From Anaerolineaceae bacterium (GTDB taxonomy: Bacteria; Chloroflexota; Anaerolineae; Aggregatilineales; Phototrophicaceae), in NCBI GenBank assembly GCA_007693385.1, contig REDR01000048.1:33176-97175 (forward strand): a stretch of DNA of 64,000 nt, read 5' to 3'. Made by a program: the position numbers and the translations under genes. Every line of letters begins with the position of its first letter. Position 1 is the first letter of the stretch. The notes under the pieces are model-generated. The model ran no database searches and had not been told where the DNA came from. It worked only from the letters and a program-made list of their open reading frames with translations. This document shows positions 1-64,000 of the stretch, one piece after another.

Positions 1-837
1 CTCTTTGACGTAGTCCACCAATTCATCGGCCAGTTGGCGGTAGGTCAGCCACGCATTATCGGCATCGCGCCGCCACGAACCGAGATGCACCTCATAAATC
101 GCCATCGGCTTTTGTAGCGGGTCGCCCTGCCCCCGCGTTTTCATCCAGCCCGCATCCTGCCATTCGTATGTCGTCAGGTCTTCGACGACGGAGGCGGTAC
201 TGGGGCGCAGTTCCGAGCCGAACGCGAACGGGTCGAACTTTTCCGCCTGATAGCGGTTATACTGCGAGCGAATCTCGAATTTGTATTTCGCGCCCGCCGC
301 TAATCCGGGGATGAATAGCTCCCACACGCCGCTATCGCCGTGCCGGTGCATCGGATGCACGCGGGCATCCCAGCCGTTGAAATCACCGATGACGGCCACT
401 TTTTGCGCGTTGGGCGCCCACACCGCGAAGTTAACGCCGCGCACGCCGCCGACATCGCGCAATTGTGCGCCGAACTTCCGGTAACTATCCAGCAAGCGGC
501 CTTCGTTCCACAAATACAGGTCATAGTCGCTGAACGTCAACGGGAAGGTGTACGGGTCATGAATCGTGATGGTGTCACCGGCTGGGGTCACGATTTCGTA
601 GCGGTGCGGGCTGGCCGGAACACCGGCGAGCGGCGCTTCAAATAAGCCGTGATCGTGCAGGCTGGTCATCGCAGTCCGTTCGCCATCCGCCAGCAGATAG
701 GCGGCGCGGGCATACGGATAAAACACGCGGGCGACATAGCCTTCATCGACGCGATGGAGGCCGAGAATATCACGCGGCGCACCGTGATCGCCATACACTA
801 GGGCGTTGATTCCGTCGGGGTGTAGTTCGTTGGGCAT
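1..837 (-). CDS. glgB: 1,4-alpha-glucan branching enzyme, N-terminal part (cut by window edge)
   Basis: The reading frame runs without a stop from an ATG at 837 to the left edge, giving the first 279 residues. Near residues 120-150 it carries the CBM48-type stretch GVNFAVWAPNAQKVAVIGDFNGWD in two overlapping pieces (FAVWAPNAQ, VIGDFNGWD). It ends in the family segment YEVHLGSWRR that precedes the catalytic barrel. The N-terminal extension (GDHGAPRDILGLHRV) matches the extra domain of bacterial GlgB. The enzyme makes alpha-1,6 branches in glycogen in the cytoplasm. AGGTGA lies 9 nt before the start. The catalytic GH13 domain lies outside the window, so activity cannot be judged. The sugar importer and HAD phosphomutase-like gene nearby fit an alpha-glucan theme. 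Confidence 0.9.
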   Translation of the reverse strand, partial: MPNELHPDGINALVYGDHGAPRDILGLHRVDEGYVARVFYPYARAAYLLADGERTAMTSLHDHGLFEAPLAGVPASPHRYEIVTPAGDTITIHDPYTFPLTFSDYDLYLWNEGRLLDSYRKFGAQLRDVGGVRGVNFAVWAPNAQKVAVIGDFNGWDARVHPMHRHGDSGVWELFIPGLAAGAKYKFEIRSQYNRYQAEKFDPFAFGSELRPSTASVVEDLTTYEWQDAGWMKTRGQGDPLQKPMAIYEVHLGSWRRDADNAWLTYRQLADELVDYVKE

Positions 838-924
838 GTTGATTTTCACCTGTTGATTGCGAGATTTTTTTCATCACTATATTTGATTTGTTTTTCAAGA
901 AGATAACGCGGATATTCTGGCAAG

Positions 925-942
925 GGCGCAATACATTGCGCC
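925..942. repeat. Intergenic palindrome, GCAAT-core type
   Basis: Perfect 8-bp arms GGCGCAAT and ATTGCGCC around a 2-nt centre, between two genes on the minus strand. The core is the same as the copy at 28775-28798 (CAATGTATTG). It is a member of the dispersed family described in the findings, here without the GTAGGGGC flank. Confidence 0.6.
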
Positions 943-967
943 GCTATATATCTTCGGGACGGTCTGT

Positions 968-2161
968 TCATCGCCCGATTTTTTCATCCGCATTAAAAAA
1001 TGAAACGGCATCATCCGGCGCTAATTCCCGTGCGATGCGTTGCGCCAGCAGGCGCGAGCCTTCCGGCGTCAGGTGTACCGGACTATCGGTGAATTCACCG
1101 GCGGGGATGGCGTCCCATAGGTCAATATAGCCGCCATCAAGCGCGGCAACAGCGACGGTCAGCGCCTCACGATAGGCGTCATACGCCCAGCGCGGATACC
1201 ACGCATTATAACGCATGTCGCTATGCAAACCATCGGCAATAAAGATCGGCTGATTGACGATGAGCAGATCAACCGGCGCGACGCGCTCCGCAATCGCGGC
1301 GACTAAATCCAGCGCTAGCGCGGCGGCGATGTCGTCCGTCGGCGCATCGAAGCCACCCCACGCGATGCTATCCGGCAGGTCATTGGCTGTCGGCGTATAG
1401 TCGGCGTACACCTGATCGATGCCGGTGGCCGCCCATGAGAAGCCGAACATCTGCAAGCGCCACCAATCGGCCAACGGGCGACGCTGACCGGCCAGTGTCC
1501 GCGACCAGAAATCGGGATGATCCGGCAGGCTGTCGGCATCTAGCGCCAGCCCGCCCGCGTCGGTCAAGCGGCGGACGCGCTCCGCGTTATTCGCCACGAT
1601 GGGCGGGCGCAATTGCGCGGCGGAGTCTAATGCGTCGAGCGTGGTCAGCCAGATCACCAAGTCCGGCTGATAGCGCATGGCGTAGTCGATCAAGAGCAGG
1701 TCTTTTGTCGCGCTCAATAGCGGATGGCCGATGTTATAGGCGCGGATCGTCCGCCCGTCCTCAGCGCGTAAATCCAGCGCGTTGATCTGCGCGGTCAGCG
1801 TCTGCTCTGGCCGGAGCAAGAAGCCCCACACCGACGAATCACCGGCCACCAGCACGCGGAACTCATCGGCGGGCTTCCTGCGGGCGATGACGTGCGTGGC
1901 GAACATCGCGTCGAGGCTATCCAGCGATAGATTATAGCTGGCGGGGTCTTCACCATACGGCAGGCGTTCGCGTCCGGCGATCAGCGTATTGTGTAACGTC
2001 AGATGGCCGATGGCGGGTAGCGGATTGACCAGCGCGAAGGCGACATTCACCAGCGCGAACAACAGCGCCGCCTTGACCACCACGCGGAGCAGAAAAGCGC
2101 CACGATGTTCGTATTTCTCCAGCCAATCCCAGCCCACTATCGCCCTTCCCCGCTTACGCAA
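968..2161 (-). CDS. SGNH/GDSL-like membrane-anchored hydrolase
   Basis: 397 residues. After a basic N-terminus there is one membrane segment (residues about 23-45, rich in Ala/Leu/Val). Then comes an extracytoplasmic domain with the block-I motif VLVAGDSSVWG (nucleophile Ser in GDSS). Near the end FTDSPVHLTPEG looks like the catalytic Asp/His block, with one extra residue between Asp and His compared with the usual DxxH. This layout resembles AlgX/AlgJ-like or DltD-like proteins that handle acyl groups on surface polymers; the substrate is unknown. An MBOAT acyltransferase, a common partner of such proteins, is 13 kb away at 15007-16431. It is a stand-alone gene between glgB and hsp20. Confidence 0.65.
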   Translation of the reverse strand: MRKRGRAIVGWDWLEKYEHRGAFLLRVVVKAALLFALVNVAFALVNPLPAIGHLTLHNTLIAGRERLPYGEDPASYNLSLDSLDAMFATHVIARRKPADEFRVLVAGDSSVWGFLLRPEQTLTAQINALDLRAEDGRTIRAYNIGHPLLSATKDLLLIDYAMRYQPDLVIWLTTLDALDSAAQLRPPIVANNAERVRRLTDAGGLALDADSLPDHPDFWSRTLAGQRRPLADWWRLQMFGFSWAATGIDQVYADYTPTANDLPDSIAWGGFDAPTDDIAAALALDLVAAIAERVAPVDLLIVNQPIFIADGLHSDMRYNAWYPRWAYDAYREALTVAVAALDGGYIDLWDAIPAGEFTDSPVHLTPEGSRLLAQRIARELAPDDAVSFFNADEKIGR

Positions 2162-2275
2162 ATCTGATATTTTTCCGATTTATTTTTTACGCCGCGCATA
2201 ACATTTTTTTACGTTGCCGCCCTATATTGTAAGCGTAACGATCAAATAGACAGGATGCAATGAGGAGGTTTTGAG

Positions 2276-2728
2276 ATGAGCACGATTGTACGCTGGAATC
2301 CTTTCCGTGAGATGGCGGCCTTGCAGAGCGCAATGGATCGCATGTTTGATGAGACGTGGCGCAACACCGGCGGCGTCATCGGCAATAGCATCCCGATGGA
2401 TGTCAACGAGAGCGACACGGCATACACCATCACCGCCGAGATGCCGGGCGTCAACGCCGACAACATCAACATCAACCTGCACGACGGCTTACTGACGATC
2501 AGCGCGGAAATCTTCGCGCCGGAAGTCGGCGAGAACGAGCGCACACTGGTACAGGAGCGCGTATACGGCAAGTTCTCGCGGAGCGTGCGCCTGCCCAACA
2601 CGGTAGACATCGACAGCGCCAACGCCAGCTTTGACGACGGCGTGCTGACGCTGGTTCTGCCCAAGACGCCGGAAGTGCAACCGCGTCAAATTCCGGTCAG
2701 CGTCGGGCGCAACGGCAAGAAGAAATAA
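2276..2728 (+). CDS. Hsp20/alpha-crystallin small heat-shock protein
   Basis: 150 residues, the usual length for class A bacterial small heat-shock proteins. The alpha-crystallin domain spans about residues 40-140. It begins with DVNESDTAYTITAEMPGV and ends in the family signature DDGVLTLVLPK. A short tail follows in which QIPV stands in for the IxI/V motif that docks between subunits. It is an ATP-independent holdase that keeps unfolding proteins soluble in the cytoplasm. A strong Shine-Dalgarno GAGGAGG sits 6-7 nt before the ATG. The gene is monocistronic: an intrinsic terminator follows 25 nt after the stop, and the next gene is convergent. No CIRCE-type inverted repeat was seen upstream. 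Confidence 0.95.
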   Translation: MSTIVRWNPFREMAALQSAMDRMFDETWRNTGGVIGNSIPMDVNESDTAYTITAEMPGVNADNININLHDGLLTISAEIFAPEVGENERTLVQERVYGKFSRSVRLPNTVDIDSANASFDDGVLTLVLPKTPEVQPRQIPVSVGRNGKKK

Positions 2729-2752
2729 CCGGCAATCACACCACATAAACGC

Positions 2753-2786
2753 AAAAGGGGATGACCGCGTAGGCCATCCCCTTTTT
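2753..2786. terminator. Bidirectional intrinsic terminator after hsp20
   Basis: Arms AAAAGGGGATG and CATCCCCTTTT with an 11-nt loop give a GC-rich stem followed by T5 on the plus strand and T4 on the minus strand. It lies between the convergent hsp20 and sugar-binding-protein genes and could serve both. Confidence 0.85.
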
Positions 2787-2806
2787 GTGTCACATCATCA
2801 GATCAT

Positions 2807-2831
2807 CAGGGGGTAGCGTGCTACGCCCCTG
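2807..2831. repeat. Intergenic palindrome, GTAGCGTGCTAC-core type
   Basis: CAGGGG-G-TAGC/GCTA-CG-CCCCTG, imperfect by one base at the flank/core junction. It has the same core as the copies at 21773, 28734 (variant) and 38570. It lies just after the stop of the minus-strand binding-protein gene. Confidence 0.7.
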
Positions 2832-2847
2832 AAGTTTGATGGTTACG

Positions 2848-4350
2848 TCAGTCGATGATGAGGTCCAGACCAGCCGACGAAATTTCCAACTGCTCGTTGG
2901 CGACTTCGTTCAGGTCGGCCAGAATCTCCGCCACCGGACGCGGGTCACTGCTGGTTGTGGCGGCCTGCATCACGGAAGCCATCTCGTTACGCACGGGATC
3001 ATAGCCCGGCACCGGCGGCTCGGCACGCACGAACGGCAACAGCTCGAAAGCGGTGGCATAGGCCGGATTCGCCTCGAAGTAGCTGTCCATGCTTTCGGCG
3101 GAGCTGATACGCACCGGGAAGTAGTTGCTGGATTCCGCCCAGACCGCGTTCACGAACGGGTCGGTGTAGAACTTCAGGAATAGCCATGTCGCCAGCTCCT
3201 GCACCGGATCGGTGACGGGGATGCTGACCGAAGCGCCATACACGTTCTGCACCGGCTGTTCGGTGACATGCGGGATAGCGGCCACGCTCCACGCATGACC
3301 GGCACCGGCGTCTACCGCGTTACCGTAGAACGGCAGACCGGAGCTAGAACCGACGGTGAACAGGGTGGTACCCGCGCCGAAGTTGGCCTGATCGCCGAAG
3401 CGCTCGAAGACTTCACCGGCACAGCCTTGATCGAACAGGTCACGCAGGAAGCTGATCGCTTCGACGGCGGCGTCGCTGTCGAGGCTGTACTGCACCGCGT
3501 CATAGTCGAAGATGTCGCCACCGAAGGCGAACGTCCACGAAGCGAAACGGCTAGCATCCATGCTGAGCTGGTAGCCCAACGGCGACTCCGCGCCGGTGGC
3601 ACCGCTGAACGGGTTCTCGACGGCGGCACAAGCGGCCTCAGCGAATTGCTCCGGCGTGGTCGGCGGGCCGTCGAAGCTGATCGCGCCAGCTTCGGCCAGT
3701 TCCGCCAGCCAGTCGATGTTGTAGTACATCACTTCCATCGAGCGATTCGGCGGGAAGGCCAGACGCATGTTGTCGAATGTCGGGAAGATGTCCTGCGCCC
3801 AGAAGCCCGGGAAGAAGTCAGCGATGTCTTCTTCGGCCAAGCCCCAGATCGGGCTTTCGACGAGCGGGGTCATGTCGATCAGGCCATCAACCACCTGATA
3901 GGTGGCGGACTGGTTCTGGTAGGCGACGACGAGGCTCGGCAGTTCGCTACCACCGGCGGCCAATTCCGTCGTCATCTTGGAGAAGATGTCACCATAGCCG
4001 CCCTGATTGGAGGGGTTGACGATGATGCCAAACGGGTTGTATTCGCGGGCATAGTCGCGCACCGCGTCGGCGATAGCCTGCAGGCGCTCGCGCTCGTCGG
4101 CATCCGTACCGGCATAACCAGAAGCCGCGATCAACTCTTCGCCGGTGATGTCCGGATCGTTAAAGACCGCGATCAGCACGTTCAACTGTACTTCGCGGAA
4201 GCCGCTGTGCTGGTGCCAGAACGTGACGACCTGACCTTCCAATTCAGCCGGATCAATGGCGTCATAGTCACGATCCTGACCGAAGACAGGCGCGACAGCC
4301 ATCGCCATCACAGCGATGACGAGGGTTAAAACAACGCTTAGTTTTTTCAT
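2848..4350 (-). CDS. Sugar ABC transporter, extracellular binding protein
   Basis: 500 residues from the ATG at 4350, chosen because AGGAGG lies 11 nt upstream and the protein then opens with a textbook signal peptide: MKK, a 17-residue hydrophobic core, and a cut near VFGQ. The upstream in-frame extension to 4455 has no export features. The mature part has the family 1 solute-binding pattern (VVTFWHQHSG near the start, MYYNIDWLAEL, GYQLSMDASRFASWTFAFGG). It would capture a sugar, probably an oligosaccharide, outside the membrane and pass it to the two permeases encoded immediately upstream. The ligand cannot be told from sequence. No lipobox Cys is present, so anchoring is unclear. Confidence 0.9.
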   Translation of the reverse strand: MKKLSVVLTLVIAVMAMAVAPVFGQDRDYDAIDPAELEGQVVTFWHQHSGFREVQLNVLIAVFNDPDITGEELIAASGYAGTDADERERLQAIADAVRDYAREYNPFGIIVNPSNQGGYGDIFSKMTTELAAGGSELPSLVVAYQNQSATYQVVDGLIDMTPLVESPIWGLAEEDIADFFPGFWAQDIFPTFDNMRLAFPPNRSMEVMYYNIDWLAELAEAGAISFDGPPTTPEQFAEAACAAVENPFSGATGAESPLGYQLSMDASRFASWTFAFGGDIFDYDAVQYSLDSDAAVEAISFLRDLFDQGCAGEVFERFGDQANFGAGTTLFTVGSSSGLPFYGNAVDAGAGHAWSVAAIPHVTEQPVQNVYGASVSIPVTDPVQELATWLFLKFYTDPFVNAVWAESSNYFPVRISSAESMDSYFEANPAYATAFELLPFVRAEPPVPGYDPVRNEMASVMQAATTSSDPRPVAEILADLNEVANEQLEISSAGLDLIID

Positions 4351-4462
4351 CTGTACTTCTTTCCTCCTGATAGAGAACACATACTGATAGAACTGCACAT
4401 TTACTTCAAAGAGGTGCCAACGTGTACGGCCAAACCGCGCCGCGCACTCCCTCAAAACTGCC

Positions 4463-5803
4463 TTAACCTTTGAGGCCGGTGGTAGCGATGCCTTCCGTGA
4501 ACGATTTTTGCGTCACGAAGTACAGCGCCAGCATCGGCATGATGGTGATGAACGCGGCGGCGGTCAATAGATGCGTCTGCGTGCCCGCTTCATCGTTAAA
4601 CGCCTGCAAACCATAAGAGATCGGCCGCCATTCTAGCGGATCGCGGGTGACCAGCAACGGCCACAGCAACGCATTCCACGAACCGATGAAAGCCAGTAGC
4701 GTCACCGTGAGGATCGCCGGACGGCTCATCGGCACGACGATCTGCACCAGAAAGCGGAAATGCCCCGCCCCGTCGATACGCGCCGCTTCCCATAGCTCAT
4801 GCGGAATCTGTATGAAGAATTGGCGCAACAAGAAGATGCTGAAGGCGTGCCCCATGAACGGCACCGACAGCGCCGGTAAGGTGTCGATCCAGCTAAAGCC
4901 GCGCCCCATGCCGATCTCGAAGAACGGGAAATTAGTCATCGACATCGGGATCGGGAAAATCTGGCCGCTAATCGTCAGATAGTTGGGGATCATCACCACG
5001 ATATCGGGCACCATCAGCGTCGCCAGAACCAGCGTGAAGATCAGGTTACGCCCGACGAAGTTGATTTTAGCGAAGGCATAAGCCGACAACACCGAAACCG
5101 ACAGCAAGCCGGTGATGGTGAAGACCGCGATGATGACGCTGTTCTGGAAATACACGTTGAAGCGCACCGAATTCCATGCGGTGTAATAATTGCAGACCTG
5201 CGCTTCTTGCGGCACCCAGATGCGGTTGATCGTCTCGCCGAGCGTCATGAACGATGTCGAGATCATCCAGAAGAACGGCACCAGCGCGATGAACGATAGC
5301 ACGATCATCACGGTGTACATCACGATGCTACCCGTCGCCACCCGCGAGCGAATCTTGGCGGCGTCGCCGTTGGTGCTGGCCTTGCTGGTCGAGCGCGAAT
5401 GCAGAGTCGGTAATTTGCGCGAGAAAAACACCTGCGTAAACAGGCCACCCGCCGCCACCGCCGACACCCAGAACGCAACCGTCATTTCCAGATTGAAGCG
5501 GCAAGCGTTGGAGTAAACATCCATGTAGTACAGGATCGCGTTCAGGCCGACCACCGCCGCCACGATTGACGACCAGCGACTATAACGCGGGAAATACAGC
5601 CCGAACAAGCCCAGCCCGACACCGGCTAACGCGGTGATCGCCAGATTGATATTGACGCCCAACACGCCCTCAATAGCGGCCAGATACACGGCGGTGACGA
5701 TCAGCACGAGCGCACAAACGATGGTGAACAGATCGGCCATCGCCGCCGCCCCGTGCAAAGACGGCAACGCCCGCCTTCTGGTTGCTAGCGTCGCATCAGC
5801 CAT
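4463..5803 (-). CDS. Sugar ABC transporter permease, MalG-like with N-terminal membrane extension
   Basis: 446 residues. The start is placed at the ATG at 5803, not the upstream in-frame ATG at 5821, because GAGGGTG lies 4 nt away and the codon overlaps the previous gene's stop by 8 nt, a sign of coupled translation. The canonical MalG-type core begins near residue 160 (VPFFWMISTSF). It contains the EAA loop that contacts the ATPase (WEAARIDGAGHFRFLVQIVVP, read as WEAARIDGAG then FLVQIVVP). Residues 20-140 add about four further membrane segments not found in the roughly 280-residue family norm. It forms the translocation channel with the MalF-like partner. No ATPase gene lies in the cluster, so a shared MsmX-type ATPase is likely. 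Confidence 0.9.
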   Translation of the reverse strand: MADATLATRRRALPSLHGAAAMADLFTIVCALVLIVTAVYLAAIEGVLGVNINLAITALAGVGLGLFGLYFPRYSRWSSIVAAVVGLNAILYYMDVYSNACRFNLEMTVAFWVSAVAAGGLFTQVFFSRKLPTLHSRSTSKASTNGDAAKIRSRVATGSIVMYTVMIVLSFIALVPFFWMISTSFMTLGETINRIWVPQEAQVCNYYTAWNSVRFNVYFQNSVIIAVFTITGLLSVSVLSAYAFAKINFVGRNLIFTLVLATLMVPDIVVMIPNYLTISGQIFPIPMSMTNFPFFEIGMGRGFSWIDTLPALSVPFMGHAFSIFLLRQFFIQIPHELWEAARIDGAGHFRFLVQIVVPMSRPAILTVTLLAFIGSWNALLWPLLVTRDPLEWRPISYGLQAFNDEAGTQTHLLTAAAFITIMPMLALYFVTQKSFTEGIATTGLKG

Positions 5804-7985
5804 AGAACACCCTCTTTTCAAATACGTTTCGCTGTAGTTGCGTCATGATGAGAATGACGAGGAATAGCACAATCGCTTGTGCGGCGGCCACGCCGTAATT
5901 GGTCTGGTCGCGGAATGTATCGTAAATGACCAGACCGGCAGTATCCAGCGTGCCACCGGCGGAAGGCGTTCGCATGACGAACAGCGTGTTAAACGCCTGA
6001 AACGTGCCGATGAAGCCCAGCAGAGATAGATAAAACGTGATCGGCGACAGGAGCGGCAACGTGATATAACGGAACAGATGCCACTGGCTCGCGCCGTCCA
6101 CTTTGGCCGCTTCGTACAGGTCGCCCGGGATGCCTCCCAGACCGGCCAGAAAGATGATGGCGTTATAGCCGGTATACGTCCAGATGCCGAGAATAACCAC
6201 CGAGACCAGCGCCATACTCGGCCCGGCCATGAAGCCGGTTAACTCCGTGCCGAACACCACGTTCATGAACGGGCGCGGCTCGTTCACCCAGCGATAAGTC
6301 TGCGCGTCGATGGACGACAGGAAACTGTTCATCAGCGCGACTTCGCTTCCGGTGAAGATGCGCTGAAAGACCACCGCCGCCGCGACTGCGGGCGTCACAT
6401 ACGGGATGAAGAAGATCATGCGGAACGTCTGCTTGCCCTGTATGTTCTGGAACAACACATACGCCAGCAACAGGCCGAGCATAAGCTGAAGCGGGATACT
6501 GCCGAACGCATAATAAACGGTGATTTCCAGACCGCGCAAGAACAACCGATCACGGCGGGCTAGATCGCTAGTCATGTCGTTCCAGCCGAAGGAGATCACC
6601 GCGAAGCTGATCGCCAGCAGAGCCAGCGCCACCATCCACCGCGCCAACATGCGCCGCGAATCCGGCTTGAACGCATCTACCCAGATGCGATACGCCACCA
6701 GCATCAACAACAGGCCGAAGTAGAAGAACACCAGCGATGTCCACTGCACCGCGTTCAACACCACGCCGACCACCAGCAGACCGGCGTCTATGAATTGTTT
6801 GGCGTGGTAGGTTTGTTCTTCCAGCCGTACCCCGCGCAGGGCGATCACCGTGAACACCGCCAGCAACAGGAAAACATACCCGCGCAGGCGCACCACATCA
6901 TCGCCCAGCACGTAGGTGTTGAACGGGATGCCCAGCAACCCCAGCACGATCAACACCGCATAAGCCAGCGCGATAGCTACCGGCCACGTCAGATCAGCGC
7001 CCAGCAGATTCAAGCCGATGCCGATGCCGGTGACCAGCGTCAGGTTAGCGAGGATGAACACGCCGAACACGCGCAGGGACAATTGTAAAATCTGCTCCAT
7101 GCGCGGCGTGATGCCCGATTCGCGCAGGTTTTCGTTATCCTGTGTGAAGAACAGCAACACCGCCAGCAACATCAAGAAGCCGACATAAGCCGCCATCAGC
7201 GCCGCGAAGGAGAACGCCTGCAACAGCAAGACCACGCCGACCAGCGCGATCACCGCCGCCACCAGCAACAGCGCCCCCACCGCCCCGCCGATCAAGAAGC
7301 GGAAAACCCGCGTGATCGTCTGCTCGACGGGCGTCGGCGTCTCCTCAAAGCGTGGCCGATGCGTGGTAGCGGAGAACCAGAAAACGCCCGCCACCGTCAC
7401 CCACGAGATGACCAGCAACACCGGCCAATCCCACGCGCCTTCGCGCACCGCCACGAAAAGCGCCAGCCCTAAAATCACGCTGATAACAAAGCGCCCGACT
7501 AAAAGCCGAGCGCCGTTTGTTTTCTTCTGGAAGGCGTTCACCCACATCCAATACACGATGAACAGCGTTGTAAAACCGAGCGTAGCTACCGCTACCCCGT
7601 TCCAACTGCCCAGAATGCTCATCTCGTAATGGCGCAAACACTGGCGCAAGATTCCTAGCGGATCAGTCGCCGGTTCTGCGCCGCGTGCGATAGGCACTTC
7701 ACACAGCGAAACACCGCGCCGGATGATCCACTGATTGATGCTCATGTAAATGGCGTAGCCGATGGGGAAAATGCCGAACAGGAAAATCAGAAGTAACGCC
7801 GGACTAACGAAGATGTAGCCGGTGATGTTCTCCCGCACGACGTTCCATTTGATGTTGCGCGGCAAAGCAAAGCGCCGCCGCACCGCCGGATCGTCCCCCA
7901 CACTTTGCCAGTTAGCCACCGTCGGCGGCGCTAGCGGATCAATTACAGCGCGGGGACCCTTATCTTGAAGATCAGTAGTCGTCAA
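5796..7985 (-). CDS. Sugar ABC transporter permease, MalF-like with giant membrane insert
   Basis: 729 residues against the usual 290-320. The first MalF-type membrane segment is at residues about 52-80 (GYIFVSPALLLIFLFGIFPI). The rest of the normal permease starts near residue 484 (RGLEITVYYAFG) and includes the EAA loop (LYEAAKVDGASQWHLF). Between them lie some 390 residues with about nine hydrophobic segments and two similar WVNAF/WVDAF stretches, suggesting duplication within the insert. The start codon is TTG, preceded by AAGGGA at 6-7 nt; the next residues TTTDLQDKG fit a cytoplasmic N-terminus. It is the first gene of the importer operon, followed by the MalG-like and binding-protein genes. 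Confidence 0.9.
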   Translation of the reverse strand: MTTTDLQDKGPRAVIDPLAPPTVANWQSVGDDPAVRRRFALPRNIKWNVVRENITGYIFVSPALLLIFLFGIFPIGYAIYMSINQWIIRRGVSLCEVPIARGAEPATDPLGILRQCLRHYEMSILGSWNGVAVATLGFTTLFIVYWMWVNAFQKKTNGARLLVGRFVISVILGLALFVAVREGAWDWPVLLVISWVTVAGVFWFSATTHRPRFEETPTPVEQTITRVFRFLIGGAVGALLLVAAVIALVGVVLLLQAFSFAALMAAYVGFLMLLAVLLFFTQDNENLRESGITPRMEQILQLSLRVFGVFILANLTLVTGIGIGLNLLGADLTWPVAIALAYAVLIVLGLLGIPFNTYVLGDDVVRLRGYVFLLLAVFTVIALRGVRLEEQTYHAKQFIDAGLLVVGVVLNAVQWTSLVFFYFGLLLMLVAYRIWVDAFKPDSRRMLARWMVALALLAISFAVISFGWNDMTSDLARRDRLFLRGLEITVYYAFGSIPLQLMLGLLLAYVLFQNIQGKQTFRMIFFIPYVTPAVAAAVVFQRIFTGSEVALMNSFLSSIDAQTYRWVNEPRPFMNVVFGTELTGFMAGPSMALVSVVILGIWTYTGYNAIIFLAGLGGIPGDLYEAAKVDGASQWHLFRYITLPLLSPITFYLSLLGFIGTFQAFNTLFVMRTPSAGGTLDTAGLVIYDTFRDQTNYGVAAAQAIVLFLVILIMTQLQRNVFEKRVFYG

Positions 7986-7997
7986 CGAATATCCCTT

Positions 7998-8027
7998 ATT
8001 GACTACATGAACGCGGTTGGAGTCAAT
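7998..8027. promoter_or_regulatory. Inverted repeat upstream of the sugar importer operon
   Basis: ATTGACT and AGTCAAT, 7-bp perfect arms 16 nt apart, lie 13 nt before the TTG start of the MalF-like gene. One arm reads TTGACT on the coding strand and could also be a -35 box. It may be a repressor operator, but the spacing is wide; this is a suggestion only. Confidence 0.35.
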
Positions 8028-8120
8028 TTTTTTTGAATAACGTCAGCTACTTTAACCTAAATGATTTACCGAAACAATATAACCATGTTAAGGATCGTTT
8101 AAGGTGAGGGCGCGATGTGG

Positions 8121-8768
8121 TTATCTCTCAACCGGCACGCACAACGCCGCCAGACGATCAAGATTAATGTCAGATAAATCATAAACCATCAGATCGGCAG
8201 ACGCAACACCGACGCCCACCGTGCGGAAACCGGCGTCGATGGCGGTGCGGACGCTCTCCGCCGAATCTTCCAGCACGACCACCTCCCGCACGCTGACGCG
8301 CAAGTAGCCCGCCGTCCACAGGAAGATGTCCGGTGCCGGTTTGGGGTTGACCACGCACGACGGATCACCGATCACGTCGAAATAGTCATCAAGCTGGAGC
8401 TTTTGCAGAACGGCGCGTACGTTGCGGCTGGCCGAAGCCACCGCCAGCTTGACACCGGCAGACCGCGCTTGATCCAAAAGCGCCGCCACGCCCGGCAAGC
8501 GATCCGCCGCCGTCATTTGTTGTAGCAGTTCGAGATAGTAGCGCTGTTTGCGCTGAAGATAGTCTTGCCTTTGCGTCGCGGTGACCGTGTGCCCGTTGAG
8601 GAAACGGGTTAGGCTTTCGGCGCGGTTGATGCCGCGCAGGTGTTCGCCATCGGCGCGGGTGAAGGCGATGCCCTCCTCATCCGCCAGACGCCGCCAGCTT
8701 AGATAATGGAATTCGGCGGAAGCGGCGGTAATCACGCCATCCAGATCAAATATCAGAGCGCTGAGCAT
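8121..8768 (-). CDS. pgmB: HAD-family beta-phosphoglucomutase-like enzyme
   Basis: 215 residues, the normal length. It opens with the catalytic FDLDGVIT (nucleophile Asp and second Asp), followed by EFHYLSWRRLADEEGI, very close to the cap region of beta-phosphoglucomutases. HAD motif II is in VASASRN, motif III is Lys in NPKPAPDIFL, and motif IV is LEDSAESV. The family converts beta-glucose 1-phosphate to glucose 6-phosphate in the cytoplasm, the product of maltose, trehalose or kojibiose phosphorolysis. The gene lies 136 nt upstream of the sugar importer on the same strand, which supports a role in the use of the imported disaccharide. A generic sugar-phosphate phosphatase is the alternative. 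Confidence 0.85.
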   Translation of the reverse strand: MLSALIFDLDGVITAASAEFHYLSWRRLADEEGIAFTRADGEHLRGINRAESLTRFLNGHTVTATQRQDYLQRKQRYYLELLQQMTAADRLPGVAALLDQARSAGVKLAVASASRNVRAVLQKLQLDDYFDVIGDPSCVVNPKPAPDIFLWTAGYLRVSVREVVVLEDSAESVRTAIDAGFRTVGVGVASADLMVYDLSDINLDRLAALCVPVER

Positions 8769-8774
8769 CGCCGC

Positions 8775-9200
8775 CTAATTTCGAGCGTACCATGAGCCGA
8801 TGTAGGTCAGCGCTTCTTCCATTGAGCGCACGATCTCGCGGCGCTCGGAATCATGCGTGACCAGCAGTGTGACCTTCGCCATCTGCTCTTGATAGTAATT
8901 GCCGACGATCAAGGCGATGGGATAGATGCGATGATCCAATTGTTCGCTGAGGCGCTGGCTTTGCTCGGCGGCGGTGTACAGATTATCGCGCTTGAAGCGC
9001 ACCACCTTCCGCAGGTCAAAGACCAGACCGCGCACGCCATGACTATCGACCACATCTTTCATCTGTTCAATCCACTGGTACAGGTTGCCCGATGTCGAAG
9101 CATCCAGCACGCCATAGTAGGAAACAAACAGAACGCCCGTTTGCGTGTCGAAGTGCGCGTTAACCGTTTTACTGCTCAGTATGGGAATGGTAGCTGTCAT
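8775..9200 (-). CDS. STAS/SpoIIAA-like small protein
   Basis: 141 residues with no signal or membrane segment. The pattern is alternating strands and helices: VLFVSYYGVLDASTSG, then RGLVFDLRKVVRF, then YPIALIVGNYY and a final helix RSMEEALTYIGSW. This recalls the STAS/SEC14-like (SpoIIAA-like) fold, in which a small cytoplasmic domain binds partners or lipids; the phosphorylatable Ser of true anti-anti-sigma factors cannot be identified. It ends 6 nt before the HAD phosphomutase-like gene, so the two are probably co-transcribed. The function is not known. Confidence 0.6.
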   Translation of the reverse strand: MTATIPILSSKTVNAHFDTQTGVLFVSYYGVLDASTSGNLYQWIEQMKDVVDSHGVRGLVFDLRKVVRFKRDNLYTAAEQSQRLSEQLDHRIYPIALIVGNYYQEQMAKVTLLVTHDSERREIVRSMEEALTYIGSWYARN

Positions 9201-9340
9201 GTAATCTAACCTTAATCAAACCTTATGCCCAATTCTATAACGATAATTCATGCACCGCAAGAACCGCCTCTTAATGGTGTATTTTTCGTGTTTTCCGGCG
9301 GGATACAGCGAAGAATCATTTGCGGGAACGGCGGGCGGCA

Positions 9341-9832
9341 TCACCAACCCCACGTCCCCGCGCCGCCTTTGAACGGGCCGACGACATCGGACGTGATCCA
9401 ACCGCCGTAAAAATCGCCCGCCTGCGCCTGCACCTGCTCATCACCGACGAAGCAGGCGTCCATCTGGCTGGCATAAAAGCACAGATAATCCGCGATGGCG
9501 GAATACGTCGCCACCGGTTGCGGATAGCTCCACGCGGCATTTTGCGCGGCACGCTCGCCGACGGTGATCGTCCAGTATTTGGCCGCGCCCTTGAATTCGC
9601 ACATCGTCCGGCGCTCGGTGGCGGTCAGATGCGCGGTCTGCACGTCGGCGGGCGGGATGTAATACGCGGGCGGGTGGCTGGTTTCCAGCAGGCGGTAAGC
9701 GTTCACGCTATCGGCGATGGTGACACCGTTGAAAACCACGCGGACGCGCTTCTCGGTCTTGACCAGCTTCGGCGGGCGCGGATAATCCCACACCGATTCC
9801 TGTCCGGGCTGGGGTTGAATACGTTTGACCAT
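9341..9832 (-). CDS. DUF427 domain protein
   Basis: 163 residues from the ATG at 9832, selected over an in-frame ATG at 9967 because AAGGAG lies 8-9 nt upstream and the family homology starts there. It shows the DUF427 pattern: RVRVVFNGVTIADS, LETSHPPAYYIPPADV, TMCEFKGAAKYW, then AAWSYPQP and the end ITSDVVGPFKGGAGTWGW. DUF427 proteins are small cytoplasmic beta-barrel-like proteins found across bacteria and fungi. No biochemical role is established. It is divergent from the phosphatase gene at 10089, with a perfect short palindrome between them. Confidence 0.85.
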   Translation of the reverse strand: MVKRIQPQPGQESVWDYPRPPKLVKTEKRVRVVFNGVTIADSVNAYRLLETSHPPAYYIPPADVQTAHLTATERRTMCEFKGAAKYWTITVGERAAQNAAWSYPQPVATYSAIADYLCFYASQMDACFVGDEQVQAQAGDFYGGWITSDVVGPFKGGAGTWGW

Positions 9833-9905
9833 CGGTGGCACTCCTTCGGCTGATTGTTTGAATTGTGTATGTTGATAATCAGCGACGCACGTTAACCTCT
9901 GCTGA

Positions 9906-9922
9906 ATGCGATATGATCGCAT
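9906..9922. promoter_or_regulatory. Palindrome between divergent DUF427 and phosphatase genes
   Basis: ATGCGAT-ATG-ATCGCAT, 7-bp perfect arms around 3 nt. It sits in the 256-nt divergent region, at a size and place typical of a dimeric regulator's operator. No regulator gene is adjacent. Confidence 0.4.
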
Positions 9923-10088
9923 CCGGTGAATGGTGGGCGGCTGTTGGTCAATTGATTTTGTCGCCATCTGCCAGCCGCATAGCGGTGTTTGGGAGAGGGA
10001 TTGAGGGTGAGGGCTTGATTCGTGTATTGCGGGCGCAATTGTGATAGAATGCGCTTGTTTTTAGCCGGATAATCAGACAAGAAAAAAC

Positions 10089-10679
10089 ATGCAAAAACCG
10101 ATTCGGTTCATCCAGAAAGGCGTGGGCATCGTCACGCGACGCCTGCGCGAACAGGGCATCAAGACAACCGCAATCTGGGTTTACGGACGCGGCGCGGCCA
10201 AGCTGACCGGCGTCCCCACCCTGCGCTATAGCAAGATCACACCGCAATTGTACGTCGGGCCGCAGTATAACAAGCGCGGCATGGCACATCTGCAAAAGCA
10301 CGGCATCACGCACGGCGTCAATCTACGCATCGAGTTCGACGACGCCGAACACGGCCTTGCCCTGCCCCACTATTGCCATCTGCCCACCATCGACGACGAC
10401 GCGCCCTCGCTGGAACATCTGCATGAGGGCATCGCCTTCATCAAGCAGGCCATCGTTGACGATGGCAAAGTGTACATTCACTGCGCGGGCGGCGTCGGAC
10501 GAGCGCCGACGATGGCGGCGGCCTACCTGATGAGCACCGGCATGACGTTAGACGAAGCGCTGGCGACCATCCGCCGCACGCGGCCATTCATCAGCATTAT
10601 GCCGCCACAGATGACGCAATTACGGCGGCTGGAATCCGAGCTATTCAACGCGGCGGCGGGCGATGATGCGTTTATTTAA
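10089..10679 (+). CDS. Dual-specificity protein phosphatase family protein
   Basis: 196 residues. The active-site loop [18 protein letters not shown] has the Cys-x5-Arg signature, and the general-acid Asp is probably in PTIDDDAPS about 35 residues earlier. The fold is the short DSP/tyrosine phosphatase core with an N-terminal helix region. It would remove phosphate from proteins, or possibly from a phosphosugar or lipid, in the cytoplasm. The ribosome-binding site is weak (AAGAAAA). It is the first gene of a tight run: the next gene overlaps it by 17 nt and the following one by 4 nt. A second, unrelated-length tyrosine phosphatase ends the run at 13616-14506. Confidence 0.85.
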
Positions 10680-11256
10680 CCGCCGCAAATCCGCAGAACC
10701 GGTGATCGTCGTCTCCGGCCTGCCGCGCAGTGGCACGTCGTTGATGATGCAGATGCTCCGTGCGGGCGGCGTGCCGTTGCTGACCGACGACATCCGCCAC
10801 GCCGACCAGCATAACCCGCGTGGCTACTACGAATATCAGCCGGTGAAACGCCTGAAGCAAGATGGCGCGGACTGGATGCGCTCCGCCACCGGCAAGGCGG
10901 TCAAGATCGTGTCGCCGTTGCTGTTTTACCTGCCGCCGGATTACGATTACCGCGTCATCTTCATGTGGCGCGATGTCGGCGAAGTGGTGCGCTCACAGGC
11001 GGCGATGATCGCCCCGCGCCCGATGGATAGCGCACGGGCGGAAGCCGAATATCACGCGCATCTGGACAAGGTGCGCGGCTGGCTGGCCGTCCAACCGCAC
11101 ATCACCACCTGCACCATCAACCATCAGGACGCCCTGCGCCAGCCGTCCACCGTCGCCCGCCGCGTCGCGGATTTTCTGGCGCGGCAGTTGGCGACCGGCG
11201 CGATGTGTTCTGCCGTTGATCCCGGCCTATACCGTACAAGAGAGACACGCCCATGA
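10663..11256 (+). CDS. Short sulfotransferase-like protein
   Basis: 197 residues, start at the first of two adjacent ATGs (10663 or 10666). The N-terminal [17 protein letters not shown] is the PAPS 5'-phosphosulfate loop of the sulfotransferase superfamily, and [17 protein letters not shown] resembles the 3'-phosphate loop (usually RDPR.v..S). It is shorter than most sulfotransferases (250-300), so some members of this subfamily may not sulfate. It is translationally coupled to the phosphatase before it and to the FkbM gene after it, which suggests work on one surface glycan or glycolipid. The substrate is unknown. Confidence 0.75.
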
Positions 11257-12182
11257 GCAACTTCTTCGACTCCGCGCTGACGCTGTACCGCCGCACATTC
11301 AAACGGGTGCGCCCGATCCATGCCGGTATCCACTGGCTACTGACGCGCACCGCCCTGCCGTTGCTGGAGCGCGTCAAGCGGCTGGAGACGATGCCGGATG
11401 ATCCGTTCTGGTTCCGGCTGGAATTGCTGACCGGCCAGCACGAGAAAGAGACGCTGGTGCAGGTCGAGCGACTGGTGAAGCCCGGCATGGTGGTTCTCGA
11501 TATTGGGGCGCACATCGGCTATTATGCGCGGCGCTTCTCGGCACAGGTCGGCGACGGCGGCCGCGTGATCTGCTTCGAGCCGCACCCGCGCACCGCGCAA
11601 ACGCTGACACGCAACATCGCGGGCGCGGGCAATGTGACCGTCGTCAGCGTGGCGGTCTCCGATAGCGAAGGCACCGCCGAACTGTACGATTATCTGATGA
11701 TGTCGGCTAGCGGCTCCTTGCACTATGACGAATCCCTGCGCGATTTGCAGAGATCGGGCGCGGGCGCGGGCGACATCGCGCCGCGTCTGGCACGCGATAT
11801 GCCGGTGGAGAAATTCACGGTGCGAACCGCCACCGTTGACCGTTGCCTTGAGGAACTGGGAATCGAGCGCGTCAACGTGGTGAAAATGGACATCGAAGGC
11901 GCGGAGATGAGCGCCCTGCGCGGGATGCGCGAGACGATCCAGCGTTCGCCCGGACTGGCGCTCATCATGGAGTACAACCCGCAGGCGCTCAGCGCGTCCG
12001 GCCTTGATCCGGTGGCGGCGATTGACGATGTGCTGGCGTTCGGCTTCCAGCGCGTCAGCATCATCGAGAAGGACGGCACGCTGACCGCCGTCACCGATGC
12101 GGGCGATCTGCTACGGACGCGCACCGCCGCCCTGATGGGAAATATGGCGGTGGTCAATCTATTGTTTGAATCGAGCGAGTGA
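11253..12182 (+). CDS. FkbM-family methyltransferase
   Basis: 309 residues. The SAM-binding motif I is VVLDIGAHIGYYARRFS, followed by RVICFEPHPRTAQTL, and the FkbM post-motif is VNVVKMDIEGAEMSAL near residue 205. The family O-methylates sugars or natural-product hydroxyls in the cytoplasm. It starts on ATGA, overlapping the sulfotransferase-like gene by 4 nt, and map follows 9 nt after its stop, so the transcript likely continues. Together with rfbC downstream it points to surface polysaccharide tailoring. Confidence 0.9.
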   Translation: MSNFFDSALTLYRRTFKRVRPIHAGIHWLLTRTALPLLERVKRLETMPDDPFWFRLELLTGQHEKETLVQVERLVKPGMVVLDIGAHIGYYARRFSAQVGDGGRVICFEPHPRTAQTLTRNIAGAGNVTVVSVAVSDSEGTAELYDYLMMSASGSLHYDESLRDLQRSGAGAGDIAPRLARDMPVEKFTVRTATVDRCLEELGIERVNVVKMDIEGAEMSALRGMRETIQRSPGLALIMEYNPQALSASGLDPVAAIDDVLAFGFQRVSIIEKDGTLTAVTDAGDLLRTRTAALMGNMAVVNLLFESSE

Positions 12183-12191
12183 GGCGAAGCG

Positions 12192-12935
12192 ATGACGATT
12201 GAGAACGAGCGCGACCTGAAAGGATTGATGACCATTGGCCGGATATGCGCGGAGACGATGTATTACATGGCGCAACATCTCAAACCCGGCATCACCACCC
12301 GCGAGCTAGACGAAATCGGCGCGGCCTACCTCAAGAAGAAGCGGGCACGCTCCGCGCCGATACTGGCCTATAAGTTTCCCGGCCACACCTGCATCAGCGT
12401 TAACGACGAAGCGGCGCACGGCATCCCGGGTGATCGCGTGATACAGGCGGGCGATCTGGTCAACATCGACGTATCCGCCGAAAAAGACGGCTATTGGGGC
12501 GACACCGGCCGCAGTTTTGCGGTGCCACCGGTCAGCGATAAAGCGCAGAAGCTACTCGCCGCCACCGAGCAAGCGCTAGAAATCGCCATCGACGCGGCGC
12601 GGGCTGGTGTGCCGATCAACGCCATCGGCAAAGCGGTAGAAGAACACGCCCGCCAGCACGGGCTGGAAGTCATCCGCGAACTGGGCGGGCACGGCATCGG
12701 GCGCGGCATCCACGAGAAGCCGTCCGTGCCGCACTATTACAACCGGCACGCCCGCCAGCCGCTCAAAGATGGCATGGTCATCACGCTAGAGCCGTTCCTG
12801 TCTTACGGGGATCGCCACATCAAGACCATGCCGGACGGCTGGACGCTCAAGACCAAGCGCGGCGGCCTTGTGGCGCAATTCGAGCATAGCATCGTCGTGA
12901 CGCCGCACCGCCCAATCTTATTGACCGCCGTCTGA
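12192..12935 (+). CDS. map: Type I methionine aminopeptidase
   Basis: 247 residues, standard for the bacterial enzyme. All five metal ligands are visible: Asp in VNIDVSAEKDGYWGDTGRSF (two), His in GGHGIGR, Glu in ITLEPFL and Glu in AQFEHSIVV. A His of the substrate pocket lies in DEAAHGIP. It removes the initiator methionine from nascent proteins in the cytoplasm. GAGG lies 7 nt before the ATG. Placement inside a glycan-tailoring run is unusual, since map more often sits with secY/adk, so this may be a second copy. Confidence 0.97.
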   Translation: MTIENERDLKGLMTIGRICAETMYYMAQHLKPGITTRELDEIGAAYLKKKRARSAPILAYKFPGHTCISVNDEAAHGIPGDRVIQAGDLVNIDVSAEKDGYWGDTGRSFAVPPVSDKAQKLLAATEQALEIAIDAARAGVPINAIGKAVEEHARQHGLEVIRELGGHGIGRGIHEKPSVPHYYNRHARQPLKDGMVITLEPFLSYGDRHIKTMPDGWTLKTKRGGLVAQFEHSIVVTPHRPILLTAV

Positions 12936-13035
12936 AATCGCACAGGCGGCGCCGGACGTGTTGCGCCCGCCCAAAACATAATCAACAGGCGCGACGTGGC
13001 GCATTTTTGTAGCAACCCACACAGGATAAAAAACC

Positions 13036-13596
13036 ATGCAATTTGAAAAACTCCCCCTCTCCGGCGCGACATTGATTACCCCGCCGCTATTCCCCGACGA
13101 GCGCGGTTACTTCACCGTGCCCTACCAGCGTCAGGCCTTCGCCGGTCAGGGATTGGCGACGGACTGGGTGCAGGATAACCAATCGCTTTCGGTGCGCGGC
13201 GTCCTGCGCGGCTTTCATTTTCAACTGCCGCCACACACCGAGTCGAAGCTGGTGCGCGTCATCAAGGGCGCGATTCTGGATGTTATCGTCGATTTACGGA
13301 CGGATTCGGCCACTTTCGGCCAGCATGTCGCGGTGCAACTGACCGACGAAAACCGCAAGATGCTATACATCCCGCGTGGCTTCGCGCACGCTTTCTACAC
13401 GCTCAGCGAGACCGCGCTGGTGCATTACAAAGTCGATAACGACTACACGCCGCAGGCCAACGGCGGCATCATCTGGGATGATCCGACGATTGGCTTTAGC
13501 TGGCCGACGACCACGCCGCTACTATCGGAGAAAGACCGCGAATTGCCACATCTTAGCGATTTTGAATCACCCTTTCGTATGGCGCATAGCGTCTAG
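13036..13596 (+). CDS. rfbC: dTDP-4-dehydrorhamnose 3,5-epimerase
   Basis: 186 residues, the usual length. Diagnostic stretches in order are LITPPLFPDERGYF, GVLRGFHFQLPPH (catalytic His), ESKLVRVIKGAILDVIVDLR, MLYIPRGFAHAFYTLSE, and HYKVDNDY with the active-site Tyr further on. It epimerises C3 and C5 of dTDP-4-keto-6-deoxyglucose on the way to dTDP-L-rhamnose. AGGA lies 10 nt upstream. rfbA, B and D are not in the window, so the other steps are encoded elsewhere. The 100 nt before it contain no terminator, and 19 nt separate it from the next gene. Confidence 0.96.
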   Translation: MQFEKLPLSGATLITPPLFPDERGYFTVPYQRQAFAGQGLATDWVQDNQSLSVRGVLRGFHFQLPPHTESKLVRVIKGAILDVIVDLRTDSATFGQHVAVQLTDENRKMLYIPRGFAHAFYTLSETALVHYKVDNDYTPQANGGIIWDDPTIGFSWPTTTPLLSEKDRELPHLSDFESPFRMAHSV

Positions 13597-13615
13597 TGAG
13601 TGAGGCACAGTCAGG

Positions 13616-14506
13616 ATGATACGCTGGTTTTTGTTGATAATGGCGGCGGTGCTGGGTACGCCGTGGCGACGCTGGCGCAAGTCGCGCATCGCGTATCCGG
13701 CGGCGGCGAGCTTGATCGTTCCCCTGCCCGATGATGCACACGACGGCGGCGAGCGCTTTCTCGATGTGGCGCATGTGGTCAACTTCCGCGACATTGGCGG
13801 CTACCGCACCGCCGACGGGCGGACGGTCAGGCGCGGGCGCGTGTATCGTAGCGGCAAGCTGGATGTGATGAACGCCGACGGACGCGCCACGCTGGGCACG
13901 ATGGGCGTTAAGCTGGTGTGCGATCTGCGGAGCGAGAAAGAATCGGAGGCCGCGCCGTATGTTCTGCCTGCCGATGTCGCCCGTCATGCTCTGCCGGTAC
14001 ACATGGAATCCGACCACCGCGAGCAATTGCGGGCGATCCTGTTCAACACGGCGAAACTACGCAACATACTGAGCAATGCTTACCGCGAAATGATAATCGA
14101 CGATAACCCGTCGATCTTCGCCACGATCATCAACTATGTCGCTGACGCTGACAATTTGCCGATGTTGATACACTGCACGGCGGGCAAAGACCGCACCGGC
14201 GTCGCCACCGCGTTGATTTTGTCATTGTTGGGCGTGCCGGAGCAGACGATCATCGCCGACTATACGCTGAGCAATCACCATTACGACGATTATCACGCCT
14301 TCACGGTGAACGCTATCGGGCGTTTTCGCTTGCTGGGGATAGAGGCTGATGACCTGTGGCCGTTGCTGGTGGCCGAAGCGGACACCATGCGGGCGGCGCT
14401 CGACCACATCCGCACCCGTTACGGCTCGGTGGAGTCCTACGTGCGTGATTATGCGGGCGTGCCGCAAGCCAACATCGACGCGCTACGCGCCAATTTACTG
14501 GAATAA
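13616..14506 (+). CDS. Tyrosine/serine phosphatase (Y_phosphatase3/MptpB type)
   Basis: 296 residues. A hydrophobic start (WFLLIMAAVLGTPW) followed by basic residues may act as a membrane anchor. The phosphatase domain opens with VVNFRDIGGYRTADGR and has the signature HCTAGKDRTGVATAL. The Lys after the Gly of the P-loop (AGKDR) is typical of the MptpB-like class, which also hydrolyses phosphoinositides. The final segment YVRDYAGVPQANIDALRANLL is the family C-terminus. It may dephosphorylate proteins or lipids; the target is unknown. It ends the 10-14.5 kb run of genes. Confidence 0.9.
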   Translation: MIRWFLLIMAAVLGTPWRRWRKSRIAYPAAASLIVPLPDDAHDGGERFLDVAHVVNFRDIGGYRTADGRTVRRGRVYRSGKLDVMNADGRATLGTMGVKLVCDLRSEKESEAAPYVLPADVARHALPVHMESDHREQLRAILFNTAKLRNILSNAYREMIIDDNPSIFATIINYVADADNLPMLIHCTAGKDRTGVATALILSLLGVPEQTIIADYTLSNHHYDDYHAFTVNAIGRFRLLGIEADDLWPLLVAEADTMRAALDHIRTRYGSVESYVRDYAGVPQANIDALRANLLE

Positions 14507-14511
14507 CGGCG

Positions 14512-14856
14512 CTAAATGCCGATTAACGCGGCGAAGTCCATGACGACGAAGCTGGTCAGCAAGGCCAGCGCGAAAGCCGCCAACGGTAGATAATGCCATT
14601 TGTATTTATAGTCGATACGCCAGAACGTCCGCAGGCTGTACACGATCGCGCCGATAGCGACGGTGTTGATCGCTAGCCCGATCCCCGCCGCGACGCCACT
14701 GGTCAGGCCGATGACCGGCAACACGAACGGCAGAAAAGCGTAGATCAACAGACAGCGTGCGCCGGAGAAAAACAGCGCCAGCCCCAGCGCGTTTTCGGCG
14801 TTGCGGGTGGTCTGCTGGTCGGTGGTTGTCGTCGGCGGTTTGATGTTTTCGGCCAT
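14512..14856 (-). CDS. Small three-span membrane protein of unknown function
   Basis: 114 residues. A polar Thr-rich N-terminus (TTTTDQQTTRNAEN) is followed by three hydrophobic segments at about 28-50, 53-72 and 87-110. I do not recognise the family. It lies convergent with the phosphatase gene, 5 nt from its stop, with no room for a separate terminator. Real coding is supported by the clean membrane topology and by the intergenic repeat that starts only after its ATG. Confidence 0.6.
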   Translation of the reverse strand: MAENIKPPTTTTDQQTTRNAENALGLALFFSGARCLLIYAFLPFVLPVIGLTSGVAAGIGLAINTVAIGAIVYSLRTFWRIDYKYKWHYLPLAAFALALLTSFVVMDFAALIGI

Positions 14857-14914
14857 AGCGATAAGTCTCTTTTCAATCTCGTCATGGGTTAATCAAGTGA
14901 GATTAATCTTCTTC

Positions 14915-14956
14915 GTTCTTTTTTCTGTAGAAAAAGAACCAAAAAAGACTTTTGCA
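14915..14956. repeat. Dispersed TTCTTTTTTCTGTAGAAAAAGAA element, copy 1
   Basis: GTTCTTTTTTCTGTAGAAAAAGAAC, an imperfect hairpin with 8-bp-plus arms, followed by CAAAAAAGACTTTTGCA. The reverse complement of 44591-44633 shares about 40 nt with it, and 51591 repeats the first part. It lies in the promoter region of the minus-strand gene at 14512-14856, downstream of nothing transcribed toward it. Confidence 0.7.
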
Positions 14957-15006
14957 TTCTTTCAAACGCTCATGCAAAAAATCTTGATAATAACGCCTCT
15001 ATCATA

Positions 15007-16431
15007 TCATGACGCGATGCCAAACAAAAGCGCAAACGCGCCGATGGCCTGATCGGTACGCGGCAGAGCGAACCACACCCACCCCAGCGCGACGAAGTGA
15101 AACGTGATCGCCACGCCGACGCCATGCCATAGCTGAGCCAGACGCGGACGCCCGCGCAAATCGCGGTACCATCCGCGTGTGCGATCCGTCCAGACTTTAT
15201 GCGCGAACAGCCCGACGCCGTGCCACAGTCCCCAGATGAAAAACGGCCACGTCACGCCATGCCATAGCCCGATGATGAGCATGGTCGCCAGCGTGCCGCA
15301 CAGGATGACCGCCTGATTCGGCCAGCGTCGGCGCAACAGCGCCCGCGTCAATGGCATGAACACGTAGAAGCGCACCCAATTACTGAGCGTGATGTGCCAG
15401 CTTTGCCAGAACGCGGTCAGGTTGGGCTTGAGATATGGCCGGTTGAAGTTCTCCGGCAGTTTGAAGCCGAACAATAGCCCGATGCCGATGGCGATGTCGG
15501 TGTAGCCGCTAAAGTCGAAGAACAGCCGCAAGGTGTAGGCATACAGCAACAGCCACATACCGCCGGTTGTCGTCGCCTGCTCCACCGTGACCGCGCTCAG
15601 GCTGAAAGCGGCCAGACTATCCGCGATGATGAATTTCTTGAACAGGCCGGAAGCGATGCGCCCGCCCGCCTCCGCGAAGCGATCCGCATCGTAGCGGCGC
15701 ATATCGGCCAGCGCTTCGTCGTCGCGCAGATGGCGCTCGGCGCGGTCAATCGGCCCGGCGGTCAGCGCGGGGAAGAAGATGATGAACGTCAGATATTGGC
15801 GCAGACTGAGCGCGGGCAATTTGCCGCTTTGCCGGTCGCGGATGGTGTGAATCAGCCGGAAAGCGACGTAAGAGAAGCCCAGCCAGCCCAGATCAAGCGG
15901 GGAGGCCAGCTCCGGCGCTTGCCCGACGCGCTCACGGATGAACGCGCTAACCGCCGTGATGAACGGATCAGTTTTGATGACGATGAACAGGCCGATCAAC
16001 GCGGTCAGCAGGCCAGCCGATGCGCGGGATTGTGGCAGGCGGGCGACGGCCAACACCAGCGCACCGGCGATCACCGCGCCGACCAGCACCACATCAAACG
16101 GCGGCGGGCGCGACGTGAGCGCGAACGGCACGTTGACCGTCCGCGTGGCGGCGATCAACAGCGCGACGGCGACGACCAGCAAGACCACCAGCCGATCTTC
16201 GCCGGTGATGGCGACTTGGCGCGGGCGCGTCGCCGCCCACCCCACCAGCGCGATGACTAGAGTCAGCGTCGGCAAGGCGTAATCCATCCAGCGCACATTG
16301 AGCGCCGGTTGTAGCCAGTACACCGCGCCGATGCTGGCGACCAGCAAAACCCAGCCGCGCCACCGCGCCGGAACGATGAGCGCGTACAGCACGCCCGCGC
16401 CCACCATCAAAGCGATATGGTCTAATGTCAT
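15007..16431 (-). CDS. MBOAT-family membrane O-acyltransferase (AlgI-like)
   Basis: 474 residues with about 11-12 membrane segments. The family core is clear: FFDFSGYTDIAIGIGLLFGF, FNRPYLKPNLTAFWQSWHITLS, and the double His region LWHGVTWPFFIWGLWHGVGL that holds the catalytic His. It moves acyl groups, usually acetyl, across the membrane to an exported polymer. Such enzymes need an SGNH-type extracellular partner; the nearest candidate is the GDSS protein at 968-2161. Its stop is 28 nt from the start of the secreted beta-propeller gene's coding end, so the two minus-strand genes are probably one transcript. Confidence 0.9.
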   Translation of the reverse strand: MTLDHIALMVGAGVLYALIVPARWRGWVLLVASIGAVYWLQPALNVRWMDYALPTLTLVIALVGWAATRPRQVAITGEDRLVVLLVVAVALLIAATRTVNVPFALTSRPPPFDVVLVGAVIAGALVLAVARLPQSRASAGLLTALIGLFIVIKTDPFITAVSAFIRERVGQAPELASPLDLGWLGFSYVAFRLIHTIRDRQSGKLPALSLRQYLTFIIFFPALTAGPIDRAERHLRDDEALADMRRYDADRFAEAGGRIASGLFKKFIIADSLAAFSLSAVTVEQATTTGGMWLLLYAYTLRLFFDFSGYTDIAIGIGLLFGFKLPENFNRPYLKPNLTAFWQSWHITLSNWVRFYVFMPLTRALLRRRWPNQAVILCGTLATMLIIGLWHGVTWPFFIWGLWHGVGLFAHKVWTDRTRGWYRDLRGRPRLAQLWHGVGVAITFHFVALGWVWFALPRTDQAIGAFALLFGIAS

Positions 16432-16458
16432 TGCGCCCGCGCCCTACCCTGCCCGCGC

Positions 16459-18015
16459 CTAGCGGATGATGAGCAGGTTATAGTCAATCAAGACGTACAG
16501 CGTGTCGCCATCAACGCCGATACTGCTCGGCAGGCGGCGCTGTTGTGATAGCGTCTGCGTCAATGGCAGGATGGACGGCTCGCTACCGCGTGCGGGCGGC
16601 GGCACCGGCACGATGTACAGCGTATCGCGCCTGCTCCGGTTGAAGTACAGCACATCATCCGTCGGCAACAGCACCGCGCTATCGGCGGTCAGCGCCGGTG
16701 CGTCGGTCTGGAAGAACGCGCCTTCGCTCGCCAGTTCGCCGTAGTTAATCAACGGATTTAACGCGCCGGTGGTCAGGCTGAAGTGATACAGATTGCCATA
16801 GCTGGCGGTCTGCCCTTCCACACGTGCGCCGAACAGCACGCCGGTGCTATCGTTCGTCCATTGGGCGCCGGTCAGGGTGAAGCTCTGCACCCAGTCCGGC
16901 TCGGCGCTGATGATATTGCCCACCGTCAAAAGCGGGATCAGGCCGCCCGATGTCAGGTCGATCAGCGCGACGCCGCCCTGCAACGGATCGACGACGTTAT
17001 TCAGCGCGACCAGCATCAGCAGGCCGCCCACGTCGCTGTGCGTCGGCGCGATCAGATGCTCGCGGTAGGTGTCCACGATGCGCGAACCGGTCGCCACGCC
17101 GGACACCATGCCGACGAAGTTCGGCTCGATGGCGGGCATCGCGTTCTGTTCCATGTCGGCGACAGCGTATTCCAGCAGAGCGCCTTCCAGCGCCCACGAC
17201 GGAATATCGCGCAGGCCGGTCATGCCGATGGACGACGTGCCGAAGTTCTCGACTTCTTCGCGGCGCGTCTCGACCACATCGCGCCGCCCGTCCAGCGTCC
17301 CGGCCAGCTCATCGGCGCGGGCTTGCGCGGATTCGCTCAGCGTCAGGCGGTACGCGGCGAAGGCGTCGTCTAGCTGGTCGGCGGTGACGTGGTGCAATTC
17401 CCAGATCGGCGGGTCCTGGCCGGGATTGGTGTGGCGGATGAAGAACAGCCGTTGATTGAACGGGTCCCACGTCGGCGCGAAATGCGGCGCGGCGGCTGGC
17501 TCGGCATTGGCGGGCGGTTGCGCGTTGGTGATGTTCAGCAGGAGCATCTCATCGACGGAGAACACCCAGATGTCGGGATTCGCGGCGCTGTTGATGCGCT
17601 CATCGGTGAAGAAGATGAAGCGGGCATCATCCGACCAGCGCAACGGGCTAAGGTCATCCAGACTGGACGGCAAAAGCTGGCAGAACGTTTCCAGACGGGC
17701 GAAGGTGTGCAAGCACAATACATCGGCGGGCAAATTAGCGACGCGCTGATTGATGTCGCCGTACCACGCCACCTGAGCGCCATCCGGTGATAGTGCCGCG
17801 CCCTGCACCGCCCGCACGATGCTGTTATCCCAGTTGTTGAAAGTGTCTATCGGGCGGACGTGCGGCGAGAAGTTTTCCAGATAGCTGACCAGACCGATAC
17901 GTTCGCGTATCTGGCCGGGATCAATGGCCGGTTGCGCCTCCGCATGGACAGGCATAACCCATCCAGCCATCAGCGCGGCGCACCATATCAGCAATAAAAA
18001 GCGGCGATTCTTCAT
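16459..18015 (-). CDS. Secreted WD40-like beta-propeller protein
   Basis: 518 residues from the ATG at 18015, chosen because GGGGAG lies 9 nt upstream and a signal peptide then starts at once (MKNRRFLLLIWC, a hydrophobic core, cut near VHAEA). The mature part has repeated propeller-like blades: ALSPDGAQVAWYGD, LRWSDDARFIFFTDE, and QWTNDSTGVLFGARV. These are spaced as in TolB/PD40-like repeats. It is likely extracellular and binds proteins or glycans; no enzyme motif is visible. It precedes the MBOAT gene on the same strand. Confidence 0.75.
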   Translation of the reverse strand: MKNRRFLLLIWCAALMAGWVMPVHAEAQPAIDPGQIRERIGLVSYLENFSPHVRPIDTFNNWDNSIVRAVQGAALSPDGAQVAWYGDINQRVANLPADVLCLHTFARLETFCQLLPSSLDDLSPLRWSDDARFIFFTDERINSAANPDIWVFSVDEMLLLNITNAQPPANAEPAAAPHFAPTWDPFNQRLFFIRHTNPGQDPPIWELHHVTADQLDDAFAAYRLTLSESAQARADELAGTLDGRRDVVETRREEVENFGTSSIGMTGLRDIPSWALEGALLEYAVADMEQNAMPAIEPNFVGMVSGVATGSRIVDTYREHLIAPTHSDVGGLLMLVALNNVVDPLQGGVALIDLTSGGLIPLLTVGNIISAEPDWVQSFTLTGAQWTNDSTGVLFGARVEGQTASYGNLYHFSLTTGALNPLINYGELASEGAFFQTDAPALTADSAVLLPTDDVLYFNRSRRDTLYIVPVPPPARGSEPSILPLTQTLSQQRRLPSSIGVDGDTLYVLIDYNLLIIR

Positions 18016-18167
18016 GGCGATCATCTCCCCTAAGATTTTGCGATCAGAAAAAGCCATTATAACGCCTGTGCGGGGGACTACGCACCATGCAACCGGACAA
18101 GCGATCCCCACGTAATAGTCTCATGAACTGAATAACCAGAAACATTACAGGGGAGCGATTAGAAACA

Positions 18168-18905
18168 ATGAGCAAAAATGACATCGTACTACGTACAACT
18201 GACCTGACCAAGCGCTTTAAGTCCGGCGAGATGACAGTGGACGCCCTGCGCGGGGTCAGCTTTGAAATCAAGCGCGGTGAATTCATCGGCATCATCGGCC
18301 CATCCGGTAGCGGTAAATCGACCTTGCTGGGCATCATTAGCGGGCTGGATACGCCGACATCGGGCACGGTGGAGATCGACGGTGTGGACATCACCCGCCT
18401 GAACGAGCGCAAGCTGACGCGCATCCGTAATGAGAAAATCGGCTTCGTGTTCCAGTCGTTCAACCTGATCCCGACATTGACCGCGCTGGAGAACGTCGCG
18501 TTGCCGGTGCAATTCGCCGCCAAGCGCAAAGTCAACCCGCACAAGCGAGCGCGGGAATTGCTGGACATGCTAGGGCTGGGTGATCGCATGGGACACCGCC
18601 CTACCCAGCTATCCGGCGGGCAACAACAGCGCGTCGCCATCGCCCGCGCCCTCGCCAATGATCCGGCGATACTGGTCGGCGACGAGCCGACGGGCAATCT
18701 GGACACCGAGTCTAGCGGCATGGTGATGCAGGCGCTCAAAGATGTTCAGCGCGACATGAATACCACCGTCATTCTGGTGACGCACGACATGGGCGTGGCC
18801 GGACTGACCGAGCGCCTCATCACGCTGGTTGATGGCGCGATCACAGACGAAACGGATGATATACGCACCGCTACCGGCACGCACTTCGCCGTCAGCGCCG
18901 ACTAA
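18168..18905 (+). CDS. ABC transporter ATPase, LolD/MacB type
   Basis: 245 residues. The Walker A is [10 protein letters not shown]-loop is in [18 protein letters not shown], the signature is LSGGQQQR, Walker B is [12 protein letters not shown], and the switch His is in ILVTHD. The GNLD after Walker B and the [19 protein letters not shown] stretch mark the MacB/LolD/FtsE class, which drives mechanotransmission rather than import. The partner double-FtsX permease starts 22 nt after the stop. The pair likely extrudes lipids, peptides or lipoproteins; the substrate is unknown. Confidence 0.93.
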
Positions 18906-18927
18906 CACGACGAACGGACGACCTAAC

Positions 18928-21741
18928 ATGATCGAAAAACTGCGTTTCTATTTCAAGCACTCGCTCAACGATATGCGGGTGAACGCCCAGCGTACTTTCT
19001 TCGCCCTGCTGTGCATCGGCGCGGGCGTGGCCGCCATCGTCAGCTTGCAGACGCTGGCCGTGATGATCGAAGGCACGCTGACCGGCAACTTGCAGGAGCA
19101 AAATCTGGGCGACATCAGCGCCAGCTATGAGGGCTTCACCTTCGCCGGGCCGACATTCGGCGAAGAGGAAGAAGAGATCGACGAGCGCGTGACGCCGGAA
19201 GAGCGTAACCGCGCTATCGAACGTGACCGCGAAGCCGGATTCTTCGATGCGCTTGAACAAACGTTCGGCGGCTTCGGCGTCACGGAGGAGCGGCTCAGTC
19301 AGGTCGGGCTAGAGGCAATGACCGCCAGCCTGCAAGACGAATTCGGCGATCTGGTCGATGTCACCTTCCGGATGCGTCTGGCCGATTTCGGTCAGGTGTT
19401 TATCGGCAACGGGCCGGGCGTCAACGTCATCAACGAGGATACCGGCATATTGGAGTCCAACTTCTCCCCCATCGTGACCGATCCGGCGGTATATCCGTTT
19501 TACGCGGAGATCGTGCTGGATGATGGGCGCACGCTGGCGGAAGCCTTCGTCGCGCATAACGGCGAACGGCACGGCATCGTCGTCTCCCGCGATGCGGCGC
19601 GGGCGCTGGAAGCCGAAGTCGGCCACACGCTGACGCTGGACGGCTCGAACGGCGAATTCACCCTGCTCGGTGTTGTGCCGACCGATACCGAAATCCGTAA
19701 TCTGATCGACGGTTTTCAATACGGGCTGTTCGGCATGTATTACTACATCGACTCGGCGGCGCTGGATACGTTCGGCGATGTGCCGCTTTTAGTAGATCAA
19801 ATGTTCTTGCGGGTGAATGACGTGGAGCGCGTCGAGGATGTGTCGCTTTTCATGTGGCGCAACTTCCCGTATATGGCGCAGACCACGACCGAAGACCTGC
19901 GGCGACAGAATAGCGAGATCGCCGAAAATCTGGATACGCTGGTCACGGTGATGGGCTTGCTCGGCCTGTTGCTGGGTAGCGTCGGCATCATCAACACGAT
20001 GCAGGTCGTGGTGCGGCGGCGCACGGTGGAAATCGCCGTGCTCAAGACGCTGGGCTTGCAAGGCAATCAGGTCACATGGCTATTCCTGACACAGGCGTTC
20101 ATCATGGGCGTGATCGGTAGTGTGCTGGGCGTGGTGTTGGGCTGGTTGATGGTGTTCGTCCTGCGGGCATCGGCGGAAGGCGTATTGCGTCAGGGCATCG
20201 AGTTTGTGATCGCGCCGTCGGCGGTGGTCAATGGCTTGATCGTCGGCACGCTGGTGACAACCGTCTTCGGCTTCCTGCCGACGCTGAGCGCCGGACGGGT
20301 GCGCCCGGGCGTGGTGTTGCGCCCCGATGATGTGGTCATGCCGCGTGCCGGTTGCTTCGCCACGATAATCACGCTGGCCGGAATGGTGATCGTGCTGGCG
20401 TTCATCGCGCAGACCATTCTCGGCACGCAATTCTTGATCGCACTGGGCGTCGTGGCCGGTGCGTTCGTCGCGGCGGGTATCATCTTCGTGACGCTGTGGG
20501 TGTTGATCTGGCTGGTCGGGCGCTTCCTGCCATCGTTTGGCGTGGTCGATGTCAAGCTATCGAAGCGGCAACTGCTGGCTTCCAAGCGGCGCGGCGCGGT
20601 GACGTTGCTGGCGCTGGTGGTGGCGGTGTTCTCGTTGAGTACCATCACGCTATTCGCGGATAGTTTCTCCAACCTGCTCAACAGCCTGTTGACCGACGAG
20701 AACGCGCAACCGGTCATCATCCAATCGGTGATGCCACGCGGTAACGAGCGCATCGAGCAAATCCTGCGCGATAGCGAAGAAGTGACCAGCTTCAGCGTGA
20801 CGCGCACCTACAGCAATGTGCAATTCGGCGGCGCGGTACGGGTGGACGGCACGCGCCTCAGCCGCGAGCAGATGAACGCGCAGTTGCCTAATGGTCAACA
20901 GCCGTTCGATGACTTTGCGATGGGCTACATCGGCGCCTACACCGTCGATCAACTGCCGGATACGCCGATCATCGCGGGCGTGAATCTGGACGAAGCGCCA
21001 CGCGGCGAGCATATCCCGATGGTGGTGCCCGAAACCGAGTACACGAAAACCGGATTGATCGCGGTGGGCGATGTGCTGATCTTCCGCGTCAATGCGCGTG
21101 AATTGCTGTTTGAGGTGGTCGGTATCAGCGAATACGACCCGTTCGGCTTCAGTCTGGATACGTCGGTCGCGTCGATCAGCGTCGCGTGGGAGGCGATGAG
21201 CGAAACCGGCTTGCAACCGGACGACATCAACTTCTCGGCGGCTATCGCGCCGGAGGATGTCAACGTGGTGCGGCGGGCGCTGAGCGATGTACCGGGCACG
21301 TTCTTGTTCGACACGCGCAATCTGGAACGGCTGATTAACGTCCTGCTGGATCAATTCCGCGCCTTCCCGACGCTGGTCGCAATACTCGGTCTGGTGGTGG
21401 GCGGCGTGGTGATCGCTAACTCGGTAGCGCTGGCGACGCTGGAACGCCGCAAAGAGATCGCGGTGATGAAAGCTGTCGGCCTGCAACGTGAGCGCGTCCT
21501 GCTGATGCTGTTGCTGGAAAATGGCCTGCTGGGATTGGTCGGCGGTCTGCTGGGCGTGGGTACCGGCCTGCTGACGCTGATCGCGCTATCGACCAGCATC
21601 GCGCTACCACTGGATGTCATCCCGTTCGGCGTCGCCTTCCTGCTGATGAGCCTGTGTATCGTCGTGGCGATCATCGCGGCGCTGACAACCGCGTGGGGTG
21701 CATCCGGCGAAAAGCCGTTGAACGTCCTGCGTTACGAATAA
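18928..21741 (+). CDS. ABC permease with two FtsX domains
   Basis: 937 residues from the ATG at 18928; the earlier in-frame ATG at 18829 lies inside the ATPase gene and reads junk. A first membrane helix (about 20-40) is followed by a large extracytoplasmic domain rich in acidic residues. Then comes an FtsX module near residues 340-470 (LLGSVGIINTMQVVVRRRTVEIAVLKTLG). A second helix set, a second extracytoplasmic domain and a second FtsX module follow (ANSVALATLERRKEIAVMKAVG). The two modules fused in tandem match the DUF214/MacB-like large permeases. It works with the ATPase before it. A palindrome with a T-run downstream may end the transcript. Confidence 0.92.
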   Translation: MIEKLRFYFKHSLNDMRVNAQRTFFALLCIGAGVAAIVSLQTLAVMIEGTLTGNLQEQNLGDISASYEGFTFAGPTFGEEEEEIDERVTPEERNRAIERDREAGFFDALEQTFGGFGVTEERLSQVGLEAMTASLQDEFGDLVDVTFRMRLADFGQVFIGNGPGVNVINEDTGILESNFSPIVTDPAVYPFYAEIVLDDGRTLAEAFVAHNGERHGIVVSRDAARALEAEVGHTLTLDGSNGEFTLLGVVPTDTEIRNLIDGFQYGLFGMYYYIDSAALDTFGDVPLLVDQMFLRVNDVERVEDVSLFMWRNFPYMAQTTTEDLRRQNSEIAENLDTLVTVMGLLGLLLGSVGIINTMQVVVRRRTVEIAVLKTLGLQGNQVTWLFLTQAFIMGVIGSVLGVVLGWLMVFVLRASAEGVLRQGIEFVIAPSAVVNGLIVGTLVTTVFGFLPTLSAGRVRPGVVLRPDDVVMPRAGCFATIITLAGMVIVLAFIAQTILGTQFLIALGVVAGAFVAAGIIFVTLWVLIWLVGRFLPSFGVVDVKLSKRQLLASKRRGAVTLLALVVAVFSLSTITLFADSFSNLLNSLLTDENAQPVIIQSVMPRGNERIEQILRDSEEVTSFSVTRTYSNVQFGGAVRVDGTRLSREQMNAQLPNGQQPFDDFAMGYIGAYTVDQLPDTPIIAGVNLDEAPRGEHIPMVVPETEYTKTGLIAVGDVLIFRVNARELLFEVVGISEYDPFGFSLDTSVASISVAWEAMSETGLQPDDINFSAAIAPEDVNVVRRALSDVPGTFLFDTRNLERLINVLLDQFRAFPTLVAILGLVVGGVVIANSVALATLERRKEIAVMKAVGLQRERVLLMLLLENGLLGLVGGLLGVGTGLLTLIALSTSIALPLDVIPFGVAFLLMSLCIVVAIIAALTTAWGASGEKPLNVLRYE

Positions 21742-21772
21742 AAGCACGGGCGGTCAATCAACCGAAAAATGT

Positions 21773-21802
21773 GTAGGGGCGTAGCGTGCTACGCCCTTTT
21801 TT
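21773..21802 (+). terminator. GTAGGGGC palindrome with T-run after the FtsX permease
   Basis: GTAGGGGCGTAGCGTGCTACGCCC followed by T6. The 9-bp stem GGGCGTAGC/GCTACGCCC plus the U-run can act as an intrinsic terminator for the ABC operon. It is also the most complete member of the dispersed palindrome family. Confidence 0.65.
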
Positions 21803-21813
21803 GTATGGGATTC

Positions 21814-21837
21814 GGGCGGGATATATCCCGCCCCTAC
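21814..21837. repeat. GTAGGGGC-type palindrome, GGGATATATCCC core
   Basis: Reads GGGCGGGATATATCCCGCCCCTAC: 9-bp perfect arms GGGCGGGAT/ATCCCGCCC and the family CTAC flank on one side. Nearly the same sequence recurs at 57947-57970. Confidence 0.75.
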
Positions 21838-21865
21838 GAATATCTGACCGGCGGATGGCAATTTC

Positions 21866-21888
21866 GACGCGATACGTCCCGCCGCTAC
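21866..21888. repeat. Degenerate GTAGGGGC-type palindrome
   Basis: GACGCGATACGTCCCGCCGCTAC keeps the CGC-CTAC flank and an interrupted GGGACGTATC core. It is the third family copy within 120 nt, just upstream of the parA promoter. Confidence 0.4.
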
Positions 21889-21889
21889 C

Positions 21890-21919
21890 TTGCCCGAAAT
21901 CGCGCCGAACGGTTAGAAT
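21890..21919 (+). promoter_or_regulatory. Candidate sigma-70 promoter of parAB
   Basis: TTGCCC and TAGAAT with an 18-nt spacer, ending 38 nt before the parA ATG. Both boxes keep 4-5 of 6 consensus bases. Confidence 0.4.
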
Positions 21920-21957
21920 AGGGACAACTTTCCGCGTTAAAAACTGGAAAAAATGCC

Positions 21958-22746
21958 ATGAAAGTAATCTCTTTGTTGAATGAAAAAGGCGGCGTCGGCA
22001 AGACGACCATCGCCATGCATCTGGCGGCGGGGCTGGCGGTTCGCGGTTATCGCACCCTGTTGATCGACGCTGACGCGCAAGCCAACGCCACCGCCGGACT
22101 CGGCCTGCCGGAAGCGCCCGGATTTTATGATTTGCTGGTGCGTCAAGCCAACTGGAACGATCTGTTGCGCGTGCTTCCGGCGGAGATGTACGAGCCGCCG
22201 GACACCCCCGCTAAAGGACTTCTGGCGATGTTGCCGGGCAACGGCGAGACACAGCTGATCGCGCAGAAGATCGACGACGCCTACGCCATCTATGACCGGC
22301 TGGCGGAACTGGAAGACAGTATCGACGTGGTGGTGTTCGACACATCGCCGACGCCCTCGCTTTTGCACGGCGCGATCTATCTCGCGACGGACGCGATCCT
22401 GTACCCGACGCTGTGCGAGACGTTCAGCCTGCAAGGGTTGATGAAAACCATGAAGCATCATGAGAGCTTCGCGGAGAATCGCAAAGCGCAGACCGGACGC
22501 ATGATCCACACGCTGGGCATCGTGCCGACGATGTACCGCGCCAAGACGGTTGAACACAGCGAGAACCTGAACGAACTACGCGGGCGCTTCGGCAATCAGG
22601 TATGGGACCCGCTATCGTTACGCATCACATGGAGCGAAGCCAACACGCTCCGCCGTCCGGTGTTCAGCGTCGCGCCGAACAGTCAGGCCGCGCATGAAGC
22701 ATGGGGCGCGGTAGACCGCGCCATCCGGGAGATCAGCTATGTCTAA
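21958..22746 (+). CDS. parA: ParA/Soj-type partition ATPase
   Basis: 262 residues. The deviant Walker A is in LLNEKGGVGKTTIAMHLAAG, switch I is in DADAQANATAGLG, and Walker B is VVVFDTSPTPSLLHGA. The length without an N-terminal helix-turn-helix places it with the short ParA class (type Ib plasmids and chromosomal Soj). The ATPase forms gradients on DNA to segregate replicons, together with a ParB. The next gene, a ParB-like protein, overlaps its stop by 8 nt. No gidA, gidB, dnaA or rnpA, the usual neighbours of chromosomal parAB, is present. Confidence 0.9.
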   Translation: MKVISLLNEKGGVGKTTIAMHLAAGLAVRGYRTLLIDADAQANATAGLGLPEAPGFYDLLVRQANWNDLLRVLPAEMYEPPDTPAKGLLAMLPGNGETQLIAQKIDDAYAIYDRLAELEDSIDVVVFDTSPTPSLLHGAIYLATDAILYPTLCETFSLQGLMKTMKHHESFAENRKAQTGRMIHTLGIVPTMYRAKTVEHSENLNELRGRFGNQVWDPLSLRITWSEANTLRRPVFSVAPNSQAAHEAWGAVDRAIREISYV

Positions 22747-23974
22747 GCGCGAGCAACGCCGTCAGCAAGGGGCGGCATGGACTGACCAGACCACCGACGA
22801 AGGGCGCAATGCGTCGTCGTCTTTGCGCGATGTGACCGCGCAGGGCTACGGCCTGAACATCGCGCCGAATCAGCAACGCATCATCGCCAAGCCGGTGTCC
22901 ATCTTCGACATTCAGCCCGATCTCGCCCAGCCGCGCCGCACCATTCCCTCCAGCATCCGCACCGCATGGGACGGCGATCCAAAAGGCGTCAAAGCGCTGT
23001 TCATGGTGTGGTGGGGCGAAGTCCAGCGCGAGCGCGGCGAAGCGGCGGGCAAGGACGAACTGCCGTTTGATCTGGGCGCGTATCTGGAAAGCGGGCAGAC
23101 CGAACGCACAGCCGACGAAGACGCCACGCACGAAGCATCCGGGCCGCTAGAGCGTAGCCTGCTACAGATCACCATGCTAGCGGCCAGCATCCGCCGCGAC
23201 GGGCTGATTAATCCGGTGACGGTTGAGCAGGGCAAAAACAGCCGCTACCGGCTGGAAACCGGCGAGCGTCGCTGGCTGGCCTATCACCTGCTCCATGCGT
23301 GGTTTGACGGCCACGACGGGCGGCCTGATGAGCGCGAAGAATGGGATACGATTCCGGCGCGGGTGGTGGAAAAATTCGACGTGTGGCGGCAAGCCAGCGA
23401 GAACAACGCCCGCGACGATCTCAACGGCATCGGCAAGGCGCGGCAGTTCGCGGTGTTGATGATGGACTTGCGCGGCATGGAAAACTTTCGCCCGTTTTCC
23501 GCGTTTGAAAACGAGCAGGATTATTACGCACAGGTCGCGGAGATGGCGTCGCCGTATGGCTCGCGGGAGCAGTTGCTCAACGCGCTGGGCATCAACAGCC
23601 CGTCGGTTTTAACGCGCCTGCGCCACTTCCTACGCCTGCCGCATGAGATATGGCGCGGCGCGGATGATTACAATCTGTCGGAGGAAATATTGGAAGAACT
23701 TTACGGCATCGCCAGACAGGATGTCGATAAGGCGATCCAGCGCTTCCGCGAGATTATTCATGTAAAGAACGTTCGGATTCAGTCCGGCCAGACCAAGCGC
23801 AAAGCGCCACCCACCGAGCCCGGCACGCGCCGTCATTTCACGCTGGTCTTGCGGATGATGAAGCAAGCTGGCAAGGGCAAAAAACAGTCCAACCAGCAGG
23901 CGCTCAAGACGCTGGCGGAACTGCGCGACTGGGTGGATGAACAGGAGCGAATCATCCGCAAGCTAGACTCCTGA
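22739..23974 (+). CDS. parB: ParB-like partition protein
   Basis: 411 residues. The ParB N-terminal domain is recognisable in pieces: PDLAQPRRT (box of the DNA clamp entry), SIRRDGLINPVTVEQG, the nucleotide-binding-like TGERRWLAYHLL, and ENNARDDLNGIGKARQF, equal to the ENxxR box. Between the first and second pieces about 100 residues are inserted, including an acidic stretch after GQTERTADEDATHEAS. A helix-turn-helix follows (EQLLNALGINSPSVLTRLRHFLRLP), then a basic linker and a C-terminal helix probably used for dimerisation. It should load on a parS-like site and activate ParA. No classical parS palindrome was spotted in the window. Confidence 0.85.
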   Translation: MSKREQRRQQGAAWTDQTTDEGRNASSSLRDVTAQGYGLNIAPNQQRIIAKPVSIFDIQPDLAQPRRTIPSSIRTAWDGDPKGVKALFMVWWGEVQRERGEAAGKDELPFDLGAYLESGQTERTADEDATHEASGPLERSLLQITMLAASIRRDGLINPVTVEQGKNSRYRLETGERRWLAYHLLHAWFDGHDGRPDEREEWDTIPARVVEKFDVWRQASENNARDDLNGIGKARQFAVLMMDLRGMENFRPFSAFENEQDYYAQVAEMASPYGSREQLLNALGINSPSVLTRLRHFLRLPHEIWRGADDYNLSEEILEELYGIARQDVDKAIQRFREIIHVKNVRIQSGQTKRKAPPTEPGTRRHFTLVLRMMKQAGKGKKQSNQQALKTLAELRDWVDEQERIIRKLDS

Positions 23975-24166
23975 GCGCCCGCCCTATCGCCGGATTACTC
24001 CGTGATAAGTGCCCCGCCCCACCCCTACCCCATCAGCGCGGATGACCGCCGGATTCACGCCTCCCCCGCCTGAATCTTCGCCTGAATAGCGGGTAGGGCG
24101 GGCGGTGGGGTAGGGCAAGCCGGATTACTCCGAAAACCACTTATCACTCCCGAAATCACTTATCAC
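23975..24166. repeat. Repeat-rich junction between convergent parB and primase-polymerase genes
   Basis: A 14-nt direct repeat GCCGGATTACTCCG occurs at 23989-24002 and 24119-24132. CACTTATCAC occurs at 24138-24147 and 24157-24166 (direct, 19 nt apart, within a wider CCGAAA-YCACTTATCAC unit) and inverted at 24002-24011. GGGGTAGGG at 24107-24115 pairs with CCCTACCCC at 24023-24031. The last CACTTATCAC lies across the stop of the minus-strand gene. It could be an iteron/parS-like site or a two-way terminator. Confidence 0.5.
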
Positions 24167-26285
24167 GATACTTCGCATGTGCCCGCAACCACACCGCCAG
24201 ATAGCCCGCCGGATTGCGAATCGAGCGCCCGCCATCGACTGATTTTTGCAACGAGCGCACCCCCCAATCGACCAGCCGCCCGCCATATTTTTCGACCCAC
24301 TTTTGCGCCGTCCGGCGCGTGACCGCGTGCGCCGGATCAAGCGCCCGCAATGCGCTGTACAGTCGTTCGGCCATGCCATCATTTGCCGACTGCGGCGCGG
24401 CCTCCGGCGCCGGTTGCGGTGTGGACGGGCGGAACGTTCGCGGCGGGATGACTCCACCGCGCCATGCGCCATCGAGCGCGGGTGCGGGCGCGTTCTGATC
24501 GCGTGCGACGGATGGCGTCGGTGCAGAATTGACGGGCGGCGCGGCGATGTGGTGGAACAGCGATTGCGGCGGGTGTGGCGTCGCCGGAATCGGCGCGGGC
24601 GGCATCGCGGCGGGCTGGTCGGCGATCCGGTAATGGTTGGGCTGTTGCGACAGCAACGACACGCGGCGTCCGGCGCGTAATTCACGGCGGGCGATCTCAC
24701 GGCGCGGCGGGTAACGCTTGCCCTTTTCCGTCAGCAGAAATTGACCCCATATCGGCGTATCAGACAAGGCGGCATTCACCCCGCGCTGACTCAATGGTGT
24801 CTCGTGGTAGCACGGCGTCGCCATCACCCCGCACGCACGTTCATAGCGGCGGCAGGTGGTCGGGCTGACGTTCAGCCGTCGCGCTTGCCAGTGGCGGGCG
24901 TACTGTCCGGGCGCACGGCGGATCAATGCGGTGTGCAGGGCGGCGCGGTACGCGGCGGGCGTGCGTAGGTCGTCGGGCGCGATAGTATCCGCGCCGCGCA
25001 AGGGCACGCCGAGCGCATCGCATAGCGCGGTGATCGACGGCATCACGAAGCACAGATGCGGCCTGCCGCGTCGATTTTTTACCGGCTCTGCTACCCTACC
25101 AAACAGGCATTGTTTGGTCTCATCCGCGTAGCGCTTAACAGCGTTAGCATATTTAGAGGGTGGGGTGCGGGGAGGGAGAGATTTCAGCAAGCGCACCGCC
25201 GCGTAGATCGCATTGCGTCCGACGCCGTGCGGCGCGAGCAGGCGGTAAACTTCCGGGGCGTTGAGCAGGCGTCCGGCTTCCACACCGAGCAGAAGCAAGC
25301 CGTCCAACATGCGGGCGACATTCGACCAGCCCCGCGCCAGCAAAGACTCGCGGGCGCTGTTGGGCAGTTGCTCCGGTTCGGTTCGCGGCTTGGCGGGACG
25401 CGGACGCGGCGCTTGACTGAACGCGCTACGGATAGTGCGTTCGGCTTCGGCGTGGCGGCGGGTGGCGGCTTCCGGCGGGTGATCGCCATTCGGCGGTTGC
25501 GCCACATGATCGGGCGTCAGCGCGTCGCAAACTTGAAACTCACCGTAGCCAACATCGCGCCCATAGCGGGCACAGGTGAACAGCGCGTTGTTGCGTCCGA
25601 TGCGCGGCGCGAGATGCTGATACAGCCGTCGCAGATCGCCCAATGATACCGAATCGCGGTTGAGTAGGTCAGGAGTCAGGTCTACGGGCGCTGAATCCGG
25701 CGCTGTGGCGCGATTTCCGGCGTTTTCTGGCGTTTTGCGCCTGATTGTACTGATAAAGCGCGAAATGCGGCTTAAATCGGCTTCTGTGAGTTTTTTGGGC
25801 GGCGCACCGTTGACAACCGCCCACACCTTGCCATTGATGCGCGTATTGGGCGCGACGACATATTGACCATCGCCGCGCAATTCGATGCCGAGCGTCTGCT
25901 GGCCGCGCACCGTCAGATCGCCGATGGCGTAGTAGTAGTGCGGCAGGCCGCGATTGCCGGAGCGCACCGTGAAGGTATCGAGCAGATCGGGGAAGGCGTC
26001 GCGGAAGGCGTCGCCGATTTCGTCGCTGTCGATGTCTACCACGACCACGCCGGAAGCGCGGCCTAACACCACGCCATACGCGCTGAAATAGTCGTGATTG
26101 AGCCATTGGTCATATTCGGCGGGGGTGGGCTGGCGGCGCATGTAAACCGCCCATGAGCGCAACGCGGGCGCTTTCTCCGCGCCGCGCATCAAACCACCGT
26201 TGAGCGGTATCAGTGACCATCCGAGCGCCTGCAACGCCGCTAGATTCTGCCGGATGTCGGTGGTTGTGTGTAGCAGATTAGACAT
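24156..26285 (-). CDS. Primase-polymerase (AEP superfamily) replication protein
   Basis: 709 residues. The N-terminal 190 residues carry the bifunctional primase-polymerase signature: VVVVDIDSDE with metal-binding Asp84 and Asp86, then RSGNRGLPHYYY with His116, and GIELRGDGQYVVAP near 133-146. The centre (about 310-480) looks like helical DNA-binding modules, including a GVGRNAIYAAVRLL segment. A Pro/Ala-rich linker (about 560-630) leads to a C-terminal helical domain ending in NPAGYLAVWLRAHAK, reminiscent of DnaD-like replication proteins. No helicase motifs are visible. Such proteins start replication of plasmids, phages and integrated elements. It is convergent with parAB. Confidence 0.85.
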   Translation of the reverse strand: MSNLLHTTTDIRQNLAALQALGWSLIPLNGGLMRGAEKAPALRSWAVYMRRQPTPAEYDQWLNHDYFSAYGVVLGRASGVVVVDIDSDEIGDAFRDAFPDLLDTFTVRSGNRGLPHYYYAIGDLTVRGQQTLGIELRGDGQYVVAPNTRINGKVWAVVNGAPPKKLTEADLSRISRFISTIRRKTPENAGNRATAPDSAPVDLTPDLLNRDSVSLGDLRRLYQHLAPRIGRNNALFTCARYGRDVGYGEFQVCDALTPDHVAQPPNGDHPPEAATRRHAEAERTIRSAFSQAPRPRPAKPRTEPEQLPNSARESLLARGWSNVARMLDGLLLLGVEAGRLLNAPEVYRLLAPHGVGRNAIYAAVRLLKSLPPRTPPSKYANAVKRYADETKQCLFGRVAEPVKNRRGRPHLCFVMPSITALCDALGVPLRGADTIAPDDLRTPAAYRAALHTALIRRAPGQYARHWQARRLNVSPTTCRRYERACGVMATPCYHETPLSQRGVNAALSDTPIWGQFLLTEKGKRYPPRREIARRELRAGRRVSLLSQQPNHYRIADQPAAMPPAPIPATPHPPQSLFHHIAAPPVNSAPTPSVARDQNAPAPALDGAWRGGVIPPRTFRPSTPQPAPEAAPQSANDGMAERLYSALRALDPAHAVTRRTAQKWVEKYGGRLVDWGVRSLQKSVDGGRSIRNPAGYLAVWLRAHAKYRDK

Positions 26286-26318
26286 CGTTATCCCGCCTTT
26301 CTACACGGGAAAAACGTG
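26286..26318. other. Short leader of the primase-polymerase gene
   Basis: Contains the AAAGGCGGG ribosome-binding site for the minus-strand gene, and a weak ACACG/CGTGT hairpin at 26303-26319. Confidence 0.4.
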
Positions 26319-26347
26319 TTGCCAAACAGCCTTTTGAGCGCTATACT
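26319..26347 (+). promoter_or_regulatory. Near-consensus sigma-70 promoter for the candidate RNA
   Basis: TTGCCA (5 of 6) and TATACT (5 of 6) with the ideal 17-nt spacer on the plus strand, 34 nt behind the start codon of the divergent primase-polymerase gene. The predicted start point near 26354 coincides with the first base pair of the RNA's closing helix. Confidence 0.75.
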
Positions 26348-26353
26348 CGTAGT

Positions 26354-26590
26354 AGTAATTTGTGTGCGTTAAACCTCACTTTCAGGGTGCGGTAATACAC
26401 ACAAACGTTCAAAACAACGTAGTTTGGATGTCCGGCGTCCGAGCCGCTAAAACCGGTTCGGATAACCGCAATCACTTTCGATAGTTATCAGCTAAAGCTG
26501 TCTCTCGTGCGTGGGTTCGCGATGCCGGATGCCCGCCCGTAATTCTGTTTGGCGGCGAAACCACACGAATTACGGGCTTTGCTTTTTTTA
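26354..26590 (+). ncRNA. Candidate structured non-coding RNA of about 235 nt
   Basis: Between a near-consensus promoter and an intrinsic terminator lies a non-coding stretch with nested helices. P1 is 26355-26366 with 26562-26573, 12 bp including one G-U pair, joining the 5' and 3' ends. P2 is 26388-26393 with 26465-26470 (TGCGGT/ACCGCA). P3 is 26439-26445 with 26455-26461 (CCGAGCC/GGTTCGG, one G-U). The strand feeding P1 also takes part in the terminator hairpin, so the two exclude each other. It does not match what I know of tmRNA, RNase P RNA or SRP RNA; a 6S-like closing stem cannot be excluded. Being opposite to the replication gene, it may be a counter-transcribed copy-control RNA. That is inference. 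Confidence 0.6.
26535..26588 (+). terminator. Intrinsic terminator of the candidate RNA
   Basis: GCCCGTAATT at 26535-26544 pairs perfectly with AATTACGGGC at 26568-26577; the 10-bp stem has a 23-nt loop. It is followed by TTTGCTTTTTTT. Confidence 0.75.
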
Positions 26591-26840
26591 TACCCCACAC
26601 AAGAGTGCAACTGTGGCCAATACTGACCGAATTTGTTTGCGATCTGGACTCGCACCAAACGTCAGTCGCTGGCTGTGTTGGTCATCGTTTTTCCGTCATG
26701 TCGTCACGTCCTCTAAACAATCATCTAAAATTACGCTTGTCGGTTATCTCATCGCGGATCGCTGATTGCTCTCAAGCGCCGCGCCGGTAGATTGCATTTA
26801 TAGTGCATCTATACAGAATGTTAAATCTTGTCGCAACCGC

Positions 26841-26869
26841 TAGTCAAAATCGCCATTCTGTGTTATGAT
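26841..26869 (+). promoter_or_regulatory. Weak promoter-like pair upstream of palindrome
   Basis: TAGTCA and TATGAT with a 17-nt spacer. The -10 box runs into the palindrome at 26868-26891, so a bound protein there would block the start. Confidence 0.3.
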
Positions 26870-26891
26870 CTATGTCTATTCTGACATAGAT
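26868..26891. promoter_or_regulatory. Perfect 9-bp inverted repeat (operator or hairpin)
   Basis: ATCTATGTC and GACATAGAT around TATTCT. A size and symmetry typical of dimeric DNA-binding proteins; a third TCTATGT half-site follows near 26943. Confidence 0.5.
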
Positions 26892-26903
26892 TGTTGTGCG
26901 ATG

Positions 26904-26938
26904 GCGTGCTGGGTAATACAGCACGTCAATTCTTTTTA
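26904..26938 (+). terminator. Terminator-like hairpin
   Basis: GCGTGCTG and CAGCACGT (8 pairs, one end G-U) around GGTAATA, then AATTCTTTTTA. It could end a short transcript from 26876 of about 60 nt. Confidence 0.5.
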
Positions 26939-27118
26939 TAGGTCTATGTGCTAATTAATCCCCAGATAATCGCACCACAGCATAATCAACGCGCTTTCCA
27001 CAATATACATCACCCTGTCAGATTCCGCAACGGATAGAACAAAACAAACAACGCTTAAATCAAAAACTATAACAGATTCCAAACCTGATTAGACATCTGT
27101 TCTAACTTTCGGCGCGGG

Positions 27119-28585
27119 TCAATGCGCGGTCTGGTACAGATTCCACGCGGCGAAGACGCCGAAAGCGACGGCATAAGTCAGCATGTACGGCGCGAAGGCG
27201 GGCAGATGCGCCAGCGCGATCCACACCCCGCCCAGCGCATACACCGTCAGCAAGCCCTCAAAGAAGGTGACGCCATCCATCGTCAGCCGGTAGTGGCTGG
27301 TCGTCCAGTTTTCGCGGTGGGCGGTGACGCGAAACTTGGGCGTCCGTTTGAATTCATCCGTCTGCTGGGCGGGCAGGAACACGCGCAGGACGGCGACGCT
27401 GTTACTGAGCACAACGGCCACTCCGACCAGCAATTGCGCCGGAAAGTACAGCAGGCGGCGCGGCCAATCGTCATATAGCGCGGCCTGCCCGCACGCGATC
27501 AACAACGGCGGGATGATGCCGAATAGCGATAGGATGCCGGGCGCTGGTAAGCGCTGGAAGAAGCCGCCGAGCAATAGCGGCGGCGCGAGTAAGAACAGGC
27601 ACAGCAAAACCGGCTGGATCAGATATTGGCCGAGATGGGTCAAGCCCATGAACTTTTGCAGGGCGTTATGGCGCGGGCTGGTCAGCAGGTCGTGCAGATG
27701 TCGCCGTAAACATTGCGTGCTACCCGTCGCCCAGCGTGCTTGTTGCGTCTTGTAGGCTTGCACCTGCGGCGGCAATTCGCCGGGCACGGCCACATCACGC
27801 AGATACAGAAAGCGCCAGCCGCGTAACAGGGCGCGATAGGACAGGTCTAAATCTTCGGTGAGGGTGAGCGCAGACCAGCCGCCTGCCGCGTTGATCGCGG
27901 ATACGCGCCAAACCGCGCCGGTGCCGTTCATCGACATCGGCAGTCCGCCACGATTGCGGGCGACTTGCTCGACGGCGAAATGCGCGTCGATGTTGAGCGA
28001 CTGGGCGCGGGTCAGCCAGTTGGTGTCATGGTTGAGGTGGCTCCAGCGCGTTTGCACCATCGCTAAATGCCGGTCAGCGCTGAAATAGGGCAGGGTGCGC
28101 CGCAGGAAATCCGGCGCGGGCACGAAGTCGGCGTCGAAGATGGCGACGCAATCCGTCGTCACATCGCGCAGACCGTAGGCCAACGCGCCCGCTTTGTAAC
28201 CGGTGCGTTCCGCCCGCCGAATATGGTGGATGTTATCGCGGCGCACGTTGTAGCGGCGCAGATCGGCCAGCACATCGGCGATCAAGTCGGTGGTGTGGTC
28301 GGTGGAGTCGTCCAATATTTGAATGTGCAGTTTATCCGGCGGGTAATCCAGCGCGGCGCAAGCGTGCAATAAGCGCTCGACGACGTGCGCCTCGTTGTAG
28401 ATCGGAAGCTGAATCGTGACCGACGGCCACCCCTCCGGCGGGACGGTGGGCGGCGGTGGATCGGCGCGGCGATGCGTCACGTAGATCAGCAAGAGCACGG
28501 TATAGGCCAGCACGTACAGCAGGACGAAGGCGCTAGCCGCGATGTAGGCAAATCCGGCGATTTCCAGCAATATCTGAATAATCAT
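27119..28585 (-). CDS. Processive family 2 glycosyltransferase (cellulose-synthase-like)
   Basis: 488 residues. The N-terminal membrane helix (about 5-32) is followed by the GT2 domain: VTIQLPIYNEAHVV, DDSTDHTT (first Asp), FDADFVPAPDFL (DxD), TEDLDLSYRAL (catalytic TED) and QQARWATGSTQCLRR, equal to the QxxRW motif. Four more membrane helices follow. These features define membrane-embedded processive synthases such as BcsA or CsbB-like glucomannan synthases; the product is unknown. It lies 7 nt after a 39-residue membrane peptide gene on the same strand. No PilZ domain or BcsB partner is seen. Confidence 0.92.
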   Translation of the reverse strand: MIIQILLEIAGFAYIAASAFVLLYVLAYTVLLLIYVTHRRADPPPPTVPPEGWPSVTIQLPIYNEAHVVERLLHACAALDYPPDKLHIQILDDSTDHTTDLIADVLADLRRYNVRRDNIHHIRRAERTGYKAGALAYGLRDVTTDCVAIFDADFVPAPDFLRRTLPYFSADRHLAMVQTRWSHLNHDTNWLTRAQSLNIDAHFAVEQVARNRGGLPMSMNGTGAVWRVSAINAAGGWSALTLTEDLDLSYRALLRGWRFLYLRDVAVPGELPPQVQAYKTQQARWATGSTQCLRRHLHDLLTSPRHNALQKFMGLTHLGQYLIQPVLLCLFLLAPPLLLGGFFQRLPAPGILSLFGIIPPLLIACGQAALYDDWPRRLLYFPAQLLVGVAVVLSNSVAVLRVFLPAQQTDEFKRTPKFRVTAHRENWTTSHYRLTMDGVTFFEGLLTVYALGGVWIALAHLPAFAPYMLTYAVAFGVFAAWNLYQTAH

Positions 28586-28592
28586 AACGTGC

Positions 28593-28712
28593 TCAAAATG
28601 CCTGATAAATCCACTGCGGGGCGCTATCCGTCGTGACGATCAAAAGCCAGATAGCCAGCAGGCATAACGCAACTGCGTACAGATTTTCTCGCGTGAATAA
28701 TCGTCTGAACAT
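28593..28712 (-). CDS. 39-residue single-span membrane protein upstream of the GT2 gene
   Basis: Found by reading the strand directly; it is too short for most gene callers. The protein is MFRRLFTRENLYAVALCLLA followed by IWLLIVTTDSAPQWIYQAF. A positively charged N-terminus precedes one clean membrane helix (residues about 12-27) and a short polar tail, giving an in-inside topology. The stop lies 7 nt before the glycosyltransferase ATG, so both are probably translated from one message. A purine stretch GCGAGAG stands as a weak ribosome-binding site. It may be a small accessory subunit of the synthase. That it is expressed is inferred only. Confidence 0.55.
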   Translation of the reverse strand: MFRRLFTRENLYAVALCLLAIWLLIVTTDSAPQWIYQAF

Positions 28713-28733
28713 GCTCTCGCTTTCTGTGTGGGT

Positions 28734-28757
28734 GGGCGTAGTACGCTACGCCCCTAC
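28734..28757. repeat. GTAGGGGC-type palindrome, GTAGTACGCTAC core
   Basis: GGGCGTAGTACGCTACGCCCCTAC, arms GGGCGTAG/CTACGCCC. With the next copy it forms a larger inverted pair, CCCCTACA and TGTAGGGG. Confidence 0.75.
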
Positions 28758-28774
28758 AGATTTTCTTCTGGATT

Positions 28775-28798
28775 GTAGGGGCACAATGTATTGTGTCC
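28775..28798. repeat. GTAGGGGC-type palindrome, CACAATGTATTGTG core
   Basis: GTAGGGGCACAATGTATTGTGTCC. The flank is identical to the other copies, while the core resembles the one at 925-942. Confidence 0.75.
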
Positions 28799-28818
28799 AA
28801 AACCGATTGCGCCCGCGT

Positions 28819-29097
28819 TTATGGATTCTCATCCGGTGGGGGATCGTCAAATATGCCGTACAGCCAGCGAAAGCCCTCACGGGAATACCCCTTTTGCTGA
28901 CGGGATTGGATGAAGCCTTCATCGACGAAAAGCTCCAGCAAGGTAATATCATACGGGGTGAGCCGCCGTTTACCCAGCGCCGCCGCGATTTGCCCGCGTG
29001 TCAGCCAGCGATTGCGCTGTGTCTGCAAGATCGCAAGGATTTTTTGCCCGTGCTCGGTGATATGCTGTCGGCGTGAATCCGGATCAGGTGATGACAT
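28819..29097 (-). CDS. Small winged-helix-like protein
   Basis: 92 residues, no membrane segment. The middle part HGQKILAILQTQRNRWLTRGQIAAALGKRRLTPYDITLLELFVDEGFI has the order of helices expected for a winged helix (bind-DNA) module. The tail is acidic and Pro-rich (FDDPPPDENP). AGGA lies 6 nt before the ATG. It may be a transcription factor or replication accessory. I do not recognise a named family. Confidence 0.55.
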   Translation of the reverse strand: MSSPDPDSRRQHITEHGQKILAILQTQRNRWLTRGQIAAALGKRRLTPYDITLLELFVDEGFIQSRQQKGYSREGFRWLYGIFDDPPPDENP

Positions 29098-29398
29098 AAT
29101 TCATCCTGTTCGTTGCAATTTGACTGTGCGCGAAGGGCGGTTAAACCCACTGTCACGATATATCCCATCGCACAGAACGTCAAGTCAGGGCGCAAGGGCG
29201 CAATCGCCGATAAATTGGTTTTCCGTCGGAATTTATGTTAATCTTGTCGTATATCCTTCTGAGGACCGCGCACAAACGACGCGATGCACGCCTGCCGGTT
29301 GGCCGGTCATCGCGCTATAATGGTGGTGATATCTATTTGCCCGCGCTGGTCGGTCATTTCAACCGTCGCGTGATAGTCAGCATGAATAGGGGGGAAGT
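29098..29398. other. Gene-free stretch with a candidate promoter
   Basis: 301 nt divergent region between the winged-helix-like gene and the PHAX gene. It holds a perfect TATAAT at 29316-29321. No reading frame, terminator or repeat was judged real. Confidence 0.5.
29292..29321 (+). promoter_or_regulatory. Candidate promoter of the PHAX-domain gene
   Basis: Perfect -10 TATAAT with a poor -35 (CTGCCG) at 18 nt. The predicted start gives a leader of about 70 nt. Confidence 0.4.
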
Positions 29399-30607
29399 GT
29401 GTCCCAAGATAAACCCAAACAGAAACGACGCGGCAAGACACCGTCCAGAAAAGAGGTGTACAGCCCGGAGGAGATGCAGATTCGCAAGGTCGCCTCTGAG
29501 GTTGCCAATACGCTGGGCGAAAAAGATCGTAAACCGTACGGACAGATTGCGGCATTGGTGCGAATGCGTGGCGAGGACTTCATCCGTGAAGTGCTGGCCG
29601 ATACGCTACAGATCGAGGCGCAGGGCGGCATGATGACCGCGAAGGGCGACAGACGGCGCACAATCGGCGGCGTGTTCTTCCGGTTGGCGCGGGAACGCCT
29701 GACCCGCAATGAAGGCCTGTTGATTTTCGCTCGCGGTGACGTGTCGAAACTTAAACGCGCCAAATCTGAAGCGCAATTTCCCGCTTTCACATGGGATGAT
29801 CGCGCAGAGGTCATCCATAATTTGAAAAATCAGGAGCAGGGAGAGGTATCGGACGTGAAGATCATCTTGCAAGGACATCCTAAGTCAACGGAACGGCGCG
29901 AAAATCTGGTCATCCTGCGTATGCAACACGATCTCGACAAAATCCCGAATATGCCGCGAGGTGTACCTGATCCGGGCGATAAAGCGATGCCGTACACGGT
30001 GATCGTCAACTCAGAACAATATGAAACCGCCGAAGCCGCCATTCAGAAAGACCCCAAAGACGAGCTTCACATCGAAGGGTTTGCGGCGTATGACGCGGAG
30101 ACATCCGATATTGTGGTGTTTGCGACGCGAGCGATCACCCGAAAGATACACAAACAAGAGCGCCGCCGCGAACTCGAAACGATGGTGAAGCAGACGCAAG
30201 AGGCGCAACAACGCAAAGAGATCGCCAAGCAGAAGAGCGACGAGAACCGGCGTAAGCAGTTAGAAGCCAACGCCAAGAAGAAGGAGCAAGCCGCGCCCTC
30301 ATCAGCAGGCGAAGCAGTCAAGCCGGAGGGCAAGAACGATGTGCCGTTCGCGCCGGTACGCATGGGCGAGAGCGCCCGCGCCGAACGCACCATCGAAGAA
30401 TTCAGCGCCGAGCCGCCGCCGCATCTGGACGCGGAAGCCGCCAAGAAATACGCCGATCTTCTGCGGGCGGAGGCCACATACCGCCAGCGCATCGCCGACA
30501 TCGAAGCCAAGCCGGAAGATCAGCGCTTCGGGCTGGAGATGACGCTTAAACTATTGACCAGCATCCAGAAACAGATCAAAGCGCTGGTCGATCAAACCGA
30601 CGAATAA
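29399..30607 (+). CDS. PHAX RNA-binding-domain protein
   Basis: 402 residues from a GTG start preceded by AGGGGGGAA. Residues about 24-105 match the RNA-binding domain of the eukaryotic snRNA export adaptor PHAX: VASEVANTLGE, PYGQIAALVRMRGEDFIREVL, DTLQIEAQGG and the hallmark RRRTIGGVFFRLARERL. Residues about 165-245 form a second, unrecognised beta-rich domain (PYTVIVNSEQYETAEAA, DIVVFATRAITRK). A charged coiled coil follows (250-295), then a linker and a helical tail (DAEAAKKYADLL). The family domain binds single-stranded RNA; a role in bacterial RNA handling is inferred. It stands alone with its own promoter. Confidence 0.8.
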   Translation: MSQDKPKQKRRGKTPSRKEVYSPEEMQIRKVASEVANTLGEKDRKPYGQIAALVRMRGEDFIREVLADTLQIEAQGGMMTAKGDRRRTIGGVFFRLARERLTRNEGLLIFARGDVSKLKRAKSEAQFPAFTWDDRAEVIHNLKNQEQGEVSDVKIILQGHPKSTERRENLVILRMQHDLDKIPNMPRGVPDPGDKAMPYTVIVNSEQYETAEAAIQKDPKDELHIEGFAAYDAETSDIVVFATRAITRKIHKQERRRELETMVKQTQEAQQRKEIAKQKSDENRRKQLEANAKKKEQAAPSSAGEAVKPEGKNDVPFAPVRMGESARAERTIEEFSAEPPPHLDAEAAKKYADLLRAEATYRQRIADIEAKPEDQRFGLEMTLKLLTSIQKQIKALVDQTDE

Positions 30608-30669
30608 GCGCGATAACGGGCGAATAAACGCGATAAAGCGATATTTTGTGCATTTTGGACATGAATCAT

Positions 30670-30698
30670 TTGTATCTTCGTCCGTTTAACGCTACAAT
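30670..30698 (+). promoter_or_regulatory. Promoter of the oligopeptide importer
   Basis: TTGTAT (4 of 6) and TACAAT (5 of 6) with exactly 17 nt between, giving a start near 30705 and a 5' leader of about 163 nt before the binding-protein gene. Confidence 0.65.
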
Positions 30699-30702
30699 AA
30701 CA

Positions 30703-30824
30703 ACCTAACGGCGAACGGGTATTATGCGCATATCTCGAATAATCGAGATGGTGGGCATGATGGCATTGGTTCGTTAGGTGTACCAGACCTGTTATAACCT
30801 CACATGGAAAAACTTCCGGTACAC
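30703..30824 (+). promoter_or_regulatory. Structured 5' leader (riboswitch or attenuator candidate)
   Basis: Helix 1 pairs ACCTAACG at 30703-30710 with CGTTAGGT at 30772-30779; inside it ATCTCGA at 30732-30738 pairs with TCGAGAT at 30743-30749. Helix 3 pairs GTGTACC at 30778-30784 with GGTACAC at 30818-30824. Helices 1 and 3 share two bases, so they stack or compete. A T8 run and the AAGGAGA site follow. No known riboswitch class is recognised. Confidence 0.5.
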
Positions 30825-30867
30825 TTTACGTTTGAGGCATACCGATTTTTTTTAAGGAGAACGAAGT

Positions 30868-32616
30868 ATGAAGAATTTTGTCCGTTTGGCAATCGCCACG
30901 ATGGTCATGGCTCTCGTGGCCGCGCTGGTCACTTCAGTTGCGGCGCAAGACTTGACCGAGGATCCGGGCGAAGATGGCGGCGTTATCATCACCTCTACAT
31001 TTGGTAGCGGCCCCGACACCTTCAGCCAGATTTTCTGCACGGATACCGCTTGTAACGAGATGGTAGGCCGTATGTACATTGGTCTGGTTGGCGTCGATCC
31101 GGAAGTTGCCCAGATTGTTCCGGGTGCCGATGGTGCGCTGGCCGAAGACTGGGAAGTATCCGACGATAACCTCGTTTACACCTTCTTCCTGCGTGACAAC
31201 CTGACCTGGAGCGACGGCACGCCGATCACCGCGAACGACGTGGCGCTGGACTGGGAATTGATTAACACGCCGGAAGTCAACCATCCGGGCGCGTTCCTGC
31301 TCTCCGTGATTGACGACGTGCAGGTGATTGACGACTTCACACTAGAAGTCACCTTCGCCGGGCCGGAATGTACCGCGCTGTTGCGTGCCGGTTCGCTGAA
31401 CGTTCTGCCGTCGCATGTCTACGCTGATTTCATTGAAGAAGTTGGCTTCGACGGTCTGGTGACGCTGGAATGGAATCTGGCCCCGACTGTAACCAGCGGC
31501 CCGTTCTCCTTCTTCGAGAGCATCCCCGGCCAAACCACCAGCTTGCTGGGTGACGACGACTACGAATTCGCCCCGTTGGGCTTCGTTGCGCCGTTCGGCC
31601 TCGTGCAGGTTGTGTCGGCTGACCAGACCGTTCAGGTCGAGCAGTTGCTGGTCGGTGAAATCAACGTGCTGGAAAGCCCGCCGGTGAACCGCCGCGACGA
31701 CATCCGCGCCGCGCCGGACGTGCAGGCTTACGAATACCCCGGTAACACCTGGGACTATGTTGGCTTGAATTTAGCTGACCCGACCAACCCGCAACCGGCG
31801 TTGGACGAGGACGGCAACCGCATCGATCAGGGTCTGCACCCGATCTTCGGTGATGTTCTGGTTCGCCAGGCGCTGGCGCACGCCATCGACGTGGACACCA
31901 TGATCGAAACCGCCGTGTTCGGTGAAGGTTCGCGCATGACCGCGCACATCATCCCGCAGAGCTGGGCGTATAACAGCGACCTGCCGCCGCGTGAATACGA
32001 CGTTGAACTGGCGATTGAACTGCTGGCTGACGCTGGCTGGGTGCTGGAAGACGACGTGATGACCTGCCGTGGCTGTCTGTATGCCACTGAAGTTGACGAG
32101 AGCTTTGAAGGCTCCCCGATGGCGTTCGAACTGCTGACCAACTCCGGCAACACCCGCCGCGAGGCCATCGGCCAGCTGGTTCAGGACGAACTGGGTCGCC
32201 TCGGCATCGAAGTTGACTTCCAGACCATCGACTTCAACACCCTGTTGGACGTGATGGACGGCCAGACCTTCGACAGCTTCATCCTCGGCTGGCGTAACGG
32301 CTACCCGGATGATCCCAACACCGTTCAGCTCTTCGGCGCCGAAGCCGACGTGCCGGGCAGTGGCTTCAACTTCACCTCGTTCTACAACGAAGAATACTTC
32401 GAGCTGGAACAGCAAGCGCTGACCAGCCCGGGCTGTGTCCTCGAAGACCGTGCGGAACTGTACTATCAGATGCAGGAAATCATGCAAGAAGAGATGCCCT
32501 ACATCTGGCTGTTCACGCAGGACGGCTTCTACGCCGCCCGTGACGAGGTTCAGGGCTTCGATCCGTACCCCGCCGCGCTGTGGTGGAACGTGACCGAGTG
32601 GACCGTGCAGAACTAA
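30868..32616 (+). CDS. Oligopeptide-type ABC transporter binding protein
   Basis: 582 residues. The signal peptide covers about residues 1-27 (MKNFVRLAIA, hydrophobic core, SVAAQ cut). The mature protein has the family 5 solute-binding pattern: ALAEDWEVSDDNLVYTFFLRDNLTWSDGTPITANDV near residue 90-125 (read in two parts), VLVRQALAHAIDVDTMI and LGWRNGYPDDPN. Such proteins bind peptides, nickel or oligosaccharides outside the cell and deliver them to a Dpp-type permease pair, here encoded 280 nt downstream. AAGGAGA lies 7 nt before the ATG. Strong local terminators suggest a separately tuned level for the binding protein. The ligand is not known. Confidence 0.93.
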   Translation: MKNFVRLAIATMVMALVAALVTSVAAQDLTEDPGEDGGVIITSTFGSGPDTFSQIFCTDTACNEMVGRMYIGLVGVDPEVAQIVPGADGALAEDWEVSDDNLVYTFFLRDNLTWSDGTPITANDVALDWELINTPEVNHPGAFLLSVIDDVQVIDDFTLEVTFAGPECTALLRAGSLNVLPSHVYADFIEEVGFDGLVTLEWNLAPTVTSGPFSFFESIPGQTTSLLGDDDYEFAPLGFVAPFGLVQVVSADQTVQVEQLLVGEINVLESPPVNRRDDIRAAPDVQAYEYPGNTWDYVGLNLADPTNPQPALDEDGNRIDQGLHPIFGDVLVRQALAHAIDVDTMIETAVFGEGSRMTAHIIPQSWAYNSDLPPREYDVELAIELLADAGWVLEDDVMTCRGCLYATEVDESFEGSPMAFELLTNSGNTRREAIGQLVQDELGRLGIEVDFQTIDFNTLLDVMDGQTFDSFILGWRNGYPDDPNTVQLFGAEADVPGSGFNFTSFYNEEYFELEQQALTSPGCVLEDRAELYYQMQEIMQEEMPYIWLFTQDGFYAARDEVQGFDPYPAALWWNVTEWTVQN

Positions 32617-32647
32617 TCTAGTTTTGCGCTAGACCATAGCAATACCG

Positions 32648-32680
32648 AGCGCCGGAGGCATCCCCTCCGGCGCTTTTTAT
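32648..32680 (+). terminator. Intrinsic terminator after the binding-protein gene
   Basis: AGCGCCGGAGG pairs perfectly with CCTCCGGCGCT around a 5-nt loop, followed by T5. It separates the binding protein from its permeases. Confidence 0.92.
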
Positions 32681-32895
32681 ATCCATTGCATCGGACACAA
32701 CGCCCACCGGCATATCACCAACGCGGCGCGGCAGAGGTGCGGACGACGACTTGTGTATTGGCGTCATTGCATCGCCGTAATAATTGGTTAAAAGTTACTC
32801 AAGCATCACCGGTTTTTTTTTGCTATACTGGGGCGTCAATATCTGGCTCGTGGTGAGCCTGTGAACGTCTGCGGGACGACCTTTTGGAGTAAAAT

Positions 32896-33942
32896 ATGTT
32901 TCGATATATCATCCGACGCTTGATCCAAGCGATCCCGACTTTTTTTGGTATTACGTTATTGTCTTATTTCATCATGTCCGCCGCGCCGGGCGGCCCGGCC
33001 GCGATTCTGGCGTTTGACCCCAGCTTGCCGCAAGGCGAGCGCGAACGACTGGAACGGCTATGGGGGCTGGATGACCCGTGGGTGGTGCAGTACGTTCACT
33101 GGTTGATCGGTGACGACTGGCGACAACGTGACCTGAGCGGCGACGGCGAGCCGGACTCCTGGGGTAGCCGACAGGGTATCTTGCGCGGCGATTTCGGTCA
33201 GTCTTTCGTGCGGAGCCGCCGTCCGGTGATTGAGATGATCGGCCAGTTCATTTTACCCACGCTGGAATTAATGATCGCGGCGCTAGCGTTGGGGTTGTTC
33301 TTCGGCATACCGATTGGCATCATCGCGGCGATCCGACGGGGCGGCACGTTCGATAACGTGACGCGAGTCTTCGCGGTGGTCTTCAACGCGATCCCCAATT
33401 TCTGGCTGGGCTTGATTTTGATTTTGATATTCGCGTCGTGGCTGGGCTGGTTGCCCACGTCGCAACGATGTTCGCCGACGGCCAGCCTTGCGCGGGGCGG
33501 TGGTGGTTGCCCGCCGATATACGAACGGCTGGAATACATGATTATGCCGGTGTTCACGCTGGGCACGGTGTACATCGCCGGTTATTCGCGTTATATGCGG
33601 ACTTCGATGCTGGACGTGATCGGGCAGGACTACATCCGCACCGCGCACGCTAAAGGGTTGTCGTCGCGCATGGTGTGGTTCCGGCACGGGGCGCGTAACG
33701 CGATGATCCCCATTGCCACCTTCTTAGGCCCGACGATCACCGGCCTGTTGAGTGGTTCGGTCATCACCGAGCAAATCTTCTCGTGGCCGGGATTGGGGCG
33801 TCAGGGATTGCAGGCGATCATCAGTCTGGATTATCCGTTCGTGATGGCCTTCGTGGTGATCGGTTCGGTTGCGACGATCTTAGGCTATATTTTGTCCGAT
33901 ATTCTATACGCGCTGATTGACCCGCGTATCCGGTTTTCTTAA
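32896..33942 (+). CDS. DppB-like ABC transporter permease
   Basis: 348 residues, six membrane segments. It begins with the family opening MFRYIIRRLIQAIPTFFGIT, contains FGQSFVRSRRPVIEMI, and the EAA-like loop GQDYIRTAHAKGLSSRMVW that touches the ATPase. A soluble stretch between the first two helices (RQRDLSGDGEPDSWGSRQG) is longer than usual. It pairs with the DppC-like permease 15 nt further on. A TATACT -10 box at 32824-32829 lies 67 nt upstream, but no good -35 box. No ATPase genes are nearby. Confidence 0.93.
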   Translation: MFRYIIRRLIQAIPTFFGITLLSYFIMSAAPGGPAAILAFDPSLPQGERERLERLWGLDDPWVVQYVHWLIGDDWRQRDLSGDGEPDSWGSRQGILRGDFGQSFVRSRRPVIEMIGQFILPTLELMIAALALGLFFGIPIGIIAAIRRGGTFDNVTRVFAVVFNAIPNFWLGLILILIFASWLGWLPTSQRCSPTASLARGGGGCPPIYERLEYMIMPVFTLGTVYIAGYSRYMRTSMLDVIGQDYIRTAHAKGLSSRMVWFRHGARNAMIPIATFLGPTITGLLSGSVITEQIFSWPGLGRQGLQAIISLDYPFVMAFVVIGSVATILGYILSDILYALIDPRIRFS

Positions 33943-33957
33943 GAAGGGGCTTTTTAG

Positions 33958-35475
33958 ATGCGAGCAGTGGTTGACGATACGCAGGATAAGAAATTATCAC
34001 CTTTCTCGATACCGGACATTATCGTTCTAGTCGGCGCGTTGATCGTGGCGGTGGGCTTCCTGTTCCTGCCATGGCTGGAGCGTCCGGACGTGCGCCCGGA
34101 GTTGTTCGGCGCGACGGCGGGCTTGCCACAGCCAACCGGCGCGATCTTCTCCGCGATGCAAAGGCCGGTATTCTCCACACATAATGTCTTTCCGGAAGAG
34201 CCGCTAGCGTCGCTCTTTCTGGAAGGTCAGCGCACGTTCACCGGCGTTGAAATGCTGAACGATGCCTACTACACCGAATTCATCACCATCACCATCGCCT
34301 TCCCGATGATCGCGCTGGTGGCCGGTCTGTTTCTGGCGTTCTTCGGGATGTTCGTCCCGTCGTGGCGCAAGGCGACGCGCTGGGCGCAGTTCTTCTTCGG
34401 CGTGATGGGGTTGGGCTACTTCTATTTCTTCTTCAGCAAATACCCGCTAGAGCAAGTTAGCGGCGCGTTGCAGATCGGCTTCTGGGTGGCGCTGTTCGGC
34501 TTTGTGCTGTACGTGGTACAGGCGGTCTTGCCGCGCAAGTCCCCGCCGCTAAAAGAGCGCATGTTCAAAGGCGTGCTGGACGATCAAGGCGTGGTCAGTC
34601 TGGAAGGCGCACAGGAGATCAAGGGGCAGTCGCTTTATACGAAAGCGCTGTATCGTCTTGGCCGCGACTACCTCACGCTGTCGATGTTGTTCTTGTTGCT
34701 GTTGCTGGTGCTGTTCGCGCTATCCGCCCCGTTGATCGAGAGCACGCTGAACGTTAGCTATCGCTCCACTAGCGATCAGGTATTCCTGCCGATTGATAGC
34801 GGTAAATACTTTCTGGGCACGGACGATCTAGGCCGCGATCAGTTGGCGCGTCTGGCGTATGCTGGCCGCATCTCGATGTCAATCGCGCTGGCCGCCGCCA
34901 TCCTATCGCTGGTCATCGGCGTATCGGTGGGCATCGTCACCGGCTTCTATGGCGGCGTGGTGGACGACATCATCATGTGGTTCATCACCACGCTGAACTC
35001 GATCCCGCAGTTGTTCCTGTTGTTGATCGTGGCGGCGGTGTTGCGTCCCGGCCCGGAGACGTTGATCTTGATCTTAGGTTTATTAGGCTGGACGGGCACA
35101 ACCCGTCTGGTACGTGGCGAGACGCTGGCCTTGCGAGAACGCGAGTTCGTGGTCAGTGCGCGTTCGATTGGCGCGTCGGATTTGCGGATCATGTTCATGC
35201 ACATCTTCCCCAATCTGATCTCGATTGTGGTGGTGACGCTGGCGATTGACATCGGCGTGCTGTTGCTGATCGAAGCCTCACTCAGTTATCTAGGCTTGGG
35301 CGTGCAACCGCCGACGCCGACATGGGGCAACATGCTGACCAACGCGCAGACGTTCTTCGTGCGCGGTTCGCATCTGGTGGTGTTCCCCGGCTTGTTGATC
35401 TCGATCATGGTGCTGGCGATGTATATCATCGGCGACGGCATCCGCGACGCGCTCGACCCGCGCACCAACGACTAA
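33958..35475 (+). CDS. DppC-like ABC transporter permease with long N-terminal membrane part
   Basis: 505 residues against about 290-300 for the family. The standard DppC core starts near residue 255 (DSGKYFLGTDDLGRDQLARLAYAG, in pieces) and has the EAA loop VVSARSIGASDLRIMFMHIFPN. Before it lie five or six hydrophobic segments: DIIVLVGALIVAVGFLFLPW, an extracytoplasmic loop, then FPMIALVAGLFLAFFGMF and others. The extension is not a known domain to me. AAGGGG lies upstream. It co-transports with the DppB-like protein. Confidence 0.92.
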   Translation: MRAVVDDTQDKKLSPFSIPDIIVLVGALIVAVGFLFLPWLERPDVRPELFGATAGLPQPTGAIFSAMQRPVFSTHNVFPEEPLASLFLEGQRTFTGVEMLNDAYYTEFITITIAFPMIALVAGLFLAFFGMFVPSWRKATRWAQFFFGVMGLGYFYFFFSKYPLEQVSGALQIGFWVALFGFVLYVVQAVLPRKSPPLKERMFKGVLDDQGVVSLEGAQEIKGQSLYTKALYRLGRDYLTLSMLFLLLLLVLFALSAPLIESTLNVSYRSTSDQVFLPIDSGKYFLGTDDLGRDQLARLAYAGRISMSIALAAAILSLVIGVSVGIVTGFYGGVVDDIIMWFITTLNSIPQLFLLLIVAAVLRPGPETLILILGLLGWTGTTRLVRGETLALREREFVVSARSIGASDLRIMFMHIFPNLISIVVVTLAIDIGVLLLIEASLSYLGLGVQPPTPTWGNMLTNAQTFFVRGSHLVVFPGLLISIMVLAMYIIGDGIRDALDPRTND

Positions 35476-35532
35476 CGGCGGCCTGATCGTCCCGACGATC
35501 AACCGGCATGATTGAACTTGATTAAAACGATG

Positions 35533-35566
35533 ACAGGGCGCTATCTTTAAGAAGCGCTCTGTTTTT
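35533..35566 (+). terminator. Intrinsic terminator after the permease pair
   Basis: ACAGGGCGCT and AGCGCTCTGT (10 bp, one G-U) with a 10-nt loop, followed by T5. Confidence 0.85.
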
Positions 35567-35587
35567 GATTCTGAAGGAGTTATCGCT

Positions 35588-38530
35588 ATGCGCTTGACAT
35601 TTTTAGGGGGCGCTGATGAAGTCGGCGCGAGTAGTACGCTGGTAGAAATCGCCGGAAAGCGGCTTTTGATCGACGCGGGCATTCGCATCTCGCCGCGCAG
35701 TAATCGCGGCATCCAGAACGACCAACTGCCCGATTTGCAACGCATCACGGAGGCGGGCGGCCCGGATGTGATTCTGGTCACGCACGCCCACACCGACCAC
35801 ACCGGCGCTTTGCCGTTGGTGATGGAGCAATACCCGCATGTGCCGGTCATGGCGACGCGCCCGACGCAGGTCTTGACGCGCATCTTGCAGAAGGACGCCC
35901 AGCGCATCATGAAGACGCGGCAAGACGAAGAAGGCGAATTGCCGATCTTCGATGAGGTGGCGTCGGATCGGCTGATGGCGGCGTTCCAGACGGTGGAATT
36001 TCATCAGGCGGTCAAGCTGGGCGAGGCGTTGCAGGTTACGTTTCATCCGGCAGGCCACATCGCGGGCGCGGCGATGCTGGTCATCGAGAGCGAGGAGGGC
36101 ACGCTGGTCATGACCGGCGACGTATCGCTGAACGATCAACGCGCCGTCGTCAGCGCCGCCATCCCCAACATCAAAGCCGATGCGCTGGTGATGGAAAGCA
36201 CTTACGGCGGTAAATTGCACGCCAACCGCGACGCCGAAGAGAAGCGCCTGATCGAATCGCTGAAGGCGGTGACCGACAACGGCGGCAAGGCGTTGATTCC
36301 GGCGTTCGCGCTGGGACGCTCGCAGGAGATATTACAGATCATTCTGGCTTATCGTGACGTATTCGACGCGCCGGTTTATGTCGATGGCATGGTGCGCTCG
36401 GTGTGTCAGGGGTACGCCACATTTGACGATCTCCTGCCGCGCTCGACGGTGCGTTCCGCCGGTGAGGACCCGCTATTCTTCCGCAAGAAGGTGCGTCCGG
36501 TGACCAGCGCCGCCATGCGCGAACAGGTGGCGAATTCGGATGAGCCGTGCGTGATCGTCGCCAGTAGCGGCATGTTGACCGGCGGCGCGTCCGTCGCTTA
36601 CGCCAAGCAGATGGCGCCGCATTCCCGGAACGCGATTTTCCTGACCGGCTATCAGGATGAAGAAGCGCCCGGACGCCGTTTACAGGAGATGCTCCGCAAG
36701 CGGCAATCCGCCGACCAGACCGGCGAGTCGGTGACGATCAAGATTGACGGCAAGCCGGTTTCGGTGCGTTGCCATGTGGACACATACTCGCTTTCCGCGC
36801 ACGCTGACGAGATGGAGCTGGTCAACATGGCGGAGACGTTCGGCGCGGAGGCGATCATGCTGGTGCATGGCGATCATGGGGCGCGGCACAGCGTCGCTAG
36901 CGCGTTGCGTCAGCGCGGGCATCGCGTCATCACGCCGAAGATCGGCCAGACCAAACAATTCGGCTTCCCGAAGCGCCCGTGGGCGCTGGCGGGCGGGCAG
37001 AAGGCGGGCGGCACACAGACCGCCGCGCTTGATCCGGCGGCGCTGTGGGAGGCGCTGAAGGGCGAAGCGGGCAATTTCTACTCGGCGCGGGAACTGGCGC
37101 AGATGTGGTGGGGCGATGCCACCCGCGCCCGTGAGGTGCAGACCGCGCTCGAAGGCGACATCTACTTCGCGGCGGATTGGCGGCGGCGCGATCATTTTCA
37201 GGTGCGGACGCCGGAGCAGGTCGCCCGTAAGCGGCGGCAACTGGCGCTGATGATGGCGTATCCCGATCTGGTCGGCTCGCTGGTCGCCCTGCGCGATAGC
37301 AACGAGCGTTTGCGGCTGGGCGTGGTGGTCTCTGCCGGTGATGACTACTTCGAGGCGGAAGTCGCGGGGGCGAAGGGGCGGCAATACCCCGCCGACGCGC
37401 TCCTGTGGGTGTTCGGCAAATGGGAAGGCTACGAAAGCGGCAAGGGCATTCGCGGGCAGGTCAGCGAATTGTTGAAGAAGGCCAGACCCTACGCCGATAC
37501 GCTCCTGCCTTTCGCACGGCGGCAGAAACTGGTCGCGGCGGGCGCGGCGGTCATGCCGCCCGATCTTCTGCCGCCCGTCCTGCCCGACGATCTGACCGAG
37601 CTTGAGGCGCTGGTGGCGCTGGTGGCGGCGCTGGCCGGTGATGGCGCGACGCTGGAAGCGGGCGGATTGTTGCCGCACCGCGCCCGTGAGGGCGAACCAC
37701 TGGAGCAGAATCAAGCGCGGGATGTGGTGCTGAGTACCTTCCCGCCGGATGCGCGTCTGCGTAAAGTCGGCATGGATGTTCACCGCCGCCGACTGTTGCT
37801 GACGGTGGATTTTCCCGATTATGCCGCCCGCGTTCATGGCGACCTCATCGAAGATTTAGAGGATCAAACCGGCTGGAATCTGCGACTGAATACCGGCGTC
37901 AATCAGCAAGCGCTGGGTGAAGCGGTGCATGAACTACTACCGGCGGGCGCGATGGTGGTCAAGGGGCCGTCGTTCTATATGGACAAGCGCGAAGTCGGCG
38001 TCGAATTATCCGGCGTGGATGATCTGCCCGCGTTGCAGGCCGCCTATCATGACCTGACCGGCTACCGGCTCATCACGTCCGGCACCGGCGAAAGCGGCGA
38101 CGCGCCCGCCATCAGCGCCCGCCCGACGACCACCCGCGAACGCATGGAGATTAACGCGGCTTACGGCCTGATCCGCGCCGCGCTCGATCCGTTCGGGCTG
38201 TACAAAGTCGGCTTGAAGCAGGACGCCATCGTGTTGACGTTCATCTCGCCGCAGATCGGCGAGCGTCACACGCAGGCGATCACCCGTTTAGCGGAGCAGA
38301 CCGGCTATCCGTTGCGCGTGCATCCGCACCCCAACCAGCAGAAAATATTGCAGATCGCCAACCAGTATTTGCGCGAAGCGGGCTGGGTGGCACGCAAAGG
38401 GCCGGGCATCCACACAGATCGCGGCGCGGTGTCGGTCACGCTGGCCTCTGCGCCCGATTCTGACGCTTTAGAGGCGGTCTGCGCCCGATTTGTCGAACAG
38501 ACCGGCTACGCGCTGGAAATCGGCGTGTGA
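35588..38530 (+). CDS. Beta-CASP metallo-beta-lactamase nuclease with duplicated KH-like C-terminus
   Basis: 980 residues, about twice the length of usual bacterial beta-CASP nucleases. Residues 1-460 are the MBL/beta-CASP core: HAHTDHTG at 66-73 (Zn ligands), the His in HPAGHIAGAAM, TGDVSLNDQ, MESTYGG, and the beta-CASP motifs PAFALGRSQE and SSGMLTGG, closing with HVDTYSLSAHAD and VHGDHGARH. Residues 500-700 are unrecognised. Residues 723-832 and 871-980 are two copies of one module sharing KVG, EQTG/DQTG, LR and NQQ at the same places, similar to KH folds. It probably cuts or trims RNA, as CPSF73/RNase J relatives do. Confidence 0.85.
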   Translation: MRLTFLGGADEVGASSTLVEIAGKRLLIDAGIRISPRSNRGIQNDQLPDLQRITEAGGPDVILVTHAHTDHTGALPLVMEQYPHVPVMATRPTQVLTRILQKDAQRIMKTRQDEEGELPIFDEVASDRLMAAFQTVEFHQAVKLGEALQVTFHPAGHIAGAAMLVIESEEGTLVMTGDVSLNDQRAVVSAAIPNIKADALVMESTYGGKLHANRDAEEKRLIESLKAVTDNGGKALIPAFALGRSQEILQIILAYRDVFDAPVYVDGMVRSVCQGYATFDDLLPRSTVRSAGEDPLFFRKKVRPVTSAAMREQVANSDEPCVIVASSGMLTGGASVAYAKQMAPHSRNAIFLTGYQDEEAPGRRLQEMLRKRQSADQTGESVTIKIDGKPVSVRCHVDTYSLSAHADEMELVNMAETFGAEAIMLVHGDHGARHSVASALRQRGHRVITPKIGQTKQFGFPKRPWALAGGQKAGGTQTAALDPAALWEALKGEAGNFYSARELAQMWWGDATRAREVQTALEGDIYFAADWRRRDHFQVRTPEQVARKRRQLALMMAYPDLVGSLVALRDSNERLRLGVVVSAGDDYFEAEVAGAKGRQYPADALLWVFGKWEGYESGKGIRGQVSELLKKARPYADTLLPFARRQKLVAAGAAVMPPDLLPPVLPDDLTELEALVALVAALAGDGATLEAGGLLPHRAREGEPLEQNQARDVVLSTFPPDARLRKVGMDVHRRRLLLTVDFPDYAARVHGDLIEDLEDQTGWNLRLNTGVNQQALGEAVHELLPAGAMVVKGPSFYMDKREVGVELSGVDDLPALQAAYHDLTGYRLITSGTGESGDAPAISARPTTTRERMEINAAYGLIRAALDPFGLYKVGLKQDAIVLTFISPQIGERHTQAITRLAEQTGYPLRVHPHPNQQKILQIANQYLREAGWVARKGPGIHTDRGAVSVTLASAPDSDALEAVCARFVEQTGYALEIGV

Positions 38531-38569
38531 CGGCGCGACGCAATCAACAATCAATCTGTACACGTAAAA

Positions 38570-38585
38570 GCGTAGCGTGCTACGC
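38570..38585. repeat. GCGTAGCGTGCTACGC palindrome
   Basis: 7-bp arms GCGTAGC/GCTACGC around GT, without the GTAGGGGC flank. It lies between the nuclease and the ATPase genes and may also end the nuclease transcript weakly. Confidence 0.7.
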
Positions 38586-38604
38586 TCGATCTTAGGAAGG
38601 AACG

Positions 38605-39645
38605 ATGACGACACAACTTTTGAATTGTAGCGGGCTGGTGAAGCGCTTCGGCGATGTGCTGGCGGTTGACCGCGCCGACATGCGGATTGATCGCGGCGAA
38701 TTCGTGACGCTTCTCGGCCCGAGTGGATGCGGCAAGAGTACCACTCTGCGACTGGTGGCCGGTTTCGAGCGTCCGGACGCCGGTAAGATTCGCATTAAAG
38801 ATCATGTGGTGGCCGACGAAGGGCGACACGTCCCGCCGGAGGAGCGCCGTCTGGGGATGGTGTTTCAGGATTATGCGCTATTCCCGCATTTGAGCGTGCT
38901 GGATAATGTGGCGTTCGGCCTGCGCGGGGATCGCAAATCCCGCCATCGCCGCGCTCAGGAAATGCTGGAGATGGTCGGGCTGGCGTATTATGACCGGCGG
39001 ATGCCGTATCAGCTTTCCGGCGGGCAACAACAGCGCGTCGCGCTGGCACGCGCATTAGCGCCCGCGCCGGATATGGTGTTGCTGGACGAGCCGTTCTCGA
39101 ATCTGGATGCGGCGCTCCGTGAGCAGTTACGCGGCGAAGTCCGCGCCATCCTCAAGCAGACCGGCACGACATGCTTATTCGTCACGCACGATCAAGAGGA
39201 GGCGCTGAGTCTGTCGGATCGCGTGGCGGTGATGTTCGATGGGCGCGTGGTGCAGATGGACACGCCGAGCGCGGTGTATCGCGCCCCGATTGATCGCCAT
39301 GTCGCGTCGTTTGTGGGGGAGGGCAATTATCTACAGGCGCGGGCAGTGGGCGAGCGAGCGTCGTGTGTGCTGGGCGATGTCGTCTTGCAACAACCGAAGC
39401 AGGGCGCGGTGATGTTGATGCTCCGTCCGGAAGCGTTGAGCCTGTCGCCATTGACCGCCGATGCTGGCACGACGGGGGCGGGGCGCGTGTTGTGGCGTGA
39501 ATATTACGGACACGATCAGCGCGTCGGTGTTAAACTAGAGAATGGTATCACGCTGGTCGCTCGTTTGGGCGCGGTGGAGGATTGTGAACCCGGCGCGGAT
39601 GTGACGGTGCGCGTCACCGGAAGCGGCGTCGCGTTCCCGTTGTAG
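38605..39645 (+). CDS. Fbp/Pot-type ABC transporter ATPase (orphan)
   Basis: 346 residues. Walker A GPSGCGKST, Q-loop VFQDYALFPHLSVLDNVAFGL, signature LSGGQQQR, Walker B MVLLDEPFSNLD, and H-loop FVTHDQEEA. The C-terminal 110 residues carry a TOBE-like domain (VASFVGEGNYLQA, MLMLRPEALSLS). This is the CUT2/iron(III)-thiamine-polyamine class. No permease is adjacent. The only fitting partners in the window are the iron-type binding protein at 56905 and the double permease at 58039, 18 kb away. AGGAAGG lies just before the ATG. Confidence 0.9.
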   Translation: MTTQLLNCSGLVKRFGDVLAVDRADMRIDRGEFVTLLGPSGCGKSTTLRLVAGFERPDAGKIRIKDHVVADEGRHVPPEERRLGMVFQDYALFPHLSVLDNVAFGLRGDRKSRHRRAQEMLEMVGLAYYDRRMPYQLSGGQQQRVALARALAPAPDMVLLDEPFSNLDAALREQLRGEVRAILKQTGTTCLFVTHDQEEALSLSDRVAVMFDGRVVQMDTPSAVYRAPIDRHVASFVGEGNYLQARAVGERASCVLGDVVLQQPKQGAVMLMLRPEALSLSPLTADAGTTGAGRVLWREYYGHDQRVGVKLENGITLVARLGAVEDCEPGADVTVRVTGSGVAFPL

Positions 39646-39721
39646 ATGGTGTGTCGGGCATTGTCCGGCGTGTGGTGATCGTCAATTTCAACAGACCTGT
39701 TGAAGAAAGGCTTCATGTAAA

Positions 39722-40090
39722 ATGGCTGAACGTGTACATATCGGCTCGGCGGCGGATTTTGTCGTCGGAGAAAGCAAGACAGTCAAGGCGGACGAAAAAG
39801 TGCTGGTCGTCGTCCGCACCGAAGACGGCATCTGTGCGCTGGTCAATCGTTGCTCGCATCTGCCGTTACCCATCGCGGGCGGTAAGATTGAGGGCAACAC
39901 GATCACCTGCCCGTGGCATAACTCCAAGTTTGATCTATGCACTGGCAACAATCTGGACTGGGTATCCGGCGTCAGTGGCGTGAAGATGCCGGACTGGGTG
40001 CGTAAGGTGATGTCGATGGGCAAAAAGCCGCAATCCATCCAATCTTATGATGTGGTTGAAGAAGATGGCGAAGTTTACGTCGAAATCTAG
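39722..40090 (+). CDS. Rieske-type [2Fe-2S] protein
   Basis: 122 residues. The cluster motif is Cys44-Ser-His46 in NRCSHLPLP and Cys63-Pro-Trp-His66 in ITCPWHNSKFD, the expected CxH-x16-CxxH. No signal peptide or membrane anchor, so it is a soluble cytoplasmic electron carrier or oxygenase ferredoxin (NirD/BphF-like). The stretch WVSGVSGVKMPDWVRKVMSMG after the second motif is an extra loop. It follows the ATPase gene by 76 nt on the same strand. Partner oxygenase genes are not nearby. Confidence 0.92.
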   Translation: MAERVHIGSAADFVVGESKTVKADEKVLVVVRTEDGICALVNRCSHLPLPIAGGKIEGNTITCPWHNSKFDLCTGNNLDWVSGVSGVKMPDWVRKVMSMGKKPQSIQSYDVVEEDGEVYVEI

Positions 40091-40115
40091 TTCGCGTTGA
40101 CCGCGACCACTTTAT

Positions 40116-40149
40116 AAACTGAAGGTGATGGCCGCATCGCCTTCAGTTT
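40116..40149 (+). terminator. Hairpin after the Rieske gene
   Basis: AAACTGAAGGTGATG and CATCGCCTTCAGTTT pair over 15 bp (one G-U) around GCCG. The T-run is poor, but the stem is very strong. Confidence 0.7.
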
Positions 40150-40172
40150 CGTTCGTGTTGTTCGGCATGGCA

Positions 40173-40178
40173 TATAAT
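40173..40178 (+). promoter_or_regulatory. Consensus -10 box before the KAS III-like gene
   Basis: Perfect TATAAT, but no recognisable -35 box at 17-18 nt. It implies a leader of about 108 nt before 40293. Confidence 0.35.
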
Positions 40179-40292
40179 TTTTACGGAACTGATACCCTCC
40201 GGAATCGCCGCGTGTTACATTATTCTTCGCCAATAGGCTTTGATTTCTGAACAGTCTCAAACTACTAAATTTATTTTGGAAATGAATTAGAT

Positions 40293-41309
40293 ATGACAGC
40301 TATAGGCATTGTGGGCACGGGCACGTATTTCCCGCCGACGGTACAGACCGCCGCCGAAGTCGCCGCCCTAACAGACATCCCCGCTAGCATCCTACAAGAG
40401 AAAATGGGCATCCGTCAGCGCCACATCGCCGGAGACGGCGATAGCGTGAGCCAGATGGCGAGCCACGCCGCCGCCCGCGCCATCGAATCGGCCGGAATCC
40501 CGCCGGAGCGCATCAAGGCGGTGATCTCTCATGGCAGTGAATACAAAGACCATATCGTGTGGAACGCCGCCGGAAAGATTCAGCACAACGTCGGCGCGGT
40601 GAACGCTTTCGCGTTCGAGATGTACGCGCTGTGCGCCGGTGCGCCGATTGCCATGCAGGCGGCACGCGGCATGATGCTAGCCGACGAATCGCTGGATTAC
40701 GTGTTGCTGTCCGCCGCCAGTCGGGAGAATGATCTGGTGCATCCGCGCAATGAACGCGCCCGCTTCATGTTCAATTTTGGCGCGGGGGCGGGGGCGATGG
40801 TGTTGAAGCGCGGCGCGGAGCGCAATCTGATTCTCGGCGCGTCAGCCATCACTGACGGCAGTCTGTCGGAAACGGTGATGTTGACCCGCGAGCCGGACGC
40901 GCTGGGCGAACGCGACCCGATCAACGGCGACGTTTACGGCATGTTGGACGTGCAGAACGCCGAATACATGGCGGAGCGACTGGGCGAGTCGTCGCTGACC
41001 AACTTCGGGCGCGTAATTGGCGACGCGGTGGCGAAAAGCGGCGCGACGCTGGATGATGTCGCGTTTCTGGGCATCACGCACATGAAGCGCAGTTTCTACC
41101 TGCAAATTCTGCAATCCGTCGGCTTACAGCCGGAGCAAAGCGTTTATCTGCAAGATTACGGCCACGTTCAAAGCGTCGATCAAGTGCTGGCGCTGGAGCT
41201 AGGCTTGGCGCAGGGCAAGATCAAAGATGGCGATCTGATCGTGCTGGCGGGCGCGGGCACCGGCTACACATGGAGCGCGGTAGCGGTGCGCTGGGGGGCG
41301 GCGCGATGA
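40293..41309 (+). CDS. 3-oxoacyl-ACP synthase III-like thiolase-fold enzyme
   Basis: 338 residues. The nucleophile is Cys114 in MYALCAGAPIAMQ, and a His is in GITHMKRSF; the place of the usual Asn is occupied by DYGHVQSVDQ. Early motifs GIVGTGTYFPPTVQT and EKMGIRQRHIA are those of KAS III (FabH-like). The change at the third catalytic position suggests a non-elongating acyltransferase or a specialised acyl-CoA condensation, as in PqsD/HMGS-like relatives. The gene overlaps the following acyl-CoA ligase by 4 nt, which suggests that the ligase supplies its substrate. Confidence 0.85.
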   Translation: MTAIGIVGTGTYFPPTVQTAAEVAALTDIPASILQEKMGIRQRHIAGDGDSVSQMASHAAARAIESAGIPPERIKAVISHGSEYKDHIVWNAAGKIQHNVGAVNAFAFEMYALCAGAPIAMQAARGMMLADESLDYVLLSAASRENDLVHPRNERARFMFNFGAGAGAMVLKRGAERNLILGASAITDGSLSETVMLTREPDALGERDPINGDVYGMLDVQNAEYMAERLGESSLTNFGRVIGDAVAKSGATLDDVAFLGITHMKRSFYLQILQSVGLQPEQSVYLQDYGHVQSVDQVLALELGLAQGKIKDGDLIVLAGAGTGYTWSAVAVRWGAAR

Positions 41310-42874
41310 GCGCTCTAGCTTCTGATTGGCTGGCCTTCCACGCGGATCGCACGCCGGATAAAGTCGCCATGATCGATCAGGGCACGGGGCGCTCGTTCAC
41401 CTTCGCGGAGATGAACCAGCGTGCCGGACGGCTGGCCGCGTATTTCCGCGATGCGTGGGGGGCGACGGCGGGCGACCGGCTGGCGATCCTCGCTAAAAAT
41501 TCGGTGATGTATTTTGAATTTCAATTCGCGTGTGCCAAGCTGGGCGCGATGATGATCCCGTTGAATTGGCGGCTGGCACAGCCGGAGCTAGCGTTCATCC
41601 TAAGCGACGCGGGCGTGAAGGGCATCGTGTATGACGACTGTTTCGCGGAGCGCATATCGGAATTGACGCGCCACGCCATCAACGATCACGCGCTCTGTAT
41701 TCAGTTGGACGGCAACCCGTCCGCGCATGATGAATATGAAGACGCGATCAACGGCGCGGGCGACGCGGTAGCGATGGACGCGCAGACGACGCACGACACG
41801 CCGATGACCATCATGTACACGGCGGGCACCACCGGCCACCCGAAAGGCGTGGTCATCACGCACGGTATGACGTTCTGGAACGCGGTCAATATCAGCGTGC
41901 CCACCGGCCTCAATCAAAACAGCGTGTTCTATAGCGTCCTGCCGACCTTCCACACCGGCGGGCTGAATCTGTACGCTAATCCGTTGATCCACACTGGCGG
42001 GACGAGCATCATCGCCCGCGAATTCGACGCCGGTCTGATGTTGCGGACGCTATCCGATCCGGCGCTGGGCGTGACGCACGCTTTCGGCGTGCCGTCCATT
42101 TATTTATTCATGAGCCAGCATCCAGAATTTGACGCGGCTGATCTGAGCCGTATCGAGTCGTGGGGGTGTGGCGGTGCGCCGATGCCCGCCACGTTGCTCA
42201 AGCGTTACGCGGATCGCGGCATTGTGGTTCAGCTCGGCTTCGGCATGACCGAAACCAGCCCGACCACGTTCTTGATCGACAAGCGGCGGGCGCTGGTCAA
42301 GCCGACATCGGTCGGCAAGCCGCTATTGCATACCCGCGTCCGCGTGGTAGACGAGAATTTCCGCGATGTGGCGGTGGGCGCAGTCGGCGAGGTGGTCATC
42401 AGTGGGCCGAATGTGACGCCGCATTACTGGCAGAGGCCGGACGCCAACGCCGAGAGCTTCACCACCGACGCGCACGGCAATCGCTGGCTACACAGTGGCG
42501 ATGCCGGTATGGTGGATGAAGAAGGCTGTATTTACATCGTAGACCGCTATAAAGATATGTACATCAGTGGTGGCGAAAACGTGTATCCGGCGGAGGTGGA
42601 GCAGGTGATCTTTCAATTGCCTGCGGTGGCCGATGTCGCGGTGATCGGCGTGCCCGATGAACGCTGGGGCGAGACCGGCAAGGCGATCATCGTATTGAAG
42701 GCGGGCGCAGAACTGGACGAAGCGACATTGCGCGAGCATTGCGCCGCGAATCTGGCGAAGTTCAAAGTGCCGCAGTCGATGGCGTTACTCGATGAATTAC
42801 CGCGCAACGCCGCCGGAAAAGTGCTAAAGCGTGATCTGCGGCGGCAGTTCGTCGGCGCGGAAGATACCCGATAA
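41306..42874 (+). CDS. AMP-dependent acyl-CoA ligase 1
   Basis: 522 residues, starting on ATGA at 41306 inside the previous stop. The ATP-binding P-loop is YTAGTTGHPKGVVIT, the A5 motif is FGMTETSPT, the A7 region is WLHSGDAGMVDEEGCIYIVDRYKDM, and the catalytic Lys of A10 is NAAGKVLKRDLR. It activates a carboxylic acid as the AMP ester and transfers it to CoA. The same class as the second ligase at 44705, but the two share only the family motifs. Substrate length cannot be judged. A hydrolase follows 30 nt downstream. Confidence 0.93.
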   Translation: MSALASDWLAFHADRTPDKVAMIDQGTGRSFTFAEMNQRAGRLAAYFRDAWGATAGDRLAILAKNSVMYFEFQFACAKLGAMMIPLNWRLAQPELAFILSDAGVKGIVYDDCFAERISELTRHAINDHALCIQLDGNPSAHDEYEDAINGAGDAVAMDAQTTHDTPMTIMYTAGTTGHPKGVVITHGMTFWNAVNISVPTGLNQNSVFYSVLPTFHTGGLNLYANPLIHTGGTSIIAREFDAGLMLRTLSDPALGVTHAFGVPSIYLFMSQHPEFDAADLSRIESWGCGGAPMPATLLKRYADRGIVVQLGFGMTETSPTTFLIDKRRALVKPTSVGKPLLHTRVRVVDENFRDVAVGAVGEVVISGPNVTPHYWQRPDANAESFTTDAHGNRWLHSGDAGMVDEEGCIYIVDRYKDMYISGGENVYPAEVEQVIFQLPAVADVAVIGVPDERWGETGKAIIVLKAGAELDEATLREHCAANLAKFKVPQSMALLDELPRNAAGKVLKRDLRRQFVGAEDTR

Positions 42875-42904
42875 ACGGGCATGACGAGAGAGGACGGAAA
42901 CGGG

Positions 42905-43963
42905 ATGAGTGAACCGAATGTGATGGCGGGGATTACCGCACAACAGATGACGACATCGCGCTTGACGACCCGCGTGCTGACCTGCGGCGATGCGGGCGCG
43001 ACGCCGGTTGTATTCGTGCATGGCAATGTGTCGTCGGCGACGTTCTGGGAAGAGACGATGCTGGCCTTGCCGGAAGGCTTTCGCGGCATCGCGGCGGATA
43101 ATCGCGGCTATGGTGGCGCGGATAAGCAGGCCAAGATCGACGCGACACGCGGCTGTGGCGACTTATCCGACGATCTAGCCGCATTGCTGGACGCGCTGGA
43201 CATTGAACGGGCGCACGTCGTCGGGCATTCGCTGGGCGGCTCGGTGTTGTGGCGCTTCATGATGGATCATGCGGAGCGCATCCTCAGCGTGACGCAGGTC
43301 GCGCCCGGCTCGCCGTATGGCTTCGGCGGCTGTCAGGGTGAGGACGGGCGCTTGAATTACGCGGACGGCGCGGGCAGTGGCGCGGGCATCGTCAGCCCGG
43401 ATTTCGTTCAGGCGATTGCTGACGGAGATCGCGGCGACTCGCAGAATTCACCGCGCACCATCATGAATACGTTCTACTGGAAGCCGCCGTTCAAGTCGCC
43501 GCGTGAGGAGGATTTGCTGTCGTCGATGTTGTCGATACACACTGGCGCGGACGCCTACGCGGGCGACAGTCAACCGTCGGAGAATTGGCCGATGGCGGCG
43601 CCGGGCAAATTCGGCCCGAACAATATGCTCTCGCCGCTTTACCGCGATGATGTCGAGCGGCTTTACGCGCTGGCGAATAAGCCGCCGGTGCTGTGGATTC
43701 GCGGCGCGGACGATCAGATCGTGGCCGATGCGTCGCTGTTCGACGCGGGCACGCTCGGTCAGATCGGGGCGATTCCGGGCTGGCCGGGCGCGGATGTTTT
43801 CCCGCCGCAACCGATGGTCAGTCAGGCGCGGGCGGTGTTGAGCGCGTATCAGAGCGCGGGCGGGACGGTTGAAGAAGTGGTCATCGCCGAATGCGGTCAT
43901 ACGCCGTATATTGAAAAGGCGGCGGAGTTCAACGCCGTGTTCCATCGCTGGCTGACCGGCTGA
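42905..43963 (+). CDS. Alpha/beta hydrolase
   Basis: 352 residues from the ATG at 42905, preferred over 42881 because AGAGAGGAC stands 10 nt upstream. The oxyanion motif is PVVFVHGN, the nucleophile elbow is VVGHSLGGS, the acid is Asp in IRGADDQIVAD, and the His is in AECGHTPYIEK. Family members are esterases, epoxide hydrolases or carbon-carbon hydrolases. The place after the KAS III-like and ligase genes suggests that it acts on an ester or acyl product of that short pathway. A strong GC hairpin follows the stop. Confidence 0.9.
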   Translation: MSEPNVMAGITAQQMTTSRLTTRVLTCGDAGATPVVFVHGNVSSATFWEETMLALPEGFRGIAADNRGYGGADKQAKIDATRGCGDLSDDLAALLDALDIERAHVVGHSLGGSVLWRFMMDHAERILSVTQVAPGSPYGFGGCQGEDGRLNYADGAGSGAGIVSPDFVQAIADGDRGDSQNSPRTIMNTFYWKPPFKSPREEDLLSSMLSIHTGADAYAGDSQPSENWPMAAPGKFGPNNMLSPLYRDDVERLYALANKPPVLWIRGADDQIVADASLFDAGTLGQIGAIPGWPGADVFPPQPMVSQARAVLSAYQSAGGTVEEVVIAECGHTPYIEKAAEFNAVFHRWLTG

Positions 43964-43974
43964 CGGGGGGCAAT

Positions 43975-44001
43975 GCCGCCCGCCGTCGCTAATCGGGCGG
44001 C
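43975..44001 (+). terminator. GC hairpin after the hydrolase gene
   Basis: GCCGCCCG and CGGGCGGC, 8 bp, loop of 11. No U-run, so any termination would be weak or Rho-dependent. Confidence 0.35.
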
Positions 44002-44043
44002 GGGTGGTGGGCTTCTGTCGGGTGGATTAGATGGCGGGCGATC

Positions 44044-44517
44044 ATGAAAAAGGCGTTACAGGATCAGGGCTTTGATAATTTGGATCGGGCGATTTTGGAT
44101 GAACTACAGACCAATGGCCGCGTTAGCGTGGCTGATCTGGCGCGGAAGATTCATCTATCACAGCCCGCCGTCCATAATCGCATCAAGCGCTTGGAGCGTC
44201 GCGGCGTGATTCGCGGCTATGTGGCGCTGGTTGACCGTGAGCAAGTCGGGTATGACGTGATGTGCTTCGTGCAATTGAGCATCCAGCAGGAACACATCAA
44301 CACCATCCGCGAAGCCGTCGGGCAGATGCCGCAAGTGCTGGAGTGTTACCGCATGACCGGCGAGAGCGACATGCTGTTAAAGGTGGTGGTGGGCAATCAT
44401 CGCCAGTTGAACGAATTCATCGAGCATACGCTGTGTGTTTTGCCCGGCATTCAGCGCGTCGAGACCGCCGTCGTCCTCAGCGAGATGAAGGCGACGACGC
44501 AGATTTCACTGGATTAG
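44044..44517 (+). CDS. Lrp/AsnC-family transcriptional regulator
   Basis: 157 residues, the normal size. The N-terminal helix-turn-helix is LDRAILDELQTNGRVSVADLARKIHLSQPAVHNRIKRLE (residues about 16-54, in sequence). The RAM ligand-binding domain follows with VLECYRMTGESDMLLKVV. It binds DNA as an octamer-like disc and senses amino or organic acids. It sits between the KAS III/ligase operon and the second ligase/Liv operon, so it probably controls one or both. No clear binding site was identified. Confidence 0.93.
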   Translation: MKKALQDQGFDNLDRAILDELQTNGRVSVADLARKIHLSQPAVHNRIKRLERRGVIRGYVALVDREQVGYDVMCFVQLSIQQEHINTIREAVGQMPQVLECYRMTGESDMLLKVVVGNHRQLNEFIEHTLCVLPGIQRVETAVVLSEMKATTQISLD

Positions 44518-44527
44518 AATTTCTTTT

Positions 44528-44557
44528 GCTACCTTGACTGCCCTGAAAAAAGGTAGC
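44528..44557. terminator. Hairpin after the regulator gene
   Basis: GCTACCTT and AAGGTAGC, 8 bp, with a 14-nt loop; it ends in AAAAAAC rather than T. It may belong to the adjacent repeat. Confidence 0.35.
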
Positions 44558-44590
44558 GCCAAAAAACTTTGGCAGGGGTTTTTGGACGGA

Positions 44591-44633
44591 TGCAAAAGTC
44601 TTTTTTCGTTCTTTTTTCTACAGAAAAAAGAAC
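44591..44633. repeat. Dispersed TTCTTTTTTCTGTAGAAAAAAGAA element, copy 2
   Basis: TGCAAAAGTCTTTTTT then GTTCTTTTTTCTACAGAAAAAAGAAC, the reverse complement of copy 1 with the same order of parts. Sequence shared with copy 3 (CCAAAAACCCC) extends it further to 44570. Confidence 0.75.
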
Positions 44634-44704
44634 GAAGGAAAAATCACTCACTAATCGACTGTACCAGATTTACCGATAAGCCTTTGTAGAGGGAAAAGCG
44701 AACC

Positions 44705-46255
44705 ATGTATGTAGGCGATATACTCGGACGCCGCGCACTGTATACCCCCGATCAACTAGCGGTTGTCGATGCCGGGAAAACGCCGCATCGCACCTTCACC
44801 TATGTTGAGATGAACGCCCGCGCCAACCGTCTGGCGAATTGGTTACGCGACGGCGGCGGCGTCGGTAAGGGGGATCGCGTCGCGTTGCTGGCGCATAGCG
44901 GCGTTGAATATCTTGACGTGTTCTTCGCCTGCGGCAAGCTAGGCGCTGTTCAGGTGGCGCTGAACTGGCGTTTGAACTGGCGCGAGATGGTCAACTTGAT
45001 TAACGACACGACGCCGCGCGTGTTGATCTTCTCCGACGAATTCAAAGACGCGGTAGCGGGCATTTTGCAAGAGACTGATTGCATCGAACACGTGCTACAC
45101 ATCGAAGGCAAGGGATTGCCGACCAGCCGCAATTTTGAAAAGACGCTGAGTGAATCCGTGTTGCGTCCGGTGACGACGGAAGGCGTAACAGAAGAGGACA
45201 TCGCCTGTTTGATCTTCACCGGCGGCACCACTGGCACGCCGAAGGCGGCGCAGATCAGCCACCGCATGATCGCATGGAATACGCTGAACACCGTCATTCA
45301 CGATCTGCGGCATGGCGACATCACCGTGAATAGCTTCCCGATGTTTCACACCGGTGGCCTGCTGGTTTATACGCTACCGCTTTTGATACTGGGCGGCACG
45401 GTGATCTTGACGCGCAAATTCGATGCGGAGCAAGTGCTGGATTTGATCGAAGAATACGGCGTGACGGTGTATGCCGGTGTGCCGACTATGTACCAGATGC
45501 TTTGCACGGCGGATGACTGGGCGGCGGCGGATTTAAGCACGTTGCGCTTTTGCACGTCGGGCGGTGCGCCGTTGCCGGTGCATCTGGTCGAGAAGTTCCT
45601 CAACGAGAAGGGCGTGCAATTCAAGCAGGGGTTCGGCATGTCGGAATTCGGGCCGGGCGTGTTCGCGCTGGCACCGGAAGACGCGATCCGCAAGGCGGGG
45701 AGCATCGGGCGGCCTAACTTCTTCGTGGATGCGCGGATCGTGGATGAGAACGGCGCGGAAGTCGCGGCGGGGCAGGTGGGCGAATTAGTCCTGCGCGGCC
45801 CGTCGTTGTGTTCCGGTTATTTCAACCATCCAGAGGAAGGCGAACGCGCCGTTGATGCGGCGGGCTGGTTCTATACCGGCGATCTGGCGGTGCGCGATGC
45901 GGAGCATTATTTCTACATCGTAGACCGCAAAAAAGATATGTTCATCAGTGGCGGGGAGAACATCTACCCGGCGGAGATCGAACAGGTGCTATATCAGCAT
46001 CCCGCCGTCGCGCTGTGCGCGGTGGTCGGCGTCCCCGATGATAAATGGGGCGAAGTGGGTAAGGCTTATGTCGTGCTGAAGGCGGACGAACGCGCCACCT
46101 CAGCCGACCTCACCGCGCATTTACAGCATTATCTGGCGGGGTACAAAGTGCCGCAGATAGTGGAGATCGTCGCCGAGTTGCCGATTTCGGCGGCGGGCAA
46201 GATTCTCAAGCGCGAGTTGAACCCGTCGGGCGGTGCGCCGTCCGGCATTAAATAG
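44705..46255 (+). CDS. AMP-dependent acyl-CoA ligase 2
   Basis: 516 residues. P-loop IFTGGTTGTPKAA, A5 FGMSEFGPG, A7 WFYTGDLAVRDAEHYFYIVDRKKDM (in parts), and A10 SAAGKILKREL. It charges an organic acid with CoA in the cytoplasm. It is followed by the Liv-type importer, a pattern seen for aromatic or short/medium fatty acids that are trapped as CoA esters on entry. The ribosome-binding site is GAGGG at 10-12 nt. The 189-nt gap before it carries a dispersed repeat. Confidence 0.93.
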   Translation: MYVGDILGRRALYTPDQLAVVDAGKTPHRTFTYVEMNARANRLANWLRDGGGVGKGDRVALLAHSGVEYLDVFFACGKLGAVQVALNWRLNWREMVNLINDTTPRVLIFSDEFKDAVAGILQETDCIEHVLHIEGKGLPTSRNFEKTLSESVLRPVTTEGVTEEDIACLIFTGGTTGTPKAAQISHRMIAWNTLNTVIHDLRHGDITVNSFPMFHTGGLLVYTLPLLILGGTVILTRKFDAEQVLDLIEEYGVTVYAGVPTMYQMLCTADDWAAADLSTLRFCTSGGAPLPVHLVEKFLNEKGVQFKQGFGMSEFGPGVFALAPEDAIRKAGSIGRPNFFVDARIVDENGAEVAAGQVGELVLRGPSLCSGYFNHPEEGERAVDAAGWFYTGDLAVRDAEHYFYIVDRKKDMFISGGENIYPAEIEQVLYQHPAVALCAVVGVPDDKWGEVGKAYVVLKADERATSADLTAHLQHYLAGYKVPQIVEIVAELPISAAGKILKRELNPSGGAPSGIK

Positions 46256-46265
46256 CGGCAATTCT

Positions 46266-46286
46266 GCGGCTTTTGTGGCCGCTTTT
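46266..46286 (+). terminator. Small hairpin with T-run after ligase 2
   Basis: GCGGC and GCCGC around TTTTGTG, then T4. Short stem, hence modest confidence. Confidence 0.4.
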
Positions 46287-46292
46287 GCGATG

Positions 46293-46323
46293 GATCCGGG
46301 CGTGGCGCGGCCATGCGCGGATC
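46293..46323. promoter_or_regulatory. Strong hairpin in the leader of the Liv operon
   Basis: GATCCG pairs with CGGATC, and inside them GCGTGGC with GCCATGC (one G-U), loop GCG. That is 13 bp with a single one-base mismatch. It ends 49 nt before the binding-protein start. It has no U-run, so it may protect the mRNA end or regulate. Confidence 0.5.
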
Positions 46324-46371
46324 AGAAAAATATTGGTTCATGAAGAATAGAATTGAAAGGGATAGGCAAAG

Positions 46372-47733
46372 ATGAAAAAATTGATCGTACTCATGCTGAT
46401 TGGCCTGCTCGCGCTTTCTGTGGCGGCGGTATCCGCCGAGCGCCTGCAAGATGACGAAGACCCGATTCGGGTTGGCCTGCTGACTGACCTCACCGGCCCG
46501 TTGGCGATCTATGGTTTTGAACTGCAATACGGCTTCGAGCTAGGCTTGCTGTACGCGGCGGGCATTGATCCGGCGGACTATGACAGCATTGAGGATGCGC
46601 TGGCCGATGTGCGGCTGGATGGCCGTCCGGTGGAAATCCTGATGCGTGATAATTCCAGCGATCCGGGCATCGCGGCGGAACAAGCCCGCGCCCTGATCGA
46701 GCGTGAAGGCGTGGAAGTGCTGGTCGGTGCGCCGTCCTCCGGCGTGACGCTGGCGCTTCAGCAGGTGGCGCTGGACTATGAAGTGATGCTGTTCGTGGCG
46801 CCGGGCGCATCGCCCGCCATCACCGGCGATAACTTCAACCTGAACACGGTGCGCGTCTGCCGCAACACCTTCCAGGACTTCCTCGCGTTTGTGCCGTATG
46901 CGACAGAAGAAATCGGCACGAACTTTGTTCAGCTAGCCGCCGACTATGACTTCGGACGCGCCAGCGCGGAAGCCAGCGAAGCGGTATTCGGTGGCGTCGG
47001 CATCAACTTCGTGCGCGAGACCATCTACGCACCGCTAGAGACCAGCGACTTTACGCAGTATCTACAGGCGGTTCTGGACTCCGGCGCGGATGCGCTGTTG
47101 CCGATCTGGGCGGGCGATACCTCTGTCGCGCTGTTCCAGCAGATCGACGAGCTAGGCGTGAATGATCGCATGGCGATTGTCGCCGCGTTCAACTCCAACG
47201 ACATCGTGGCCTTCAGCGATCCCAGCACCATCGGCAATGTTTCGTGGATCGTCTATCACTACACGTTCCCCGAGAACGACATCAACGACTGGATGATTGA
47301 CCGTCACGTGCAGTTCTACCCGAACCCGCGCACCGGCGGCACGTACCATCCTGACCTGTTCACCGAATGCGCGTTCGCTAGCGCTCAGTCGATGTACATG
47401 GCGCTAGAAGCAACCGGCGGCGACACGCTACCGGAAGCGATGGTTCCGGCCATTGAGGGCATGATCTTTGACGGTCCGAAGGGCACATACTACATCCGCC
47501 CGTCCGACCATCAAGCGCTGATGCCGATGTACGTGGCGGAACTGGCGAATCTGGATGACGAGGCGCAGGCGTTCTATAACCTGCTGGCGGAAATCTCCCC
47601 GGCGGACACCATCCCGCCGTGCTTGCTGACCGGCGACTTCGCCGAGCGTTGCGAGACGATGGACGATGAATTCTACGAGACGCTGTTCGAGATGGAAGGC
47701 GTCATGATGGAAGAAGAAGAAGCCGAAGAATAG
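46372..47733 (+). CDS. Liv-type ABC transporter binding protein
   Basis: 453 residues. Signal peptide residues about 1-22 (MKKLIVLMLIGLLALSVAAV). The mature part matches periplasmic-binding family 6: VGLLTDLTGPLAIYGFELQ, MRDNSSDPGIAAEQARALIE, VGAPSSGVTLALQQV. It is longer than LivJ (about 370) and ends in a run of Glu (MMEEEEAEE). It captures amino acids, amides, aromatic acids or urea; neighbouring CoA ligases favour organic acids. AAAGGGAT lies upstream. Confidence 0.92.
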   Translation: MKKLIVLMLIGLLALSVAAVSAERLQDDEDPIRVGLLTDLTGPLAIYGFELQYGFELGLLYAAGIDPADYDSIEDALADVRLDGRPVEILMRDNSSDPGIAAEQARALIEREGVEVLVGAPSSGVTLALQQVALDYEVMLFVAPGASPAITGDNFNLNTVRVCRNTFQDFLAFVPYATEEIGTNFVQLAADYDFGRASAEASEAVFGGVGINFVRETIYAPLETSDFTQYLQAVLDSGADALLPIWAGDTSVALFQQIDELGVNDRMAIVAAFNSNDIVAFSDPSTIGNVSWIVYHYTFPENDINDWMIDRHVQFYPNPRTGGTYHPDLFTECAFASAQSMYMALEATGGDTLPEAMVPAIEGMIFDGPKGTYYIRPSDHQALMPMYVAELANLDDEAQAFYNLLAEISPADTIPPCLLTGDFAERCETMDDEFYETLFEMEGVMMEEEEAEE

Positions 47734-47863
47734 ACGATAGCCGGATAGTAATCGCCCGTCATCAGGCGGGATGATGGCGAATGGGTGGCCGTCGGCGCGG
47801 GTTGCTGGCGGCCACTTCGTCGCCACCTTTATATCGAATCAAGCCGAGTAGAAATCACGGGAA

Positions 47864-48652
47864 ATGACCGACATAATCCTCCAGTCTCATAGCTTACGCA
47901 AGGAGTTTGGCGCACTGGTGGCGGTGGATGACGTAGACATGAGCATCCGCCAGAATACGCTCCATTCGATCATCGGGCCGAACGGGGCGGGCAAGACCAC
48001 CTTTTTCAACCTGCTAAGCGGCAAATACAAGCCGACAGGCGGGCGCGTCATGTTCAAAGGGCAGGACATCACCGATATGCCGTTTCATCGCCGCGCCCAC
48101 ATGGGCATCGGGCGCTCCTTCCAGATCACCAACATCTTCCCGAATTTGACCATTCTGGAAAATGTGCGTCTGGCGGCACAGGCCGTCAGCCCGCAGGCGT
48201 TCAACTTCTGGGGGACGGTGGTGCATCATAAAGATTTGATAGACCGCGCCATGCACGTTCTGGACATCGTCGGGCTGGCGGGGGATTCGTTGCGGCTGGC
48301 TTCGGTATTGCCGCATGGCGACAAGCGCAAGCTGGAGCTTGCCATCTTGCTCGCGCCTGATCCCGATGTGCTTTTGCTGGACGAGCCGACGGCGGGCATG
48401 GCGTCGGAGCAAGTGCCGGAGATCATCGGCACCATCGACAACATCAGCAAGGCGCACGATAAGACGGTGGTCATGGTTGAACACAATATGAGCGTCGTCA
48501 TGGGCATTTCGGATGTCATCACGGTGATGGATCAGGGGCGGCTATTGGCCGAAGGCACGCCGTCGGAAATCGCCAATAACAAGACGGTGCAGGACGTGTA
48601 TCTGGGTCGGCTGTATGGCGATGCCGATGAACTGATCGGAAAGGACGCATGA
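47864..48652 (+). CDS. Liv-type ABC transporter ATPase, LivG-like
   Basis: 262 residues. Walker A GPNGAGKTT, Q-loop GIGRSFQITNIFPNLTILENV, signature LPHGDKRKLELAILLA (LSxGQ is replaced by LPHGDKR as in LivG), Walker B VLLLDEPTAGM, and H-loop VMVEHNM. It powers uptake of the Liv substrate. It is the first ATPase of the operon; livF overlaps its stop by 4 nt. Confidence 0.95.
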   Translation: MTDIILQSHSLRKEFGALVAVDDVDMSIRQNTLHSIIGPNGAGKTTFFNLLSGKYKPTGGRVMFKGQDITDMPFHRRAHMGIGRSFQITNIFPNLTILENVRLAAQAVSPQAFNFWGTVVHHKDLIDRAMHVLDIVGLAGDSLRLASVLPHGDKRKLELAILLAPDPDVLLLDEPTAGMASEQVPEIIGTIDNISKAHDKTVVMVEHNMSVVMGISDVITVMDQGRLLAEGTPSEIANNKTVQDVYLGRLYGDADELIGKDA

Positions 48653-49365
48653 TGAGCGCTCCGTTGTTGCGCGTGCGAGAAATCGACGCATTTATCGAGC
48701 AATTTCATATTCTGGAAGACGTGACATTTGACGTACCGGATGGCGGCATTACCGTCTTATTGGGGCGCAATGGCGCGGGCAAGACGACCACGCTCCGTAG
48801 CGTACTGGGCATGACCTCCGTCACTAGCGGCGACATCGAGTACAACGGGCAATCAATCGTCGGCAAGAAGACGCACACCATCGCGCAGATGGGCATCGGC
48901 TATGTGCCGGAACATCGCGCCATCTTCAGCGAGTTGACCGTGCAGGAGAATCTACGCATCGCGGCGCGACACAAAGACGATCTGCCGCGCAATATCGAGA
49001 TGATCTTCACGCTATTCCCGGACTTAAAGCGGCTGTATCAGCTACAGGGCGGCAACCTGTCCGGCGGTCAACAGCAGATGCTGGCGATTGCGCGGGCGCT
49101 GGTGCCGGATAACCGGCTACTGTTGATCGACGAGCCGAGCGAAGGCTTAGCGCCGGTCATCATCGAGCAGGTGATCGCGGCGATTAAGGCGCTGGCCGAG
49201 ACGAAAACGGTGCTATTGGTGGAGCAGAATTTCCGCGTCGCCAGTCAGCTAGCCGATAACTATGTCATCATGGATCATGGGCAGAGTGTGGCGCATGGCG
49301 TGATGGCTTCGCTGAGTCAGGATGACGAGATCGTGCAACGCTATCTGGGCGTTGGGATGCATTAG
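48649..49365 (+). CDS. Liv-type ABC transporter ATPase, LivF-like
   Basis: 238 residues. Walker A GRNGAGKTT, Q-loop IGYVPEHRAIFSELTVQENL, signature LSGGQQQML, Walker B LLIDEPSEGLAP, and the H-loop region VLLVEQN (Gln in place of His-adjacent residue as common in LivF). The first of two adjacent ATGs overlaps the livG stop; the second at 48652 is also possible. It forms the heterodimeric motor with the LivG-like protein. Confidence 0.95.
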   Translation: MMSAPLLRVREIDAFIEQFHILEDVTFDVPDGGITVLLGRNGAGKTTTLRSVLGMTSVTSGDIEYNGQSIVGKKTHTIAQMGIGYVPEHRAIFSELTVQENLRIAARHKDDLPRNIEMIFTLFPDLKRLYQLQGGNLSGGQQQMLAIARALVPDNRLLLIDEPSEGLAPVIIEQVIAAIKALAETKTVLLVEQNFRVASQLADNYVIMDHGQSVAHGVMASLSQDDEIVQRYLGVGMH

Positions 49366-49384
49366 GCATAGAGGGGGAAACCGC

Positions 49385-50371
49385 ATGACACGCTCCGATG
49401 CTGTGCTAATCACGGCGATAGTGGGTGCTATATTGTCATTTTCATTCATTTCGTCGGGCGGCAATGTCGGCTCTTTCGGCATTACGATCCTGTCCGGCTT
49501 GTTTCAGGGGATGCTGTTGTTTCTGGTCGCGGCGGGCTTGTCGCTGATCTTCGGCTTGATGGACGTGCTGAACTTCGCGCAGGGCGCTTACTTCATGGTG
49601 GGCGCGTATCTGGCGTATGACATCCAGCATACCGGCGGGCTGATCGACGTGGGCATCGCCGATCCGGGCTTGCGCTTCATCGTCGGCGTGATCGCCGCGA
49701 CGTTGGCGGGCGCGGTGCTGGGCGTCCTGCTGGAATTGCTATTGCGTCCGGTCTATAAGCGCCATCTGTTCCTGCTGGTGCTGACGTTCGGCGTGTCGAT
49801 TGTGATGCTGGAAGGCATCAAAGCGTTTTACAGCGTGACGCCGTACACATGGACGGAGTTCTTCGGCATCCGCGAAGCGCAATTCACGTTTTTGGGGCAG
49901 AACTTCACGCAGTATCGACTATTTGTACTCGCCGTCGGCTTCGCGTTGATGGTGGGCATCTCGCTACTGCTGAACCGCACGCGCATCGGCATTATCATCC
50001 GCGCCGGTGTGCAAGATCGGGAGATGGTCAGCGCGTTGGGCATCAACGTGCAGACGGTGTTCACGTTCGTATTCACGCTGGGGTGCGCGGTGGCCGCTTT
50101 CGGCGGGGCGATTGCCGCGCCATTTCTGGGCGCGACGATCACGATGGGCACGACATATCTAGTCGCCGCTATCGCGGTGATCGTGCTGGGCGGTCTGGGC
50201 AGTTATGAAGGCACGGCCATCGGCGCGATGATCGTCGGGTTGGCGCTGGCGGCGATGCAACAATTCAGCATCACCATCAATCAGCCGGTACTGGCGAGCA
50301 TCACGCCGATGATGCTATTGATCGCCGTTTTGTTGATCCGCCCACGCGGGCTATTCGGTCAGGAGCGTTAG
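49385..50371 (+). CDS. Liv-type ABC transporter permease, LivH-like
   Basis: 328 residues from the ATG at 49385, preferred because GAGGGGG stands 7 nt upstream; the in-frame ATG at 49322 lies inside livF. Eight membrane helices. Family landmarks are GLSLIFGLMDVLNFAQGAYFMVGAY, the loop VQDREMVSALGINVQTVF and GGLGSYEGTAIGAM. It makes half of the channel. Confidence 0.95.
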   Translation: MTRSDAVLITAIVGAILSFSFISSGGNVGSFGITILSGLFQGMLLFLVAAGLSLIFGLMDVLNFAQGAYFMVGAYLAYDIQHTGGLIDVGIADPGLRFIVGVIAATLAGAVLGVLLELLLRPVYKRHLFLLVLTFGVSIVMLEGIKAFYSVTPYTWTEFFGIREAQFTFLGQNFTQYRLFVLAVGFALMVGISLLLNRTRIGIIIRAGVQDREMVSALGINVQTVFTFVFTLGCAVAAFGGAIAAPFLGATITMGTTYLVAAIAVIVLGGLGSYEGTAIGAMIVGLALAAMQQFSITINQPVLASITPMMLLIAVLLIRPRGLFGQER

Positions 50372-50374
50372 GGC

Positions 50375-51529
50375 ATGGACAACGTACAGGACGTATTTCA
50401 GGAAACTCCGCAAGATGTTTTCCGCCCGCCCCCGATGTGGCGCGTTTTCCTGCGTGAACACTGGCTTCACCTGTTGATCGTGGCGGTGTTGATCGTGCTA
50501 CCGCACGCTATCGGCTGGATCACCGGCGATAGTCCGTTCGGGCGGGTGCGCGGCTCGCGGGTGATTATGGCGGGCGAGTCCACGTACTGGCAGGCCATCT
50601 TCATTGAGATGTTCTCGCTGGCGGTGCTGGTGATGAGCTACAACCTGATGTTCGGCTTTACCGGCGTCATCTCGTTCGGCCATGCGCTGTTTTTCGGCAT
50701 CGGCGGTTACGCGGTGGGCATCGTGGTGCAATACTGGGATGTAGACCCGAATTTAGCGTTCATCGCCGGTGTGTTGCTGGTCATCTTCATCACGTCGATT
50801 CTCGGCTTGTTGATCGGCCTGTTGTCGTTACGATTACGCGGCATTTACTTCGCTATCTTCACGTTAGCCATCGCGGAGATGGCGTGGCTTTATGCCGGTA
50901 GCTGGCGACTGACACGCGGCGAGGACGGGCTGACGATCAACCGTCTGCCGGAATGGATCGACCCGGAGCGTAGCCGCTTGATGGTGTATTACATCGGGCT
51001 GGCGCTGTTCGTCACCGCGTTTCTGGTGATTCGCCGTCTGGTACGTTCGCCAGCCGGGGCGGTGTTCCAAGCCATCCGCGAGAACGAAGACCGCGCCAAA
51101 GCCATCGGCTATAACACGCTACGCTATAAACTGCTGTCTATCGTGGTGGCGAGTGTGCTGGCGGGGCTGGCCGGTATCCTCATGGGCATCTTGAACAAGA
51201 GCGCCCGTCCGGAATTGCTCGGCGTGACCTATACCGTCGATGCGTTGCTCATCACCATCATCGGCGGGGTGGGGACGCTGGCCGGGCCGGTGGTCGGCAC
51301 GGCGGGCTTGCACCTGCTGGAATTATGGGTGCGCGATTCGAGCATTATCTTGTCGCTGAATCTCGGCCTGTTTGAATTCACGTTGAATTTCTCGCAGGAC
51401 TGGATATTGATTATCGGCGTGGTGTTCGTGGTGGTGGTGCTGGTGTTCCCGTATGGGCTGGTCGGGACGTGGTACCGATTACGCGCTCGCGTCGGCGATT
51501 GGTGGGAGCGACGACGGGCGACGACGTGA
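50375..51529 (+). CDS. Liv-type ABC transporter permease, LivM-like
   Basis: 384 residues, a hydrophilic 25-residue start and about nine membrane helices. Family landmarks: LMFGFTGVISFGHALFFGIG, LRGIYFAIFTLAIAEM, RENEDRAKAIGYNTLRYKLL and TIIGGVGTLAGPVVG. It begins 3 nt after livH and completes the importer. A strong terminator follows 21 nt after the stop. Confidence 0.95.
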   Translation: MDNVQDVFQETPQDVFRPPPMWRVFLREHWLHLLIVAVLIVLPHAIGWITGDSPFGRVRGSRVIMAGESTYWQAIFIEMFSLAVLVMSYNLMFGFTGVISFGHALFFGIGGYAVGIVVQYWDVDPNLAFIAGVLLVIFITSILGLLIGLLSLRLRGIYFAIFTLAIAEMAWLYAGSWRLTRGEDGLTINRLPEWIDPERSRLMVYYIGLALFVTAFLVIRRLVRSPAGAVFQAIRENEDRAKAIGYNTLRYKLLSIVVASVLAGLAGILMGILNKSARPELLGVTYTVDALLITIIGGVGTLAGPVVGTAGLHLLELWVRDSSIILSLNLGLFEFTLNFSQDWILIIGVVFVVVVLVFPYGLVGTWYRLRARVGDWWERRRATT

Positions 51530-51550
51530 CGCCATCAACGAGAATCTGTC

Positions 51551-51583
51551 GGGGTGCGGTTTATCTTGACCGCCCCCCGTTTT
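51551..51583 (+). terminator. Intrinsic terminator of the Liv operon
   Basis: GGGGTGCGGT and ACCGCCCCCC, ten positions with one mismatch, loop of 8 nt, then GTTTT. Confidence 0.8.
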
Positions 51584-51590
51584 AAGGGAT

Positions 51591-51613
51591 GTTCTTTTTT
51601 CTGTAGAAAAAAC
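51591..51613. repeat. Dispersed TTCTTTTTTCTGTAGAAAAAAGAA element, copy 3 (truncated)
   Basis: GTTCTTTTTTCTGTAGAAAAAAC, identical to copy 1 for 20 nt, then CCAAAAACCCC shared with copy 2. It sits between convergent genes just after the Liv terminator. Confidence 0.65.
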
Positions 51614-51632
51614 GCTTTCCAAAAACCCCGTT

Positions 51633-53759
51633 TCAGGCGCTATCGGCGCTCCACCCGCGCAAAACGCGCTGGAAGGTCAGCAATAAATCGCCGCGTTGCT
51701 CGTAACCCTGTTCGCTCAATTCGCTTAAAGCCAGATACACGCCGCGCCGACAACGGCGCAACAAGCCCAGCGTCAACCGCGAGAGCGCGACGCGGGCGGC
51801 GTCCTCTTCGTGCGCGTCCGTCCAGACCATGCCCTCCGGCCAGCGCCGCGACAACACAAACGGGTTGGTTAGCGGCTGGTAGATGCGTTCCGCCCAGCCC
51901 GCGCCGCCGATGTTCAGCCAGAATTGAAAATCAACCGCGTGATTGCTCAATAGGTAGGTGTACGCGGGAGCGATCAACACCGCGCCGGAGTCGTCTTCGC
52001 CGTGCCATGCGCCCGGATACTGGTCAGCGATGACGCCCGCTTCCACCATCTCGACGTATTCCTGCGCCGCCGTCTTGCCGGTGATGGTCGCGCCGCTTTC
52101 GTCCACCATCTGCCGGAATTTGCGGGCGGAGTCGATCAGGTTGGCGGTGACGGTGGCCGCGTCCTTGTTGGGGATGGCGCTCCCGTCCTGAAAGCCGAAG
52201 CCGGGCTGGGAGAGCAACTCCCCGAACAATCGGCTGAAGAAGTGGTCAAGCGGGGCGGCTTCGTCGTCGTCACCGCCGGATGAGGCCAGCCAGCCGCGCA
52301 GACGCTCGTAGCGTTCGCCCATGACGAATGTACAACGCTCCTGCAATGTCGGGTTGAGCTTCTCGAACGGCGCGAGTCGCGGCAGACCGTCGCGCACGCT
52401 GTACGCCGCCCGCGCCAGCAATTGAGCGCGTACCAGATCAAGCCCGTGAATGCCCTGTCGGAGCGCGTAGGCGACATCAAACGCGGTGGGCGGCATGTGC
52501 CAGCGCGGATGCGCCAGCCGTGCCAGCGTCAACAGGGTGCGCGTGGCCGGTTCTTGCCGTAGCGGGCGCGATGGCCGATGTGAGCGCACCGGCACGCCCG
52601 CGTCTTCCAGCCGGTTCATCACGCTGAAGCGGAGCGCGTCGGACACATACGCCGACAAAATCACGATCTCGGCGGGATGCACGCCTTCGTCATGCACCAG
52701 CCGCACCACTTCGGCCACCGCGCCATCTATCATCTGCGGATGGTAGCGGAACGCTTCGTAGTGCAGGGCGTCCGCGCCCGCGCCGGTGGATGGTGGCGCG
52801 GGGTGATCCAGACTGGCGGCCAGCGCCGCGCCGAGATCGGCCACCTCCGCGCTGTTGACGTGCGATTCAGTCAGGGTGATTTCTGTGGCGCATGTCGGGC
52901 GCAGTATTTCCAGCGCGTGCAGATCATCCGCGCCCAGAAATTGACGATAACCGGCGTCCTCATCGTAAATCAGCAGGGCGGATTCCGCGTGCGTCACCAT
53001 CTGCGCCAGCACATCATGGGCGAGTGGCGTATCTTCTTCGGTGTTGTCGGCGATGATGTAGCGGGCGCTATCGAACACCCACGCCCGCACCACGTCGGAG
53101 CGCCACAGCACTTTGAACACTTCGACCTGTAGCGAGAAATCCAGCAGGTTATAGCGCAGGCAATAATCGCGGAACAGGTTGGCGCAGGTCTGCACGTCGT
53201 CATACATGCGTTTCTGGTCGTCGTTGCCGATCCATGCGGATTTGAGGCGCCCGGCGATCTGCGTGTAGTGGATGCCATCAATGACGGCGGCCTTGTTCAG
53301 GTTGTCGATGATCTGGCTGTATAGCCGGTTACGCTCGATGGTGATGGTGTCGAAATAGCCGTTCTTGTCGATCTCCGGCCCGGCCACCCGCGCCATGAAA
53401 TACTGCGCGGTCTCCAGCGTCAGAAAGACCGGCTTTTCGTGCGGCTGGCCGAAGCCGTAATCGTCGGGCACTAGCGGCCAGAAAAGCTCAACGGCGCGTT
53501 TGGCGATACTGCCGAACGTGGTCATCAACACGCCGCCGTTGGGCGGCAGGTCGGCGTCGGTCAGCGCGTTCTGGTAGGGCAGGGCGAGCGTTTGCTGGGG
53601 CAGTAACACGGTGATACTGCTGGCGGGGATGCCGGAGCGCAACCATTCGCGCAGGCGCTCGACGGCGGCGGTGGTCTTGCCTGTCCCCGCCATCCCGCGC
53701 ACGAACGTTTTATCGTCGGCGCTGGCGATGCGGCGCTGTGCCGCGTTCAACTCAAGCAT
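51633..53759 (-). CDS. UvrD/Rep-like superfamily I helicase or ATPase
   Basis: 708 residues. The N-terminus has LNAAQRRIASADDKTFVRGMAGTGKTTAAVERL (Q-motif and Walker A, GMAGTGKT, near residue 25). The motif II site is YIIADNTEEDTPL, where the usual DExQ is DNTE. Motif-like stretches PAEIVILSAYVSDALRFSVMNRLEDAGVPVR occur later. The tail from about residue 620 contains VDFQFWLNIGGAGWAERIYQP. The weak motif II casts doubt on normal helicase action, and AddB-like or related ATPases are the closest comparison. The ATG overlaps the stop of the receiver gene by 8 nt, so they are co-translated. Confidence 0.75.
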   Translation of the reverse strand: MLELNAAQRRIASADDKTFVRGMAGTGKTTAAVERLREWLRSGIPASSITVLLPQQTLALPYQNALTDADLPPNGGVLMTTFGSIAKRAVELFWPLVPDDYGFGQPHEKPVFLTLETAQYFMARVAGPEIDKNGYFDTITIERNRLYSQIIDNLNKAAVIDGIHYTQIAGRLKSAWIGNDDQKRMYDDVQTCANLFRDYCLRYNLLDFSLQVEVFKVLWRSDVVRAWVFDSARYIIADNTEEDTPLAHDVLAQMVTHAESALLIYDEDAGYRQFLGADDLHALEILRPTCATEITLTESHVNSAEVADLGAALAASLDHPAPPSTGAGADALHYEAFRYHPQMIDGAVAEVVRLVHDEGVHPAEIVILSAYVSDALRFSVMNRLEDAGVPVRSHRPSRPLRQEPATRTLLTLARLAHPRWHMPPTAFDVAYALRQGIHGLDLVRAQLLARAAYSVRDGLPRLAPFEKLNPTLQERCTFVMGERYERLRGWLASSGGDDDEAAPLDHFFSRLFGELLSQPGFGFQDGSAIPNKDAATVTANLIDSARKFRQMVDESGATITGKTAAQEYVEMVEAGVIADQYPGAWHGEDDSGAVLIAPAYTYLLSNHAVDFQFWLNIGGAGWAERIYQPLTNPFVLSRRWPEGMVWTDAHEEDAARVALSRLTLGLLRRCRRGVYLALSELSEQGYEQRGDLLLTFQRVLRGWSADSA

Positions 53760-54132
53760 GGTTTTTCTTCAGCACGCGGCTGATAAGCGGACCGATGTCG
53801 TCCGGGCTGACCGGCTTGAGCAAGATCAGGTCGGCGAGATCGGCTTCCGGTAGCGTGGAGATGCCGGATTCTGACGTGTGCAGGATAATCGGAATGTGCC
53901 GGTAGTGCGGGTTCGCTTTCAGATAGCGCAGGATGTCCACGCCGGTGACTTTCTCACCCAGATCAATATCAAGGATGATGGCCTGCGGCTTGTATTGCTT
54001 GATGACCGGCAAAACATGGCGCGATTCGCCGACGCCGATAGCCTGCCAGCCTTCCAACTCCACCAGCCGGATCAACGTATCACGCATATAGGCGTGGTCT
54101 TCGATAATCATAATGAGTGGTTTCGCGGCCAT
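53752..54132 (-). CDS. Stand-alone response-regulator receiver protein
   Basis: 126 residues, only a receiver domain. The acidic pair is IIEDHAYMRD, the phospho-acceptor Asp is in AIILDIDLG, the switch Thr is in ILHTSES, and the Lys is in LLKPVSPDD. No output domain. It would be phosphorylated by an unidentified kinase, and its overlap with the helicase-like gene suggests that the receiver regulates it directly. A signal transduction link to DNA repair is speculative. Confidence 0.9.
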   Translation of the reverse strand: MAAKPLIMIIEDHAYMRDTLIRLVELEGWQAIGVGESRHVLPVIKQYKPQAIILDIDLGEKVTGVDILRYLKANPHYRHIPIILHTSESGISTLPEADLADLILLKPVSPDDIGPLISRVLKKNHA

Positions 54133-54256
54133 GAGGCTTGTACTCCGATGTTAGGTTGGCTAGTTGTGGATTCTATCTTATCACGGAGATGACGCCAAAA
54201 AGCACAAAAAGATTGGCGCGGGGCGGCCTGTTGAAAAAATTTTACACCGTTGCAAT

Positions 54257-54281
54257 ATCGCCCGCGCCGTCACGGGGCGAT
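54257..54281 (-). terminator. Hairpin at the recJ end
   Basis: ATCGCCC and GGGCGAT pair over 7 bp around an 11-nt loop right at the recJ stop. The following AATTTT is 25 nt away on the minus strand, so termination is uncertain. Confidence 0.3.
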
Positions 54282-56653
54282 TACGACGGTTGGAACGGGA
54301 TACCGAGAACGGCGGAAGCGTCACTGCGTTGATAATAGGCGCGGTAGGCGCGGGCTTCGGCCAGCCAGCCCATCAATGCCGATGTCGTCGGCTTGAGGCG
54401 GTCTTCGATCTGCTGACCGATGCCGCGTCGGATCATGATGCCGTTCTCGTTCGCGCCGTCGATGTGGATATGGCCGCGTACCGCCAGCCAGTCCATACCG
54501 GCGCGGACGGCCTCCGCACGATGCGCCATCGCGCCGCCAAGCGCCAGCCATGACGCCTGCCCGTCGTAGACGTTGAGCGTGTACTCCGTGATTCCCGCCA
54601 TGCGCTTGATGAAAATTTGCAGAGAATCGACGGCGGGCGATACCGCGAACAGCGTGACCACCTCCGGATTGACCGTTTCGAGCGCGGCGGATAGCACATC
54701 CGGCGCGGGCGGCGCTGACCAGATCACCAGATGGCGGGCGGGGCGGAGTACATCACGTTGCACCGCGCCGGGGGGCTGTGTCGCGCCTTCCGCCCAGATC
54801 AGCACATCGTCGGCGCGGATCGCTGATAACTTTTCGGCGCTGGCCGTCGCGTCGAGGTGGCGATAATCCGCGCCGCGTAGCGCTTCGCGCTGGCTGAACG
54901 TCTCCGGCGCTTCGTCCACAGCGCGGAAATCAATCAGTGTGGCCTGCACGGTGCGCTCGCCGCCGAATTCGTTGATCCCCACTTGATAGGCGATGTCGAG
55001 GCGGCCTTTGGGCAGGGTGTCCGGCTCCGCCCGCCACCACAGGATTTCTTGCATCTGCTCGGCTTCGTCGCTGAGCAACAGCCGCAGATGATCGCCGGTG
55101 CGCCCGATGCGCCGCGTCGAACGCTGTGTCGCCCGTAGCGTGGCGAATACCGGCTGGGGATTGCCCGCGCCGAACGGGGCGACCAGCCGGAGCGCATCGG
55201 CCAGCGCCACCGTGACCGCGCTGAACGGGATCACCGCGTCGATAGTGAGCGCGTCCGGTTCGCCGTGCGCGGCCAGCATCTCGCCGACCACGCGCCCCAA
55301 TGCGCGGCGCAACTGCGGCACGCGCTCCGCCGGTAGGCGCAGACCGGCGGCCATCGTGTGCCCGCCGAAGCCGTCGATCATGTCGGGGTGTTCGTCCGCG
55401 ACGCGCTGAATCGCGGCGGTGATGTCACAGCCGGGCACGCTCCGCGCCGAGCCGTGCGCCCAGCCCGCGCCATCATCGGAGAGCAACAGCACCGGCCGCC
55501 GGAAGCGCTCGACCAGCCGGTTCGCCACGATGCCGATGATGCCGCCCGTCCAGCCCGGACGCGCCACGACCAGCGCGGGCGATTCCAATAGTTTGGGGTG
55601 CGCGTCGATGGCGGCGAGCGCGGCGTCGGTGATGCTCTCAGTATCGAAGCGGCGCTGATTGTTGAGCGCCTCAAGCTGGTTGGCGAGCCTGCGGGCGGTC
55701 ACGTCGTCGTCTGTGGTCAGGAATTCGACGCTGGTATTGGCGTCGGCCAGCCGTCCCACCGCGTTCAGGCGCGGCGCGATCTGAAAGCCGATGGTTTGCT
55801 CATCGAGCAGGGCGCGGTTAATTCCGGCCAATTCGTACAGCGCCCGCAATCCCGGACGCGCCGTATCGCGCAGGGCGATCAAGCCGCGTTGGAGCAGATA
55901 ACGCGCATCGCCGGTCTGCACCACGACATCGGCGACGATGCCCAGCGCCACCAGATCGAGGAATTGCGTTTCGCGTCCGGCTTGCCCCCGCGAAGCATAC
56001 AGCGCTTCGATCAGCTTATACGCACAGCCGACGCCGGGCAACGTGTGCAGGGGATGGTCGGCGGGCAGGCGTTGCGGATTCAGCAGGGCGTGGGCGCGGG
56101 GCAGGGTGGGCGGTAGCTGGTGGTGGTCGGTGACGATGACGGCGACGCCGTGTGCCGTCGCGCGGTTGATGGCGTCGTGGGCGCTGATGCCGGTGTCGCA
56201 CGTCAATAACAGGTCGATGCCGTCCGCGATGAACGCATCAAGGCGCGGGATGGCGATGCCGTGCCCTTCGCTTTCGCGCTGGGGGATGTAATAGCGGACG
56301 TTCGCCCCCATCTCGCGCAGGGCGGCGGTCAATAGCGCGGTGGATGTCTGGCCGTCCACGTCGAAATCGCCCCACACCAGCACGCGCCCGCCGTTTTCGA
56401 TGACCGTGTTCAGCCGGTTGACGGCGGCTTCCATGTCGGGCAGGTCATACGGCGAGGCCGGACGATAGGCGTCAGGATCGAGGAAACGGGCGGCGGTGTC
56501 CAGATCGGCGATGCCGCGTCGTGTCAGGATGTCGGCGATAATCGGGGCGACATCGGCGGGCGTATCGGGGGCGATTTCGCGCAGGAGGGCGGCCAGCCAT
56601 GCGGGGGTGTCGGTGGGCGGGGCGATGCGCCATGCTTTGCTGTCGGTCTTCAT
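54281..56653 (-). CDS. recJ: Single-strand-specific exonuclease RecJ
   Basis: 790 residues, typical of long bacterial RecJ. Catalytic motif I is VLVWGDFDVDGQTST near residue 92, and the DHH motif is VIVTDHHQLPPTLP near residue 175. The DHHA1 domain carries FGGHTMAAGLRL near residue 400. A C-terminal extension of about 230 residues, beginning near LIWAEGATQPPG, is the usual RecJ domain of uncertain role. It degrades single-stranded DNA 5' to 3' in recombination and mismatch repair. The receiver and helicase genes follow on the same strand, 148 nt away. Confidence 0.95.
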   Translation of the reverse strand: MKTDSKAWRIAPPTDTPAWLAALLREIAPDTPADVAPIIADILTRRGIADLDTAARFLDPDAYRPASPYDLPDMEAAVNRLNTVIENGGRVLVWGDFDVDGQTSTALLTAALREMGANVRYYIPQRESEGHGIAIPRLDAFIADGIDLLLTCDTGISAHDAINRATAHGVAVIVTDHHQLPPTLPRAHALLNPQRLPADHPLHTLPGVGCAYKLIEALYASRGQAGRETQFLDLVALGIVADVVVQTGDARYLLQRGLIALRDTARPGLRALYELAGINRALLDEQTIGFQIAPRLNAVGRLADANTSVEFLTTDDDVTARRLANQLEALNNQRRFDTESITDAALAAIDAHPKLLESPALVVARPGWTGGIIGIVANRLVERFRRPVLLLSDDGAGWAHGSARSVPGCDITAAIQRVADEHPDMIDGFGGHTMAAGLRLPAERVPQLRRALGRVVGEMLAAHGEPDALTIDAVIPFSAVTVALADALRLVAPFGAGNPQPVFATLRATQRSTRRIGRTGDHLRLLLSDEAEQMQEILWWRAEPDTLPKGRLDIAYQVGINEFGGERTVQATLIDFRAVDEAPETFSQREALRGADYRHLDATASAEKLSAIRADDVLIWAEGATQPPGAVQRDVLRPARHLVIWSAPPAPDVLSAALETVNPEVVTLFAVSPAVDSLQIFIKRMAGITEYTLNVYDGQASWLALGGAMAHRAEAVRAGMDWLAVRGHIHIDGANENGIMIRRGIGQQIEDRLKPTTSALMGWLAEARAYRAYYQRSDASAVLGIPFQPS

Positions 56654-56904
56654 CGTTTAACCCCTGTTAAACCCATGTGTTAGCGTCCGTGCATCCTGTG
56701 ACTGACATGAGGCAACCGCGATCTTGGCGGCGGGCGAATTTGTGAGTTTACCGCTTGCGTAGAAATTACGGCGGGACTTCTGCATAATGGGAACGTCGGC
56801 GGGGATTTAGCCGGTCAAGCTGTGTATCCCGCGCCGAAATTACCATTGTCTGCGGGTGAATCTTATGACGAATTCGCCCATTATGCAACTAAGGAGTTGT
56901 GTTT

Positions 56905-57915
56905 ATGCGTAAGTTGTTTGCTTTCGGGTTAGTTTTCCTGCTCGGCTTGATGGCGTTAGCGCCGGTGGGCGCTCAGAATACCGAGTCGTTGGTGCTGTAT
57001 TCGGGGCGTAATGAGGAGCTAATCCAGCCGATCATTGATCGCTTCATCGAAGAGACGGGCGTACAGGTTGATGTCCGCTACGGCAACACCGCCGGACTCG
57101 CCAACCAGATCATCGAAGAGGGTGCGAACAGCCCGGCCGATGTGTATTTAGGACAGGACGCGGGCGCGTTGGGTGCGCTGGCGCAGGCGGGCGCATTAGC
57201 GCCGTTGCCGGATGACATTCTGGAGCGCGTATCGCCGGTGTTCCGTTCGCCGGATGGCCTGTGGGTGGCGCTGAGTGGTCGGGCGCGGGTGCTGGTCTAT
57301 AATCCGCCCCTGCTGGAAGAACTGGGTTTGCCGTTGCCGGATTCCATCGCTGATCTGACTGACCCGATGTATCGCGGTCTGGTGGCGTGGCCGCCGACCA
57401 ACGCTTCGTTCCAATCGCAGGTGACGGCGCTCCGTCTGTTGCTGGGCGAAGACGAGACGCTGGCGTGGTTGCAGGACATGATCGCCAATGACGTTATCCC
57501 GTTCAGCAATAACACCGCGCTGAATCAGGGCGTGCTGGCCGGTGAAGCGGTGATGGGACTGACCAACCACTACTATATTTTCCGCATCTATAACGAAGAC
57601 CCCGACGCGCCTATCGCGTTGCACTTCTTCCCGGCGGGTGATCCGGGATCGCTCATCAACATCGCGGGCGCGGGTGTGCTGGCGACCAGCGATCAGCCGG
57701 GACTGGCTCAGCGCTTGTTGCTGTATCTGCTGGGCACACCGGCACAGCAATACTTCGCGGATATGACCGTTGAATATCCGGTGATCGACGGTGTCGCGCT
57801 GGATGAGCGCCTGACGCCGCTTGACCAGATCGAGCCGCCCGACATCGACCTCAGCGATCTGGCCGACCTTGAGCCGACGCTGGACATGATCGAAGATAGC
57901 GGCGCGTTGGACTAA
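56905..57915 (+). CDS. Iron(III)-type ABC transporter binding protein
   Basis: 336 residues from the ATG at 56905, chosen because AAGGAG lies 8 nt upstream; GTG at 56899 is the alternative. Signal peptide of about 20 residues (LFAFGLVFLLGLMALAPVGA). The mature part matches FbpA/AfuA: LVLYSGRNEELIQPIIDRF, YGNTAGLANQIIEEG, PADVYLGQDAGALGAL and the iron-binding Tyr pair in TNHYYIFRI. It captures ferric iron outside the membrane. The permease follows 123 nt downstream; the ATPase is probably the orphan at 38605. Confidence 0.9.
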   Translation: MRKLFAFGLVFLLGLMALAPVGAQNTESLVLYSGRNEELIQPIIDRFIEETGVQVDVRYGNTAGLANQIIEEGANSPADVYLGQDAGALGALAQAGALAPLPDDILERVSPVFRSPDGLWVALSGRARVLVYNPPLLEELGLPLPDSIADLTDPMYRGLVAWPPTNASFQSQVTALRLLLGEDETLAWLQDMIANDVIPFSNNTALNQGVLAGEAVMGLTNHYYIFRIYNEDPDAPIALHFFPAGDPGSLINIAGAGVLATSDQPGLAQRLLLYLLGTPAQQYFADMTVEYPVIDGVALDERLTPLDQIEPPDIDLSDLADLEPTLDMIEDSGALD

Positions 57916-57946
57916 GGCGCGGCGGTTTCAACAAACGAAAGAATCA

Positions 57947-57970
57947 GGGCGGGATGTATCCCGCCCCTAC
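57947..57970. repeat. GTAGGGGC-type palindrome, GGGATGTATCCC core
   Basis: GGGCGGGATGTATCCCGCCCCTAC, differing from 21814-21837 by one base. Confidence 0.75.
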
Positions 57971-57979
57971 GCCCAGAAT

Positions 57980-58005
57980 CGGGACGGGGTACACACTCCA
58001 TCCCG
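57980..58005. repeat. Degenerate palindrome next to the previous copy
   Basis: CGGGACGGGGTACACACTCCATCCCG keeps outer arms CGGGA/TCCCG and the GTA/CTCC trace of the family. It lies 10 nt after the better copy. Confidence 0.4.
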
Positions 58006-58038
58006 AATTTTATCGTTATCGCGTGTGAAGGGTTTCTG

Positions 58039-59664
58039 ATGGAAGGCATATTGACGGCACGGCAGACCGCCGGGCAGATCGCACAGCGCCAGATGGGGCG
58101 CATTCAGAGGCAGTACCGCCGCCTGCCATTTTTGCGGATTATCAGCATCACGATTGTGGTGCTTTTGTTGATTCCGGTGGCGTATCTGGTCTTGCGGGCG
58201 GTGGATTCCGGGCAGGATGGCATCGACTATCTTCTGCGCCCGCGCACGCTGAACATCGTGCAGAACAGCCTGAATCTGGTGGCGGCGGTGTCGCTTTCGG
58301 CGGTGGTGGTCGGTGTGCCGTTCGCGTGGCTGACATCGCGGGCGAATCTCCCGTTGCGGCGGGTGTGGCTGGTGCTGGGCATGTTGCCGATGGTGGTGCC
58401 GTCTTATGTGGCCGCTATCGCCTTGATCCGCATGTTTGGCCCGTCGGGATTGTTTGAGGCGACGTTCGGCTTCAACCCTATGCCGCCGATTTATGGCTTC
58501 TTCGGCTCGTGGCTGATTATCACGTTGATGACCTTTCCTTATGTGGCGTTGCCGGTGCGGGCGGCCTTCATGAACATGGACCCGTCTTTAGAAGAAGCGG
58601 CACGCGGGCTGGGTGGCGGGCGCTGGCGCGTATTCTGGCGGGTGACGTTCCCGCAGTTGCGGCCAGCGCTGGCCGGTGGCATGTTGCTGACCGCGCTATA
58701 CACGCTCAGCGATTTCGGCGTGGTGATGTTGCTCCGTTATAACGCCTTCACCCGTGCCATCTACATCAGTTACGAGAATTCGTTCAACCCGTATCGCGCG
58801 GCGGTGCTGGCGCTGGTGCTGGTCTTTTTGACGGTGGGCTTGTTGCTGTTGGAGCGCTATATTTCGCGTGGGCGGCGCAATTACAAGGTGGGCACGGGCG
58901 CGGCACGGCGTCCGCCGATGGTCGATCTGGGGGTGTGGCGCTGGCCTGCGATGTTGTTCTGTGCGGTGCCGGTGGCGTTCGGGCTGATTCTGCCGGTGGT
59001 GGTTCTGCTGGGCTGGGCACTGAACCCCAACGTGACCAGCGCGTTAAACGTCAATCTGGGGGCGCTGACGGTGAACACGGTGGGCGTGAGCGGTCTGGCG
59101 GCGGTGACTGCCGGTGTGGTCGCGTTGCCGTTGGCGATTCTCGCGGTACGTTCGCGCACCGGATTCAGCCGGTGGATGGTCAATACCGCGTACATGGGTA
59201 ACGCTTTGCCCGGCGTGGTGATCGGGTTGGCGCTGGTCTATTTCGGCATCCGCGTCTTGCCCGGCCTGTACCAGACCATGCCGATATTGATCGCCGGTTA
59301 TCTTCTGCGCTTCTTGCCGTTCACGCTGGCCTCCACAAGCGGCGCATTGACGCAGATCAACCCCTCTATTGAGGAGGCGGCACGCGGGCTGGGTTTGCGC
59401 CCGCATCAAGTCATCTGGCGCGTGACGTTGCCGATGGCGTGGACGGGTATATTGGCGGGCGTGGCGCTGGTGTTCCTGAACACGATGAAGGAACTACCGG
59501 CGACTTTGATGCTCCGTCCGACGGGGTTCGACACGCTCTCGACGCGCATCTGGACGGCTTCCGACGTGGGATCATACGGGTTGATCGGCCTGCCCGGTCT
59601 GGTGTTGATTGCGGTGTCGTGCCTGTCGTTGACGTTGATTCTGGCGCGTGATCGGTGGGCGTGA
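58039..59664 (+). CDS. Iron(III)-type ABC transporter double permease
   Basis: 541 residues, two permease units in one chain as in FbpB. Each unit has six membrane helices and an EAA loop: LEEAARGLGGGRWRVFWRVTFP and IEEAARGLGLRPHQVIWRVTLP. The N-terminus carries a basic stretch (RQMGRIQRQYRRL). It is the channel of the ferric uptake system with the binding protein just before it. The two EAA loops are nearly the same, so the halves arose by duplication. No ATPase follows; a TPR gene is convergent. Confidence 0.93.
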   Translation: MEGILTARQTAGQIAQRQMGRIQRQYRRLPFLRIISITIVVLLLIPVAYLVLRAVDSGQDGIDYLLRPRTLNIVQNSLNLVAAVSLSAVVVGVPFAWLTSRANLPLRRVWLVLGMLPMVVPSYVAAIALIRMFGPSGLFEATFGFNPMPPIYGFFGSWLIITLMTFPYVALPVRAAFMNMDPSLEEAARGLGGGRWRVFWRVTFPQLRPALAGGMLLTALYTLSDFGVVMLLRYNAFTRAIYISYENSFNPYRAAVLALVLVFLTVGLLLLERYISRGRRNYKVGTGAARRPPMVDLGVWRWPAMLFCAVPVAFGLILPVVVLLGWALNPNVTSALNVNLGALTVNTVGVSGLAAVTAGVVALPLAILAVRSRTGFSRWMVNTAYMGNALPGVVIGLALVYFGIRVLPGLYQTMPILIAGYLLRFLPFTLASTSGALTQINPSIEEAARGLGLRPHQVIWRVTLPMAWTGILAGVALVFLNTMKELPATLMLRPTGFDTLSTRIWTASDVGSYGLIGLPGLVLIAVSCLSLTLILARDRWA

Positions 59665-59686
59665 TGATGGCGTCTTGTGCGAAAAA

Positions 59687-59728
59687 GGGCGTAGCAACGC
59701 CACGCCCGTAGCAACGCGACGCCCCTAC
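59687..59728. repeat. Tandem degenerate GTAGGGGC-type palindromes
   Basis: GGGCGTAGCAACGCCACGCCC followed by GTAGCAACGCGACGCCCCTAC, two imperfect copies back to back in the convergent gap between the permease and the TPR gene. Confidence 0.65.
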
Positions 59729-59743
59729 AGATGCTTCGGTTTA

Positions 59744-62700
59744 TCACATGGCGGCGCGTAACTGCGGCAGGATTTCGTCGATCTGCTCGCGGAACGATTC
59801 GTCGTCGGTGGCGTCGCGGGCGGCGGTGAAATCGCTGATCGCGTTGCCGATGTAGCCCAATTCCAGATACGCAATCGCCCGATTGAAATACGCTAGATGG
59901 TTCTCCGGCTGTAGCGCGATGGCTTCGTCGTAGTCGAAGATGGCCGGGCCATATAGTCGCTGGCTGGCTTTGGCGTTGGCGCGGTTGAGATAGGCCAGCG
60001 CCCGCCCGTCATCGTCGGGGGCGCGTTCGATGGCGGCGTCGAAGTCTTCAAGGGCGCGGGCGTAGTCGTCGTTTTCCAGATGCGCGTTGCCGCGATTCAG
60101 CAGGGCGTCGAGGTTGTCCGGCTCGGCCTCCAGCACGGCGGAGAAGTCGGCGATGGCTTCATCCAGTAGCGCGAAGGCGTAGCGATACAGCCCGCGCTGG
60201 TAATATAGCGCGGCGGCGTCTTCACCTTCGCGCAGGGTGTGTTCGATCAAAACGGTCATGTCGTCGATGCTGGTCTGCTGGTCGCCTAGCTGAAAGCTGA
60301 GGTTACTACGGGCGATGTACGCCTGTAGATAATCCGGCTCGGCGTCGATGGCGGCGGTGAAATCAGCGACGGCGGCCTCTAAATCTTCCAGCAGGAAATG
60401 CGCCAGCCCGCGATTATAAAAGGCGATGGCCTCCGTCGGGTGGTCGTCGATGAAGCGATCCCAGTAGGCGATGGATTGCTCAAATTCTTGCAGATCAAGA
60501 TAGGCCAGCGCGATATTACGGTAAAAGTCGGTCAGCGATGGGTCGATTTCTAGCGCGGCCAGCCAGTCGGCGATGGCTTCTTCCGGCTTTTCGACGGCGT
60601 AGTACAGATTGCCGCGAGACAATAGCGCTTCGGTCAGTTCTGGCGCTTGCCGGATGACATCGCCCCATGCGGTGATGGCGGATTCGGTCTGCTCGGTTTG
60701 CGTGTAGATCAAAGCGCGGCTGTAATGCAGATCGACCTCATCGACGCCGCGCTCGATGGCCGCGTCGAAGTCGGCGAGCGCGGATTCCAGTTCGCCCGCA
60801 CCGGCGTTCGCCCGCCCGCGCTGGAAGTACAGATCGCCGGAGTCGGGATCAAGCGCGAGGGCGGCGGTGAATTGCGCGGCGGATTCGGCGTATTCACCCA
60901 GTTGGAAGTAGGCCAGCCCGCTATTGAACAGCGCTTCGGCGCGGTTGTAGTCGCCCGCGATGGCGGCCTGCCAATCGGCGATGGCTGAGTCGATGTCGTC
61001 CAGCGTGTAATGCAGATTGCCGCGCTCGAAGTAAATTTCCACGAAATCCGGCTGTAGCGCCAGCACCGCGTCCAGATCGCCGATGGCGCGTTCGATGTCG
61101 TCCGTCCGGCGGTAGGCGACGGCGCGGTTGTAGTGCGCTTCGACGCTGGTCGGGTCGAGCGCGATGACGGCGCTATAGTCGCGGATGGCGCTCTCACTAT
61201 CGCCGAGAACAAAATGCGCGTTGCCGCGCCGGTAGAACGCATCGGTCAGCGTCGGGTCGAGCGCGATGGCTGAATCCAGCGCCGGGATAGCCGCCGCGTG
61301 TTCCTCTAAGCTGAGATGGGCGAGGGCGCGGTTATAGTGCGCGTCGAGGTTGTCGGGCGCGAGCGCGTTGACCTGCTCATAGTCGCGGATTGCCCGCCGG
61401 AAGTTATCCTGTATGAAATGGGCGTTGGCGCGTTGCAGATACCCCGCGACTAGATCGGGGTCAATCTCGATGGCGCGGCTGAAGTCGGCGACTGCCCGCG
61501 TATATTGCCCTAGATCGCGGTGGGCGATGCCGCGATTAAAGACCGCTTGTAGCCAGTCGGGGCGCTCGGTGAGGGCGGCGTTATAGGCGCGGATGGCGTC
61601 GTTCAGGTCGCCGCGCAGATATAGCGCGTTGCCGAGTTGATAATGCGCGTTGTGCAGGGTCGGCTGTAGTTCGATGGCGGCTTGCCAGTCGGCGATGGCG
61701 TCGTCCATGCGCCCCAGTTCGCGGTAGACCACACCGCGATTGTAGCGCACGTCGGCCAGATCGGGATCGAGTTCCAGCGTGCGCGTGTAGTCGGTGAGGG
61801 CGGCCTCAAAATCATCGGCGCGAAAATGCAGAGTGCCGCGCCGATAGATCGCCTGTATCAGCGCCTCGTCGAGTGCGATGGCGGCGCTGAAATCGGCGAT
61901 GGCCTGCGCGTGGTCGCCGCTTTCTTGATGGGCGACGGCGCGATTGAAGTACGCTTCGAGCAGGGAATCGTCGTATTCGATGGCTTGGTCGTAGTAGGTG
62001 ATGGCCGTCGTGAAGTCGTCTTCGCGCTGATAGGTGTTGCCCAGACTGAGATAGACGCGGGCGAATTCCGGCGACATCTGCTGAACGCGGTAGAAATCAG
62101 CGCGGGCGCGGGCGTTATCGCCGGTTGCGCCGTACAGCAGACCGCGATTGTATATCGCCTGTAGGTTGTCCGGCACGGCGTCCAGAAATGCGGAAAAATC
62201 AGCGATGGCGGCCTCAAAGTTGCCTAGCTCTTGATGGGCGACGGCGCGATTGTAATACACGTCGGTGTAGTCGGCGTTTTGAGCCAGCGCCAGATCGTAG
62301 TCGCGCACGGCGGCCTGTAGCTGGCCGGTGCGCCGGTGGGCGATGCCGCGATTGTTGTAAGCGATGGCATAGCCGGGGTTGATGTTGATGGCGCGGCTGT
62401 AGTTCTCGATAGCGGCGACCATATCGCCCAGATTGTAATAGGCCAGCCCGCGATTGTTGAGCGTCACCGCGTCACGCGGATCAAGCAAGATGGCGGTGGT
62501 GAAGTCGTCGATGGCGGCTTCGTACATCTGGCGCGTGTAGAACGCGATGCCGCGATCACGGTAAATCGCGCTGTTTTCCGGCTCTAGCATCAGCGCGGAA
62601 TCCCACGCCGATAACGCGGCGTCGAAGTCATCAAGGCGCAGGTGCGCGTCGGCCAGCGCGTTGAAAACGGTGGCGTCCGGCTCGCCGGTTTCCGCGTGAT

Positions 62701-63331
62701 ACGTCAGGTTGTCGATGGCTTCTTGCAAGTTCCCTTCATTATAGTGGGCGTATCCTAGTATGAAGTAGGCTTGCGCTTGTTCATAACCATGATCGAGCGC
62801 GTGCTGTATATCGTCGATGCCCTGCGCGATGTCGAAGGCGGCGACATGCGCCACGCCGCGATAGTAATACGCGCCCGCGTAACGCTCGCCCGCCGTGCTG
62901 ATGACGCGCTCCATATCGGCCAGCGCGGAGTCGAATTTGCTGATGTCGAGATGCGCCTGCCCGCGCTCGTATAGCGCGTCGATGTCGTCGGGGCGTAAAT
63001 CCAGCGCCCGATCTAAACTGAGGATGGCGTTCTCCGGCTGACCACTGAGGCGCATCAAACGCCCGTGCAGATAATGTGCGTCGGGGTCGTCTGGCTCCGC
63101 CGCGAGATAGGCGTTAACGGCGGTCAACGCTTCGTTGTAATTCTCCAGCGCGAATTGATCTTGCGCGTTCTGGAGCAAGTCGCCTTCTAGTATCGGATCG
63201 GTTGGCGTGATGTCGGTGGATAGGGTGGGGATTGCCAATGTCGCCACCAGCGCCCCCACCAGTAAAAGGCTGATGGTGATGTTGATGGCGTTTAGCCGGA
63301 TGCCCCATATCGTTCTTGCGCTCTGTTTCAT
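59744..63331 (-). CDS. Giant membrane-anchored TPR-repeat protein
   Basis: About 1195 residues from the ATG at 63331, chosen because the upstream in-frame 59 codons to 63508 read as non-protein and the protein then starts with a cytoplasmic MKQSARTIWG, one membrane helix (NITISLLLVGALVATLAI) and an exported repeat domain. From about residue 45 on there are roughly 33 TPRs of 34 residues with the consensus pattern A-x-x-x-Y-x-x-A-I/L and frequent NRGxAY/YxRGxxH. It probably forms a long superhelix that scaffolds proteins outside the membrane. Ribosome-binding site weak (AGAG). No enzymatic motif. It is divergent from a secreted acidic protein. Confidence 0.88.
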   Translation of the reverse strand: MKQSARTIWGIRLNAINITISLLLVGALVATLAIPTLSTDITPTDPILEGDLLQNAQDQFALENYNEALTAVNAYLAAEPDDPDAHYLHGRLMRLSGQPENAILSLDRALDLRPDDIDALYERGQAHLDISKFDSALADMERVISTAGERYAGAYYYRGVAHVAAFDIAQGIDDIQHALDHGYEQAQAYFILGYAHYNEGNLQEAIDNLTYHAETGEPDATVFNALADAHLRLDDFDAALSAWDSALMLEPENSAIYRDRGIAFYTRQMYEAAIDDFTTAILLDPRDAVTLNNRGLAYYNLGDMVAAIENYSRAININPGYAIAYNNRGIAHRRTGQLQAAVRDYDLALAQNADYTDVYYNRAVAHQELGNFEAAIADFSAFLDAVPDNLQAIYNRGLLYGATGDNARARADFYRVQQMSPEFARVYLSLGNTYQREDDFTTAITYYDQAIEYDDSLLEAYFNRAVAHQESGDHAQAIADFSAAIALDEALIQAIYRRGTLHFRADDFEAALTDYTRTLELDPDLADVRYNRGVVYRELGRMDDAIADWQAAIELQPTLHNAHYQLGNALYLRGDLNDAIRAYNAALTERPDWLQAVFNRGIAHRDLGQYTRAVADFSRAIEIDPDLVAGYLQRANAHFIQDNFRRAIRDYEQVNALAPDNLDAHYNRALAHLSLEEHAAAIPALDSAIALDPTLTDAFYRRGNAHFVLGDSESAIRDYSAVIALDPTSVEAHYNRAVAYRRTDDIERAIGDLDAVLALQPDFVEIYFERGNLHYTLDDIDSAIADWQAAIAGDYNRAEALFNSGLAYFQLGEYAESAAQFTAALALDPDSGDLYFQRGRANAGAGELESALADFDAAIERGVDEVDLHYSRALIYTQTEQTESAITAWGDVIRQAPELTEALLSRGNLYYAVEKPEEAIADWLAALEIDPSLTDFYRNIALAYLDLQEFEQSIAYWDRFIDDHPTEAIAFYNRGLAHFLLEDLEAAVADFTAAIDAEPDYLQAYIARSNLSFQLGDQQTSIDDMTVLIEHTLREGEDAAALYYQRGLYRYAFALLDEAIADFSAVLEAEPDNLDALLNRGNAHLENDDYARALEDFDAAIERAPDDDGRALAYLNRANAKASQRLYGPAIFDYDEAIALQPENHLAYFNRAIAYLELGYIGNAISDFTAARDATDDESFREQIDEILPQLRAAM

Positions 63332-63349
63332 ACTCTGATCTCTGCGGCT

Positions 63350-63365
63350 GAAAACGGACGTTTTC
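63350..63365. promoter_or_regulatory. Perfect 16-nt palindrome upstream of the TPR gene
   Basis: GAAAACG-GA-CGTTTTC, 7-bp arms, 19 nt before the start codon on the minus strand. It may be an operator or a hairpin that blocks the ribosome. Confidence 0.45.
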
Positions 63366-63623
63366 TGCGGCGTTGCGCCGGTTGGTGTGGTGTTGCGATG
63401 TATAAAAAGTGTATGCGGATGTGGCCGAATTTGATAGACACAAGCACGACTTGAACTATAAAAAAGCAGTAAAAATTTTACTTTGTTCGTCTCATTCGCT
63501 TGACTCATGACCTATGACGCGATTAAATGTGTCTACGTGCGGGCGTGGTTTCCCGCTATGTAACGCTGTTGTTGTGCTTCAACAAAGCGGTTGATCGGGT
63601 AAAAAATTACGGATTTTTCTTTG

Positions 63624-64000
63624 ATGGTTCGGCACGGAATACGCAAAGCGCTATACATTTTTATAGCACTATGCATCCTGACAATCCCGACGCAAATTAC
63701 ATTTGCGGGCGAGGATTCTGTCGATTCCACGCCGTCAGCGCCCGCCGAAACGGTGAGCGAACCCACCGAAGAACCGGCAGAAAACACCGACACCCCCGCC
63801 GACGAATCACAATCTGCCGACGAAGAACAACCCCCACAAGAACCCGAACCCACCGAACCACCACAGCCTACCGAGCCACCACCGGCAACGCCTGAACCCG
63901 CCGAAGAACCAGAACCTGAGCCTGAGCCAGCCGACGACGAAGCATTAGAAGAATCATCGGATGATGCTGATTCCGACGATCTGCTGGATGACGAAGGCGA
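63624..64000 (+). CDS. Secreted acidic/proline-rich protein (cut by window edge)
   Basis: The frame is open from the ATG at 63624 to the right edge, 125 residues so far. It begins MVRHGIRKALYIFIALCILT, a signal peptide with a cut near TFAGE. The rest is a low-complexity linker rich in Pro, Glu, Asp, Thr and Ser (PEPTEPPQPTEPPPATPEPA). Such stretches space surface domains away from the membrane. The function-bearing part is outside the window. A divergent start with the TPR protein suggests joint expression. Confidence 0.6.
   Translation, partial: MVRHGIRKALYIFIALCILTIPTQITFAGEDSVDSTPSAPAETVSEPTEEPAENTDTPADESQSADEEQPPQEPEPTEPPQPTEPPPATPEPAEEPEPEPEPADDEALEESSDDADSDDLLDDEG

Follow-up and report, generated by a model that had tools for sequence, protein, structure and literature searches.

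A predicted counter-transcribed RNA divergent from a PrimPol gene in an Anaerolineaceae bacterium

The PrimPol gene and two predicted small RNAs in its upstream gap

The window, i.e. the whole stretch of 64,000 nucleotides analysed here (G000:C136:33176-97175), comprises the final 64 kb of a 97-kb contig of an Anaerolineaceae bacterium. It carries a gene for a PrimPol protein of 709 amino acids (24156-26285, minus strand), whose sole Pfam match at E ≤ 0.001 is the Prim-Pol domain (PF09250, E = 1.5e-17); a helicase domain is absent according to the Pfam search. Comparison of the protein with plasmid, phage and viral contig collections gave no match, and a PDB sequence search no credible one (best E 0.41). 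From its family and its neighbours, we infer that PrimPol acts as a replication initiator, and it is the predicted target of the RNA described below. The neighbours are the genes of a ParA-type ATPase (21958-22746, plus strand) and a ParB-type protein (22739-23974, plus strand), both recognised by domain search, which lie on the far side of primPol from its upstream gap and are convergent with it. This gap 5' of the PrimPol gene measures 833 bp. Elsewhere in the window, positions 29399-30607 (plus strand) encode a protein of 402 amino acids that matches PF10258 (E = 1.2e-16), the RNA-binding domain PHAX, which takes its name from a eukaryotic RNA export adapter and occurs here in a bacterium.

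The gap contains a predicted counter-transcribed RNA of about 235 nt, designated RNA-A (26354-26589, plus strand, both ends predicted). The promoter-like sequence TTGCCA-17-TATACT, which had been named in a first-pass annotation of this DNA, is present at 26319-26347 (plus strand) as one of three promoter-like sites found by motif scan in 26200-27120 (shuffle mean 1.4), and sites of similar place and kind occur in related loci. The terminator, originally described with a 10-bp stem, is likewise present (26535-26589, plus strand) and consists of an 11-bp stem (26535-26545 / 26567-26577; predicted pair probability 0.97-1.0), a loop of 21 nt and the T tract TTTGCTTTTTTT; the stem lies 181-223 nt downstream of the predicted RNA-A start. 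It is missing from the hairpin scan, because that scan has a loop limit of 8, and was picked up by a separate scan, the scan for promoter-terminator units ending at a weaker hairpin before it.

The segment 26354-26586 has a predicted folding energy of -86.0 kcal/mol, compared to -66.2 ± 4.4 kcal/mol for 200 shuffled sequences, none of which was as low (z = -4.48). The predicted fold starts with a 5' hairpin (26360-26404, plus strand), whose 10-bp helix 26360-26370 / 26394-26404 has a minimum pair probability of 0.81. Earlier, a closing helix between the first bases of the RNA and its 3' region had been proposed, and the 12-bp complementarity of 26355-26366 and 26562-26573 is indeed exact in letters, with one G-U pair; each of the 12 pairs has a predicted probability of 0.000, since the 5' arm is engaged in the hairpin 26360-26370 / 26394-26404 and the 3' arm in the terminator. 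As a consequence of this value, the idea that closing helix and terminator exclude each other and form a switch is unsupported, and the switch was rejected on the pair probabilities. Of two nested helices suggested before, the one at 26439/26455 recurs in the predicted fold as 26437-26446 / 26454-26463, and the one at 26388/26465 (GCGGT/ACCGC) is absent from it. A pseudoknot-like match of 9 bp between GCCAAACAG and CTGTTTGGC was not significant for the window (p = 0.119; test on 20 of 39 loci).

Known families had been said not to fit, and a search of the window against Rfam, which includes a model for the ctRNA of p42d, indeed gave 0 matches at the gathering score for any family, the repABC-ctRNA type included; the lowest sub-threshold E-value in 26250-26700 was 2.6, and twelve loci related to the window gave no match to Rfam models up to E 0.5. 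The 6S-like alternative that had been offered found no support: 6S RNA (RF00013) has no match at the window, its sole match in the genome (86.5 bits) being located on another contig (G000:C5). The bacterial RNase P RNA (RF00010) of the genome is encoded at G000:C21, and ARAGORN detected no tmRNA in the window. RNA-A matches none of the RNA families tested.

On the opposite strand, the PrimPol gene has two promoter candidates. The predicted promoter TTGCGG-17-TATATT (27002-27030, minus strand; pattern search) would give a start at about 26995 and a leader of about 710 nt, and the alternative promoter-like site TTGACT-18-TAACAT is located at 26818-26847 (minus strand; motif scan). Just 5' of the Shine-Dalgarno-like sequence of PrimPol, the leader contains a hairpin with the arms ACACG/CGTGT (26303-26319, minus strand), which is evident from the sequence and is followed by no U tract. 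A second small RNA, RNA-B (26876-26937, plus strand), is predicted from scan and fold to have its own terminator (stem 26902-26928); its promoter-like site, found by motif scan at 26841-26869 (plus strand), reads TAGTCA-17-TATGAT and has a TG ahead of the -10 hexamer, and a counterpart of RNA-B is present in five loci of the genome G061. A leader starting at about 26995 would hold the complements of both RNA-B and RNA-A. Judged by its sequence signals, RNA-A shows one trait of a plasmid ctRNA, namely its own promoter and terminator opposite the leader of the initiator gene, the leader start being a predicted one.

Recurrence beside related PrimPol genes

A DNA search with RNA-A in 98 genomes of the family gave matches in its own genome and in G003 alone, i.e. 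in one of 97 other genomes (53 query bases, 79% identity, E = 4.1e-6). The counterpart in G003 sits at the same place beside its own PrimPol gene and retains the promoter and the terminator region, the latter being the part of RNA-A that the DNA search could align; its body differs, with a local 5' hairpin and a fold z of -3.80. Relatives of the PrimPol protein were found in 67 of the 98 family genomes, with up to ten matches per genome. In a class-wide sample, where at most two candidates per genome were scored, such relatives were detected at E ≤ 1e-70 in 4 of 396 genomes, all from the same family. The 19 named loci belong mostly to Anaerolineae, Anaerolineaceae, Phototrophicales and Chloroflexi metagenome-assembled genomes; three are filed under other groups.

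The position of the RNA recurs far more widely than its sequence. A unit was defined as a promoter-like site whose hexamers are 16-18 nt apart, with a terminator-like hairpin 50-260 nt further on. Of 60 regions 5' of related PrimPol genes, 42 contain such a unit divergent from the gene and 18 fail the scan; the unit occurs in 7 of 1200 sequences shuffled by dinucleotide and in 7 of the 60 regions when the reverse strand is scanned. The loci cannot be counted as independent, seven of them being from G061. The first hexamer starts with TTGC in 33 of the 42 units, and the promoter sites lie about 20-150 nt from the extrapolated PrimPol gene start. Scanned unit lengths range from 59 to 214 nt and are lower bounds, because the scan stops at the first terminator-like hairpin; for the window this gives 194 nt, compared to about 235 nt for RNA-A. 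The position beside PrimPol recurs even between units with unrelated RNA sequences. Among 88 loci, 24 were without a located PrimPol start, namely 20 loci of genus g17 and L038, L090, L092 and L099; the latter four were left out, and the 20 g17 loci were rescanned with another query together with L030-L033 (24 in total), giving a unit in 8 of 24 and failing in 16. The second, remote PrimPol gene of the genome that harbours the window (L103, G000:C67) also has a promoter-terminator unit, with a predicted RNA of 65 nt. The assignment of the RNA to copy-number control, as a transcript counter to the adjacent primase-polymerase gene, which the first-pass annotation had put forward, is supported by this position and its recurrence in related loci.

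The partition genes vary in their arrangement. Among the ParB matches listed for 50 loci, parB precedes primPol in the same orientation in 20 (307-1711 bp between match ends), 14 of which possess a scored RNA unit; it is convergent with primPol in 5, including the window and G003, and downstream on the same strand in 2. For 23 of the 50 loci no ParB was found on the contig among the matches listed, a count that may be too high. In G008:C22 (L065), parA and parB overlap, and 336 bp separate them from primPol, with an RNA-A promoter in this gap on the opposite strand; this locus misses the terminator criterion of the unit scan.

A general score detected the PrimPol promoter only weakly (13 of 40 loci vs 141 of 800 shuffles). 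Of 56 loci, 16, the window among them, have the pattern TTGCG-18-TANNNT 5' of PrimPol on the minus strand, with the plus strand (0 of 56) and shuffles (26 of 2800) as controls; this excess is partly post hoc, because the pattern was chosen after earlier promoter results had been seen, and 5 of the 16 positive loci are G061 paralogues.

Signs of RNA structure and leader pairing in related loci

Covariance analysis of homologous loci had been recommended as a check, and compensatory changes were found in the loci of relatives (G061 and g17), the covariation thus coming from these and not from the window's own locus. Five paralogous loci of G061 can be aligned; they originate from one genome bin (88% completeness, 7% contamination) and are therefore assumed to represent one cell line. 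Their RNA-A and PrimPol promoter hexamers are identical in all five, at spacer identities of 56% and 67%. For RNA-A the stems are 91% and the apical loops 39% identical, and for RNA-B 87% and 42%, a contrast that is somewhat inflated because the stems were derived from the same alignment; such a contrast would fit RNAs that determine incompatibility. Of the 113 pairs in the consensus fold of the G061 leader, 15 show compensatory changes; 42 of 565 cells are unpaired, and the RNAalifold covariation term is just -0.2. In L008, L035, L036, L045 and L053, a terminator-like hairpin is located in the leader consensus fold between the complements of RNA-B and RNA-A; it is a candidate attenuator in this model.

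In genus g17, 19 of 24 loci (L031 and L068-L085) share an alignable RNA of similar layout upstream of PrimPol. In this alignment, from which the structure was also derived, 94.2% of the cells are paired and 46 double changes occur, compared to 14.6 in shuffles, and slid controls reach at most 61.6% paired cells. Eight members scanned gave no Rfam match. The five loci that were dropped as having no alignable RNA (L030, L032, L033, L066, L067) form a subgroup in which several carry short repeats around CTGTATAAATGAT 5' of PrimPol, perhaps iterons.

Pairing within the leader was analysed in the 39 loci with an assigned RNA-A start (left out were L025, L030-L033, L038, L042, L044, L047, L051, L052 and L055, the last being the same place as L040). 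On the leader strand, pairing between a segment adjacent to the gene and a segment within the RNA-A complement is better than in shuffles (p ≤ 0.05) in 18 of the 39 loci, and in 18 loci the segment from the locus itself is among the two best of the 39 possible partners; the test barely discriminates between the strands, because its plus-strand version also exceeds chance (top 2 in 13 of 39). L021 and L022 have exact long-range helices of 18 bp with a compensatory C/G change. A hairpin with a U tract directly before the PrimPol gene is found in 14 of 39 loci, compared to 95 of 1950 shuffles, and in L011, L013 and L021/L022 the long-range helix and the gene-proximal hairpin overlap in sequence. 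In the window, the long-range pairing is at chance level (p = 0.595, rank 21 of 39). Since this match is not significant and a U tract is missing, only antisense repression is inferred for the window.

Comparison with known replicons and interpretation

Several plasmid systems resemble the locus in part. In the repABC replicons p42d and pTiR10, a ctRNA is encoded between repB and repC (PMC3155836, PMC6090056), and in p42d the leader forms a terminator once the ctRNA has bound (PMC3155836). Shared with these replicons are the ParA-ParB genes, the location of a small antisense RNA in the gap that precedes the gene of the initiator, and a leader able to form a terminator when the RNA binds, and the overlap of long-range helix and hairpin in L011, L013 and L021/L022 corresponds to the arrangement of the p42d leader (PMC3155836). 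The repABC order with parB upstream on the same strand is found in the 20 of 50 related loci given above among the ParB matches listed, including the 14 with a scored unit. The differences are that the initiator is here a PrimPol (PF09250) and not RepC, that the RNA measures about 60-235 nt compared to about 50 nt given for the repABC ctRNA, and that parAB converge on primPol in the window, where the order of parB, antisense RNA gene and initiator gene along one strand is absent.

ColE2 encodes a Rep of the AEP type that is governed by RNAI, antisense to the 5' non-translated region of the Rep mRNA (PMC5304414, PMC4538821), and thus also combines a primase-type initiator with a small RNA of this kind; in PMC5862659, however, the ColE2 Rep-like proteins are listed as a family separate from Prim-Pol proper. 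The likeness in sequence of RNA-A and ColE2 RNAI was assessed through Rfam alone. The plasmid pIP501 has a repR leader of about 300 nt, a 136-nt antisense RNAIII and attenuation before the initiator gene (PMC4981023), all features with parallels here, but is a Gram-positive plasmid with a CopR repressor. In pSYSA of Synechocystis, the abundant 153-nt asRNA1 adjoins the gene of the primase-helicase initiator CyRepA1 (PMC9978351), again a primase-type initiator with a neighbouring antisense RNA; asRNA1 covers the small upstream gene ssr7036 in that account, whereas RNA-A would cover the leader, and the window PrimPol is without a Pfam helicase match. For the I-complex RNAI, loop differences of the antisense RNA are reported to determine incompatibility (PMC10724649), and the variable loops found here suggest incompatibility set by loops as well, although the initiator is another one and the pseudoknot-like match of the window is not significant.

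The best reading is that RNA-A is the copy-number RNA of a PrimPol replicon, with a logic close to that of the repABC, ColE2 and pIP501 RNAs. Directly observed are the promoter- and terminator-like signals, which lie opposite PrimPol and recur next to related PrimPol genes, and the adjacent ParA and ParB genes. With a probability of roughly 0.77, 26354-26589 is predicted to encode a counter-transcribed RNA that would pair with the long leader of the PrimPol mRNA and thereby repress this divergent gene. RNA-A would then be transcribed and bind the leader, and more replicon copies would produce more RNA-A and less PrimPol, which would in turn limit copy number. Some of the related loci have a leader that can adopt two alternative structures, a long-range helix, with one arm in the RNA-complementary region, and a gene-proximal hairpin, to which a U tract is frequently added; in these loci, binding of the antisense RNA would cover the distal arm, so that the hairpin could form and either stop transcription or hide the ribosome site. 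As the window hairpin has no U tract, a translational block would be the likelier version in this case. The original observation was in this way partly confirmed and its interpretation partly supported.

A strong fold together with promoter-like and terminator signals of its own would also suit a trans-acting regulatory RNA, e.g. of the 6S type, that merely adjoins the PrimPol gene, and the lack of an Rfam match leaves room for other functions; but 6S and RNase P RNAs are encoded elsewhere in the genome, and the unit tracks PrimPol genes even with unrelated RNA sequences, which is needless for action in trans, so that we regard this reading as very unlikely. Improbable to the same degree is an RNA that is no repressor but assists PrimPol directly at the origin, be it by priming, by serving as template or as a bound cofactor. 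In retron-type layouts, which the locus resembles, a structured RNA adjoins the gene of a polymerase, and transcription near origins can prime replication, yet the length (59-214 nt, about 235 nt in the window) and sequence of the unit vary, and the apical loops are the most variable parts in the five G061 loci. Hairpins and promoter-like sites occur in origins too, and RNA-A is known here from signals in the DNA, so that a divergent promoter and hairpins serving as binding or origin sites, with a transcript devoid of a role, could be considered; this is a shade less probable still in view of the 42 of 60 loci in which the promoter leads to a terminator-like hairpin and of the compensatory changes in G061 and g17, which fit RNA helices but alone are compatible with DNA hairpins.

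Regarding the nature of the replicons, the contig G007:C6 (49,823 bp) has a terminal overlap of 99 bp and is therefore taken as circular; it carries a PrimPol gene with RNA unit, a ParM/Alp-like actin and a D5-type helicase. The contig of the window shows no end overlap, and its genes include a second RecJ as well as AMP-binding enzymes and ABC transporters; for these reasons it may be part of the chromosome or of a large secondary replicon. The second RecJ-type exonuclease gene of the genome is located at 54281-56653 (minus strand), the other copy at G000:C5.

In the literature, no description of such RNAs in Chloroflexota was found by title and start of abstract among the matches listed. Tentatively, and with somewhat less than even odds, the copy-number reading can be extended to a so far undescribed class of Chloroflexota replicons that would combine ParAB or ParM with PrimPol as initiator and with counter-transcribed RNAs. 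Each leader would be the target of two antisense RNAs acting in series, RNA-B at the leader 5' end driving attenuation and RNA-A at the gene start, and fast-changing loops would serve as incompatibility keys that allow five or more such replicons per cell line. If true, this would provide antisense-controlled replicons for a hardly cultured phylum, for which the matches listed contained no such description, and the logic of repABC (partition pair, small antisense RNA, initiator) would have been rebuilt around an unrelated initiator. A divergent promoter, mostly TTGC-17-TA, and a terminator before PrimPol would also offer a search rule for replicons with a PrimPol that goes unmatched in plasmid and phage collections, and the elements may serve as vector parts for Anaerolineae.
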